DNA from: Bacteroidia bacterium
Lineage (GTDB): Bacteria; Bacteroidota; Bacteroidia; B-17B0; Aurantibacillaceae
NCBI GenBank assembly: GCA_026415195.1
Contig: JAOAHO010000020.1
Span: forward strand, 1 to 44,212
Reading direction: 5' to 3'
Length of the DNA stretch: 44,212 nucleotides
Shown: piece after piece, positions 1 to 44,212 of the stretch
How positions within the stretch are numbered: the stretch's first letter is position 1
Layout of the letters: each line of letters starts with the position of its first letter
Position numbers and translations under genes: made by a program
Notes under the pieces: model-generated
Told to the model about the DNA's origin: nothing
Database searches by the model: none
What the model saw: the letters and a program-made list of their open reading frames with translations, nothing else

Positions 1-97
1 GGATGGCCCCTCCATACATGTCGGAATACGGGCTTACATCGGTGCCTCCACCCGCCAATCCAAGTCGTAGGGGCGCTTTACTCTTCACTATCCTCAT
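1..97 (-). CDS. GHMP-family sugar kinase, N-terminal fragment (runs off left edge)
   Basis: Reading leftwards from the ATG at 95-97, 32 codons are open to the window edge. They contain [20 protein letters not shown] followed by MYGGAI. This opening is typical of GHMP kinases acting on sugars, such as the HddA-like D-glycero-D-manno-heptose 7-phosphate kinases, where the first strand and the glycine-rich turn sit right at the N terminus. The start codon lies 7 bases beyond the yajQ stop, so the two genes are probably cotranscribed. Only the N terminus is visible, so the substrate (heptose, fucose or another sugar phosphate) cannot be decided; the kinase family itself is fairly secure. Confidence 0.75.
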
Positions 98-104
98 GCC
101 TATA

Positions 105-596
105 TCAACGTTTGAAGTTCTGAAAATCCAGCGGAATTCCGATATCCTGGGTTTTCAAAAATCCGATGATGCGCTGAAGTTCATCAATGCTTTTGGACGT
201 AACCCGGATTTGCTGGTCCATGTATTGCGTGGTGGCTTTCAGTTTTAGCGACTTAATTTTTTCAATAATTTCTTTCGATTTTTCTTTTTCAATACCCTCT
301 CGAATGGTAATGTCTTTTTTAATAAACTTACCTGAGGCATAATGTGGCTTACTTTCATCCAGTGCCCGTGGATCAACACCCTGCTTAATAAGGCGGGAAT
401 GAAGTATGTCAATAACATTGTTCAATTGCATATCATTCTCCACCTGAATATGTATGGATTTGTTCTGCTTGTTCAGTTCAATGGAGCATTCGGAGTTTTT
501 CAGGTCCCAACGGTTTTGGATTTCCTTTTTACTCACCTGCACGGCATTGTCCACCTTTTGCATGTCGGTTTTCGAGACGATATCAAACGAAGCCAT
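105..596 (-). CDS. yajQ: YajQ-family nucleotide-binding protein
   Basis: This encodes a 163-residue protein of the YajQ (DUF520) family: small cytosolic proteins with two ferredoxin-like folds that bind nucleotides, reported to bind cyclic di-GMP in some bacteria. The family opening [19 protein letters not shown] is present, and so are the [20 protein letters not shown] and [16 protein letters not shown] segments. The open frame continues 45 codons upstream of this ATG, but that part overlaps tsaD and is not conserved family sequence. The ATG at 594-596 gives the usual family length and lies 18 bases after a good -7 promoter box. The GHMP kinase gene follows after 7 bases. The biochemical role in Bacteroidota is not well defined. 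Confidence 0.93.
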
Positions 597-614
597 GGGA
601 TACGATTTTAATTT

Positions 615-622
615 CAAATTTA
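615..622 (-). promoter_or_regulatory. -7 promoter box for yajQ
   Basis: On the minus strand the sequence is TAAATTTG, an exact match to the Bacteroidota -7 consensus TAnnTTTG. It sits 18 bases before the yajQ ATG and overlaps the tsaD stop codon. A TTTG lies 21 bases further upstream, slightly more than the usual spacing of about 19. The position suggests that yajQ and the kinase can be transcribed independently of tsaD. Confidence 0.5.
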
Positions 623-1642
623 CATGAAAACATTCCAACGGGGCAAAGGAGCAATGTTCAGATCGGAAAAAAATCCTCTCTGATAATCGAAATAAGCCGT
701 GATGCCCACCATAGCGGCATTGTCGGTGCAAAATTCAGGTAAGGGAAAGAAAACCCTGATACCTTCTTTCTCCAGCAAGGAAAATTCCTTTCTCAATTTG
801 GAATTGGCCGAAACGCCACCTGAAATTACCAGGTTTTTCAGCGGATACGATTCAAGTGCCCTTCGCGTTACTTTCATCAATTCTCCCACAAGATGTTTTT
901 GATAGGATGCGCATATATCGGGCAAATGGTCGCGGATAAAATTTTGATTGTGCTGAGTATTTTCTTTCAAAAAATACAGAAATGACGTTTTGATGCCGCT
1001 GAAGCTGAAATCCAATCCTTTACCGTAGTAGGGTGAAAAAGAAAATTTATTTTCATCACCGCTTTGTGCCAGCCGGTCGATGATGGGCCCTCCGGGATAA
1101 GGCAAGCCCAGAAGTTTGGCGGCCTTGTCGAAGGCCTCGCCCACGGCATCATCCAGGGTTTTTCCGATGATTTTAAAATCGTAGGGATTTTCTGCCAACA
1201 CCAGCTGAGTGTGCCCTCCGCTCACGGTGAGGCATAAAAATGGGAATTCAGGTGGTTGTTGTCCTTCCTTTTCAATGAACAACGACAAAATATGCGCCCG
1301 CATGTGGTGTACGGCAATCAGAGGTTTTTGCCATGCCATCGAGAGTGACTTGGCTGCATTCACCCCCACCTGCAAACTGCCCGGCAAGCCGGGTCCGCGG
1401 GTTACCGCTATGGCCGAAAACTGTTTCGGTTCTGTGCCGGATAACTTAATGGCTTCATCGATAACGGGAATGAGGTAGCGCAGATGATCGCGCCCTGCCA
1501 GTTCAGGAACCACACCGCCATGCATGCGGTGTATTTGTTGTGAAGACACTACGTTACTCAGCACCTTTCGGTTTTTCAAAACCGCACATGAAGTGTCGTC
1601 GCAACTGGTTTCGATGGCCAATATGATGATTTCCGTTTGCAA
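620..1642 (-). CDS. tsaD: tRNA N6-threonylcarbamoyladenosine transferase TsaD
   Basis: This 340-residue protein is TsaD (Kae1/Gcp family). It transfers the threonylcarbamoyl group from TsaC-made threonylcarbamoyl-AMP to A37 of ANN-decoding tRNAs, working with TsaB and TsaE. The opening ILAIETSCDDTSCAVL is diagnostic. The metal-binding histidines are in VHHMRAH (about residues 111-117), and the SGGHTQ, PGGP and SGGVSANSKLR elements are all present. The reading frame begins with a TTG at 1640-1642. An in-frame TAA lies only two codons upstream with no ATG between, so a TTG (or the preceding ATT) must serve as start. The gene is divergent from the TamB-like gene, with 39 bases between the start codons. 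Confidence 0.97.
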   Translation of the reverse strand: MQTEIIILAIETSCDDTSCAVLKNRKVLSNVVSSQQIHRMHGGVVPELAGRDHLRYLIPVIDEAIKLSGTEPKQFSAIAVTRGPGLPGSLQVGVNAAKSLSMAWQKPLIAVHHMRAHILSLFIEKEGQQPPEFPFLCLTVSGGHTQLVLAENPYDFKIIGKTLDDAVGEAFDKAAKLLGLPYPGGPIIDRLAQSGDENKFSFSPYYGKGLDFSFSGIKTSFLYFLKENTQHNQNFIRDHLPDICASYQKHLVGELMKVTRRALESYPLKNLVISGGVSANSKLRKEFSLLEKEGIRVFFPLPEFCTDNAAMVGITAYFDYQRGFFSDLNIAPLPRWNVFM

Positions 1643-1672
1643 AATTTAAGGCAACAATCGCTCGATTTATGG

Positions 1673-1680
1673 TAAATTTA
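1673..1680. promoter_or_regulatory. Self-complementary -7-like box between tsaD and tamB
   Basis: TAAATTTA matches TAnnTTTG except at the last base and reads the same on both strands. It lies 30 bases from the tsaD TTG start and one base from the GTG of the TamB-like gene. It is therefore better placed as the tsaD -7 box; for tamB it would imply a transcript starting at or inside the first codons. The call rests only on consensus matching. Confidence 0.3.
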
Positions 1681-1681
1681 A

Positions 1682-4600
1682 GTGTTGAAATTACGAAAAT
1701 ATAGCCGCCTGTTCATAAGGTTTTTGGGGATTTTAAGCATCTTCTTCATCGCCCTTTTTTTGGCGGCCTTTTTTTTGGTGAAATCACACCATTTTCAGAC
1801 CTGGCTGGGAAAGAAAGTTTCAGAAAAACTCAGCAATGACACCGGTATCGATCTTGAAATTAACCGCATTGAAATTGATTTCTTTAAAACCGTCGTGCTG
1901 AAGGAGGTGTTTGCAGGAAAAAAATATACCGATACCCTGCTTGCGGCAAAAAAAATTAAGGCGGAAGCCGACATCATCGACCGGGATAAGAAAGAGATCA
2001 AACTAAAAAGTATTTTATTGGATTCCCCGAAATTCATTTTGCACCAACCCGAAAAAGGAAAAAATCTTCTGGATTCCCTTTTGTCTTATTTTGATTCCGG
2101 CCCCGACACCACGTCTTCAGAGCAGGCCTGGAAGTTCGACCCGGGCACCATTGAATTAAAAAACGGTTACGTCCGTATAAGTTCCCACACTGCCGACACC
2201 CTGAAGGAAGGATTGTTCCACCCTGCCCTGATGACTTTTGGGAACATCAACGCACAAATTAAAAACCTTGCCTTCGACAGCGGCAACGTCCGGCTGAAAG
2301 CTGAAAAGCTCTCGGCTTTCACCAATTTCGGGATTCATATCCAAAAGCTCTCGTGTGATTTTTTCTTTTCCGATAAAAGAATGTCATTCCACAACACCGA
2401 ACTGCACACCTCCCGATCCAAACTCATTACTGAACTAAACTTCAGTTATGATTCACTGGAATGTTTTTCCGATTTCATCAACAGTGTGCGAATCACGGCA
2501 AGCATATTTAAAGGAAGCAAATTTCATCCGGCCGATCTAATGGGTTTTGCTCCTGATTTTAAATGCGTTGAAGATACCATAACATTTTCAGGCGATGTAG
2601 ACGGCACAATATCCGACCTGCATGCACAAAACCTATATTTGAAAATTAAAGAAAAAAATATTTTAAAGGGAGATGTCTCGATCCTGGGTTTGCCCGGCTT
2701 TTCCAAATCATTTATTCATGCAAGGATAAAAACGTTATATGTGGATTGGACAACCTTGAACGGAATGAAAATCCCTTCGTTCTGCGATAATCAAAAGCTC
2801 GATATTCCTCAGGAAATTTTGCGTTCGTCTTTTTTTGAATTCCGTGGTGAAATTGACGGCACTCCGGAAGATATTATTTTGTTTGGCAAAGCCAGAACTG
2901 GCGCCGGTAATTTGAAAATGGACCTGGAATGGAAAAAAAACAAACCTTTCGAATGGGAATATAACGGAAGCCTGCAAACCGAATATTTTGAAATAGGAAA
3001 AATTTTAAATAACAAAGAATATCAAAACACCTCTTTCGAGTTAAAAGTGAAAGGTAAAGGCATCACTATCGATAAAATTGTGCTGGAGTCGGAGGGAAAA
3101 ATTAATTACCTGGATTTTCACGGATACCGTTACCATCACATCGCCATGAACGGTACCTTAAAAAACCGTGAATTTAAAGGCAAATTGGAGATTAAAGACA
3201 CCTCACTCGACATGAGTTTCGACGGTGTGGCGCTTTTCGAAAAAAAAGATTACCATTTCGATTTTATTGCAGAAATAAGGAAATTTCATCCTGAAAACCT
3301 TCATTTCTTTTCCCTGAAAGAAAAAGGATATTTTTCATCACAAGTCCTGATCCAACTAAAAGGAAACGACATCAACAACATGAGCGGTATTGTCCACTTT
3401 GACGATACTAAATTCACAACTGCCCAAAAAATGTACAAAATCAGTACCTTTTATCTTGAACTACAGCAAAATCAATTACCCAAAAAAATTACATTACATT
3501 CCGACTTCCTGAGCGCACTGGCAGAAGGAAATTTCCGGCTAAGCCACATACATGAACCCATGGTGGATGTATTGAATCACTACTATCCAACATTTTTCAA
3601 AATAAAAACCGAACAACCTGAAAAATTCAATCATGAATATATCCAAATAAAATTAAAAATTAAAAAATTCAATTTTATTCATGATTTGTTTTACGACAAA
3701 CTGGACGTGGCAAACAATACCCTACTAAATCTAAAAGCAAACAGAAAAGACCATAATGTTAAAATTGATTTTCTGTCCGATTCCATAAAGTTTTCATTTC
3801 TCAAATTGAAAAATATTTCTTTTAGTGTTAATGAAGAAGATGTGATTAACCTCAAGCTGAAGTTGAATGAAATATACATTTCCGATACCATCGATATTAA
3901 AAACCTTGAATTTTGCGTGAATTCACGCGATAAATTAAGCACCTTTGATATCGACTGGCGGGGCGACACGGCCGATTTCAAAAATCATGGTGAAATAGAA
4001 GGAAAAATTCTTTTTAACAATGAATCATTCTATCTGATTCTTGACTCAGCATATGTAGATGTACACGACAGCATTTGGTCGTTACATCAATCGGGTATTA
4101 TTGCCTGGAATAAAGATAGAAGTTTACTGGTATCACCTATATTAATATATCACAATCAACAACAATTTTCCATGGAAGGATTCATGTCGCCGCGAACGGA
4201 AGAAGAAAAAATCAATATAGTACTCCAGAACATTAACCTCGAGACATTTAAGCCCATCCTATCCGGATTTGGCATCTACGCTCAGGGTATCCTGAACGGA
4301 TGCATTTCATTGTCGCATGTCCGGGAACGCTTGTTTTCTTCTGCCGACTTAACGATTGATCGCTTTGTGTTTAATGATAATCATTTCGGCAAGCTCTATG
4401 TTGAATCCACCTATCATCATGAAAACAAAAGCATAACTCTTAATGGATATACCGACCTTGGCCTTCCGGACGTTATAAATTTCAACAATAAAAATATCCG
4501 CTTCGGTGGCACCATTTATCCTTTCGATAAAGAAAACAACTTCGATCTCTCATTCAGCTTAATGCCCCTGAACCCCACCATCATTAATCCTTTCGTTAAA

Positions 4601-6160
4601 GATATATTCAACATCAAAAAAGGGTACATAACGGGAAATTTAAAATTAACGGGCAAGTTCAGCGACCCTCAGCTGAACGGCGAACTCATGCTGAAAAACA
4701 CGGTTTTGATTCCCGACTTTACCAAAGTTGCCTATGTATTAAACGGCCAGATTGAAGTGATGCCCGACCAAATACGCTTTTCGGATATTTATATGCACGA
4801 CCAGGTTGATTCGAAAAAAAAATACAACGGCGTCATCAACGGAAATATTTTCCATCGCAAGTTTAAAGATTGGCAACTGGACTTTGATATTACTTACCGA
4901 AATATGCTGGTGCTGAATACCACCGAAAAAGACAATTCCCTGTATTACGGTAAAATTTTCAGCTCGGGCAATATCGGCATCTGGGGATTTTTGGATGACC
5001 TTTATATGAACGTGGAAGATACCATAAAAGGGCGATCAAGGTTTTATCTTGCCCTGGATAATCCTGAAGAAGCGGGAGATTTCGATTTCATTCATTTCAG
5101 AAAGAAAGACAGCGCTCTGAGAAAACAAAAAAGCAAAGACCTCAGCGGTTTTCATTTGAACATGAACATTACGGCCAAGCCCGATTTCAGCCCTCAGATC
5201 ATTTTCGACCGTACTGTGGGCGATGTGTTGAATGCCAACGGATATGCCCAACTGAACATGAAAATCAATACATTAGGCAAATTTGAAATGTCGGGAGATT
5301 ATCAAATAGAAAGCGGCGACTACACCTTTAGTTTGGAAAAATTTCTTTCCAAAAAATTTGAACTAGAACAAGGAAGCAGCATCCTCTGGTCGGGCGACCC
5401 CATCAATGCCGATATCGACATCACCGCATTCTATAAAAACCGTGTTTCCATTGCACCGCTGATCAATGACACCACCGGACAATTCAAATCCAGAACCCCC
5501 GTCTTTTGCAAACTTAAAATGACAAAAAAACTACTGAATCCAAATATTTCCTTTGAATTTGACTTTCCGGGCGTAAACGATAACGTAAAAAGTTCCATTT
5601 ACAACATCTTGTCCGATGAAAATGAGCGGAACCGCCAGGTTTTTGCTTTCTTAATGTTACGCTCGTTCATTCCCCCGCTAATTTATTCCACGCATTCGGG
5701 AGGCGTAACGGCCGGAAATGCCGCTGCCAGCACCGGTTCGGAATTTTTATCGGCAAAAATGAATTCGCTTTTCCAAAGCGCCATGGGGAATGTCCTGGGA
5801 GATTTCGACATCGGCATCAACTATAATCCGGGGTCGGCCGTGGGCAGTGATGAAGTTTTAATGAACATGAACAAAAATTTTCTGAATAACCGCCTTACCT
5901 TTGAAGGCAATTTCGGCGTGAACAACAACCGCAGTTCCACGGGTGGATCGAATTTCATTGGCGACGTGAACATTGAATACAAACTTTCCCCCGACGGTAA
6001 ATATAAAGTGCGCGGCTTCAACCGAACCAACGACGTTACGCAACTTACCGTAACAGGCGGCCTCTACACCCAGGGCGTGGGCATCGGAATTTCCGAAAGC
6101 TTCGAGACCTGGAACGAATTGTTCCGAAAATACCTGAAAAAAATCGGCAAAAAAGGATGA
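1682..6160 (+). CDS. TamB-like translocation/assembly module protein (DUF490)
   Basis: This encodes a 1492-residue envelope protein. An N-terminal membrane anchor (about residues 12-33, Leu/Phe/Ala-rich) is followed by an AsmA-like segment starting near HHFQTWLGKKVSEKLS, then a very long run of amphipathic beta-strands. The C-terminal TamB/DUF490 domain occupies roughly the last 350 residues (GNVLGDFDIGINYNP, then KYKVRGF). TamB-like proteins span the periplasm and are thought to carry hydrophobic substrates, lipids or outer membrane proteins, between membranes; Bacteroidota versions are remote from Proteobacterial TamB. The frame opens with GTG at 1682 and TTG at 1685, and there is no ATG nearby, so the exact start is uncertain. 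The stop overlaps the next gene by ATGA. Confidence 0.88.
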   Translation: MLKLRKYSRLFIRFLGILSIFFIALFLAAFFLVKSHHFQTWLGKKVSEKLSNDTGIDLEINRIEIDFFKTVVLKEVFAGKKYTDTLLAAKKIKAEADIIDRDKKEIKLKSILLDSPKFILHQPEKGKNLLDSLLSYFDSGPDTTSSEQAWKFDPGTIELKNGYVRISSHTADTLKEGLFHPALMTFGNINAQIKNLAFDSGNVRLKAEKLSAFTNFGIHIQKLSCDFFFSDKRMSFHNTELHTSRSKLITELNFSYDSLECFSDFINSVRITASIFKGSKFHPADLMGFAPDFKCVEDTITFSGDVDGTISDLHAQNLYLKIKEKNILKGDVSILGLPGFSKSFIHARIKTLYVDWTTLNGMKIPSFCDNQKLDIPQEILRSSFFEFRGEIDGTPEDIILFGKARTGAGNLKMDLEWKKNKPFEWEYNGSLQTEYFEIGKILNNKEYQNTSFELKVKGKGITIDKIVLESEGKINYLDFHGYRYHHIAMNGTLKNREFKGKLEIKDTSLDMSFDGVALFEKKDYHFDFIAEIRKFHPENLHFFSLKEKGYFSSQVLIQLKGNDINNMSGIVHFDDTKFTTAQKMYKISTFYLELQQNQLPKKITLHSDFLSALAEGNFRLSHIHEPMVDVLNHYYPTFFKIKTEQPEKFNHEYIQIKLKIKKFNFIHDLFYDKLDVANNTLLNLKANRKDHNVKIDFLSDSIKFSFLKLKNISFSVNEEDVINLKLKLNEIYISDTIDIKNLEFCVNSRDKLSTFDIDWRGDTADFKNHGEIEGKILFNNESFYLILDSAYVDVHDSIWSLHQSGIIAWNKDRSLLVSPILIYHNQQQFSMEGFMSPRTEEEKINIVLQNINLETFKPILSGFGIYAQGILNGCISLSHVRERLFSSADLTIDRFVFNDNHFGKLYVESTYHHENKSITLNGYTDLGLPDVINFNNKNIRFGGTIYPFDKENNFDLSFSLMPLNPTIINPFVKDIFNIKKGYITGNLKLTGKFSDPQLNGELMLKNTVLIPDFTKVAYVLNGQIEVMPDQIRFSDIYMHDQVDSKKKYNGVINGNIFHRKFKDWQLDFDITYRNMLVLNTTEKDNSLYYGKIFSSGNIGIWGFLDDLYMNVEDTIKGRSRFYLALDNPEEAGDFDFIHFRKKDSALRKQKSKDLSGFHLNMNITAKPDFSPQIIFDRTVGDVLNANGYAQLNMKINTLGKFEMSGDYQIESGDYTFSLEKFLSKKFELEQGSSILWSGDPINADIDITAFYKNRVSIAPLINDTTGQFKSRTPVFCKLKMTKKLLNPNISFEFDFPGVNDNVKSSIYNILSDENERNRQVFAFLMLRSFIPPLIYSTHSGGVTAGNAAASTGSEFLSAKMNSLFQSAMGNVLGDFDIGINYNPGSAVGSDEVLMNMNKNFLNNRLTFEGNFGVNNNRSSTGGSNFIGDVNIEYKLSPDGKYKVRGFNRTNDVTQLTVTGGLYTQGVGIGISESFETWNELFRKYLKKIGKKG

Positions 6161-7380
6161 TTTTTTTTACGCGAACCATAACCATAGTGTTTGCTTTGAT
6201 TTTAATGTGGGGATGCTTTTCGCAACGTTATTCCCCATCAACATCGGCTGCAAACAGAAAAAATACCCCAAATCAAGCTAACCTGTTTTTTGAAAAAAAT
6301 CCCGATGGAATTATTCGCCCTTTCCGGGTTAACGATACATTGGTGCAAATACATTTTTCCATCCATCAAAAAAAAGTCAGGAATTTTTCCGACAGCATTC
6401 CCTATGAAATTATTTTTTTTTCGGAACAAGGCCATCACCACACGCTTTATGAGGACAAACTAATGCTGAAAGCCATAGGGGGAAATGTTTGCGGATATTT
6501 TCAAATTCCTTTCTCAAAAATTGCGGCACCGGGAAAATATAACCTGAAAATTTACCAATCGCAAAATGCCCATGGCTTTCTAATTCAGGAATATCTGGAA
6601 GCGGAAAATCAACCCCTGTATAACTTTATCCTCACCGACAGCAACGGCCTTATTTTGCCTTCCCACTACTTTCCACCCGAAAAACCCATCCACGTCAGGA
6701 TAAGAAAGCAACACACTTTTGTGATTGAAGTCAACAGCCGTGAAAGCGGCTTTCCGCCGCCCGTTTTTTTTGAAGGCCCAGCACAAGATGTTGCATTATG
6801 GCAAAAGATTAGCACCTTAAGCAAGGATACCATTCTCAAAATAAGCCCCAAAAAATCACTGCGCATTACCGACCTGAAAGGAAACATTTTGGGCGGAGTA
6901 TATGTATCGGGCGATGTATTTCCGGGCATCGGAGACGGTAAAGAAATGACCGAAGCCACACGATACATCATGAACAAAGAAGAATATGAACGTTGCATAA
7001 ACTCCCCCGACCCGAAAAAAGAAATCGAACTTTTCTGGAAAGAAATCGGCGGAAGCAAAGAAAGGGCAAGGGAATTAATCAGGCAATATTATAACCGAGT
7101 AGTGGAAGCAAACGAGCATTTCACGGAATTCCCCGGGCCGGGATTCAAATCTGATCGTGGCATGGTTTACATCGTCTTCGGCAAGCCCGACCATGTCTAT
7201 TACTACGACGACGGTGAAATCTGGCACTTTGGAAGCAATGAAGAAAAATCGGCACTCAATTTTAAATTCAAACGACTGAACGGTACACTAACGTTGGAAC
7301 GATCGGTTACCTATAAGGATTATTGGTATCAGATGGTGGATTATTGGCGACAGGGCAAAATCAGGGTATTCGGAAAGTGA
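6157..7380 (+). CDS. GWxTD domain-containing lipoprotein
   Basis: This is a 407-residue exported protein. The N terminus has a basic and hydrophobic signal ending at Cys20 (LILMWGC), consistent with a lipoprotein, although the lipobox is degenerate. A beta-rich middle portion of unknown role follows. The C-terminal part has FWKEIGGSKERARELIRQYY and then GFKSDRGMVYIVFGKPDHVY, which matches the GWxTD domain found in Bacteroidota and related phyla; here the name-giving motif reads GFKSD instead of GWxTD. The function of the family is not established. The start ATG overlaps the stop of the TamB-like gene by four bases, so the two are almost certainly cotranscribed and probably act in the same envelope process (inference). 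Confidence 0.85.
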   Translation: MIFFTRTITIVFALILMWGCFSQRYSPSTSAANRKNTPNQANLFFEKNPDGIIRPFRVNDTLVQIHFSIHQKKVRNFSDSIPYEIIFFSEQGHHHTLYEDKLMLKAIGGNVCGYFQIPFSKIAAPGKYNLKIYQSQNAHGFLIQEYLEAENQPLYNFILTDSNGLILPSHYFPPEKPIHVRIRKQHTFVIEVNSRESGFPPPVFFEGPAQDVALWQKISTLSKDTILKISPKKSLRITDLKGNILGGVYVSGDVFPGIGDGKEMTEATRYIMNKEEYERCINSPDPKKEIELFWKEIGGSKERARELIRQYYNRVVEANEHFTEFPGPGFKSDRGMVYIVFGKPDHVYYYDDGEIWHFGSNEEKSALNFKFKRLNGTLTLERSVTYKDYWYQMVDYWRQGKIRVFGK

Positions 7381-7390
7381 TATGTATTGT

Positions 7391-7723
7391 TCATTTACAC
7401 GGATCCCAAAAAAGTTTTTCAAAATCTTTCACCTGATTATTCAGCACCTTAACTCCTTCGGCTTCCAGCATTTCCTGCATGGCGGTGGGTGTGGGAAAAT
7501 GATGTCTTCCGGTAAGCAATCCCTGCCTGTTCACCACACGGTGTGCGGGAACTGGCGGCATTACCCGATGCGAAGCATTCATGGCATATCCTACCAGCCG
7601 TGCCGATTTTGGTGAACCCAAACAAGCCGCAATGGCCCCGTAGGTGGTTACCCTTCCTTTGGGAATTCTTCGCACCACTTCATACACCCTTTGAAAAAAA
7701 TCCTTATTCGGAGGTTGTGCCAT
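7391..7723 (-). CDS. Alkyltransferase-like protein (ATL), MGMT fold without the active-site Cys
   Basis: This 110-residue protein corresponds to the C-terminal DNA-binding domain of O6-alkylguanine-DNA alkyltransferase, with FFQRVYEVVRRIPKGRVTTY, then YGAIA and ARLVGYAMN. The reactive PCHRV motif of true alkyltransferases is here PAHRVV, with Ala60 in place of Cys, so it cannot accept alkyl groups. This places it with the ATL proteins, which bind O6-alkylguanine lesions and hand them to nucleotide excision repair (known for E. coli and fission yeast ATLs, which have Trp at this site). Its first 20 bases overlap the end of the upstream acyltransferase gene, suggesting translational coupling. 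It converges with the GWxTD gene at a 10-base gap. Confidence 0.9.
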   Translation of the reverse strand: MAQPPNKDFFQRVYEVVRRIPKGRVTTYGAIAACLGSPKSARLVGYAMNASHRVMPPVPAHRVVNRQGLLTGRHHFPTPTAMQEMLEAEGVKVLNNQVKDFEKLFWDPCK

Positions 7724-8699
7724 ACATCAAATTGCAACCGCGTATTTCCGAAAAATCTGTCCTTCCCAACAAACGCATGCCTTTCGGGCCAAGTTCGGCC
7801 AAATCCTGCGTAGCCAGAAAACAACAGGAATGAATGTTGGTAATGTCAACAATCAAAAGTTGACCCCTGCCCTCCTCCATTGGTTCTGCAAAGGGATCGG
7901 CTACATCTCTGACGTAAAATTTCATCCACGGTGGCGGGCAAAAATAATCATCCCTTCCATTAGTCCAGGCCTGAGACAGTAATTCCGTCATTCCATATTC
8001 ACTATAGATAAATTCCGTTTTTAAACCCCTCCTGAGCGTTTCATGCAGTTCACTTCGGCTCAATTCTTTTCTTTTTCCCTTCATTCCGCCGGTTTCAACA
8101 AATAAAATTTCTTTGGCATCAAAATCATAACCCAAGCTTGCCAAATCCAGCATGGAATAGGTTACGCCCAGTACTAAATATTTTTTATCGTCTTGTAGCT
8201 TTAAAAGATATTCTGCTGCTTCCTTAGCCGAATGAAATAATCTTCCTTGAGGGTTTCCGGAATTTCGTATCAGGCATTCCATCATATATACCAGGGAGGC
8301 ATCTCCCCTTTCCAGGTAGCCGGGCAACAGGCCTATAAAAACATAATCGGAAGGTGGACCAAACCAATTCGTAAAATTTTTTAAGATGGAAATTTCATAT
8401 AATTCAGGGTCGGCCACGAAATGCCGTGAAGGTATTCCCGACGTAGTAGTACTGCTTTTGAAAATGCAGCCCTGATCGGGTTTATAAATACCGGTGATGA
8501 CCTCCTGATGCTTAAATATTTCAACAGGTAAAAATGGGATTTGTTTGGGATGTTTAATATTTTCGGGCTTACACGATTGCAAATTACACCATTGCCGAAA
8601 TATTGGATTATGAAAAAACTGATATTCAAAAACTTTGCATACGAAATCGGAATCATGAGCGTTTAGTTGATCGGAGAGTAACAATTTTTTAATGTCCAT
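7704..8699 (-). CDS. LuxE-like acyltransferase / acyl-protein synthetase family protein
   Basis: This 331-residue protein resembles the LuxE acyl-protein synthetase family, ATP-dependent adenylate-forming enzymes. The serine/threonine-rich loop KSSTTTSGIPSRHF (residues 81-94), IGLLPGYLERGDASLVYM, the ETGGMKGKR segment and the YGMTELLSQAW motif are all visible and correspond to the family's phosphate-binding and adenylation motifs. No luciferase or fatty aldehyde reductase genes are nearby. In Bacteroidota such proteins are generally annotated only as acyl transferases, perhaps activating a carboxylic acid; the substrate is unknown. The start ATG lies 19 bases from that of the divergent lipoprotein gene, and the 3' end overlaps the ATL gene by 20 bases. 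Confidence 0.8.
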   Translation of the reverse strand: MDIKKLLLSDQLNAHDSDFVCKVFEYQFFHNPIFRQWCNLQSCKPENIKHPKQIPFLPVEIFKHQEVITGIYKPDQGCIFKSSTTTSGIPSRHFVADPELYEISILKNFTNWFGPPSDYVFIGLLPGYLERGDASLVYMMECLIRNSGNPQGRLFHSAKEAAEYLLKLQDDKKYLVLGVTYSMLDLASLGYDFDAKEILFVETGGMKGKRKELSRSELHETLRRGLKTEFIYSEYGMTELLSQAWTNGRDDYFCPPPWMKFYVRDVADPFAEPMEEGRGQLLIVDITNIHSCCFLATQDLAELGPKGMRLLGRTDFSEIRGCNLMYGTTSE

Positions 8700-8706
8700 T
8701 TTTTTG

Positions 8707-8714
8707 TAAATTTA
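8707..8714. promoter_or_regulatory. Palindromic -7-like box in 19-base divergent spacer
   Basis: TAAATTTA sits inside the perfect 10-base palindrome GTAAATTTAC (8706-8715), in the 19 bases between two divergent start codons. It differs from TAnnTTTG at one base on either strand. If it is a -7 box, transcripts in both directions would start at or within a base or two of the start codons, giving essentially leaderless mRNAs. It could instead be an operator or chance A/T-rich sequence. Confidence 0.3.
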
Positions 8715-8718
8715 CATT

Positions 8719-9237
8719 ATGAAATTCACGAATCACATGAGGGTATTTTTGGTCGGTCTATCAGTAATGTTATTTTGCTCGCAATGTACAAAAAAAGACA
8801 CCTCCAATGTGGTTCCGGTAATTGAGTATAAATATTTTAATCCTTTGGACATTCAGAACGCCCAAATTTTTATCAATTTTGAAGACGGCGACGGTGATTT
8901 GTTTTTCTTTTCTGATTCAAAAGATCCTAATTTCTTTTTGGAGTTTGAGTATAAGGACTCAGTCGGAAACTTTAAACCTGCCCTGTGGCCCATTGCCATA
9001 TCACGTGAAAACAAACCCGATACCATTATCTTCCAGAAAAAAATTATTCAATACACCGTTTATCATCCTAAAAATCTTGCTTCAGATCAATACATCAAAG
9101 GTACAGTAATGATTACATTAACCGGATGGAGACCTTCCGTTTTATATAAAAAATTCCGTTATAAAATTTATGCCATTGACAGAAAAGGAAACAAGTCTGA
9201 AATAATCTATACGCCAGAAATTAACGTAAACATTTAA
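8719..9237 (+). CDS. Hypothetical small lipoprotein
   Basis: This 172-residue protein has an N-terminal signal (residues 1-22) ending in FCSQC, with Cys20 and Cys23. Cys23 followed by TKKDTS looks like the mature start of a Bacteroidota lipoprotein. The mature part is beta-rich and contains an acidic FEDGDGDLFFFSD segment reminiscent of calcium-binding loops. I do not recognise a named family. It is read divergently from the acyltransferase gene. Its TAA stop overlaps the TAA stop of the convergent histidine kinase gene within the four bases TTAA at 9234-9237. Confidence 0.75.
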   Translation: MKFTNHMRVFLVGLSVMLFCSQCTKKDTSNVVPVIEYKYFNPLDIQNAQIFINFEDGDGDLFFFSDSKDPNFFLEFEYKDSVGNFKPALWPIAISRENKPDTIIFQKKIIQYTVYHPKNLASDQYIKGTVMITLTGWRPSVLYKKFRYKIYAIDRKGNKSEIIYTPEINVNI

Positions 9238-10421
9238 TCGTTATCCAGGTTTTTTAACCTGAATTTATATTCAGAACCTTTCCTGATAAAATTTCCGTCT
9301 AATTGATGACACAGTGTATCAATAAGGTTTATGCCAAAACCATTATTGGGAATTTCTTTCCACGTACCATTATCTGAATAAATCATTTCAAAATCAATTT
9401 TATTTATAATTTTTAATTGAATATTTATTTGGCCTTTATCCAGGTTATTAAAAGCATGTTTATATGAATTTGTAACCAGTTCATTGATAATTAATCCCAG
9501 CGGGACAAGGGTTTTCAATTTCATGGAACAATAATCGATATTCAAATTTAATTTAACCTCGATATCATAATTAAAACTTTTCTGAATTTCCACGATCAAT
9601 TCTCTGATGTAGGATTCTAAATCCACTTCCGATAAATCTTCGGATTGATATAATTTTTTATGAATAAGGGACATGGCCATAATCCGATTAATGGCTATGT
9701 CGATATAATTATTTTCAGCATTTTTCTGAAGATTATTCTTTTGAAGACGCAATAAACTGATAATAATTTGCAAATTGTTTTTAACCCGATGATGAACTTC
9801 CTTCAACAGTGCTTGATTTTCATTATTTTTTTTAATCAAAATGGTTGTTTTCTCTTCCAGTTCATGGTTAATGGTTTTAAGTTTATTCAATGACAATTCA
9901 TAATTTCTTACAAACCGAACCAATACTATGCTTATGGCAGTGTATGCGAAAAACACTTCAAAAAACAAAGAATAAATGGTATTGTTATTTATTTCCTTAA
10001 TTGATGAAATATTGGATTTTGCGAAAAACAAAAAATAAACTGAAATATTCAATATCCCCAAAGTATAGAATAACCATCCCATTTTTTTACCTAAGCCCCA
10101 GAACGCCAGGACAATAATTAAAGAAATCCATAAAAAGTCGCCAAAATGTATTTCATCTTTGTAAAAATTTAATGTATAAAAAGAAATCAACATACCTATA
10201 ATACATAACAATAAATATACCAATTGATAATTTTTTTTGAAAACAAGCCCAAAATACATGATAACATTTACCACAGAACATAAAAAATAAATTAAAAAAT
10301 TCTTAATGGAATTCTGAAATTCGATAATTGATAATAAGAAGAATGCAATTGAGAAAAAAATACAAATATATTTTGCTAACGTTAACTTCGATTTTTCAAT
10401 AAAATTTTCACCCTCCGACAT
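9234..10421 (-). CDS. Membrane sensor histidine kinase, HisKA_2 type
   Basis: This 395-residue protein has about six hydrophobic segments in residues 18-172. A coiled-coil linker (about 175-205) leads to the dimerisation/phosphoacceptor motif LLKEVHHRVKNNLQ, with His210 and His211, which is the signature of the HisKA_2 class. A HATPase domain follows, with N-box LIINELVTNSYKHAF, YSDNG and GFGINLI. Such kinases autophosphorylate and usually pass the phosphate to a separate response regulator, but none is encoded nearby. There is no extracytoplasmic sensory domain of any size, so the membrane region itself probably senses the signal. The start is preceded by an all-A/T inverted repeat. Confidence 0.92.
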   Translation of the reverse strand: MSEGENFIEKSKLTLAKYICIFFSIAFFLLSIIEFQNSIKNFLIYFLCSVVNVIMYFGLVFKKNYQLVYLLLCIIGMLISFYTLNFYKDEIHFGDFLWISLIIVLAFWGLGKKMGWLFYTLGILNISVYFLFFAKSNISSIKEINNNTIYSLFFEVFFAYTAISIVLVRFVRNYELSLNKLKTINHELEEKTTILIKKNNENQALLKEVHHRVKNNLQIIISLLRLQKNNLQKNAENNYIDIAINRIMAMSLIHKKLYQSEDLSEVDLESYIRELIVEIQKSFNYDIEVKLNLNIDYCSMKLKTLVPLGLIINELVTNSYKHAFNNLDKGQINIQLKIINKIDFEMIYSDNGTWKEIPNNGFGINLIDTLCHQLDGNFIRKGSEYKFRLKNLDND

Positions 10422-10423
10422 TT

Positions 10424-10450
10424 AAAATTTTATTGTAAAAATAAAATTTT
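10424..10450. repeat. All-A/T inverted repeat in the kinase leader
   Basis: Arms AAAATTTTATT (10424-10434) and AATAAAATTTT (10440-10450) are perfectly complementary over 11 bp, with a 5-base loop. The repeat fills the spacer between the dehydrogenase stop and the kinase ATG, ending two bases short of that ATG on the minus strand. It contains no G or C pair, so it would form only a weak RNA hairpin. Confidence 0.6.
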
Positions 10451-11404
10451 TTACATTTCAAATGCAAAGGAGTGCAATATTTTTTTTATTTTTTTCACCA
10501 AAAAAATGGCCATCTTAAAATTGCTTTCATGCGTCCAGCCTGCAATGTGTGGGGTAAGCACCACATTTTTGAATCCGGTAAGGCGTTGAAATGCTTTGTC
10601 GTTAAAATTTAAAAGGCCAAAACCGGCGTCTTCGGCCTCATGAACATCCAGGCACGCTCCCAACACTTTTCCCGATTCCAATGCATAAATCAAATCTTCG
10701 GTGCAAAGACATTTCCCCCTCGAAGTGTTAATAACATAAATATTTTTTTTAAATGATAAGAAAAAGTTTTTATTCATCAAATGATGCGTTTCGGCATTGT
10801 AAGGAACATGAATACTGACAACATCGGCATTTTCATAAATTTCATGCATACTGCATTCCTTTATATAGTCATCTCCAAAACCTTTTTTATATTTATCATA
10901 TACCCAAACATTTTTCACCATCCCTTTGAGTACTTCCGCAAACGCAGAACCAGTATGGCCATATCCGATGATGGCCACCTGCATAGCCGACAATTCCCTT
11001 CCCCTGTTTTCTTTTCTTTTCCATACACCATCCAATATTTCCCGGTTGGACGTGTGAATATTGCGAAGCAGGCACAACAGCATTCCCAAGGCATGTTCTC
11101 CCACCGCTTGAGCATTGCCCTCGGGTACGCTTAGGCATTTTATTCCTTTACACTCGGCTCTGGCTACATCAATATTTTCCATTCCTGATCCTACCCTGCC
11201 GATTATCTTTAAATTTTTGGCTTTACACAAAAAAATTTCATCAATTCGAAAACGAGAACGCAATATCAATATATGAACATAAGGCAGAGTTCGGAAAAAT
11301 TCCTCCTCGTTCAACAACCATCCGCGTATGACATAAATGCCATTTTCATTCAACATTTTTTCCAATAACGGATGGTTTTCATCGGCAATCAATGCTATAA
11401 TCAT
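10451..11404 (-). CDS. NAD-dependent D-2-hydroxyacid dehydrogenase (SerA/PdxB-like, short form)
   Basis: This 317-residue protein belongs to the D-isomer-specific 2-hydroxyacid dehydrogenases. The Rossmann motif is GYGHTG (147-152), with Asp170 at the end of the second strand favouring NAD. The catalytic set appears complete: Arg229 in NTSRGK, Glu256 in DVHE and His286 in TPHIAGWT. It lacks the C-terminal ACT domain of long phosphoglycerate dehydrogenases. The short form is compatible with phosphoglycerate dehydrogenase, but no serC neighbours it, so the substrate stays open. The histidine kinase gene starts 29 bases downstream and may be cotranscribed. Confidence 0.87.
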   Translation of the reverse strand: MIIALIADENHPLLEKMLNENGIYVIRGWLLNEEEFFRTLPYVHILILRSRFRIDEIFLCKAKNLKIIGRVGSGMENIDVARAECKGIKCLSVPEGNAQAVGEHALGMLLCLLRNIHTSNREILDGVWKRKENRGRELSAMQVAIIGYGHTGSAFAEVLKGMVKNVWVYDKYKKGFGDDYIKECSMHEIYENADVVSIHVPYNAETHHLMNKNFFLSFKKNIYVINTSRGKCLCTEDLIYALESGKVLGACLDVHEAEDAGFGLLNFNDKAFQRLTGFKNVVLTPHIAGWTHESNFKMAIFLVKKIKKILHSFAFEM

Positions 11405-11593
11405 ACTTCTTTATATAAAAAATTTTAAAGCCAATAAGATAAAATTATTCACCCTGGACTTTTTTTAAACAACTAAATTATTGAAAATGAAAGTTTTATC
11501 ATTTGAACATAAAAGTTACTAAAAATTATATTAACATAAATTTTGATTGAATTTATTTTGTAAATTGATTTTATAAGAAATTCGCACTCTCCT

Positions 11594-13159
11594 ATGAGCT
11601 TAAAAAAACAACAAATAAAATCTAAAAATATTTTACTGAATAAGGTCATGGATGCGGTCACGGGAAAAGTTCAGCCGCAAGCCGTGGAAGTAGAAGAAGC
11701 GCTATTGGGGGCCATGCTTCTCGATCGCGAAGCACTTTCGGATGTCATCGACCTGCTTTCGCCCGAAATGTTCTATAAAGAACAAAACGGTAAAATTTTT
11801 GAAGCTATTCATGCCTTGTTTCATCGATCCGAACCCGTGGATATCCTTACCGTAACGCAGGAACTGAAGAGAACTTCATCACTGGAAATGGTGGGCGGGA
11901 GCTATTATGTGGCCTCCCTCACAAACAAAATTTCATCTGCTGCCAATGCGGAATTCCACGCACGCATTGTAATTCAAAAGCACATTCAAAGGGAACTGAT
12001 CAGAGCAGCAACGGAAATTCTTAACGAGTCATACGATGAGAGCATCGATGTTTTTGAAATGCTCGACAAAGCCACGCAAATCATATTCAAAATACACGAC
12101 AGTAATGTCCGAAAGCAGCATGAAAAAATGAGTTCCCTGTTAAAAACAGCCCTGGAAGAAATTCAGGCATCAGCCAACAAGAAAGACGGTTTGCTTGGGG
12201 TGCCCAGCGGATTTGTGGAACTCGACCGCATTACGGGCGGATGGCAAAAATCAGACCTTATCATCATAGCCGCCAGGCCCGGTATGGGTAAGACAGCTTT
12301 TGTATTATCGCTGGCCAGAAATGCCGCAATTGATTTTAATAAACCGGTAGCCATTTTTTCGTTGGAAATGAGCAGTATCCAACTGGTAAAACGTTTGATA
12401 TCAGCAGAAACCGGAATTATGCACGATAAAATCCTGAAAGGAAATCTGGAAGATTACGAATACATACAATTGCATCAACGCATCAAGCACCTCGATCAGG
12501 CTCCCATTTATATAGACGATACACCCGCCCTTTCCATCTTCGAACTCCGTGCCAAAGCCAGAAGGCTTAAAGAAAAACATGATGTGGAAATGGTGATTGT
12601 TGATTATCTTCAACTAATGACGGCCGGTATCGACACAAGCGGAAACCGCGTTCAGGAAATCAGTGAAATCAGCCGTGGGCTGAAAAATCTTGCCAAAGAA
12701 CTCAATATTCCCATCATTGCCCTCTCGCAATTAAGTCGGCAAGTGGAAAACCGCCAGTCAAACAGCAAAAGACCCCAACTCAGCGACCTAAGGGAATCCG
12801 GTTCCATTGAACAAGATGCCGATCAGGTTTTGTTTATCTACAGACCGGAATATTATAATATTGAATTTGATGAAGAGAATCGTCCTACCAAAAATATTGC
12901 CGAGATCATCATCGGAAAAAACCGACACGGTGCCACCGGTACCATTCGGTTGCGATTCAACAATGCGCTGGCTAAATTCACTAATCTGGATGAATCCATT
13001 CGTTTTAAGAACGAAGAACCAATTAGCGGAAATATCACTGAAAACCATAATTTTCTTCCAGTTGCCAACATTAAAACCATCCCTTCCAAAAACTGGAACA
13101 ACGATGACGACGACACTCCCGATATTTTGGGGAACCTCCAGGTGGAAGAAGATTTCTGA
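11594..13159 (+). CDS. dnaB: Replicative DNA helicase DnaB
   Basis: This 521-residue protein is the hexameric replicative helicase that unwinds DNA ahead of the fork. The N-terminal domain begins QPQAVEVEEALLGAMLLDREAL. The RecA-like domain has Walker A in ARPGMGKTAF (about residues 227-236), Walker B in VIVDYLQLM, the QLSRQVE segment and the IEQDADQVLFIYRPEYY motif. A C-terminal tail of about 50 residues, rich in Asn and Asp, extends beyond the core. The ATG at 11594 precedes about 30 non-conserved residues, so a slightly later start is possible. The upstream 189 bases are very A/T-rich and hold only imperfect -7 candidates, for example TTATTTTG at 11553-11560. It converges with the macroglobulin gene, with one base between the stops. 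Confidence 0.97.
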   Translation: MSLKKQQIKSKNILLNKVMDAVTGKVQPQAVEVEEALLGAMLLDREALSDVIDLLSPEMFYKEQNGKIFEAIHALFHRSEPVDILTVTQELKRTSSLEMVGGSYYVASLTNKISSAANAEFHARIVIQKHIQRELIRAATEILNESYDESIDVFEMLDKATQIIFKIHDSNVRKQHEKMSSLLKTALEEIQASANKKDGLLGVPSGFVELDRITGGWQKSDLIIIAARPGMGKTAFVLSLARNAAIDFNKPVAIFSLEMSSIQLVKRLISAETGIMHDKILKGNLEDYEYIQLHQRIKHLDQAPIYIDDTPALSIFELRAKARRLKEKHDVEMVIVDYLQLMTAGIDTSGNRVQEISEISRGLKNLAKELNIPIIALSQLSRQVENRQSNSKRPQLSDLRESGSIEQDADQVLFIYRPEYYNIEFDEENRPTKNIAEIIIGKNRHGATGTIRLRFNNALAKFTNLDESIRFKNEEPISGNITENHNFLPVANIKTIPSKNWNNDDDDTPDILGNLQVEEDF

Positions 13160-13160
13160 T

Positions 13161-16100
13161 TTATTTCATACACTTTAACACCTGCCCGTTGCCAAACGCC
13201 CTGAACTCGGGTGCATACATGCACTGAATTTGCACCGGAGCCATCTGAAATATACCGCTATTGTTTAACTTAATATCATACTCCAAAACATAATTCCCTT
13301 TCCGCAGATAATCCATGAAAAAGTTCGTGGAGGCATCTTTGATGTTCATATAATAACCCAACCCGTTCTGATAATAGTATCCGCTGCGGTTTTCCGAGGG
13401 ATCGCACCCCGAAGGGCGAATGTCTTTAATATGGATGAATTCATAATCGCGGTCGGTTTTGATAATGATCTTTACCCTGATTTTATCGCCCAACTCCAGG
13501 TTCATGCCCGGCTTAAAGGTTTGCCACTTTTCTGTTTTTTCATTGGATTTGCGCACCAGAAGTTCCCTTGAAATGCTCAATCCGAACGCATCCGATTTTT
13601 TCACTTTGGAATATTCCTCTTCATATTGCCAATACAAAGCCCCCCACGAAATTCCTCCCGAGGATTTGGTGATTTGTGCATTACAAAGTGTATTCAGTTG
13701 GTCCGTGGAGTTCACCTGTACATTTTTTACATAATATCCGGTGCCGCTGGAAGTTTTAAAATCGTTGAAATTATTTAATTGTTCTTTCGTTCCGTTCCAA
13801 TCAATCGTAAATTCCGTGGCGGTGGGCAAGGTGTTTTTGTTCAGCAACAATGCATAAATGGCTGCACAGGGGGATTTGGTGTTGCTCCAGGCATGGGTTT
13901 GCTTGTGCTTCAATAACCAGTTTTGCATTTCATCCACCCATGCGTTGCCCTCTCCCGACTCATGAAAAAGCTCAATCAACAGAGATTGCATCTCTATGGG
14001 CGCATTCGTCCAGTGAGGGGTGTAATTTTCTTTCCAGTAAATTCCCAAATCGGCATGTTTGATGGCGTATTCTTTTAATGAGGCCATGATGGCTCTATGT
14101 GTTTTGGTTTCATTCATCCTGATAAAATAAAGCCCCAACATGCCTTTCATGTAAGTATTGTTTTTCATCCAATACTTCTTTCCCTGCTCATGGAAATATT
14201 TCATGAATTCCTCGTTAAAAACTCCCGATTGAAGCGTCTTGAAATATGACCTGGTGTATAAGTAGTGGATGATATCGGAGGAAAGGTGGTTGTTTGTCTT
14301 GTAATTTTTATCGTAACGCACGATTTCTTTATACACATCTTTATAGTACTTATCCAGATATAAAACGGCTTTTTGAATGAAAGGGGGAATTTCATCAATG
14401 ATCTTTAACTTATGCAAATGGCCGTATCCTTCGCATATATATGCCGTGATGTATGCATTGTCCGTTCCGCCTTTGAACCATGAAAAAGCGCCTCCGGGCA
14501 GCTGCAATTCCTTCAGTTTTTCCTCGGCACTTTTGATTTCACTGCCCATACGTTCCACATCCATTAAAATTTTGAGGTTTTGTTTTCGCGCTTTTTCATT
14601 TTTGGCAGCCATCACCCATGGGGTTTCTTCCAGCAGGATTTGCTTCAATTCCGGATTCCTCTCCAACAATGATGTTGTGGTTTCTTTTTCCAAATCCCAT
14701 GCCTGTATGGCTTTTGATATGGACGGATATTTTTTCATAATGAAAGCCGAAACCGAATTGGCATAAAAGCGCGAAAAAGTTTGTTCGGCACATTCATAGG
14801 GATATTCCATCAGATAGGGCATGGATTGGATGGCATACCAAATAGGTTCGGGGCAATATTCCAGGGTAAAATTTTTGTGAATAAGCGATGCCGAATTATT
14901 TTCCAGGGGCTTTTTAAAGTTGACGGCGAATGGTTTGTTGTCGCGAACGGTAAACGGATAGGATTCAGTAAGCACGAGGCGATTAGGCAAGACGGGCAAA
15001 ACAGATTCCTCGCCATCGGTGTGAGTGGAAGATTTAGCAAAGATGCGGATGCCCGCCATTTCCATCTTCAGGGGCACTTTGATTTTCCATTCCGCCAGCG
15101 CCGTTTGGCCGATGGCTCCCAAATTTTTTATGGCTTTTTCCCCTGAAATAAGGAAATCAGCATTGAGAATTTTGTTGGTGAATAAGTCAAAAAATTCAAT
15201 ATTGGCCGAAACATTCATATTATTTCCGCTCAGGTTTACGATTTCGGCTTTTATAATTATAGTGTCTTCCGCCAAAAGGAAGCGAGGCAGGTTGGGGCGC
15301 ACCATCAATTCCTTTTTCGCCTCAATAAATTGTTCAAAATACACCGATTTAAAATCTTCCGTATAAGCAAAATTCAACCACTTCCATCTGGTGAGGGCAT
15401 CGGGCATTTTGAAATCAAGTGTGATTTCACCATTTGTATTTGGCTTTAATTCGGGAAAAAAGAAAGCGGTTTCATTAAAGTTTGTACGGGGTTTAGGGGT
15501 GTTTTTAAAAGGATTAGAAGCAGTTGAAGAAGATCTATTATTATCCTCAACTAATTGATTAGGTAATGATAAACTTCCATTTACGGAAACTTCACCAGGC
15601 ACCTTCGCTTCTGCATCTGCTTTTTCTTTTAAAGCCGCAACAGGAGCCGCATTCATATTATATATTCCCCTGATGCCCCTGTAACGAGAATAAGCCGCAT
15701 AATAATCATAATCTTTTATGTTCGGGTAATTCACCAAAGGAATAAAAACGTTTTTATAAGGCAAAAAACTTACCAGATAAGAATTCATGGAGGCCGGTAC
15801 GCCATAGCTCCAGTAATAATGCTTATTATAAATCATATTAAAATCATGATAGAAGGAATTGGAAGCAAATTCATCCAAGGAAGCATCATACATGGCGCTG
15901 GCCAGCAAAACCCTGGCAGGAGATTTATCCGGATTTAAAAATCTGATTTTCCATTTTTCCTCGCTTGCGGGTTCAGTTTTGCTTCTGAAACTTATCAATT
16001 CATAGGTTAATTTTTTATTGGAGAAAGGAACATCAATGTTGATGGCAGAATGAAAAAAGCGATTGGCATACATCCCAAACACCGACCAATAAATCCCCCC

Positions 16101-19100
16101 CCGGTGTTCTTCTTTCACTGCCAGGTTTTTCCAACCGGAATTTTGAGTGAGTTTTTCGGCATTAAATAAATTTCCGTAAGAACAAAAATCGGAGTAAAAG
16201 GGAATATTTTTCAAAGAAGTATAAATTTTATGATTGATTTGACTGCCCGGCTCAACGGATTTCTTTCTGACACAAAGTTTAAGGAATTCATCCGCCCCAA
16301 CTGAATTTTCATTAGGATTAATTGCGGTTATTCCGAACTCATGCCATAATTTGTTTTTGGTTCCGGGAACAACTGCTTTTATTATGTATTTTCCTCCTTC
16401 TTTAATTATTACCCCCAAATTGGCATTACCGCTTGTATCGGTTTTTACTGTACCTTCTTTAACCAACTTCATTTTTTTATTTTCCTTTGTGGACTGCTTT
16501 ACATACTCGTCGTAAGGAAATTTTTTCAAAAATTCAGTTGAATCCAGCGTATGAATATCGGGTATTAAACCTAAAAATTTCCTCCGGGGTTCCTGTTCAT
16601 CCAGCTTAAAAATTTTAAAATCAACATCCTTATTTTTCAAAGCAGCGCCATTCAGGTTACTAAGTTTGAGCATGATGGATTTTCCTTCATCGGTAAAAAA
16701 TTCATTATCACTTGCCAAAGAAAGGTTATAGGGATATTCCGACACATACAGCATGGAAAGCCCTTCATGCGACTCTCCGTTGGTTGCCACAGCATTTACG
16801 GATATTTCATAGACGTATGTCTGGGTGGGAGTGTGATTGGGGCTTTTCTCGGGCTTAAATTCTACCCATGCTTCACCGTTTTCGTTTGTGGCCAATTCAC
16901 CGGAATGAATAATCTTGGTAACGTTATTCATGGGGAACCAACAACGGTAGTAAGAATAAAAATAATCGGAAATGGTTCTTTTAATTTCAAACTTTACTTT
17001 GACATCTTTCATGGCGTATCCGGCATAATTTTGAATTTTAAAGGGGATGCGCACATTTTCGCCAAATGCATATTCGTTTTCCACGGGCTTAGTTTCCACA
17101 TAAAATGTGGGCCTTTTATATTCTTCTACCAAAATACCTTTTTGTGTGAACCCATCGGAAATTGTAAAATATCCGTTCAACTTACCTATGGGTAAATTAA
17201 ACTCGCCCGAAACTGCTCCAAAATCATTAGTGGTAAAACTTAACTCTTTTACAATTTCGCCGTTGGCATCCTTCACGGTGATGGTTATCGGCTGATTCTT
17301 TCTTAATTCCTTGGCCTTACCAAAGTTATCCCTTTGAAATACTACGGATTTAAAATAAACTTTCTGTCCGGGCCTGTACACTGCCCTGTCGGTTAACATA
17401 ACGGATGATATCTTTTCCTGGTTTTCTTCATTATGATAATAAATGTAACAGGCGGAATAAAACACATCATTGTCCTTTCTTAAGGCAACATAGAAATTAT
17501 TGTAATACGGATGGCCGTTCCCAATATCTAATTTAAATTCACCATTCGCATCGGTTTGGTATTCCTTTATTTTCTTGAGATAGTAAGTGTAGTTAACATT
17601 ATCATACTGTTTTAATAAAACCTCTGCTTTTATATTTTTTATTTCCTGTCCGTTGAACCTGTCCAGAACCTTACATATACTCATTCCATTCATGTCTCTT
17701 TTTACCATGGTAATGCGCGTTATATCATGCCTCATCACCTGAAACTTATTATTCAATGGCTGAAAATCAGGGTTTATGCAAGCCACGATGATATATTTTC
17801 CGTAGTCAAGGCCGGGTATTTCCATGCAGACATTTTCAGGCAAATAGTCATTAAAACTTTTCCATTCACGGGAAAACTCCAACAAAGGTTTGTTGGTTAT
17901 GAATTTTTTCCATTTTTCTTTTTCATAAAAATTGAATTTGTCCAAATAAAAATCCTGCTCATTTGCTTTATAAATCCTGAAATACAATTTGCTGATGTTT
18001 TTTACCTTAGCCGTGAGAAAAGCGGGTTTACCGGGTTCCCAGGCCGACTCGGTTATCATGGAAAAAATATTTTGTTCTTTCAGTTCTTCATAAAGATGTT
18101 TGCATTGGGCATTTCCTTTGTTTTCTCCTTTTATATGCTTTTCCAGGAGGGCCAAAGCATCTTTCATCATTCCGTTGCGACTTCCGGTGTTTAATTGTGC
18201 ATTTTCTGCATAATACTTAAGCCAAACTGCCTTTTCATATACCAATTCGGAAATGTATTTATTGTTTTTGTGGAATTCCAGCAATCTGTCCAGCATGTTC
18301 ACAAAGACAGAGTCATGCTGTAAATAGCCGGAATGGTTTTTAAGGAAAGTATATCGAAACAAATCAAAGTCCATCAGTTCATTTTGTTTTCCTGCGGACA
18401 ACAGTTGTTGGATATTGTCTTTAATGAGGAAAGACAGTAAATCTTCGGGGTTTTCAATGGCATCAAAAGTTTTCACTTTTGCTTTTTGAACGAATTGGTC
18501 GGCTGTCATGAACCATTCTTCACCTATGCTTTCCCTCCACTCAAGTTTCACGCCGGTTACGTCGTAGGTCGTTAGAAAACTTAATATCCTGTGCGATAAA
18601 ATGGTGTAAAGGTTCCCCCTTCTTTCATGCCCTGCCTCGTTTCCTTTTTCAAACACCAGCGGATAATCTCGGAAACTCAAGTTTAGCAGTTTGTTTCTTT
18701 TTTCCAACGCCTTTTTGTAAAGACGCACAGCCCTTTTCAAAAGAGTTTCTGTACTTTGTTCAGCCAAACTGTCGGATTTCTCATCATCAGTGTTTTCCGA
18801 AATATCTTCCGTTTCCCAGCGGTTCTCATCGGCAAATTGGATGACGGCATCGCCAGCCAAAGCCAACAAAAAAGCATCGTACGGAAAATTAAATTTGGCC
18901 GCCTCGGCCTCAAACCATGTAATGGTCTTATGGAAATTATAATCGTCACGATCCTTAGTAAATTTAAAAATGTGGCAAAGGGCTTTGTAGGCCTCGCCTT
19001 CCAACTTTCCGGCTTTGGCAAGTGAATATATTTTTTTTGAGTTTTCCAAAGCGGTTTGAGGCTTGCCGTTTTGTTCGGCTTCTTCTACCTTTTTCCAAAG

Positions 19101-19217
19101 GGCCTGTATGGTCTTGGAAAGATCATTGTTTTGCGGCAAGGTTCCGGATTTTTCTAACAGATTGATTCCCATGATGCTCAATACCGCTGCCAGGAACAGA
19201 AAAAATACTTTTTTCAT
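13161..19217 (-). CDS. Alpha-2-macroglobulin family protein
   Basis: This is a 2018-residue exported protein with an N-terminal signal sequence (MKKVFFLFLAAVLSIMGI) and no lipobox Cys. A helical region of several hundred residues comes first, followed by macroglobulin-type beta-domains; TDRAVYRPGQKVYFKS (about residue 605) is the MG2-type signature. A low-complexity Ala/Lys/Ser/Asn-rich stretch (about residues 1185-1246) precedes FFFPEL and the A2M domain (FKMPDALTRWKW). The thioester motif is intact as YPYECAEQTFSRF, with Cys1476 and Gln1479, ahead of the alpha-helical thioester-containing domain (LPGGAFSWFKGG). Bacterial homologues trap proteases in the envelope. No pbpC, the usual partner in Proteobacteria, is adjacent. 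The length is within the range of Bacteroidota members. Confidence 0.92.
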   Translation of the reverse strand: MKKVFFLFLAAVLSIMGINLLEKSGTLPQNNDLSKTIQALWKKVEEAEQNGKPQTALENSKKIYSLAKAGKLEGEAYKALCHIFKFTKDRDDYNFHKTITWFEAEAAKFNFPYDAFLLALAGDAVIQFADENRWETEDISENTDDEKSDSLAEQSTETLLKRAVRLYKKALEKRNKLLNLSFRDYPLVFEKGNEAGHERRGNLYTILSHRILSFLTTYDVTGVKLEWRESIGEEWFMTADQFVQKAKVKTFDAIENPEDLLSFLIKDNIQQLLSAGKQNELMDFDLFRYTFLKNHSGYLQHDSVFVNMLDRLLEFHKNNKYISELVYEKAVWLKYYAENAQLNTGSRNGMMKDALALLEKHIKGENKGNAQCKHLYEELKEQNIFSMITESAWEPGKPAFLTAKVKNISKLYFRIYKANEQDFYLDKFNFYEKEKWKKFITNKPLLEFSREWKSFNDYLPENVCMEIPGLDYGKYIIVACINPDFQPLNNKFQVMRHDITRITMVKRDMNGMSICKVLDRFNGQEIKNIKAEVLLKQYDNVNYTYYLKKIKEYQTDANGEFKLDIGNGHPYYNNFYVALRKDNDVFYSACYIYYHNEENQEKISSVMLTDRAVYRPGQKVYFKSVVFQRDNFGKAKELRKNQPITITVKDANGEIVKELSFTTNDFGAVSGEFNLPIGKLNGYFTISDGFTQKGILVEEYKRPTFYVETKPVENEYAFGENVRIPFKIQNYAGYAMKDVKVKFEIKRTISDYFYSYYRCWFPMNNVTKIIHSGELATNENGEAWVEFKPEKSPNHTPTQTYVYEISVNAVATNGESHEGLSMLYVSEYPYNLSLASDNEFFTDEGKSIMLKLSNLNGAALKNKDVDFKIFKLDEQEPRRKFLGLIPDIHTLDSTEFLKKFPYDEYVKQSTKENKKMKLVKEGTVKTDTSGNANLGVIIKEGGKYIIKAVVPGTKNKLWHEFGITAINPNENSVGADEFLKLCVRKKSVEPGSQINHKIYTSLKNIPFYSDFCSYGNLFNAEKLTQNSGWKNLAVKEEHRGGIYWSVFGMYANRFFHSAINIDVPFSNKKLTYELISFRSKTEPASEEKWKIRFLNPDKSPARVLLASAMYDASLDEFASNSFYHDFNMIYNKHYYWSYGVPASMNSYLVSFLPYKNVFIPLVNYPNIKDYDYYAAYSRYRGIRGIYNMNAAPVAALKEKADAEAKVPGEVSVNGSLSLPNQLVEDNNRSSSTASNPFKNTPKPRTNFNETAFFFPELKPNTNGEITLDFKMPDALTRWKWLNFAYTEDFKSVYFEQFIEAKKELMVRPNLPRFLLAEDTIIIKAEIVNLSGNNMNVSANIEFFDLFTNKILNADFLISGEKAIKNLGAIGQTALAEWKIKVPLKMEMAGIRIFAKSSTHTDGEESVLPVLPNRLVLTESYPFTVRDNKPFAVNFKKPLENNSASLIHKNFTLEYCPEPIWYAIQSMPYLMEYPYECAEQTFSRFYANSVSAFIMKKYPSISKAIQAWDLEKETTTSLLERNPELKQILLEETPWVMAAKNEKARKQNLKILMDVERMGSEIKSAEEKLKELQLPGGAFSWFKGGTDNAYITAYICEGYGHLHKLKIIDEIPPFIQKAVLYLDKYYKDVYKEIVRYDKNYKTNNHLSSDIIHYLYTRSYFKTLQSGVFNEEFMKYFHEQGKKYWMKNNTYMKGMLGLYFIRMNETKTHRAIMASLKEYAIKHADLGIYWKENYTPHWTNAPIEMQSLLIELFHESGEGNAWVDEMQNWLLKHKQTHAWSNTKSPCAAIYALLLNKNTLPTATEFTIDWNGTKEQLNNFNDFKTSSGTGYYVKNVQVNSTDQLNTLCNAQITKSSGGISWGALYWQYEEEYSKVKKSDAFGLSISRELLVRKSNEKTEKWQTFKPGMNLELGDKIRVKIIIKTDRDYEFIHIKDIRPSGCDPSENRSGYYYQNGLGYYMNIKDASTNFFMDYLRKGNYVLEYDIKLNNSGIFQMAPVQIQCMYAPEFRAFGNGQVLKCMK

Positions 19218-19234
19218 GATCTTATTTTACCTTT

Positions 19235-19265
19235 TAAAGATGCATTTTTTTCCATATTCCACAAA
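19235..19265 (-). promoter_or_regulatory. Possible promoter of the macroglobulin gene
   Basis: On the minus strand, TTTG (19262-19265) is separated by exactly 19 bases from CATCTTTA (19235-19242). This matches the Bacteroidota -33/-7 spacing but has two mismatches in the -7 box. The -7 box ends 17 bases before the ATG. Confidence 0.3.
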
Positions 19266-19370
19266 TAAAAATTTTGTGCAATTGACAATATACCAAAGCT
19301 AAAATTTTATGAAGAAAACACCATCATCAAAAACCAAAAGCCATACTCCACAGAAGAATGTTTTTTTTGG

Positions 19371-19378
19371 TAAATTTG
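19371..19378 (+). promoter_or_regulatory. Possible -7 box upstream of sulP
   Basis: TAAATTTG is an exact TAnnTTTG match, preceded by a T-run ending in TTTGG. It lies about 175 bases before the sulP ATG, which would give an unusually long leader, so a closer, less canonical promoter is possible. Confidence 0.35.
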
Positions 19379-19552
19379 TTATAATATTTTATCAAAAAAA
19401 ACATGTATTCTCATAAAGTTTCGATTAAAAACCCTATATAACTTACTTTGTATGAATTGTTTGATAAAAGAAAACCCCGCTTTTTTGCCCTCCTGTCCAA
19501 ATCAAATAAGATTATTTATACTTCAAAGTTTTTTCTGAACTTATTTTAAGTC

Positions 19553-21025
19553 ATGAAAAAGATTCCCTGGGGTGATTTTCGATCGGGGCTGGTGGTGTTC
19601 CTGGTGGCACTTCCACTCTGTCTGGGAATTGCCATGGCGTGTGATGTTCCTCCGGAAGCGGGACTATGGTCGGGGATTATTGGCGGAGTGGCGGTTACTA
19701 TTTTCTCGGGTTCAAGGTTAAGCGTCAGCGGCCCCGCAGCCGGGCTGATTTCCATCATCATCGCCGGCATTGCTTCAGTAAAAAGCATGGATCATTTTTT
19801 TCTGGCCGTCAGCCTGGCAGGGGCATTACAAATTATTATGCGTATCCTGAACATGGGGCAAATCACCGTCCTGATACCGAATGCCGTAATCTACGGGATG
19901 TTATCAGGAGTGGGGATTATCATCATCCTCAAACAAATACCCCACCTCATCGGTTATGATCCCGATTTCGAAGGCGATATGACCTTTTCGGAATTCTTCG
20001 GCAGCAATACTTTTCAAACCCTTTATGATGCTTTTATCCACCTGCAGGACGGTCCCATGATCATTGGCCTTTCAGGGCTGACTTTCCTTATTATAGGAGA
20101 TAAAATTTTAGAAAAAAAATTCCGGTTTTTTAAAATTATCCCCATCAGTTTGTGTGCCGTCCTGATCGGGGTAACGTTGGTGTATTTTTTTAACCACCAA
20201 CAAAAAAGTATCTTTTTCGTACACGATGAAAACCGCATACAGTTGCCCGCAGGTCATCAATCCCTGCGCTTTCTGACTTTCGATTTTTCTACATTAACCA
20301 ATTTTGCTTTTTGGAAGATGGCCTTCACTATCGGAATTGTGGCCACACTGGAAAGTCTGCTTTGTATTGAAGCCGTTGATAAACTGGATCCCGAGAAAAG
20401 AGTATCCGACAAAAACAAAGAACTGGTGGCACAAGGCATAGGAAATATCTTTTGTGGCCTTTTCTGTGCCTTGCCCGTCACTTCCGTTATAGTACGGAGT
20501 TCCGCCAACATTTACGCAGGAGCCAAAACAAAATTGTCATCCATTGTTCATGGAATTTATTTGCTGATTGCCATATACACCCTGTCTGATTTTATAAACC
20601 TTATTCCCAAAGCATCCCTTGCTGCCATACTGATTATGGTAGGATTTAAATTAAATAAGCCCGAATTGTATATGAACATGGTGAAAAGCGGGGCAAGACA
20701 ATACATTCCTTTTTTTGTCACCCTGATGGTAATGATCTTTACCGACCTGCTCACCGGTGTGCTGGCGGGGTGTTTAGCATCCCTCCTTTTCATTGTTCAC
20801 ACCTTGCCCTCGGCTCAAATAAAAATCAGTAAGCGAAATAAAACAATAAGCGTCAGGCTACCCGAATATGTAACTTTCCTTCATAAATTGAAACTAAAAA
20901 AAATCCGGGAAAAGATAAAGTCAAGGGCTATTGTTTTTGACGAAAGTAAATGTCGTTACATTGATCCCGACTGTATGGAAATCATTCATTCCATTAAATC
21001 CTCATCTTCTTCCGAAATTAATTGA
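19553..21025 (+). CDS. SulP-family inorganic anion transporter
   Basis: This 490-residue membrane protein has the SulP/SLC26 opening FRSGLVVFLVALPLCLGIAM, followed by IIGGVAVTIFSGSRLSVSGPAAGL and about ten to twelve hydrophobic segments. Bacterial SulP proteins carry sulfate, bicarbonate or dicarboxylates; residues here do not settle which. The cytosolic C-terminal STAS domain is short. It reaches the strand AIVFDESKCRYIDPDCMEII and then stops within about 15 residues, so the last strand-helix unit of a normal STAS domain seems to be missing. No carbonic anhydrase is fused. The stop TGA overlaps an in-frame TTG of era, but the likelier era start is 42 bases further on. Confidence 0.92.
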   Translation: MKKIPWGDFRSGLVVFLVALPLCLGIAMACDVPPEAGLWSGIIGGVAVTIFSGSRLSVSGPAAGLISIIIAGIASVKSMDHFFLAVSLAGALQIIMRILNMGQITVLIPNAVIYGMLSGVGIIIILKQIPHLIGYDPDFEGDMTFSEFFGSNTFQTLYDAFIHLQDGPMIIGLSGLTFLIIGDKILEKKFRFFKIIPISLCAVLIGVTLVYFFNHQQKSIFFVHDENRIQLPAGHQSLRFLTFDFSTLTNFAFWKMAFTIGIVATLESLLCIEAVDKLDPEKRVSDKNKELVAQGIGNIFCGLFCALPVTSVIVRSSANIYAGAKTKLSSIVHGIYLLIAIYTLSDFINLIPKASLAAILIMVGFKLNKPELYMNMVKSGARQYIPFFVTLMVMIFTDLLTGVLAGCLASLLFIVHTLPSAQIKISKRNKTISVRLPEYVTFLHKLKLKKIREKIKSRAIVFDESKCRYIDPDCMEIIHSIKSSSSSEIN

Positions 21026-21066
21026 TTTTATTTAACTTTCTAAAAGCATTTCCAGTAATTTTGAAT

Positions 21067-21954
21067 GTGGCTTTCAAATGCGGATACGTTAATATTGTAG
21101 GTGCGCCCAATGTGGGTAAATCCACTCTTACCAATGCCCTGCTTGGTGAAAAAATTTCCATCGTCACTTCCAAAGCCCAAACCACCCGGCAACGTATCCT
21201 GGGCATATCAACCACTGAAGATTATCAACTCATCATCTCCGACAGCCCGGGGTATATACTCAAACCTGCTTATGAACTTCATAAGCGCATGATGAAATTT
21301 GTGGACGATTCATTCCTGGATGCCGATGTGTTGATTTTCCTGACGGATATCTTTGAAGATATCATGCCGGATGAAAAATTTTTAGACAAAGTGAACAATG
21401 CCGAATGTCCGTTAATTGTGGCCATCAACAAAATTGATGCCGACAAAAAAAATGCCGTAGTTGAATTGGAAAAAAAATGGAAAACAAAATTTCCCCGTGC
21501 AGAACTTTTCAAAATATCCGCACTGTTGGGGGCCGGAGTTCCGGAATTGAAAAAGCGAATCATTGAATTATTACCCGAACATCCTGCCTTCTTTGAGGCC
21601 GACCAACTTTCCGATCGTTCCGAGCGTTTTATTATGAGCGAAATTATTCGAGAAAAAATTTTTCTTTTATATGGTGAAGAAGTTCCCTACGCTTCGGAAG
21701 TAGTGGTTACGGAATTTAAAGACAAAACCAATGTCCTATTTGTTCGTGCTGAAATTTGGGTGGAACGTGAAAGCCAAAAAGTAATTTTGTTGGGAAAAAA
21801 CGGAAACAAAATAAAAAAATTAGGAACGATGTCGAGGGAAGATGCAGAACGTTTTTTTAATAAAAAAATTTATCTGGAATTGTTTGTGAAAGTGGAAAAA
21901 GATTGGAGGAAAAATCCTCAACGTCTGCAACAATTGGGGTACACCACCGAATAA
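21067..21954 (+). CDS. era: GTPase Era
   Basis: Era is a GTPase with a KH domain that binds the 3' end of 16S rRNA and assists assembly of the 30S subunit. The G1 motif GAPNVGKST, G3 DSPG, G4 NKID and G5 SAL are all visible. The KH domain has VILLGKNGNKIKKLG. There is no ATG at the N terminus. The frame can start at TTG 21022, TTG 21061 or GTG 21067. The GTG gives VAFKCGYVNIVGAPN, which aligns with the usual Era start a few residues before GYVNI, so it is preferred; length 295 residues. TAATTTTG at 21056-21063 fits TAnnTTTG but is too close to the start to be trusted. rimO follows after 10 bases. Confidence 0.93.
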   Translation: MAFKCGYVNIVGAPNVGKSTLTNALLGEKISIVTSKAQTTRQRILGISTTEDYQLIISDSPGYILKPAYELHKRMMKFVDDSFLDADVLIFLTDIFEDIMPDEKFLDKVNNAECPLIVAINKIDADKKNAVVELEKKWKTKFPRAELFKISALLGAGVPELKKRIIELLPEHPAFFEADQLSDRSERFIMSEIIREKIFLLYGEEVPYASEVVVTEFKDKTNVLFVRAEIWVERESQKVILLGKNGNKIKKLGTMSREDAERFFNKKIYLELFVKVEKDWRKNPQRLQQLGYTTE

Positions 21955-21964
21955 TATCAGTTCT

Positions 21965-23281
21965 ATGAGAGCCAAATCTGCCGAAAAAAGAAAAGTGCAT
22001 ATCGTTACGTTGGGTTGCAGCAAAAATCAGTCGGATTCCGAAGATCTGGCTTCAGCACTTGCTGCTTCAGGGTTTGAAGTGAAGCATGCCGAAATCGGTG
22101 AAGAAGAACAAATTGTGATCATCAACACCTGCGGGTTCATTGAAAGTGCCAAAGAGCAAAGCATTAATACCATACTCCATTACGAAGAATTAAAAAAAGA
22201 AGGCATCATAAAAAAATTGTATGTCAGCGGATGTTTGAGCGAGCGCTACAAGGATGTTTTGAAAAAAAACATTCCCGGCGTTGACGCGTTTTTCGGCACG
22301 CGGGATTTGCCTCTCATCCTGAAAACACTGAAAGCCGATTACAAAAAGGAACTGGTGGGCGAACGTCTGATCAGTACACCAAAGCATTATGCTTATTTGA
22401 AAATTTCAGAGGGATGCGACCGCCCCTGCAGCTTTTGTGCCATCCCCTTAATGCGGGGCAATCATGTTTCGGTTCCCATGGAAGATTTGCTGAGCAGGGC
22501 AGAAAAACTTTCGGCTCAGGGCGTGAAAGAGTTATTAATTATTGCCCAGGACTCCACCTACTACGGCCTTGATTTGTATGGAAAGCGAAAACTTGCGGAA
22601 CTTCTTGATCGCTTAAGCGATGTTCAGGGCATTTCATGGATACGCCTTCATTACGCTTTTCCCGGCGGATTTCCTATGGATGTTTTGGATGTAATGAAGC
22701 GCAAAAACAACATTTGCAAATACCTCGACATGCCGCTTCAGCATATTAACGATACCATTCTGAAAAGCATGCGCAGAGGCATCACAAAGGAAAAGACTAT
22801 TCGGCTATTGGAAGAAATAAGAAATAAAATCCCTGACATCACTCTGCGTACCACCCTGATTTCGGGCTATCCGGGCGAAACACAAGCCATGCACGAAGAA
22901 TTGCTGGAATTCGTGGAAAACACGAAGTTCGACCGCCTGGGAGTTTTTACCTACTCACATGAAGAAAACACCCATGCTTTTTCGCTGAATAACGATGTTC
23001 CAGATGAAATCAAAAAGCAGAGGGTATCCGAGATAATGGAAACACAGAGAATTATCGCATTAAGGAAAAATGAAGAAAAAATCGGAAAAACCCTCAGAGT
23101 AATCATTGACAGAAAAGAGAAAGATTATTATATAGGACGTACAGAAGCCGACAGCCCCGACGTGGATCAGGAAGTATTAATTCACAGCGACCAAGAACTG
23201 AAAATTGGTAATTTTTATATGGTTAAGATTAAAAATGCAATGGAATATGATCTGACCGGAGAAGAAGTTTTGGAGTATTGA
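21965..23281 (+). CDS. rimO: Ribosomal protein uS12 methylthiotransferase RimO
   Basis: This 438-residue radical-SAM enzyme methylthiolates the conserved Asp of ribosomal protein S12. The N-terminal UPF0004 domain carries Cys18 (TLGCSKNQSDSE), Cys56 (NTCGF) and Cys90 (SGC), which bind the auxiliary cluster. The radical-SAM motif CDRPCSFC gives Cys151, Cys155 and Cys158. The C-terminal TRAM domain follows TLRVIIDRKE. The TLGCSKNQSDSE opening separates RimO from the tRNA enzyme MiaB. It is the last gene of the sulP-era-rimO run, so two ribosome-related genes sit together. Confidence 0.97.
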   Translation: MRAKSAEKRKVHIVTLGCSKNQSDSEDLASALAASGFEVKHAEIGEEEQIVIINTCGFIESAKEQSINTILHYEELKKEGIIKKLYVSGCLSERYKDVLKKNIPGVDAFFGTRDLPLILKTLKADYKKELVGERLISTPKHYAYLKISEGCDRPCSFCAIPLMRGNHVSVPMEDLLSRAEKLSAQGVKELLIIAQDSTYYGLDLYGKRKLAELLDRLSDVQGISWIRLHYAFPGGFPMDVLDVMKRKNNICKYLDMPLQHINDTILKSMRRGITKEKTIRLLEEIRNKIPDITLRTTLISGYPGETQAMHEELLEFVENTKFDRLGVFTYSHEENTHAFSLNNDVPDEIKKQRVSEIMETQRIIALRKNEEKIGKTLRVIIDRKEKDYYIGRTEADSPDVDQEVLIHSDQELKIGNFYMVKIKNAMEYDLTGEEVLEY

Positions 23282-23384
23282 AAAAACTTTTCATTAGAAT
23301 TATTTTATTATTCACACAAAGTTAACGGCTCAATTTTTACTATACCTTCACCTGATAATTTTCACTGAAAGCTTAAAGGCATAT

Positions 23385-23957
23385 TTATCCTCCCGTTTTT
23401 CTGACCGTGGTGGTTTTCTTGGGTGCACCTCCACCCGATTTGGTTTTCACGGCCTCTGTATTCTTAGTTTTTGATGTTGATTTTTTTACGGTTTTAGGTT
23501 CGTCGGATTTTATCTCCTGCTTTTTATCAACTGCCTCCGAAGTTTTTTCATCTTCCGCCACCTGAAGATTCCCGGTTTGTTGTAAAATATTATACCAATT
23601 GAAAAACTTTCGCATGTTACTTACATACACCCGTTCTTTATCATAGTCGGGAAGAATACTTTCAAATTCCTTAATAATTTCTTTATCATCAGCCTTATGG
23701 GATATAGCGGGGCCATTATTGGTTTTTTCAAAGAGAGTATAATAAATTTCGGCAAGTGGTTTTTCACCATCCTGCACATACATGCTGATATCGGCCAGAT
23801 TAGAAATACGGGTAAGGGCCGAAATGGAAGTGCGTTGTTTGGTTACCAGGTTCTCGACGATGACATGGGCTTTGGATGATGAAATGATTTTATACAAACC
23901 CGGTTCGCCACTGATGGCGATGATTTTGTCGAGTTTAATTTTTTTCTTTTCGCTCAT
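23385..23957 (-). CDS. DUF5606 family protein
   Basis: This 190-residue protein matches the Bacteroidota-restricted DUF5606 family, with LDKIIAISGEPGLYKIISSS, then VIVENLVTKQRTSISALTRISNLADISMY, and LAEIYYTLFEK. The folded part covers about residues 8-135. The last 45 residues are a Lys/Thr/Ser/Gly-rich disordered tail (KKSTSKTKNT, GGGAPKKTTT), suggesting contact with nucleic acid or a membrane surface (inference only). Its function is unknown. It begins 21 bases after the lpdA stop and is probably cotranscribed with it. The 103 bases beyond its stop, towards rimO, hold no convincing terminator. Confidence 0.88.
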   Translation of the reverse strand: MSEKKKIKLDKIIAISGEPGLYKIISSSKAHVIVENLVTKQRTSISALTRISNLADISMYVQDGEKPLAEIYYTLFEKTNNGPAISHKADDKEIIKEFESILPDYDKERVYVSNMRKFFNWYNILQQTGNLQVAEDEKTSEAVDKKQEIKSDEPKTVKKSTSKTKNTEAVKTKSGGGAPKKTTTVRKTGG

Positions 23958-23978
23958 GGTTATGGATTATGATATTAA

Positions 23979-25370
23979 TTACAGGTGAATAACTTCTCCG
24001 TAAGCAGCCGCTGCGGCTTCCATAATGGCTTCACTCATGGTAGGATGCGGATGTACGGTTTTAATCAGTTCATGCCCTGTGGTTTCGAGCTTACGGATGG
24101 CCACGGCTTCGGCAATCATTTCTGTAACATTGGCTCCAATCATATGGGCGCCCAGTAATTCACCGTATTTGGCATCAAAAATCAGTTTGATGAATCCATC
24201 GGAAGCCCCGGCTGCTTTGGCTTTTCCTGAAGCCGTAAAGGGGAATTTCCCGACTTTAATCTGATAACCGGCTTCTTTGGCTTTCTTTTCGGTATATCCC
24301 ACGGAAGCAATTTCGGGCTGGCAGTATGTGCAACCCGGAATATTGTTATAGTCGAGGGGCTCCACGTGCATGCCTTTGATTTTTTCCACGCATATAATTC
24401 CCTCGGCGCTGGCCACGTGTGCCAATGCCTGCCCGGGAACACAATCCCCAATGGCATAATATCCGGGAACGTTGGTGGCATAAAATTTATCTACCACAAT
24501 TTTTCCTTTGTCGGTTTTGATGCCCACATCTTCCAGTCCAATGCCTTCAATATTAGCCTGAATTCCAACGGCCGAAAGCACAATATCGGCTTCAAGGGTG
24601 ATTTCACCTGAAGGAGTTTTTACTTTGGCCTTACAACCACTTCCCTTTGTATCTACTGACAACACTTCCGAACTGGTATAGATATCAATGCCGATTTTTT
24701 TAAATGATTTTTCAAGTTGCTTGCTTACTTCTTCATCTTCCACCGGAACAATATTGGGCATAAATTCCACGATGGTAACCTTGGTGCCCATCGTTGCATA
24801 AAAATAAGCAAATTCCACACCAATTGCACCGCTGCCCACCACAATCATGCTTTTAGGCTGTTGGGGCAAAGTCATGGCTTCCCTGTAACCAATGATTTTT
24901 TTACCATCTTGCGGAAGATTGGGAAGTTGCCTGGAACGGGCACCGGTAGCTATAATGATATGATTGGCGGAATATTCTTTTGTCTTACCATCGGCAGCAG
25001 TTACGCTGACTTTCTTGCCAGGACGTACTTTTCCGGTTCCGTATATTACTTCAATTTTGTTTTTCTTCATCAGGAATTGAACCCCTTTGCTCATGCTTTC
25101 GGCCACATCCCGGCTTCGTTTAATTACAGCTCCAAAATCGGCTTTGACATCAGAAGTTACGATGCCGTAATCTTTTGCATGCTTCAAATATTCAAACACC
25201 TGGGCACTTTTGAGCAATGCCTTAGTAGGTATACATCCCCAGTTCAGGCAAACCCCACCCAGGCTCTCTTTTTCCACGATGGCGGTTTTAAAACCCAGTT
25301 GGGATGCACGGATAGCCGTTACATACCCTCCCGGACCGCTCCCAATAACGATAATGTCGAAGTCAGCCAT
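23979..25370 (-). CDS. lpdA: Dihydrolipoyl dehydrogenase (E3)
   Basis: This 463-residue flavoprotein reoxidises dihydrolipoamide in 2-oxoacid dehydrogenase complexes and the glycine cleavage system. The FAD motif is GSGPGGYVTAIRASQLG, with redox cysteines Cys41 and Cys46 in GGVCLNWGC and the NAD-binding motif GSGAIGVEFA. The C-terminal His-containing motif is HPHPTMSEAIMEA. No E1 or E2 genes are in the window. Bacteroidota often carry several paralogues, so which complex it serves is not clear. It lies 57 bases downstream of aroF on the same strand, with its own possible promoter. Confidence 0.96.
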   Translation of the reverse strand: MADFDIIVIGSGPGGYVTAIRASQLGFKTAIVEKESLGGVCLNWGCIPTKALLKSAQVFEYLKHAKDYGIVTSDVKADFGAVIKRSRDVAESMSKGVQFLMKKNKIEVIYGTGKVRPGKKVSVTAADGKTKEYSANHIIIATGARSRQLPNLPQDGKKIIGYREAMTLPQQPKSMIVVGSGAIGVEFAYFYATMGTKVTIVEFMPNIVPVEDEEVSKQLEKSFKKIGIDIYTSSEVLSVDTKGSGCKAKVKTPSGEITLEADIVLSAVGIQANIEGIGLEDVGIKTDKGKIVVDKFYATNVPGYYAIGDCVPGQALAHVASAEGIICVEKIKGMHVEPLDYNNIPGCTYCQPEIASVGYTEKKAKEAGYQIKVGKFPFTASGKAKAAGASDGFIKLIFDAKYGELLGAHMIGANVTEMIAEAVAIRKLETTGHELIKTVHPHPTMSEAIMEAAAAAYGEVIHL

Positions 25371-25391
25371 GATGCAAAGGAATAAGTGTGG

Positions 25392-25399
25392 CTAAGATA
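25392..25399 (-). promoter_or_regulatory. Possible -7 box for lpdA
   Basis: TATCTTAG on the minus strand has one mismatch to TAnnTTTG. It lies 21 bases before the lpdA ATG, a spacing like that of purA. It would allow lpdA expression independently of the trp operon upstream. Confidence 0.35.
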
Positions 25400-25427
25400 C
25401 AATTTTTAATAGAAAAGGATATCAAAA

Positions 25428-26432
25428 TTAACACGCAAATAATTGTTTAATTCCATTCAACAAAATGTCAAATTCTCCGAAATTAAGGGTTTGTTGGCCG
25501 TCGGACATGGCTTTTTCGGGTTGGGGATGAATTTCCACAATAATCCCGTCGGCACCGGCGGCCAATGCTGCCATGCCAATCTGTGGTACCAGTTTTCTGA
25601 TGCCGATACCATGGGATGGATCCCCAAATACGGGCAAATGGCTTTTATCTTTTAAAATGGCAATGGCATTCACATCAAAACAGTTCCGATAGGCATTTTC
25701 AAAACTGCGTATTCCTCTTTCACATAAAATAATATCCGGGTTGCCAGCAGAATAAATATATTCCGCAGAATAAAGCAATTCATCAATGCTTCCCGAAATT
25801 CCTCTTTTTAGTAATACCGGCTTACCGGCTTTGCCCAATGCATCCAGCAGGTTGAAATTCTGCGAATTTCGTGCCCCCACCTGAAACACATCCACATACG
25901 GCAGCATTTCGTCAATTTGTTTTCTTTCCATAACTTCCGTGACAATCTTGATTCCGTAAGAAGAAGCCGTTTTATGAAACATTTTTAAACCTTCGATGCC
26001 AAGGCCCCTGAAGCTGTACGGAGAACTTCTGGGTTTGAAAATGCCGCCGCGCATTAATCGAATCTGGCGGCTTTTTAAAAAACGACAAACATTTTCCACC
26101 TGTTCTTCGCTCTCAACAGAACACGGGCCTGCAATGATTTTCTCTCCTTTTTCGCCTCCTATTTCTACTCCGTCACCAAGGCGTATGATGGTGTTCTCCA
26201 CTCTCCATTTATTTGAAACCAACGGATAAGGATCGGGAACAAAATGTACATCCGAAACCCCTTCCAAACTTCCGATTGCGCGGATATCAATAGTGTCCTT
26301 ATGCTCCACTACCCAAATAACTTTTTGCTTGACCAATACTTCTGTGTAGCGGCAATGCATACGGGAAATCTTTTCCGAAATGAATTGCTTTTGTTCAGGA
26401 GAAATTTGATTATCAATTTGAACCAGGATCAT
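25428..26432 (-). CDS. aroF: 3-deoxy-7-phosphoheptulonate (DAHP) synthase
   Basis: This 334-residue enzyme condenses phosphoenolpyruvate and erythrose 4-phosphate, the first step of aromatic amino acid synthesis. The N-terminal ~75 residues form the ferredoxin-like regulatory domain seen in the Thermotoga maritima type of enzyme, and the length is nearly the same. The catalytic barrel shows AGPCSVES, RGGIFKPRSSPYSFRGLG, KRG and FGDPSHGIG. Metal and substrate residues (Cys of GPCS, the Lys of FKPRSS, His of DPSHG) are in place. It is the last gene of the trp operon and overlaps trpA by 20 bases, so it should share the tryptophan attenuator. In the T. maritima enzyme the extra domain gives feedback inhibition by Tyr or Phe. 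Confidence 0.95.
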   Translation of the reverse strand: MILVQIDNQISPEQKQFISEKISRMHCRYTEVLVKQKVIWVVEHKDTIDIRAIGSLEGVSDVHFVPDPYPLVSNKWRVENTIIRLGDGVEIGGEKGEKIIAGPCSVESEEQVENVCRFLKSRQIRLMRGGIFKPRSSPYSFRGLGIEGLKMFHKTASSYGIKIVTEVMERKQIDEMLPYVDVFQVGARNSQNFNLLDALGKAGKPVLLKRGISGSIDELLYSAEYIYSAGNPDIILCERGIRSFENAYRNCFDVNAIAILKDKSHLPVFGDPSHGIGIRKLVPQIGMAALAAGADGIIVEIHPQPEKAMSDGQQTLNFGEFDILLNGIKQLFAC

Positions 26433-27195
26433 ATCGAAATTGGTTTATAAACTTTTTTATTGAGGTCGAATGTGTTCCAAACTCCATGATATGCTTTAAA
26501 AAAGCAGAACCCACAATGGCGCCTTCGGCATACCTGCATGCCAGGTTATATTGTTCTCCGGTTTGAATACCAAACCCGACGAACTTCGGAATCCCGGGAA
26601 AAAATTCCCTGACTTTCTGAAAATATTTTTTTTGTTTTTCAAAATTGACGGAACTTCCCGTTATGCCGTGATCGGAGGTAATATAAACAAAACCGGTTGT
26701 ATGTTGGCGTATGATTTCCATTCTCTCGGGCTTCGTGGAAGGAGAAGTAAGGAAAACGGAGAGCAAACCGGCTTCGTTCATGGGAGCGCTGAAATACCGT
26801 TCATAGAAGTCGAAAGGGAGGTCGGGAATGATAAGGGCATCAATTTCACATTCACGGCACCTGTCAATGAATTTTTCAATTCCCATCTGTAACACGGGGT
26901 TCAGATATCCCATAAGTACTTTCGGGATAGCCAGATGGCGGGCATCGCGCAGTTGGCTGAACAGAAGTTCCAGCGTCATGCCGTTTCGTAAAGATGCTTT
27001 ATGGCATTCCTGAATTACCGGCCCGTCGGCTAAAGGGTCGGAATAGGGAAATCCTATTTCCGCAAAATCAACTCCCGATTCCTGCAATCCTTCCAGTATC
27101 CGAACTGTATCCGACAGGCTGGGGTACCCCGCTGTAAAATATACCGATAATCGTTTTTTGGTTTTATCCTTAAATAATGCTTTCAGTTTGTTCAT
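26413..27195 (-). CDS. trpA: Tryptophan synthase alpha subunit
   Basis: This 260-residue TIM-barrel subunit cleaves indole-3-glycerol phosphate to indole and glyceraldehyde 3-phosphate. The catalytic acids are Glu46 and Asp57 in AEIGFPYSDPLADGPVIQ. The phosphate-binding parts TSDHGITGSS (loop 6 region), FGIQTGEQ and EGAIVGSAFLK are present. The start overlaps the end of trpB by 26 bases and the end overlaps aroF by 20, so all three are probably translationally coupled. Confidence 0.97.
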   Translation of the reverse strand: MNKLKALFKDKTKKRLSVYFTAGYPSLSDTVRILEGLQESGVDFAEIGFPYSDPLADGPVIQECHKASLRNGMTLELLFSQLRDARHLAIPKVLMGYLNPVLQMGIEKFIDRCRECEIDALIIPDLPFDFYERYFSAPMNEAGLLSVFLTSPSTKPERMEIIRQHTTGFVYITSDHGITGSSVNFEKQKKYFQKVREFFPGIPKFVGFGIQTGEQYNLACRYAEGAIVGSAFLKHIMEFGTHSTSIKKFINQFRYDPGSN

Positions 27196-28378
27196 ATCCC
27201 AGTAGGTGTTTATAATTCTGATAGGCGTGCATGTCTTTATCTCCCCTGCCGGAAAGGTTTACGATTACCAAATCGCCCTTACGGAAATCCATTTTATTAA
27301 TCGCTGCCAAAGCATGTGCCGACTCAAGGGCGGGAATTATTCCCTCGGTTCGGCAAAGCATAAACGCTGCCCTTAGGGCTTCCTCATCCTCGATGGACAA
27401 TACCATGCAACGCTTTTCTTCAAACAAAAAACTGTGTACGGGCCCAACCCCCGGGTAATCGAGCCCTGCCGATACCGAATGTGGCTCAATTACTTGCCCG
27501 TCGTCGTCCTGAAGCAAATAGCTCAGGGAACCATGCAATATCCCGGGCTTGCCCACGGAAAGGGACGCGGCAGTTTGCCCGGAACGAATGCCCTTACCCG
27601 CGGCTTCCACCGCAACAAGTGCAACGGATGGTTTTCCGATATATTCATAAAATGCTCCAATGGCATTGCTTCCGCCTCCCACGCATGCCACGATGTGTGT
27701 GGGATCATCAATCCCCATTTCGGCCAGTTGTAATTTAATTTCCTTACTGATGACCGATTGAAATTGAGTTACCAAATCGGGATACGGATGCGGCCCCACC
27801 ACGGAACCTATCACATAATGGGTGTTTTCAGGGTCGGATATCCAGGTACGGATGGCATCATTGGTGGCATCTTTCAGGGTCATGCTGCCAGAACACGATG
27901 GAACAACCTTTGCCCCAAGCATTTGCATCCTGAGAACATTCAATTGCTGGCGTTCCATGTCTTTTTGCCCCATAAAAATTTCACACGGCATTTTCAAAAC
28001 CGCACATGCCGAAGCGGTTGCCACTCCGTGTTGCCCTGCACCTGTTTCGGCAATGATTTTTTTCTTGCCCATGAATTTTGCAAGCAACACCTGGCCCAAT
28101 GCATTATTGATTTTATGTGCACCGGTGTGGCAAAGGTCTTCCCGCTTCAAAAAAACGGTACATCCATAACGATCCGACAGGTTTCTGGCATGATACAAAG
28201 GTGTGGGCCTGCCGGCAAAATGTTTCAGATAAAATTCATATTCCCTGCGGAAAGCATCCGAAGAAATAATCTCCTCATAAACTTCATTTAATGCCCGAAT
28301 ATTTTCATAGAGCATTTCTGGAACAAAAGCACCTCCGAACTTTTTTCCGTAATATCCGTTTTTATCAGGCCTGATCAT
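27170..28378 (-). CDS. trpB: Tryptophan synthase beta subunit
   Basis: This 402-residue PLP enzyme joins indole and serine to make tryptophan. The PLP lysine is Lys89 in HTGAHKINNALGQ. The phosphate-binding loop VGGGSNAIGAF, the ETGAGQHGVATA segment and the C-terminal SGRGDKDM are all intact. It is of the TrpB1 type. The frame extends 22 codons upstream, but the ATG at 28376-28378 starts at the conserved NGYYGKKFGGAFVPE region and overlaps the trpF stop as ATGA, so it is taken as the start. Confidence 0.97.
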   Translation of the reverse strand: MIRPDKNGYYGKKFGGAFVPEMLYENIRALNEVYEEIISSDAFRREYEFYLKHFAGRPTPLYHARNLSDRYGCTVFLKREDLCHTGAHKINNALGQVLLAKFMGKKKIIAETGAGQHGVATASACAVLKMPCEIFMGQKDMERQQLNVLRMQMLGAKVVPSCSGSMTLKDATNDAIRTWISDPENTHYVIGSVVGPHPYPDLVTQFQSVISKEIKLQLAEMGIDDPTHIVACVGGGSNAIGAFYEYIGKPSVALVAVEAAGKGIRSGQTAASLSVGKPGILHGSLSYLLQDDDGQVIEPHSVSAGLDYPGVGPVHSFLFEEKRCMVLSIEDEEALRAAFMLCRTEGIIPALESAHALAAINKMDFRKGDLVIVNLSGRGDKDMHAYQNYKHLLGYEQTESII

Positions 28379-28998
28379 GTTTTTAGATTTAATAAATGAT
28401 TTTTTAAAAGTTTTATATTTTTTATTCCCGGACTGAGTTCCCACCGGCTGTTCAGATCGACCCCGAATAGTTGCGGGTGCCCTATCTTAAAGGCATCAGC
28501 CAGATTTTCGGGCCCTATGCCTCCGGAAAGAAAAAACGGAACCGTGCCGCGATAATATGAAAGTAGTTTCCAGTCGAATGTTTTGCCCGTACCTCCGAAG
28601 GATTGATCTTTCTTATCGAAAAGAAAATAATCGCAAAAAGAATGATACCGGAGTGTGGCATCAAAATCTTTTTTTGTTTCAATTCCGAAAGCTTTAATTA
28701 CTATTTTCCCTAACAATTTTATTTTTTCACATAAAGATGAGGGTTCATGGCCGTGAAATTGCACGGCATCCAGCCCGAATCTATTGACAGTATCTGTCAG
28801 ATAACCCGGCTCAGGATTAACAAAAACGCCGGTTTTTAAAATTCCTGCCTTCAATGAAGGAATAAATTCTCCGCGGAAAAACCTCTTTGATTTTTCATAA
28901 AAAATAAAGCCGCAATAATCCGGAGAAAGGTTTTGAATTTCCGAAAGTTGTTCGGTATTCGTTATACCGCATATTTTTATTTTTAATTTTAAAGGCAT
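28375..28998 (-). CDS. trpF: Phosphoribosylanthranilate isomerase
   Basis: This 207-residue TIM-barrel enzyme converts phosphoribosylanthranilate to the carboxyphenylamino-deoxyribulose phosphate used by TrpC. The family opening KIKICGITNTEQ contains the catalytic Cys. The segments AVQFHGHEPS, FLFDKK and FFLSGGIGPENL, ending in GVDLNSRWELSPGIK, match the family. It is a separate protein, not fused to TrpC as in E. coli. It overlaps trpC by 10 bases and trpB by 4. Confidence 0.95.
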   Translation of the reverse strand: MPLKLKIKICGITNTEQLSEIQNLSPDYCGFIFYEKSKRFFRGEFIPSLKAGILKTGVFVNPEPGYLTDTVNRFGLDAVQFHGHEPSSLCEKIKLLGKIVIKAFGIETKKDFDATLRYHSFCDYFLFDKKDQSFGGTGKTFDWKLLSYYRGTVPFFLSGGIGPENLADAFKIGHPQLFGVDLNSRWELSPGIKNIKLLKNHLLNLKT

Positions 28999-29810
28999 GG
29001 AATTGGATTATTGATTAATTGACATGCTTCATCTATCAACTCGCTGCAGGTAATTCCCGGCCGTGCCTTACTCATAAAGTATTCCCCGATTAAAAAACCA
29101 CTGAAGCCGCATTTTCTTAGTTTTACCAGCGTCGGGGCATCTTTAATACCGCTTTCGGCAATTTTAAATTTTTCGGGCGGTAGTAACTTGCACAAGTGTT
29201 CACTTTTTGCAAAGGAAATGGTCTGACTCTTTAAATTTCTGTGGTTAATGCCCGCAAGGTCATATTCATCGAAGTTTTCACACTTTCTGATATCTTCTTC
29301 GTCATGGAATTCCATCAACACTTCCATGCCCAGGGAACGGGCCAAAGATGTAAATGTTTTAATGCGGTTCAAATCGAGGATGGAGGCGATAAGCAAAATC
29401 ACATCTGCCCCCTTCGACTTTGCTTCAATAATCTGAAATTCATCCACAATAAAATCCTTACACAAAATGGGACAATAATGCCATGCACGGGCTTTACTAA
29501 TATCATCCGGCATTGCCCCGAAGAATTTTTCATCATTTAATACCGACAGGGCAGCGGCACCTGCACGCATATATTCCAGTGTAATCTCTTCCACCAATGC
29601 AAATGGCCGGATGTCTCCAACAGACGGGGATTTTCTTTTAAACTCCGCAATGATTGAAAATTGGTCATAAAACTTCCGTATGTATTTTTTCAGCGACACA
29701 CAGGGAGTGGAAAAATATACCGACTGCTCAAAATACCGATTGGTAAATACCGATTTTTTGTATTCCACTTCCTTTTTTTTGTTTTGGAGTATTTCATTAA
29801 GAATGCTCAT
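28989..29810 (-). CDS. trpC: Indole-3-glycerol phosphate synthase
   Basis: This 273-residue enzyme closes the indole ring. It begins with the usual MSILNEILQNKKKEVEYKK helix. The catalytic Lys is in IIAEFKRKSPSVGDI, followed by LCKDFIVDEFQI with the second Lys, and LAGINHRNLKSQTI, IAESGIKDA and GFLIGEYFM. It is monofunctional. The start overlaps trpD by 14 bases and the end overlaps trpF by 10. Confidence 0.96.
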   Translation of the reverse strand: MSILNEILQNKKKEVEYKKSVFTNRYFEQSVYFSTPCVSLKKYIRKFYDQFSIIAEFKRKSPSVGDIRPFALVEEITLEYMRAGAAALSVLNDEKFFGAMPDDISKARAWHYCPILCKDFIVDEFQIIEAKSKGADVILLIASILDLNRIKTFTSLARSLGMEVLMEFHDEEDIRKCENFDEYDLAGINHRNLKSQTISFAKSEHLCKLLPPEKFKIAESGIKDAPTLVKLRKCGFSGFLIGEYFMSKARPGITCSELIDEACQLINNPIPCL

Positions 29811-30798
29811 AGGTTATTCGTTTTAATTTCTCAAAACATTCCAATGCTTTTAAATTAAACAATGAATCCTGTGCAATGCCAACGGCTTTTTCGAATGTGC
29901 ATTTTTTAAACAATCTTACCGCTAAAGCAGCATTCGTTACAATAACCTCATTTTGCGGCTTAGTGCCCTGCCCTTTCAGGATTTTGAGAAAAATTTCCGC
30001 AGATTCTTCTTTGGTCTTTCCCCCTTTTATTTCATTTTCATTCAAATAGGTTAACCCCAAATCAAGGGGTGAAATCAGGCCTTCCTCCCGGTTTGTGAAA
30101 AACTTGAAATCGCAGGTAAGCGAAATTTCATCATGGCCATCCAATGAATGATATACATAATACTCTACGGGTTCTTCCTCAAAAAGAAAATGATACATGC
30201 GGGCCAATCCGAGTGAATAAACTCCATGAAAGCGGTATTTAGGCATGGCCGGATTAATCAAGGGGCCCAGCATATTGAAAAATGTTTTTACTTTCAATTC
30301 TTTCCTGACATTTGCCACTGATTTTAATGCAGGATGAAACAAAGGAGCATGCATAAAACATATCCCGCATTCCTCCAACTGCATCCTTAGCAAATAGGAT
30401 TCGGAAGAAAATTTAATTCCCATGCACTCCAGTACGGTAGAAGATCCCGAAACGGATGTAACACTATAATTTCCGTGCTTGGCCACGGGAATACCTGCTC
30501 CGGCCAGAACAAAAGCCGTCAGGGTGGATATGTTAAAGGTGTTTTTGGAGTCCCCACCCGTTCCGCAAACGTCCATCACCTCCTTAGTACCCAGGTCCAC
30601 CTTAACACATTTTTCCATCAACACATTGCGGAATGCCTTCAGTTCGTCGCATGTAATTCCGCGCATGATAAACCCCGTCAGAAGGGCCGAAAGTTGGGCA
30701 GGAGGAAATTTTCGCTCCGCAATATCGGCCATTAAATTTTCCGCATCCCGGCTGTCCAACGTCTGATAGTCCAGTAATATTTCCAGCGCATTTTTCAT
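29797..30798 (-). CDS. trpD: Anthranilate phosphoribosyltransferase
   Basis: This 333-residue enzyme adds the phosphoribosyl group to anthranilate. The PRPP-binding motif DVCGTGGDSKNTFNIST and the segments VAKHGNYSVTSVSGSS and HAPLFHPALKSVANVRKEL are typical. The frame extends 14 codons upstream, but the ATG at 30796-30798 begins the conserved N-terminal helix (MKNALEILLDYQTLDSRDAE) and overlaps the trpG stop as ATGA. That overlap, repeated at trpF/trpB, decides the start. It is not fused to TrpG. Confidence 0.96.
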   Translation of the reverse strand: MKNALEILLDYQTLDSRDAENLMADIAERKFPPAQLSALLTGFIMRGITCDELKAFRNVLMEKCVKVDLGTKEVMDVCGTGGDSKNTFNISTLTAFVLAGAGIPVAKHGNYSVTSVSGSSTVLECMGIKFSSESYLLRMQLEECGICFMHAPLFHPALKSVANVRKELKVKTFFNMLGPLINPAMPKYRFHGVYSLGLARMYHFLFEEEPVEYYVYHSLDGHDEISLTCDFKFFTNREEGLISPLDLGLTYLNENEIKGGKTKEESAEIFLKILKGQGTKPQNEVIVTNAALAVRLFKKCTFEKAVGIAQDSLFNLKALECFEKLKRITYEHS

Positions 30799-31361
30799 GG
30801 CATGTGATTTATCCAGTTTTTGATGATTTGTAATCCGCATTCCGTAAGGATTGATTCGGGATGAAACTGAATTCCACGTACATCATACTTTTTATGCCTG
30901 ACAGACATGATAAGGCCGTCTTTGTTTTCGGCAATAATTTCAAGTTCATCTGAGGAATCATCAATTACCCATGAATGATAATGCCCCACACGTATTCCGG
31001 ACGGACAATTTTTAAAAAGATAATCGTCTGCCAAAAAACGAACGGGGGTGCTGATGCCATGCAGAGGTTCATTGAGGTTTATCATCCTTGCACCATAGGT
31101 AATACCGATAGCTTGATGTCCGAGGCAAATTCCCAGAATGCTTTTATGGCTTCCGTATTCCCTGATTACCTCCAGGGTTTTTCCTGCTTCCGAAGGAATT
31201 CCTGGGCCTGGTGAAATAAGTATTTTATCGAATTCACCCGCTTCGTCCAAAGAAAAAGCATCATTTCTTTTCACCACTACATCCTCACACCCTGCTTTTT
31301 CCAAGAGGTGTACAAGGTTATAGGTAAAAGAATCGTAATTATCAATGACAAATACTTTCAT
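30795..31361 (-). CDS. trpG: Anthranilate synthase component II (glutamine amidotransferase)
   Basis: This 188-residue class I amidotransferase supplies ammonia to TrpE. The oxyanion motif SPGPGIP, the nucleophile Cys79 in ILGICLGHQAIG, and the His167/Glu169 pair in GIQFHPES complete the triad. The same fold serves 4-amino-4-deoxychorismate synthase (PabA), so it may be shared with folate synthesis, but its position directly behind trpE makes TrpG the primary role. It overlaps trpE by 20 bases and trpD by 4. Confidence 0.95.
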   Translation of the reverse strand: MKVFVIDNYDSFTYNLVHLLEKAGCEDVVVKRNDAFSLDEAGEFDKILISPGPGIPSEAGKTLEVIREYGSHKSILGICLGHQAIGITYGARMINLNEPLHGISTPVRFLADDYLFKNCPSGIRVGHYHSWVIDDSSDELEIIAENKDGLIMSVRHKKYDVRGIQFHPESILTECGLQIIKNWINHMP

Positions 31362-32754
31362 ATGATTGTGTATTCGCTTCTTTCAGTGCAAGGCGCAGCG
31401 CCGCTATTTTATTATTCACTTCCTGCAACTCGCTTAAATCATCGGAATAGTGAACGATTCCGCATCCTGCCTGATAACGCAGAATATTGTTTTTCGATAT
31501 CAATGACCGTATGCAAATGGCATGATTTAAATTTCCGTCAAATCCAACCAACCCAACGGCTCCTCCATATAATCCGCGGGGAACTTTTTCCAGTTCGCTG
31601 ATAAGTTCCATGGCACGATATTTGGGTGCCCCGGTCAAGGTGCCGGCCGGAAAACTATCCATAAAAACACGGAAAGCATCCTGGTTTGTTTTTAAATCGG
31701 CTGCAATTTCCGATACCAAATGAATGACATGTGAATAGGCCTCAACATTCTTCAATGCTTTTATCTCCACATTTTTTGCGCTTTTTGAAAGATCGTTTCT
31801 TGTCAGGTCAACCAACATATGATGTTCGGCATTTTCCTTTTCATCATACAAAAGTTTTTCTGACAATGCCTCAACCGATTCACCGCTTTTTCTTTTATAC
31901 GTGCCCGCAATGGGATAAATACGGGCTTTCACTTTGTCAATCCTGATTTGCGATTCGGGCGATGAACCCATGACTCTGAAATTTCCGAAATCGAAATAAA
32001 ACAGATAAGGTGAGGGGTTGATGGAACGAAGTTTTCTGTAAACCTGAAAATCATCTCCTTTAAAATGCTGATAGAACCTTCGCGAAAGAACCAACTGAAA
32101 AACATCCCCTCTCTTTATATGCTGCTTTACATGCCTGATGCATGAAAGAAATTCCTTATCCGTATAATCTGAATACTCATTTCCAATAAGTTGAAAAGCA
32201 TGCGTGCTGTTAATGTATTTATTTAAATAAGAAATGATTTCAGGGCTCCGGATTTTTTCATTTTCCCCTGCATATTCCACCAAATACAGTGTATGGTGAT
32301 AATGATCGAATGCCAACATAAATTTAAAAAAATAGTATTGTGCCAAAGGGAAATCGGGATCCGTGTTAACAGAAATTTTTTCCAAAAGCGTAATTGCATC
32401 GTAAGAAAAATATCCGAAAATGCCTTCGGAGATATTATCCTGAATGTTTGATTTATCCACTTGAATGTGTTCCAGAAAAAAATTAATGGCTAAAGAGGGA
32501 GAAAAGCTCTCACCTGTTTTAAAAGTAAATTGCTCTATGTCTGTTTTAATATGATAATAATCCTTAATAAATTTTATGTTTGCCAAAGGATGAAACAATA
32601 TATACGAAACCGCATTATCGGCTTTGTTGTAATGCGAACTTTCCAAAAGAAAAGCCAAAGGATAACGATCTCGGATTTTCAAATAGCATTCCACCGGTCC
32701 CAGCAAATCGGCGGATATTTTGGTGATGTATGTATGATATCTTTTTGTTTTCAT
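31342..32754 (-). CDS. trpE: Anthranilate synthase component I
   Basis: This 470-residue chorismate-utilising enzyme makes anthranilate. The N-terminal LLESS motif (about residues 36-40) corresponds to the tryptophan-binding site of feedback-sensitive enzymes. The catalytic domain shows GDVFQLVLSRRF, INPSPYLFYFDFGNF, GSSPES, PIAGTYKRK, DLTRNDL, FPAGTLTGAPKYRAM and YQAGCGIVHYSD. A longer frame starts at a GTG (32793), but that GTG lies inside the attenuator hairpin and adds only TTT-rich codons. The ATG at 32752-32754, giving MKTKRYHTYITKIS, is the real start and follows the terminator. Confidence 0.96.
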   Translation of the reverse strand: MKTKRYHTYITKISADLLGPVECYLKIRDRYPLAFLLESSHYNKADNAVSYILFHPLANIKFIKDYYHIKTDIEQFTFKTGESFSPSLAINFFLEHIQVDKSNIQDNISEGIFGYFSYDAITLLEKISVNTDPDFPLAQYYFFKFMLAFDHYHHTLYLVEYAGENEKIRSPEIISYLNKYINSTHAFQLIGNEYSDYTDKEFLSCIRHVKQHIKRGDVFQLVLSRRFYQHFKGDDFQVYRKLRSINPSPYLFYFDFGNFRVMGSSPESQIRIDKVKARIYPIAGTYKRKSGESVEALSEKLLYDEKENAEHHMLVDLTRNDLSKSAKNVEIKALKNVEAYSHVIHLVSEIAADLKTNQDAFRVFMDSFPAGTLTGAPKYRAMELISELEKVPRGLYGGAVGLVGFDGNLNHAICIRSLISKNNILRYQAGCGIVHYSDDLSELQEVNNKIAALRLALKEANTQSYESICH

Positions 32755-32771
32755 TTGAAAAAAATTAAAAT

Positions 32772-32803
32772 AAAAAAACCTGCCGCATTTCACAGCAGGT
32801 TTT
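32772..32803 (-). terminator. Intrinsic terminator (attenuator, segments 3:4) before trpE
   Basis: On the minus strand AAAACCTGC (32795-32803) pairs with GCAGGTTTT (32775-32783) in a 9-bp stem with an 11-base loop. The run of seven T residues (32772-32778) overlaps and follows the 3' arm. It lies between the leader-peptide stop and the trpE start, 17 bases before the trpE ATG, so termination here would silence the whole operon. Confidence 0.85.
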
Positions 32804-32885
32804 GTATCGTTAAAAGTATTAGAATGGATTATTGCTTAACGAGGTACAATGCACCTGCTGTGGCGTAGAATTTACGCCACCACCA
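32772..32885 (-). promoter_or_regulatory. trp attenuator: mutually exclusive RNA hairpins
   Basis: Four segments can be drawn in the leader RNA. Segment 1 (32873-32880, GTGGCGTA, overlapping the third Trp codon) pairs perfectly over 8 bp with TACGCCAC (32860-32867). Segment 2, CACAGCAGGT (32853-32862), pairs perfectly over 10 bp with segment 3, ACCTGCTGTG (32791-32800): this is the antiterminator. Segment 3 alternatively forms the terminator stem with segment 4 (32775-32783). A ribosome stalled at the Trp codons (32877-32885) would cover segment 1, free segment 2 and so prevent termination. This is the architecture established for E. coli trp; its working here is inferred. Confidence 0.88.
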
Positions 32886-32912
32886 AGCGTTAAGCAATGA
32901 AAAAAGTTTCAT
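32829..32912 (-). CDS. trpL: trp operon leader peptide with three tandem Trp codons
   Basis: This is a 27-codon frame with the order MKLFSLLNA, then three consecutive TGG (Trp) codons, then RKFYATAGALYLVKQ and TAA. Tryptophan is normally about one percent of codons, so three in a row in a short frame in front of trpE is strong evidence for a control peptide. A second in-frame ATG (32925-32927) would add five residues (MFAGI), but it lies inside the probable -7 promoter box, so the ATG at 32910-32912 is preferred. Codons 18-22 (Ala-Thr-Ala-Gly-Ala) encode the antiterminator segment. The peptide itself probably has no further function. Confidence 0.88.
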   Translation of the reverse strand: MKLFSLLNAWWWRKFYATAGALYLVKQ

Positions 32913-32920
32913 TATGCCTG

Positions 32921-32928
32921 CAAACATA
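32921..32928 (-). promoter_or_regulatory. -7 promoter box of the trp operon
   Basis: TATGTTTG on the minus strand is an exact match to TAnnTTTG. A TTTG lies 17 bases upstream (end of the TTTTTTG run), a little closer than the usual 19. Transcription would begin about 6-8 bases downstream, that is 0-3 bases before the ATG at 32912, leaving almost no 5' leader in front of the leader peptide. Confidence 0.5.
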
Positions 32929-33014
32929 CAATTAATTTTTCAAACCAAAAAATAATTTTAAAATTTTTTAAAGTACATACATGAATAATAGCCCTGTTAA
33001 AAGTATTTATTTCC

Positions 33015-33022
33015 TATCTTTG
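33015..33022 (+). promoter_or_regulatory. -7 promoter box of purA
   Basis: TATCTTTG is an exact TAnnTTTG match and lies 22 bases before the purA ATG. No clear TTTG is seen at the -33 position (the sequence there is TGTTAAAAG). It is divergent from the trp promoter, with about 86 bases between the two -7 boxes. Confidence 0.55.
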
Positions 33023-33044
33023 AAATTTTGCAAATATCAGTGTT

Positions 33045-34319
33045 ATGAGCAGTGTGGATGTTTTGTTAGGGTTGCAATGGGGTGATGAAGGGAAGGGTAA
33101 AATAGTGGATGTGCTTTCGGGTAATTATCAAATCATAGCCCGTTTTCAGGGTGGTCCGAATGCCGGACATACATTAAAAATAGGCGACCAAAAACATGTT
33201 TTGCATACGGTTCCCAGCGGAATTTTTAATCCGGACGTTATGAATGTAATCGGGAACGGAGTGGTGATTGACCCTATCGTACTAAGGAAAGAACTTGAAA
33301 ATATTGAAAAACTCGGTCTTGAACCAAAAAAACGATTAATCATCAGCCGCAGGGCACACCTGATATTACCTTCACACCGCGTCCTGGATGCAGCCAATGA
33401 AAGATGGAAAGGAAAAAACAAAATCGGTTCAACTTTAAAAGGCATCGGACCTGCCTATATGGACAAAACTGGTCGCAACGGCATACGCATCGGTAACATT
33501 GAACTGGATGATTTTCCTGATATATACAAAAGCCTGGTGGATAAACATAAAGATATTTTAAAACTCTATGGAGAATCGGTGGGCGATGATTTTAAAACTA
33601 CGGAAAAAGAATGGTTGGAGGCGGTAGCATATTTAAAAGATTATTCTTTGGAAGACACGGAATATTATTTAAATCATGCCTTGCTTACCGGGAAAAAGAT
33701 TCTAGCGGAAGGAGCTCAAGGAACGCTGCTGGACGTAGATTTCGGAACCTATCCTTTTGTAACCTCGAGCAATACCATTTGTGCTGGTGCATTTCAGGGT
33801 TTGGGTATTTCGCCAAATAAAATCGGAAATGTAATTGGGATTTTTAAGGCCTATTGTACGAGAGTGGGCAGCGGTCCCTTCCCCACAGAAGTGACTGATG
33901 ATTTGGGCGAGCAAATCCGCCAAAAAGGAAATGAATTCGGAAGTACCACCGGAAGGCCACGAAGAACGGGTTGGCTGGATCTACCAGCACTGAAATATTC
34001 CATCATGATTAACGGCGTTACCGAACTTCACATGATGAAAGCCGATGTCCTGACCGGCCTGGATGAAATAAAAGTGTGTACACACTATTCCTATCGTGGA
34101 AAAATTGTGGACTATGTGCCTTTCAGGGTGGATGAATCCCATGTTCAACCTGTTTATCAATCCTTGAAAGGATGGAAAAAAGACATCAGCATCTGCAGGG
34201 AAAAAACAAAAATGCCCCGGGAATTAAAGCAGTATATTCAGTTCATTGAAAAGCATACCGGCGTAAAAATTGCCTGTGTTTCAGTGGGGCCGGAAAGGAC
34301 AGAAACTTTATTTTTGTAA
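33045..34319 (+). CDS. purA: Adenylosuccinate synthetase
   Basis: This 424-residue enzyme joins IMP and aspartate using GTP, the first committed step to AMP. The P-loop GLQWGDEGKGKIVD is at the N terminus, followed by QGGPNAGHT and GIGPAYMDKTGRNGIR. Further hallmarks are LAEGAQGTLLDVDFGTYPFVTSS and TTGRPRRTGWLD. The length and ends are as usual for the family. The next gene, a histidine kinase, starts one base after the stop, so the two are probably cotranscribed. Confidence 0.98.
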   Translation: MSSVDVLLGLQWGDEGKGKIVDVLSGNYQIIARFQGGPNAGHTLKIGDQKHVLHTVPSGIFNPDVMNVIGNGVVIDPIVLRKELENIEKLGLEPKKRLIISRRAHLILPSHRVLDAANERWKGKNKIGSTLKGIGPAYMDKTGRNGIRIGNIELDDFPDIYKSLVDKHKDILKLYGESVGDDFKTTEKEWLEAVAYLKDYSLEDTEYYLNHALLTGKKILAEGAQGTLLDVDFGTYPFVTSSNTICAGAFQGLGISPNKIGNVIGIFKAYCTRVGSGPFPTEVTDDLGEQIRQKGNEFGSTTGRPRRTGWLDLPALKYSIMINGVTELHMMKADVLTGLDEIKVCTHYSYRGKIVDYVPFRVDESHVQPVYQSLKGWKKDISICREKTKMPRELKQYIQFIEKHTGVKIACVSVGPERTETLFL

Positions 34320-34320
34320 T

Positions 34321-36225
34321 ATGCGATTATTGAAATCTTTACTTCTTTTTATTTTTATTTCCTACAGTTTATTGCCTCAAAACATTGACTCGATTGAAAA
34401 AGTTTTACCACAATTAAAAGGCCTTGAAAAAGCCAGGGCATATTACACATGTGTATATCCTTTAATATTCAGCGATATACAAAAGTCCGTCAGGTATGGT
34501 TATTACGCATGGGAAATTTTTAAGAAACAAAATCCGGATTCATTGGAGTTGGCCTCGTTGCTGAACGACCTCAGCATGGCTTATTTTCAGATTGCGAATC
34601 ACGACAGCAGCATTATCCTTAACAAAATCGCATATGGTATCCGCATCCGAAGGAACCAATGGAGGGATGCCGGAGCCAGTGCCAGTAAAATTGGCGTAAA
34701 TTATAATCAGTTGCATCATACCAAAGAGGGTTTGAAATGGAACTTGGTGGCAGCCGATTTATTCCGTAAGGCCAATGCAAAAGTGGAACTTGCAAAAACG
34801 TTGAGTAACATCGGCAGGGCCTATTTTTTAAACGATCAATATGAAGAAGCGCTCAAAATATATTATCAGGGTGCTCGGGAGTCCATTTTGCTGGGTGATA
34901 CTTTAGGTTTTATCAACGTAAGGGGGAACATTGCCAACGTTTATGAAAAGCTTCATAACATCGATTCGGCAAAAAAAATAAATCAACAATTGCTTGAAAC
35001 TTCCATCAATAACGGATATGCTCCATACGTTGGTAATTTTTACCATAACCTTGGGGTAAATGAAAGTAATATTGGTAATTACAAATCAGCTTTGGAGTAT
35101 TATTTGAAGGCATTGCCGCTCTACGAAAAATTCAAAGATAATGATGGTTTGGCCGGTTTGTTAACCAATATCGGAAATATGTATTATAAATTAAACAATA
35201 AGAAAAAAGCCCTTGAATTTTATCAGAAAGGGCTTGAATTTTCCAAAATCTCCAAAAGCTGGCGTTGGTTAAAATATGCCCATCTTTGCCTCGCTGAATA
35301 TTATTCCGATGCACGGCAACATGAAAAATCAATGCAACACCTAAAATTATCTTACATGTATAAAGACAGTATTTTTAACGAAGATAATCAAAGAATTATA
35401 CTTCAGATGCAGGCGGAATATGACCTGAAGGAAAAAGAAAATCAATTACTTTTAAAAGACCTTTCGATACGGCAAAAAGAAACGGAAATTCAAAAAAGAA
35501 ACAGGAACATTATTGTACTATTATCGGCTTCAGGCATTTTGGTACTTGGAATCGGAATATTATTATTAAAAAGAAAAGCGGAACATCAAAAGCATCTTAT
35601 CCAATTACAAGAAAAACTGGCCTCGGAACGTTCTCGTATTGCCCGTGACTTACATGATAATCTGGGGGCTGAACTCACCTTAGCCAATACTTTAGCCGAT
35701 AAGTATGCGTATTTCGCTCACGATATCAAAACAAGAGAACAATGGCATGAAGTAGCAGAACAAATCCGGAGAACAGGACTTACCATGCGCGATACGATCT
35801 GGGCCATACATGACAATCACATCACATTGAAAGATTTATTACATCGTATTAAGGATTATTCTATCCGATTGGCTCGGGCAAAGGAAATAAACATCAATAT
35901 TGAAAATTTTGAACAGATTCCCGAAGCTATGTTGAATCCGGAAATGGCACTAAATCTTTACAGAGCTTGTCAGGAAGTGATTCAAAATTCCGTTAAGCAC
36001 TCCGAGACCAATAACATATACTTAATTTGGAAAAATGGTAAATTTACGATTAAGGACAATGGTAAAGGGTTTGATGTTGTCATGGGTGAAAAATCCGAGA
36101 GTTATGGTTTAAAAAATATCAAAAAGCGTATTTCTGATGCCGGCATAGCGTATACCCTGGAAAGTAATGAAAAAGGCACCACATATGAACTGGATTTCAG
36201 CAGGCTTCTTGTTTTTTTTAATTAA
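34321..36225 (+). CDS. TPR-containing sensor histidine kinase (HisKA_3 type)
   Basis: This 634-residue protein has an N-terminal signal sequence (MRLLKSLLLFIFISYSLLPQ). An extracytoplasmic array of about five to seven tetratricopeptide repeats follows (for example KTLSNIGRAYFLNDQYEEAL, NLGVNESNIGNYKSALEYY, LLTNIGNMYYKLNNKKKAL). A coiled coil, one transmembrane helix (about 396-418) and the phosphoacceptor motif RSRIARDLHDNLG with His445 come next, then a HATPase domain (VIQNSVKHSE, IKDNGKGF, YGLKNIKKRI). Such kinases normally pair with LuxR/NarL-type regulators, but none is adjacent. The frame extends 17 codons into purA; the ATG at 34321 starts the signal peptide. Confidence 0.92.
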   Translation: MRLLKSLLLFIFISYSLLPQNIDSIEKVLPQLKGLEKARAYYTCVYPLIFSDIQKSVRYGYYAWEIFKKQNPDSLELASLLNDLSMAYFQIANHDSSIILNKIAYGIRIRRNQWRDAGASASKIGVNYNQLHHTKEGLKWNLVAADLFRKANAKVELAKTLSNIGRAYFLNDQYEEALKIYYQGARESILLGDTLGFINVRGNIANVYEKLHNIDSAKKINQQLLETSINNGYAPYVGNFYHNLGVNESNIGNYKSALEYYLKALPLYEKFKDNDGLAGLLTNIGNMYYKLNNKKKALEFYQKGLEFSKISKSWRWLKYAHLCLAEYYSDARQHEKSMQHLKLSYMYKDSIFNEDNQRIILQMQAEYDLKEKENQLLLKDLSIRQKETEIQKRNRNIIVLLSASGILVLGIGILLLKRKAEHQKHLIQLQEKLASERSRIARDLHDNLGAELTLANTLADKYAYFAHDIKTREQWHEVAEQIRRTGLTMRDTIWAIHDNHITLKDLLHRIKDYSIRLARAKEININIENFEQIPEAMLNPEMALNLYRACQEVIQNSVKHSETNNIYLIWKNGKFTIKDNGKGFDVVMGEKSESYGLKNIKKRISDAGIAYTLESNEKGTTYELDFSRLLVFFN

Positions 36226-36280
36226 CTGGAATGGGAAATTTCATCTTCCTTTTTTAAAAAATTTCTAAAAAAATTATCCG

Positions 36281-36288
36281 TAAATTTA
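36281..36288 (+). promoter_or_regulatory. Possible -7 box of rfbF
   Basis: TAAATTTA has one mismatch to TAnnTTTG and lies 30 bases before the rfbF ATG, in the 93-base spacer behind the kinase gene. No convincing terminator is seen in that spacer, only a 4-bp GGAA/TTCC stem followed by a T-run near 36252. Confidence 0.35.
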
Positions 36289-36318
36289 TAACGCAAGAAT
36301 GCACTTAAACCTCACAAA

Positions 36319-37098
36319 ATGAAAGTGGTAATACTGGCAGGCGGCCTGGGAACCCGGCTTGCAGAAGAAACAGGCACCAGGCCAAAGCCTATGGTAGAAA
36401 TCGGAGGCAAGCCCATATTGTGGCACATTATGAAGATTTATTCCTATTGGGGGTTTAACGAATTTGTGATATGTCTGGGATATAAGGGGTATATGATAAA
36501 AGAGTATTTTATTAACTATTACCTTTATAATTCCGATATTACTGTTGAACTTGATAAAAACATCATTGATGTTCACTATACGAATTCTGAATCGTTTAAA
36601 GTAACATTGGTAGATACAGGATTACATACCAATACGGCTGGTAGAATAAAAAAAATAAGGCCTCATGTGGACGGACAAACATTTATGCTCACTTACGGTG
36701 ATGGAGTATCGGATGTTAATATTCATGAACTGTTAGCTTTCCACAAAAAACAAGGCAGAGCATTGACTTTAACTGCAATACAAAACCCCGGCAGGTTTGG
36801 AAACATCATCATGAATGAATCCGGAATTGTAGATGCATTTGAAGAAAAACCCAAAGGTGACGGGAACTGGATAAACGGAGGCTTTTTTGTTTGTGAACCA
36901 AAAATATTCGATTATCTGGAAGGGGATATGGAAAATATTCAGTGGGAACGCGAGCCCATGAGAAAAATCACTGCCGATAAACAATTATCGGCCTACAAAC
37001 ATTATGGGTTTTGGAAATGCATGGATGCCTTGCGCGACAAAAACGAACTTGAAGAGATGTGGAATTCCGGTAAAGCAAAGTGGAAATTATGGGATTGA
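36319..37098 (+). CDS. rfbF: Glucose-1-phosphate cytidylyltransferase
   Basis: This 259-residue nucleotidyltransferase makes CDP-glucose from CTP and glucose 1-phosphate, the entry to CDP-3,6-dideoxyhexoses. The signature LAGGLGTRLAEETGTRPKPM, then IGGKPILWHIMKIYSYWG, GYKGYMIKEYF, LTYGDGVSDV and FWKCMDALRDKNELE match RfbF/AscA closely, including the family length. It starts a plus-strand pair with the RfbC-like epimerase and faces rfbH on the other strand. The following enzyme, CDP-glucose 4,6-dehydratase, is not in the window. Confidence 0.95.
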   Translation: MKVVILAGGLGTRLAEETGTRPKPMVEIGGKPILWHIMKIYSYWGFNEFVICLGYKGYMIKEYFINYYLYNSDITVELDKNIIDVHYTNSESFKVTLVDTGLHTNTAGRIKKIRPHVDGQTFMLTYGDGVSDVNIHELLAFHKKQGRALTLTAIQNPGRFGNIIMNESGIVDAFEEKPKGDGNWINGGFFVCEPKIFDYLEGDMENIQWEREPMRKITADKQLSAYKHYGFWKCMDALRDKNELEEMWNSGKAKWKLWD

Positions 37099-37147
37099 AA
37101 TTATATTTTTACCTAAAATGTAAACTAAAATAAAACCCTCATCCATA

Positions 37148-37717
37148 ATGATAAAATTCATTAAAACTAAATTAGAAGGCGCCTGGATCATAGAACCCGA
37201 GGTTCCTTACGATGAAAGAGGTTCATTTTACAGAACATTTTGTAAAGAAGAATTTAAAAAAATTGGTCATGAAAAAGAATTTGTCCAATTTAATCAATCC
37301 ATAAATTTTAAAAAGGGGACTCTTCGGGGCTTGCACTTCCAATATCCTCCTTATTCTGAAATTAAATTAGTCAGATGTATTAAAGGCGCTGTTCAGGACT
37401 TTATAGTTGATTTGCGAATGAATTCTCCTACGCTTTTTCAATATATATCAGTTCACCTATCGGAAGAAAATAAAAAATCTTTATACATACCGGAAGGTTT
37501 TGCTCACGGATTTATTACACTTACTGACAATGTTGAGCTAATCTATTTTCATACTGAATACTATACTCCATCTGCTTACGGAGGTGTTCATTATGCTGAT
37601 CCTAAAATTAACCTTGTTTTAGAAGAAAAAATATCAGTTATATCTGAAAAAGACAAAAATTTGCCTTTTATGACAGATGATTTCAAAGGATTGGATTTAA
37701 GCATTAAAAAAAATTAA
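37148..37717 (+). CDS. RfbC-like nucleotide-sugar 3,5- (or 5-) epimerase
   Basis: This 189-residue cupin-fold protein belongs to the dTDP-4-dehydrorhamnose 3,5-epimerase family. The catalytic His63 is in TLRGLHFQ, preceded by YDERGSFYRTFCKEEF, and followed by VRCIKGAVQDFIVDLR, YIPEGFAHGFITL and the Tyr-rich EYYTPSAYGG. Beside rfbF and rfbH it more probably acts on a CDP-4-keto sugar. In ascarylose synthesis a homologue epimerises C5 of the 3,6-dideoxy-4-hexulose, which would fit here (inference). No dTDP-rhamnose genes (rfbA, rfbB, rfbD) accompany it. The codon choice is markedly A/T-rich. Confidence 0.85.
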   Translation: MIKFIKTKLEGAWIIEPEVPYDERGSFYRTFCKEEFKKIGHEKEFVQFNQSINFKKGTLRGLHFQYPPYSEIKLVRCIKGAVQDFIVDLRMNSPTLFQYISVHLSEENKKSLYIPEGFAHGFITLTDNVELIYFHTEYYTPSAYGGVHYADPKINLVLEEKISVISEKDKNLPFMTDDFKGLDLSIKKN

Positions 37718-37734
37718 ATTAATTTACTTTTGTT

Positions 37735-39048
37735 TTAATAATCTAAAATTTCATCAAAGCATTTACCAACATAATCTATCATCTCTTCCGTAACAGCAGG
37801 AGTTACCCCAATCCAAAAGGTATTATTCATAACACATTCGGTATTTTTAAGATCTCCAATGGATCTGTATTTATATTTTTTAAAGTATGGCTGCTTTCTT
37901 AAATCTCCCCCAAATAATAAACGTGTACCAATATTCTTCTCATTTAATTTTCTTACTAGCGTATTTCGGTCAATCTTACATTCATCACGCACGGTAATCA
38001 CAAAACCAAACCACGACGGTTCCGAATTTGGCGTAGGTTCGGGTAATATTAACTTATCTTCATGTTTTTTCAAAGTATCATACAGTAATTTATGATTTCG
38101 TTTTCTGATTTGAATAAAATTTTCAAGCTTATTTAATTGAGCAAGACCAAGTGCGGCCTGCATATCCGTAATTTTTAAATTAAAACCGGTTCTGGAATAA
38201 GTAAACTTATGATCATAACCAAAAGGTAAATCCCCCAACTGATGTTCAAATCTTTTTCCACAGGTGTTATCTTTTCCGGTCTCACACCAACAATCCCTAC
38301 CCCAATCTCTGAATGATTCCAGGACTTTTTTCATTTTTGAATTAGAGGTGAATACGGCTCCTCCTTCACCCATGGTTATATGATGCGCAGGATAAAAACT
38401 GATGGTACCTATATCTCCAAAAGTTCCTACGTGTTTTCCATTGTACTTTGCTCCCAAAGCATCGCAACAATCTTCTATAAGCCACAAATTATTTTTTTTG
38501 CAAAATTGGGCTACCTCTTCTGCTTTAAATGTATTTCCCAGGGTATGAGCAACCATTACGGCTTTGGTTTTGGGTGTAAGGGCTTCTTCAAGATATTTAA
38601 TATCCAATTGATAGGTGGGTATCTCGATATCCAAAAATACAGGTACAGCTCCATATTGAATAATCGGATTTACTGTGGTTGGAAAACCGGCTGCTACCGT
38701 AATAACCTCATCTCCTTCTTTTATGGCTTTTTCGCCCCAGTCAAACTCAGATGTAATTCCGCTAAAAGCCAATAAATTAGCAGAGGATCCGGAATTAACC
38801 GTTAATACTGATTTTGTATTGATAAATTTTGATAACCTTTTTTCAAATTCTGCATTGAACCTCCCTGTTGTAAACCAGGCATCCAGTGCCGACTCTACAA
38901 TATATTGAATTTCCTCGTGATCAATAAATTTTCCGCTGACAGGAACATGGCTTTCTCCCGGTACAAACTTTTTATTCTTTAATACCAATTCATAGTAATT
39001 TTTTACTAACTCCAAAATTTGTGTTTTTAATTCAGACGATGTTGACAT
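37735..39048 (-). CDS. rfbH: CDP-4-dehydro-6-deoxyglucose 3-dehydrase (RfbH/E1)
   Basis: This 437-residue PMP-dependent iron-sulfur enzyme removes the C3 hydroxyl from CDP-4-keto-6-deoxyglucose, together with an E3 reductase. It has the aminotransferase fold, but the PLP lysine is replaced by His222 in SFYPAHHITMGEGGAVF, as in the Yersinia enzyme. The [2Fe-2S] ligands follow the E1 spacing exactly: Cys195, 57 residues, Cys253, one residue, Cys255, seven residues, Cys263. Family hallmarks FVPGESHVPVSGK and LTVNSGSSANLLA are present. A GTG two codons upstream is possible, but the ATG at 39046-39048 suits the family and the promoter. It converges with the epimerase gene, with a 17-base gap. Confidence 0.95.
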   Translation of the reverse strand: MSTSSELKTQILELVKNYYELVLKNKKFVPGESHVPVSGKFIDHEEIQYIVESALDAWFTTGRFNAEFEKRLSKFINTKSVLTVNSGSSANLLAFSGITSEFDWGEKAIKEGDEVITVAAGFPTTVNPIIQYGAVPVFLDIEIPTYQLDIKYLEEALTPKTKAVMVAHTLGNTFKAEEVAQFCKKNNLWLIEDCCDALGAKYNGKHVGTFGDIGTISFYPAHHITMGEGGAVFTSNSKMKKVLESFRDWGRDCWCETGKDNTCGKRFEHQLGDLPFGYDHKFTYSRTGFNLKITDMQAALGLAQLNKLENFIQIRKRNHKLLYDTLKKHEDKLILPEPTPNSEPSWFGFVITVRDECKIDRNTLVRKLNEKNIGTRLLFGGDLRKQPYFKKYKYRSIGDLKNTECVMNNTFWIGVTPAVTEEMIDYVGKCFDEILDY

Positions 39049-39068
39049 ACACACTATTATTATTTTAA

Positions 39069-39076
39069 CAAAATTA
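39069..39076 (-). promoter_or_regulatory. -7 promoter box of rfbH
   Basis: TAATTTTG on the minus strand is an exact TAnnTTTG match 20 bases before the rfbH ATG, in the 70-base spacer behind the SDR gene. A T-rich stretch (GTTTTTA) stands at the expected -33 position, but without a clear TTTG. Confidence 0.5.
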
Positions 39077-39118
39077 ACACATATTTAATAATAAAAACAT
39101 GGTGAGTAAGTATTCAAA

Positions 39119-40165
39119 TTAAATAATTTCCAAATTTTGGTTTAATTGATTATTCTTTATTAGCATATTGAGAGTATTCAAACGAATAAATTGAGAATTT
39201 CGGAAATCTTTAATATTGAACTCAAAATTTTCAAGGTTAACAAGAAATTCCTTGATTGTCTGTTCTAAATCAACCTTTGGATAGTACTCGCCGGCAAGTT
39301 TTTTAAAAAGTGAAAAATCAACCTTATAAGATCTTTTGTCTGGAGGCGCATCTAAATTCACACTTATTTCCGTGTCAGGTAAAAATCTCCTTACTGCTTC
39401 AGCTAATTCTAAAACCTGATAGTTCCATTCATTCGAACCTGTATTACATACTAAGAAATTTCCGCCTTCTTCTTTTTTTCTGATTAACCCCCATTCCATT
39501 GCCCTCGACATGTCTTTGACATGGATAAGAGGTCTCCATGGTTTACCATTGCTTAAAATTTCTATTTTTTTATTAACATATGCACTAACGATAAAATCAT
39601 TTAATACCAGATCAAGGCGTAACCTGGGACTAAAACCACAAGCAGTTGCGAACCTAAAACAAGTTATTTGAAAATTATCATCAGCCAGCTCTTTCAATAA
39701 ATTTTCTGCATTAATTTTTGACTTTGCATAAGCTGTAAGAGGATTCAATTCAGAATTTTCATTTCTGGGTGAGTCGTCGGCAGAACCATATACACTGCAA
39801 CTGGAGGCAAATAAAAATCTTTTTACTCCTCTTTCTTTAGCATAACATGCTATTCGATAAGCTGAATTTTGATTAATTTCATAAGTAGGTAGTTCAAATG
39901 CCTTCCCCATAGGATCATTTGAAATTGCTGCCAGATATATAACAGAATCAATATCATTCAGCAATTCAGGATCAAATTTCCTTACATCACCAAAATACTG
40001 ACAATATAGATAAGTATCATAAGATTTGTAATTCTTCGTTATTTCATTTCCCAAAAAATAACCTATATCATATCCATAAAGTTGATATTTCTTTAATGAT
40101 GCAAGATGATTAACCAAAATAGGCCCCACATAACCGAGGTTCCCGATAATGAATATTTTCATCAT
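39119..40165 (-). CDS. Extended SDR: NAD-dependent sugar epimerase/dehydratase/reductase
   Basis: This 348-residue protein has the extended short-chain dehydrogenase pattern. The Rossmann motif GNLGYVG (8-14) is followed by an acidic GDVRKFDPELL, the SSCSVYG strand, and Tyr146/Lys150 in the YAKSK motif. The substrate domain has FRFATACGFSPRLRLDLVLNDF and PWRPLIHVKDMSRAM. Next to rfbF and rfbH it may reduce or epimerise the CDP-sugar product, or act on another nucleotide sugar; I cannot assign the reaction. Two ATGs in a row (40165, 40162) leave the start ambiguous by one residue. It begins 23 bases after the Fur-family gene. Confidence 0.85.
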   Translation of the reverse strand: MMKIFIIGNLGYVGPILVNHLASLKKYQLYGYDIGYFLGNEITKNYKSYDTYLYCQYFGDVRKFDPELLNDIDSVIYLAAISNDPMGKAFELPTYEINQNSAYRIACYAKERGVKRFLFASSCSVYGSADDSPRNENSELNPLTAYAKSKINAENLLKELADDNFQITCFRFATACGFSPRLRLDLVLNDFIVSAYVNKKIEILSNGKPWRPLIHVKDMSRAMEWGLIRKKEEGGNFLVCNTGSNEWNYQVLELAEAVRRFLPDTEISVNLDAPPDKRSYKVDFSLFKKLAGEYYPKVDLEQTIKEFLVNLENFEFNIKDFRNSQFIRLNTLNMLIKNNQLNQNLEII

Positions 40166-40188
40166 ATTTTTAAGTTTGTTCGTAACAT

Positions 40189-40614
40189 TTAATTATCATT
40201 GCAATTACTACAAGTTCCAATAACTTTATAATCAAAAGAATTTACTTTAATACCGGAACCTATTTTAATTTTTGGCAACCTAACATTCGTCAAACATAAT
40301 ATTGAATTACAATCCAGACACTCAAAATGCACATGATTGTCAAAATGACGGGATGAATCACAATGATCATGACATAACGAATAATGCACCACTCCTTTGG
40401 AAGAAACCACCGGATGTAAAATGCCTGCTCTTACGAAATCACTTAAAATCCTATATAAAGTAGTACGGTCCACATTTTTTACTTTTTTTTCAAGAATAGG
40501 TTGTGACAAAGCTATTTTGCTGTTGGAAAACCGCTTTAACACTTCTAATCGAGCTGTTGTTCTTTTTAAGCCATGCTCCGACAATATTTTCCCCAATTCT
40601 TGTAGCCTGCTCAT
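40189..40614 (-). CDS. Fur-family metal-responsive transcriptional regulator
   Basis: This 141-residue regulator has a winged-helix domain (GLKRTTARLEVLKRF, with recognition helix VDRTTLYRILSDF) and a C-terminal dimerisation domain. Structural zinc Cys pairs are Cys99/Cys102 (ECLDC) and Cys135/Cys138 (CSNC). A His-rich metal site includes His90, His94 and His96. Fur, Zur and PerR cannot be told apart by eye here. The ATG at 40612-40614 shares one base with the nuoN stop (TGATG), so it should be translationally coupled to the complex I genes; an upstream GTG adds one residue. It may read iron or zinc status, or oxidative stress. Confidence 0.9.
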   Translation of the reverse strand: MSRLQELGKILSEHGLKRTTARLEVLKRFSNSKIALSQPILEKKVKNVDRTTLYRILSDFVRAGILHPVVSSKGVVHYSLCHDHCDSSRHFDNHVHFECLDCNSILCLTNVRLPKIKIGSGIKVNSFDYKVIGTCSNCNDN

Positions 40615-42005
40615 CACACCTTAAAAATTTCAAATATTACAGCCGGTGCTATTCCAAATAATATGATCAACAAACTTGAAATGAAAAGTGCTGTCTTGAA
40701 ATTATCGGAAACTTCGAGGTAATCACTATTAGCAGGTTCCTTAAAATACATCAAAATAATAATTCTCAAGTAATAATACACACCAATTAAAGATGCTATA
40801 ACCGCCAAAACCAACAGCGTCCAATTTCCACTCACGCCCAGAAGAGTTAATACATAATATTTAGCAAAAAATCCTGCCGTCAGGGGGATACCTGCCATTG
40901 ACAAAAGGCAAATCAAAACTGTAAAAGCAACGAATTTATTTCGATAGGCCAACCCTTTAAACACATCGAGTGATTTCTCTTCATAACCAGCTATGTAATT
41001 TAATACTGCAAAAAAACCAAGGCTAGCCACGGAATATGCAAGTGTATAAAACATGAGGGTATTGATGGAAATATTATTTTTAATGTTCACATAAATGATC
41101 ATGAACAAAAATGCACTGTGACTTATAGAAGAATAAGCCATGAGACGTTTGACGTTGGTTTGCACGGCAGCGGTAATATTTGAAACCAACAATGTTAAAA
41201 CAATACTCCAAAGTAATATTTGTTCCAAATTCTCATGAAACATATTAAATGAAAAAGAAAATAATCGAAAGGCAGCAGCCATAACGGAAGTTTTCACAAT
41301 CGTACTCATGAATGCCGTTACGGGTGTTGGAGCACCCTCATATACATCGGGCGCCCAAAAATGAAAAGGAAACAAAGATGCCTTAAATAACATTCCTATC
41401 AACAGCAATATCAGGCCTGCATGAAAAAAGGCAGGAATTTTTTCCGGAAACATTTTAACCTGGGTTTTGATTTGAACAAACTCAAAGGAACCCGTAGCAC
41501 CATACATCAATGCCAGGCCGAAAAGAATGACAGCGCTGAAAAACGATCCCATAATCAAATATTTAAAACCTGCTTCATTGCTTTCCACTTTGTTTTTGGC
41601 GCTTGCAGCTAACACATAAAGAGGAATGCTCATGATTTCAAGCCCGATAAAGAACGAGGCCATGTGCCTGAAGGAAGTCAACATTAATGCACCGCAAACG
41701 GAAAAAAGCGCCAGGATAAAAATTTCGCTCATGCCCTCTTTGTTCTTGTATGTATCCATGAAAGCAAAAAGCCAAATAAAAAAAGAAATGATAATAACGC
41801 TGCTGAATGCAATGGCGGGCTTATCAAAACCAATCATGTTTTCAAAAAAACCTATGTTAAATTTATCTTTCCATTCCAACACAGAAAGTACGTAGGCCAT
41901 CAGCACGCTGCCTGTCAAAAAAAACGGAACAATTTTCCTCCATTTTAACGCTTCCAACAGCATCAGAAGCAATCCCACACCACACAAAAACAAAAATGCT
42001 ACCAT
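40614..42005 (-). CDS. nuoN: NADH-quinone oxidoreductase subunit N
   Basis: This 463-residue antiporter-like membrane subunit of respiratory complex I has about 14 transmembrane segments. Conserved features include MTSFRHMASFFIGLEIMSIPLYVLAA with the buried Glu, GLILLLIGMLFKASLFPFHFWAPDVYEGAPTPV with the channel Lys, and KRLMAYSSISHSAF. It follows nuoM by five bases, in the canonical L-M-N order. Its stop overlaps the start of the Fur-family gene. Confidence 0.95.
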   Translation of the reverse strand: MVAFLFLCGVGLLLMLLEALKWRKIVPFFLTGSVLMAYVLSVLEWKDKFNIGFFENMIGFDKPAIAFSSVIIISFFIWLFAFMDTYKNKEGMSEIFILALFSVCGALMLTSFRHMASFFIGLEIMSIPLYVLAASAKNKVESNEAGFKYLIMGSFFSAVILFGLALMYGATGSFEFVQIKTQVKMFPEKIPAFFHAGLILLLIGMLFKASLFPFHFWAPDVYEGAPTPVTAFMSTIVKTSVMAAAFRLFSFSFNMFHENLEQILLWSIVLTLLVSNITAAVQTNVKRLMAYSSISHSAFLFMIIYVNIKNNISINTLMFYTLAYSVASLGFFAVLNYIAGYEEKSLDVFKGLAYRNKFVAFTVLICLLSMAGIPLTAGFFAKYYVLTLLGVSGNWTLLVLAVIASLIGVYYYLRIIILMYFKEPANSDYLEVSDNFKTALFISSLLIILFGIAPAVIFEIFKV

Positions 42006-42010
42006 ATCCC

Positions 42011-43459
42011 TTATTTATTTAGGTTTAGAAAAAGTTCACCCACACCTTCTTTAATTCCGTTCAATATTAAATTAGGATAAACCCCGAGCAATATAATTAG
42101 GGCACACAAAATCATCAATGCCCATTTGTCTGTGGATTCCAATGCTTTGAACACCTGATCCCGCGGCGGTTCGCCCAACATAATTCTTTGATATGACCGA
42201 AGCATATAAACTGCTCCCAAAATCACACTTAAAGCTGCTGCTACGGCCCAGCCCTGGCCATATTGATAAATCCCGCTGAGAATTAAAAACTCACCGGGAA
42301 ATCCCGATGTTAAGGGTAATGCCACTGAACCCAAAAGCACAATCAGAAATAAATTTGAAAATTGGCCGTTCATGCTTCTGATGCCCCCCAACTGTTGTAT
42401 TTGCGTGGTACCGGTGTGGCGTTCCAGTATGTCCGCAATGACAAACAATCCTACTGCCGTAAGGCCATGTGAAAACATCATCACCACCGATCCGCTTAAT
42501 GCTTCTTCTTTCAGCGAAGTGATTCCTGCCGCCATCATGGCCATGTGCGACAAAGACGACCATGCCAGCAATTCCTTAAAATCTTTTTGTACTATGGCTA
42601 CGCCAGCCGCAAACAAAATCGTAATGACTGCCAATGCCATGATCAAAGGCGACCAATACTGGTGCCCCAAAGGCAAAGTAGGTGCCAGCCAAAACAAATA
42701 TCCGAAAGTGCCCATCTTAGCCATCAGTCCCGATAGTAACATGGTACCGGCAAAGGGAGTGTTGGTATAGGCAGAGGGTTGCCAAACATGAAAAGGTATT
42801 AAAGGAATTTTAACCACAAATCCCATAAAAACCAGGGCATAAACTAAAATTTGTTTCTTTTCAGCCATCATCGAACCGGCATCCATAATCGCTTCATGTG
42901 AAAACGAACGTTCCGAAAAAAACGAACCGGTCTCGGTATATAAATAAATCAGCCCGGCCAGCATAAACAAACTTCCCAATACCGTGTAAATGAAAAACCT
43001 CAATGTAATGGTTTCACGGTTCTGACCTCCATACATCAAACAAATCAGATAAATCGGAATTAAGGCAAGCTCCCAACATACATAAAACAACACCGCATCT
43101 CTGGCCATAAAAACGCCATTCAGCCCGGCTTGCATGATAAAAGCCATTCCGAAAAATGCAGGAGGCAGGTTACGGCTTTTTTGTTGAATGAAAATGATGG
43201 GGTAAAGCAAGCCCGTAAGTAAGACCAAAGCGGAGCCCACGCCTCCGGCGTTAAGGTGGAAATGTGAGCCAATGGAAGGAACCCATGGAATTTCAAAATT
43301 AATAAAGTTCGGATAGGATTGCCCGAAAAAGGCAGACAAAGATCCCGCAAACATCAAAAGCGAAAATATGAATGAAATGCTCCAAAAGGCCCTCATCCTG
43401 CTTAGCAATAACAGGAAACCGGCAAGAAGCGGAAAAACAAAGAGTAATAATGCCATCAT
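42011..43459 (-). CDS. nuoM: NADH-quinone oxidoreductase subunit M
   Basis: This 482-residue antiporter-like proton-pumping subunit has about 14 transmembrane segments. The motif VCWELALIPIYLI carries the key buried Glu. FVVKIPLIPFHVWQPSAYTNTPFAGT and KDFKELLAWSSLSHM supply the channel Lys residues. The start is one of two consecutive ATGs; the first (43457-43459) overlaps the nuoL stop as ATGA, which suggests translational coupling. Confidence 0.96.
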   Translation of the reverse strand: MMALLLFVFPLLAGFLLLLSRMRAFWSISFIFSLLMFAGSLSAFFGQSYPNFINFEIPWVPSIGSHFHLNAGGVGSALVLLTGLLYPIIFIQQKSRNLPPAFFGMAFIMQAGLNGVFMARDAVLFYVCWELALIPIYLICLMYGGQNRETITLRFFIYTVLGSLFMLAGLIYLYTETGSFFSERSFSHEAIMDAGSMMAEKKQILVYALVFMGFVVKIPLIPFHVWQPSAYTNTPFAGTMLLSGLMAKMGTFGYLFWLAPTLPLGHQYWSPLIMALAVITILFAAGVAIVQKDFKELLAWSSLSHMAMMAAGITSLKEEALSGSVVMMFSHGLTAVGLFVIADILERHTGTTQIQQLGGIRSMNGQFSNLFLIVLLGSVALPLTSGFPGEFLILSGIYQYGQGWAVAAALSVILGAVYMLRSYQRIMLGEPPRDQVFKALESTDKWALMILCALIILLGVYPNLILNGIKEGVGELFLNLNK

Positions 43460-44212
43460 ATTTTAACCAAAAAATAAAGGATCAATATCAACCCGGCAGC
43501 CATCCCGATCAGGTAAAAACTGATATTGCCATGCTGGATCAGGCGCAATGCATTTCCCGACCATTGCACCATGCTTCCGAACAAAGCGGATATGCCGTCA
43601 AAAATATATTTCTGAACAAAATCCCTGAATACCGTGGCAATCCAATCCAACGGTTTTTGAATGAGCGAAGTATAAAGCTCATCCACATAAAACTTGGCAT
43701 AAGCCCATTTTTCGTACCATGGGCGCCTGGCAGTATCAGGCAACGGAAGAGTTTGATTTTTGAAATATAATACCCAGGCCAAATAAATCCCTGCCGCTCC
43801 CAAAGCCACGGCTATGCCCATCAACATCCATTCTGTCTCGTGGCTTAACAAAGATACAGGTTCACGGTGGAGCACGTTATGCAGATATCCGTGAAGCCAG
43901 TGCGGGGCATGCAATACAGCAGGTAATCCCAGCAATCCGCCTATGACCGATAATACGGCCAGAATCATCAGCGGCACGGTCATGGCAGGAGGCGATTCAT
44001 GCAGGTGTTTGCGCTGGTGGTCCGTTCCGCGGAAATTACCGAAGAACACCAGGAAAAACATACGGAACATGTAAAATGCCGTCAGGAAAGATGCCAACGA
44101 ACATACCAACCACAATGGCATATTGTATTCAAATACGTGAGCCAGGATTTCATCTTTGGAGAAAAAACCGGAAAACGGAGGCACACCGCTGATGGCAAGC
44201 GTAGCCAAAAGC
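43456..44212 (-). CDS. nuoL: NADH-quinone oxidoreductase subunit L, C-terminal part (runs off right edge)
   Basis: The frame is open to the window edge and encodes the last 251 or so residues of NuoL. It begins in the conserved LAISGVPPFSGFFSKDEIL, followed by transmembrane segments (FLTAFYMFRMFFLVFFG) and the region of the long lateral helix with PWYEKWAYAKFYVDELYTSLI. It ends in a final transmembrane helix that anchors the lateral helix near NuoM. The N-terminal antiporter domain lies beyond the window. No internal stop or frameshift is seen. Confidence 0.95.
   Translation of the reverse strand, partial: LLATLAISGVPPFSGFFSKDEILAHVFEYNMPLWLVCSLASFLTAFYMFRMFFLVFFGNFRGTDHQRKHLHESPPAMTVPLMILAVLSVIGGLLGLPAVLHAPHWLHGYLHNVLHREPVSLLSHETEWMLMGIAVALGAAGIYLAWVLYFKNQTLPLPDTARRPWYEKWAYAKFYVDELYTSLIQKPLDWIATVFRDFVQKYIFDGISALFGSMVQWSGNALRLIQHGNISFYLIGMAAGLILILYFLVKI

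Follow-up and report, generated by a model that had tools for sequence, protein, structure and literature searches.

A putative ribosome-mediated attenuator with a predicted near-leaderless leader ORF upstream of the trp operon of a Bacteroidia bacterium

In other phyla, trp genes are governed by TRAP, TrpR and T-box-type systems. Attenuators of the Bacteroidetes/Chlorobi are reportedly mentioned in the abstract of Vitreschak et al. from 2004. A cis-regulatory motif of Bacteroidetes, Bacteroid-trp (RF01692), was described by Weinberg et al. (2010; PMC2864571), and two later reports concern F. psychrophilum, namely a 2019 paper in which Bacteroid-trp was likened to the E. coli leader and described as conserved upstream of the trp operon, and a 2021 transcriptome map with strong clues for leader-peptide attenuation upstream of amino-acid operons (PMC9723704, PMC6414381). 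Since RF01692 and the F. psychrophilum reports precede the present analysis, a leader-peptide trp attenuator is not new for Bacteroidota. Experimental proof of leader-peptide trp attenuation in this phylum was not found in the available literature, in line with the initial annotation of the locus, which was aware of no experimentally studied example. The RF01692 model describes a Trp leader peptide in Bacteroidota and an outer helix, termed P0 here, which is formed by the codons preceding the Trp run and sequence of the stop region and surrounds a 1:2 hairpin, but a terminator hairpin is not among its pairings. The enteric attenuator (E. coli trpL) combines Trp codons with the stems 1:2, 2:3 and 3:4 and a U-tract upstream of trpE, and in its geometry a ribosome at the stop codon masks segment 2. 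In S. meliloti, the trpL leader peptide is encoded on a leaderless attenuator RNA (rnTrpL) and the operon is not subject to transcriptional repression.

The locus analysed here lies on the minus strand of a 44,212-nucleotide stretch of DNA (hereafter the window), where positions 32772–32928 comprise a complete leader region directly upstream of trpEGDCFBA and a DAHP synthase gene (Table 1). The short leader frame with three consecutive Trp codons that had been annotated is present, with its ATG at 32912, the stop codon at 32831–32829 and the Trp codons as codons 10–12 (32885–32877). The operon for tryptophan biosynthesis is thereby preceded by a short ORF, predicted to be translated, in which Trp codons follow one another, the ATG of trpE (32754) being located a short distance 3′ of the terminator T-run.

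Table 1. Features of the trp leader and operon in the window
Feature	Position	Strand	Basis or remark
-7 promoter box TATGTTTG	32921..32928	-	Bacteroidota sigma-A consensus TAnnTTTG, 8 nt before leader ATG
Leader peptide ORF MKLFSLLNAWWWRKFYATAGALYLVKQ, 27 codons + TAA	32829..32912	-	Sequence; WW/WWW in relatives
Outer helix P0, 11 bp	32831..32898	-	ATTGCTTAACG 32898-32888 with CGTTAAGCAAT 32841-32831; encloses Trp codons and 1:2
1:2 hairpin	32860..32880	-	GTGGCGTA 32880-32873 with TACGCCAC 32867-32860, 8 bp; equivalent stem covaries in relatives
Segment 2, CACAGCAGGT	32853..32862	-	Perfect 10-bp complement of segment 3; p ~0.003
Alternative pairing, P0 3′ arm 32842-32835 with linker 32814-32807, 8 bp	32807..32842	-	Predicted by constrained folding; would extend the antiterminator with a ribosome over the Trp codons
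Segment 3, ACCTGCTGTG	32791..32800	-	Common to 2:3 and 3:4
3:4 intrinsic terminator hairpin and T-run	32772..32803	-	32803-32792 with 32786-32775; T-run to 32772
trpE, first structural gene	31342..32754	-	NCBIfam TIGR00564, E 5e-117, under its curated cut-off
trpG, trpD, trpC, trpF, trpB, trpA and DAHP synthase gene	25428..31361	-	NCBIfam matches

The 1:2 hairpin overlaps the control codons and has the 8 bp attributed to it, but its 5′ end is the final base of the second Trp codon, and not in the third, as had been annotated. The 2:3 antiterminator was correctly described as a perfect 10-bp helix (10/10 pairs, 32862–32853 with 32800–32791), its complementarity having a p-value of ~0.003 against shuffled sequences, and is mutually exclusive with the 3:4 terminator and its U-tract. 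The competing 3:4 hairpin upstream of trpE (32803–32775) likewise has the 9 bp and the seven T residues assigned to it, and can be extended to 12 bp with two G-U pairs. As a whole, the 144-nt leader folds with a z-score of -6.1, and none of 200 shuffled versions was equally stable. The initial annotation had equated this arrangement exactly with the enteric trp leader, which is true of the participation of segments 2 and 3 in competing structures, but not of the distant stop codon and the additional outer helix; both the 11-bp P0 and the position of the stop codon well past segment 2 had been overlooked. Compared with E. coli trpL, the window leader has three Trp codons, lacks a Shine-Dalgarno (SD) sequence, is near-leaderless by prediction and contains P0, and TrpR is lacking in the genome. 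The stop codon lies ~24 nt 3′ of segment 2, too far for a ribosome positioned there to mask this segment, unlike in E. coli, and 1:2 and the outer helix would therefore need to re-form behind the ribosome. In the family relatives, the leader stop adjoins segment 2 in the family alignment.

The covariance models of Rfam place the locus close to, but outside, the described families. RF00513 (Trp_leader, gathering cut-off 41 bits) gave no match on the window; elsewhere in the family, one Bacteroidota trp leader (L015:2907–3011, minus strand) is above this cut-off. RF01692 (gathering cut-off 49 bits) does not match the window copy, and its one hit in the genome (23.9 bits) is an unrelated site; over 22 family genomes it lands on the family leaders with at best 45 of the 49 bits, so that none passes, and in the phylum only 3 of 20 loci pass. 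The window nevertheless contains P0 and 1:2 around a Trp leader ORF of a Bacteroidota genome, as in the RF01692 structure. Judged by its sequence, the leader is built, and would work, like Bacteroid-trp, yet it falls below the scoring threshold and is not an Rfam-defined member. The F. psychrophilum leaders (PMC9723704, PMC6414381) share with it the phylum and the location at amino-acid operons, with RNA-level evidence for structured 5′ regions, but belong to another species (Flavobacteriaceae), and the mechanism was inferred there.

P0 has its counterpart in the RF01692 consensus, which consists of this outer helix and the 1:2 hairpin, so that the element itself is already known. In the window it aligns with its equivalent in the family covariance model R1. 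Pairing between the pre-Trp codons and the stop region exceeded shuffled sequences in 22 of 86 leaders at p<0.05, 13 of them at p<0.01, compared with 2 of 85 and none, respectively, for an upstream control region. In the family alignment, the P0 columns are 70% paired, with one slid version scoring about alike. Support for P0 thus rests on the per-sequence shuffle test, the alignment to model R1 and the RF01692 consensus. Constrained folding further predicts that the 3′ arm of P0 can pair with the linker instead, which would lengthen the antiterminator.

A search with TrpE covered 61 genomes; the 21 family loci retained from it have an unambiguous trpE orthologue and upstream DNA that could be read. 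All of these carry an ATG-started ORF with WW or WWW upstream of trpE, typically MKKQFVNNSWWWFSTNVVNS, and the leader is followed by a terminator in every case. Relatives retaining trpE but losing the Trp codons or the pairing had been named as the observation that would speak against attenuation; this was examined, and the 21 loci uniformly keep both the WW/WWW run and the terminator. A search for same-genus relatives found none, and the covariation figures refer to 20 of the 21 same-family relatives, with the window left out of the alignment. Stem 1:2 has seven cells altered on both sides, a value matched by 2 of 500 shuffles, and stem 3:4 has three pairs altered on both sides (1 of 500 shuffles). 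In stem 2:3, 98% of cells are paired and the variation consists of one-sided G-U changes only; the stem is therefore conserved rather than proven through covariation. Of the covariation anticipated in three stems, compensatory changes were accordingly seen in 1:2 and 3:4, but not in 2:3. Complementarity between segments 2 and 3 was above that of shuffles (p<0.05) in 20 of 22 same-family loci, including the window. When a covariance model was built from the 20 relatives without the window, the window leader was its top match there (34.0 bits, E = 2.8e-5), the runner-up in the window scoring 18.4 bits. In a genome-wide search with R1, in which 150 of 2938 first-look candidates were scored, the window site was not among the matches listed, probably because of this restriction to 150 candidates, and the best match among those scored, on contig 59, resembles a plain gene-end terminator.

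Taken together, the leader ORF, the alternative structures, their conservation and partial covariation, and the absence of a known alternative regulator make it highly probable that the region controls the trpEGDCFBA-DAHP synthase operon by ribosome-mediated transcription attenuation, with termination depending on tryptophan. Control by ribosome stalling, as the initial annotation had proposed, is thereby supported by the family conservation, by covariation in 1:2 and 3:4 and by the lack of alternative regulators. According to this mechanism, RNA polymerase would start ~3–4 nt before the leader AUG and ribosomes would load onto the near-leaderless, SD-free end of the RNA. When charged tRNA-Trp is scarce, the ribosome would stall on Trp codons 10–12 and cover segment 1 together with the 5′ arm of P0, leaving segment 2 free to form 2:3, so that transcription would continue into trpE. 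When tryptophan is plentiful, the ribosome would pass, 1:2 would close behind it with P0 acting as a lock, and segment 3 would pair with segment 4, stopping transcription near 32772. In constrained folds with a ribosome on Trp10, 11 or 12, 2:3 is predicted as soon as segment 3 is out and again for the full-length RNA, and with a ribosome on codon 20, at the stop codon or absent, the full-length RNA is predicted to adopt 3:4. The minimum-energy fold without a ribosome is still 2:3 when segment 3 has just emerged, so that termination of an untranslated leader would rely on 1:2 and P0 folding first.

The predicted near-leaderless start codon had been overlooked in the initial annotation. In F. 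psychrophilum the -7 box spans -12 to -5, and 4–5 nt separate the box from the transcription start site (TSS) in F. johnsoniae; because of this spacing, the TSS of the window leader is predicted at ~32915–32916, which would leave a 5′UTR of only ~3–4 nt. In 50 of 79 loci, the end of a TAnnTTTG box lies 5–10 nt upstream of the leader ATG; over the ATGs of this DNA as a whole, the proportion is 0.8%. Among longer ORFs (≥150 aa) that have such a box no more than 60 nt away, only 2 of 18 share this spacing, a crude control in which internal and spurious ORFs are counted. Published maps indicate that leaderless mRNAs are rare in Bacteroidota, with 5.5% leaderless mRNAs in the transcriptome map of F. 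psychrophilum and a 5′UTR of <10 nt in ~3.7% of cases in that of B. thetaiotaomicron. No report of near-leaderless starts at Bacteroidota attenuators was found in a literature of which the coverage was incomplete. It is conceivable, albeit somewhat less than probable, that near-leaderless SD-free leaders, with the AUG 2–6 nt from the TSS, drive amino-acid attenuation in Bacteroidota, and that the 3′ arm of P0 serves as a switch, which either locks 1:2 once the ribosome has left or lengthens the antiterminator upon a stall at the Trp codons. If true, the near-leaderless start and the P0 switch would tune ribosome loading in bacteria in which leaderless mRNAs are otherwise rare. Termination at such a leader would also release a near-leaderless small mRNA, as described in S. 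meliloti, so that the leader RNA or peptide might act in trans in addition to attenuating in cis, like rnTrpL and the peptide peTrpL. S. meliloti trpL differs from the window leader in that it is alphaproteobacterial, its RNA begins exactly at the ATG and trans functions have been reported; the window peptide is poorly conserved besides Trp, and an additional role of this kind is unlikely.

The cis-acting attenuator was further considered in a phylum sample of 80 named Bacteroidota loci, 57 of which have a Trp-run leader upstream of trpE. In 14 other loci trpB comes first, and in 12 of these the leader precedes trpB, all in Bacteroidales (L039, L056, L067, L072, L075, L078, L082, L083, L087, L091, L101 and L109). 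In total, 69 of the 80 trp operons have a WW/WWW leader before the first trp gene, and for at least one of the remaining loci the contig is too short for a decision. Among the 79 WW leaders upstream of trpE (22 same-family loci including the window, and the 57 others), a terminator was found 3′ of the leader stop codon in 78, compared with 3.8% of dinucleotide shuffles. In other families the 2:3 excess is weak (11 of 56 loci at p<0.05).

Two Trp-run leader ORFs are arranged in series upstream of trpE in L057, L070, L084, L100, L102 and L106, and covariance-model matches point to tandem trp leaders also in L105 and L107, mostly in Prolixibacteraceae; tandem leaders that were examined directly have their own terminator after each leader. 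In four of these loci the peptide of the first leader is nearly invariant, with IWLPWWGLL in L057 and L070, IWLWWWGLL in L102 and IWLPWWGLF in L100. Retention of IWLPWWGLL in the first of two Prolixibacteraceae leaders would be in keeping with a nascent peptide that responds to free tryptophan from within the exit tunnel, as in TnaC-like arrest, instead of a ribosome that stalls for want of charged tRNA-Trp. However, its IWL codons lie in a base-paired stem, CAATATGGCT/AGCCATATTG, with AGCCATATTG located downstream, so that this DNA is constrained by pairing, which may account for part of the conservation, and IWLPWWGLL was dropped as a candidate arrest peptide. Conservation of the leader peptides across families does not extend past the Trp run either, and on both counts TnaC-like sensing is very unlikely. 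Another tryptophan sensor (TRAP, TrpR, a T-box or a riboswitch), with the short ORF being incidental, would conform to the control of trp genes in other phyla, but TrpBP, Trp_repressor and T-box searches gave no match in the genome, which is 93% complete, an Rfam scan of the window returned nothing at gathering level, and the Trp codons are kept throughout the family, so that this possibility is hardly credible. Equally implausible is a fixed terminator that damps the operon irrespective of tryptophan, with the ORF present by chance, since the strong terminator in the predicted fold is accompanied by 2:3 complementarity above chance and, in the phylum sample, by the leader's regular position before trpE or trpB.

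Elsewhere in the same genome, a hisG leader is found on the reverse strand of contig 49 (L121), with an ATG at ~2185, a peptide containing His codons, MNSMQHCHKAFRHCPGSDV, and TAATTTTG 9 nt before the ATG. Here CCGGGCTC is complementary to GAGCCCGG, forming a candidate antiterminator, and an intrinsic terminator precedes hisG. The sequence suggests a second, comparable attenuator of the same layout, which is counted in favour of attenuation at trp. A leuA_bact gene (TIGR00973) was not matched in the genome, with 14 of 14 control genomes positive; either the species may be unable to make leucine or the genome may be incomplete.

Some aspects are fresher than others, namely the extent across the phylum, the predicted near-leaderless starts of the leader ORFs, the tandem attenuators and the putative P0 switch, and the overall novelty is modest. 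The locus offers a clean example for the coupling of transcription and translation in bacteria that dispense with Shine-Dalgarno sequences. Throughout Bacteroidota, tryptophan synthesis is probably controlled by leader-peptide attenuation as a rule, far beyond the reach of the current Rfam model.
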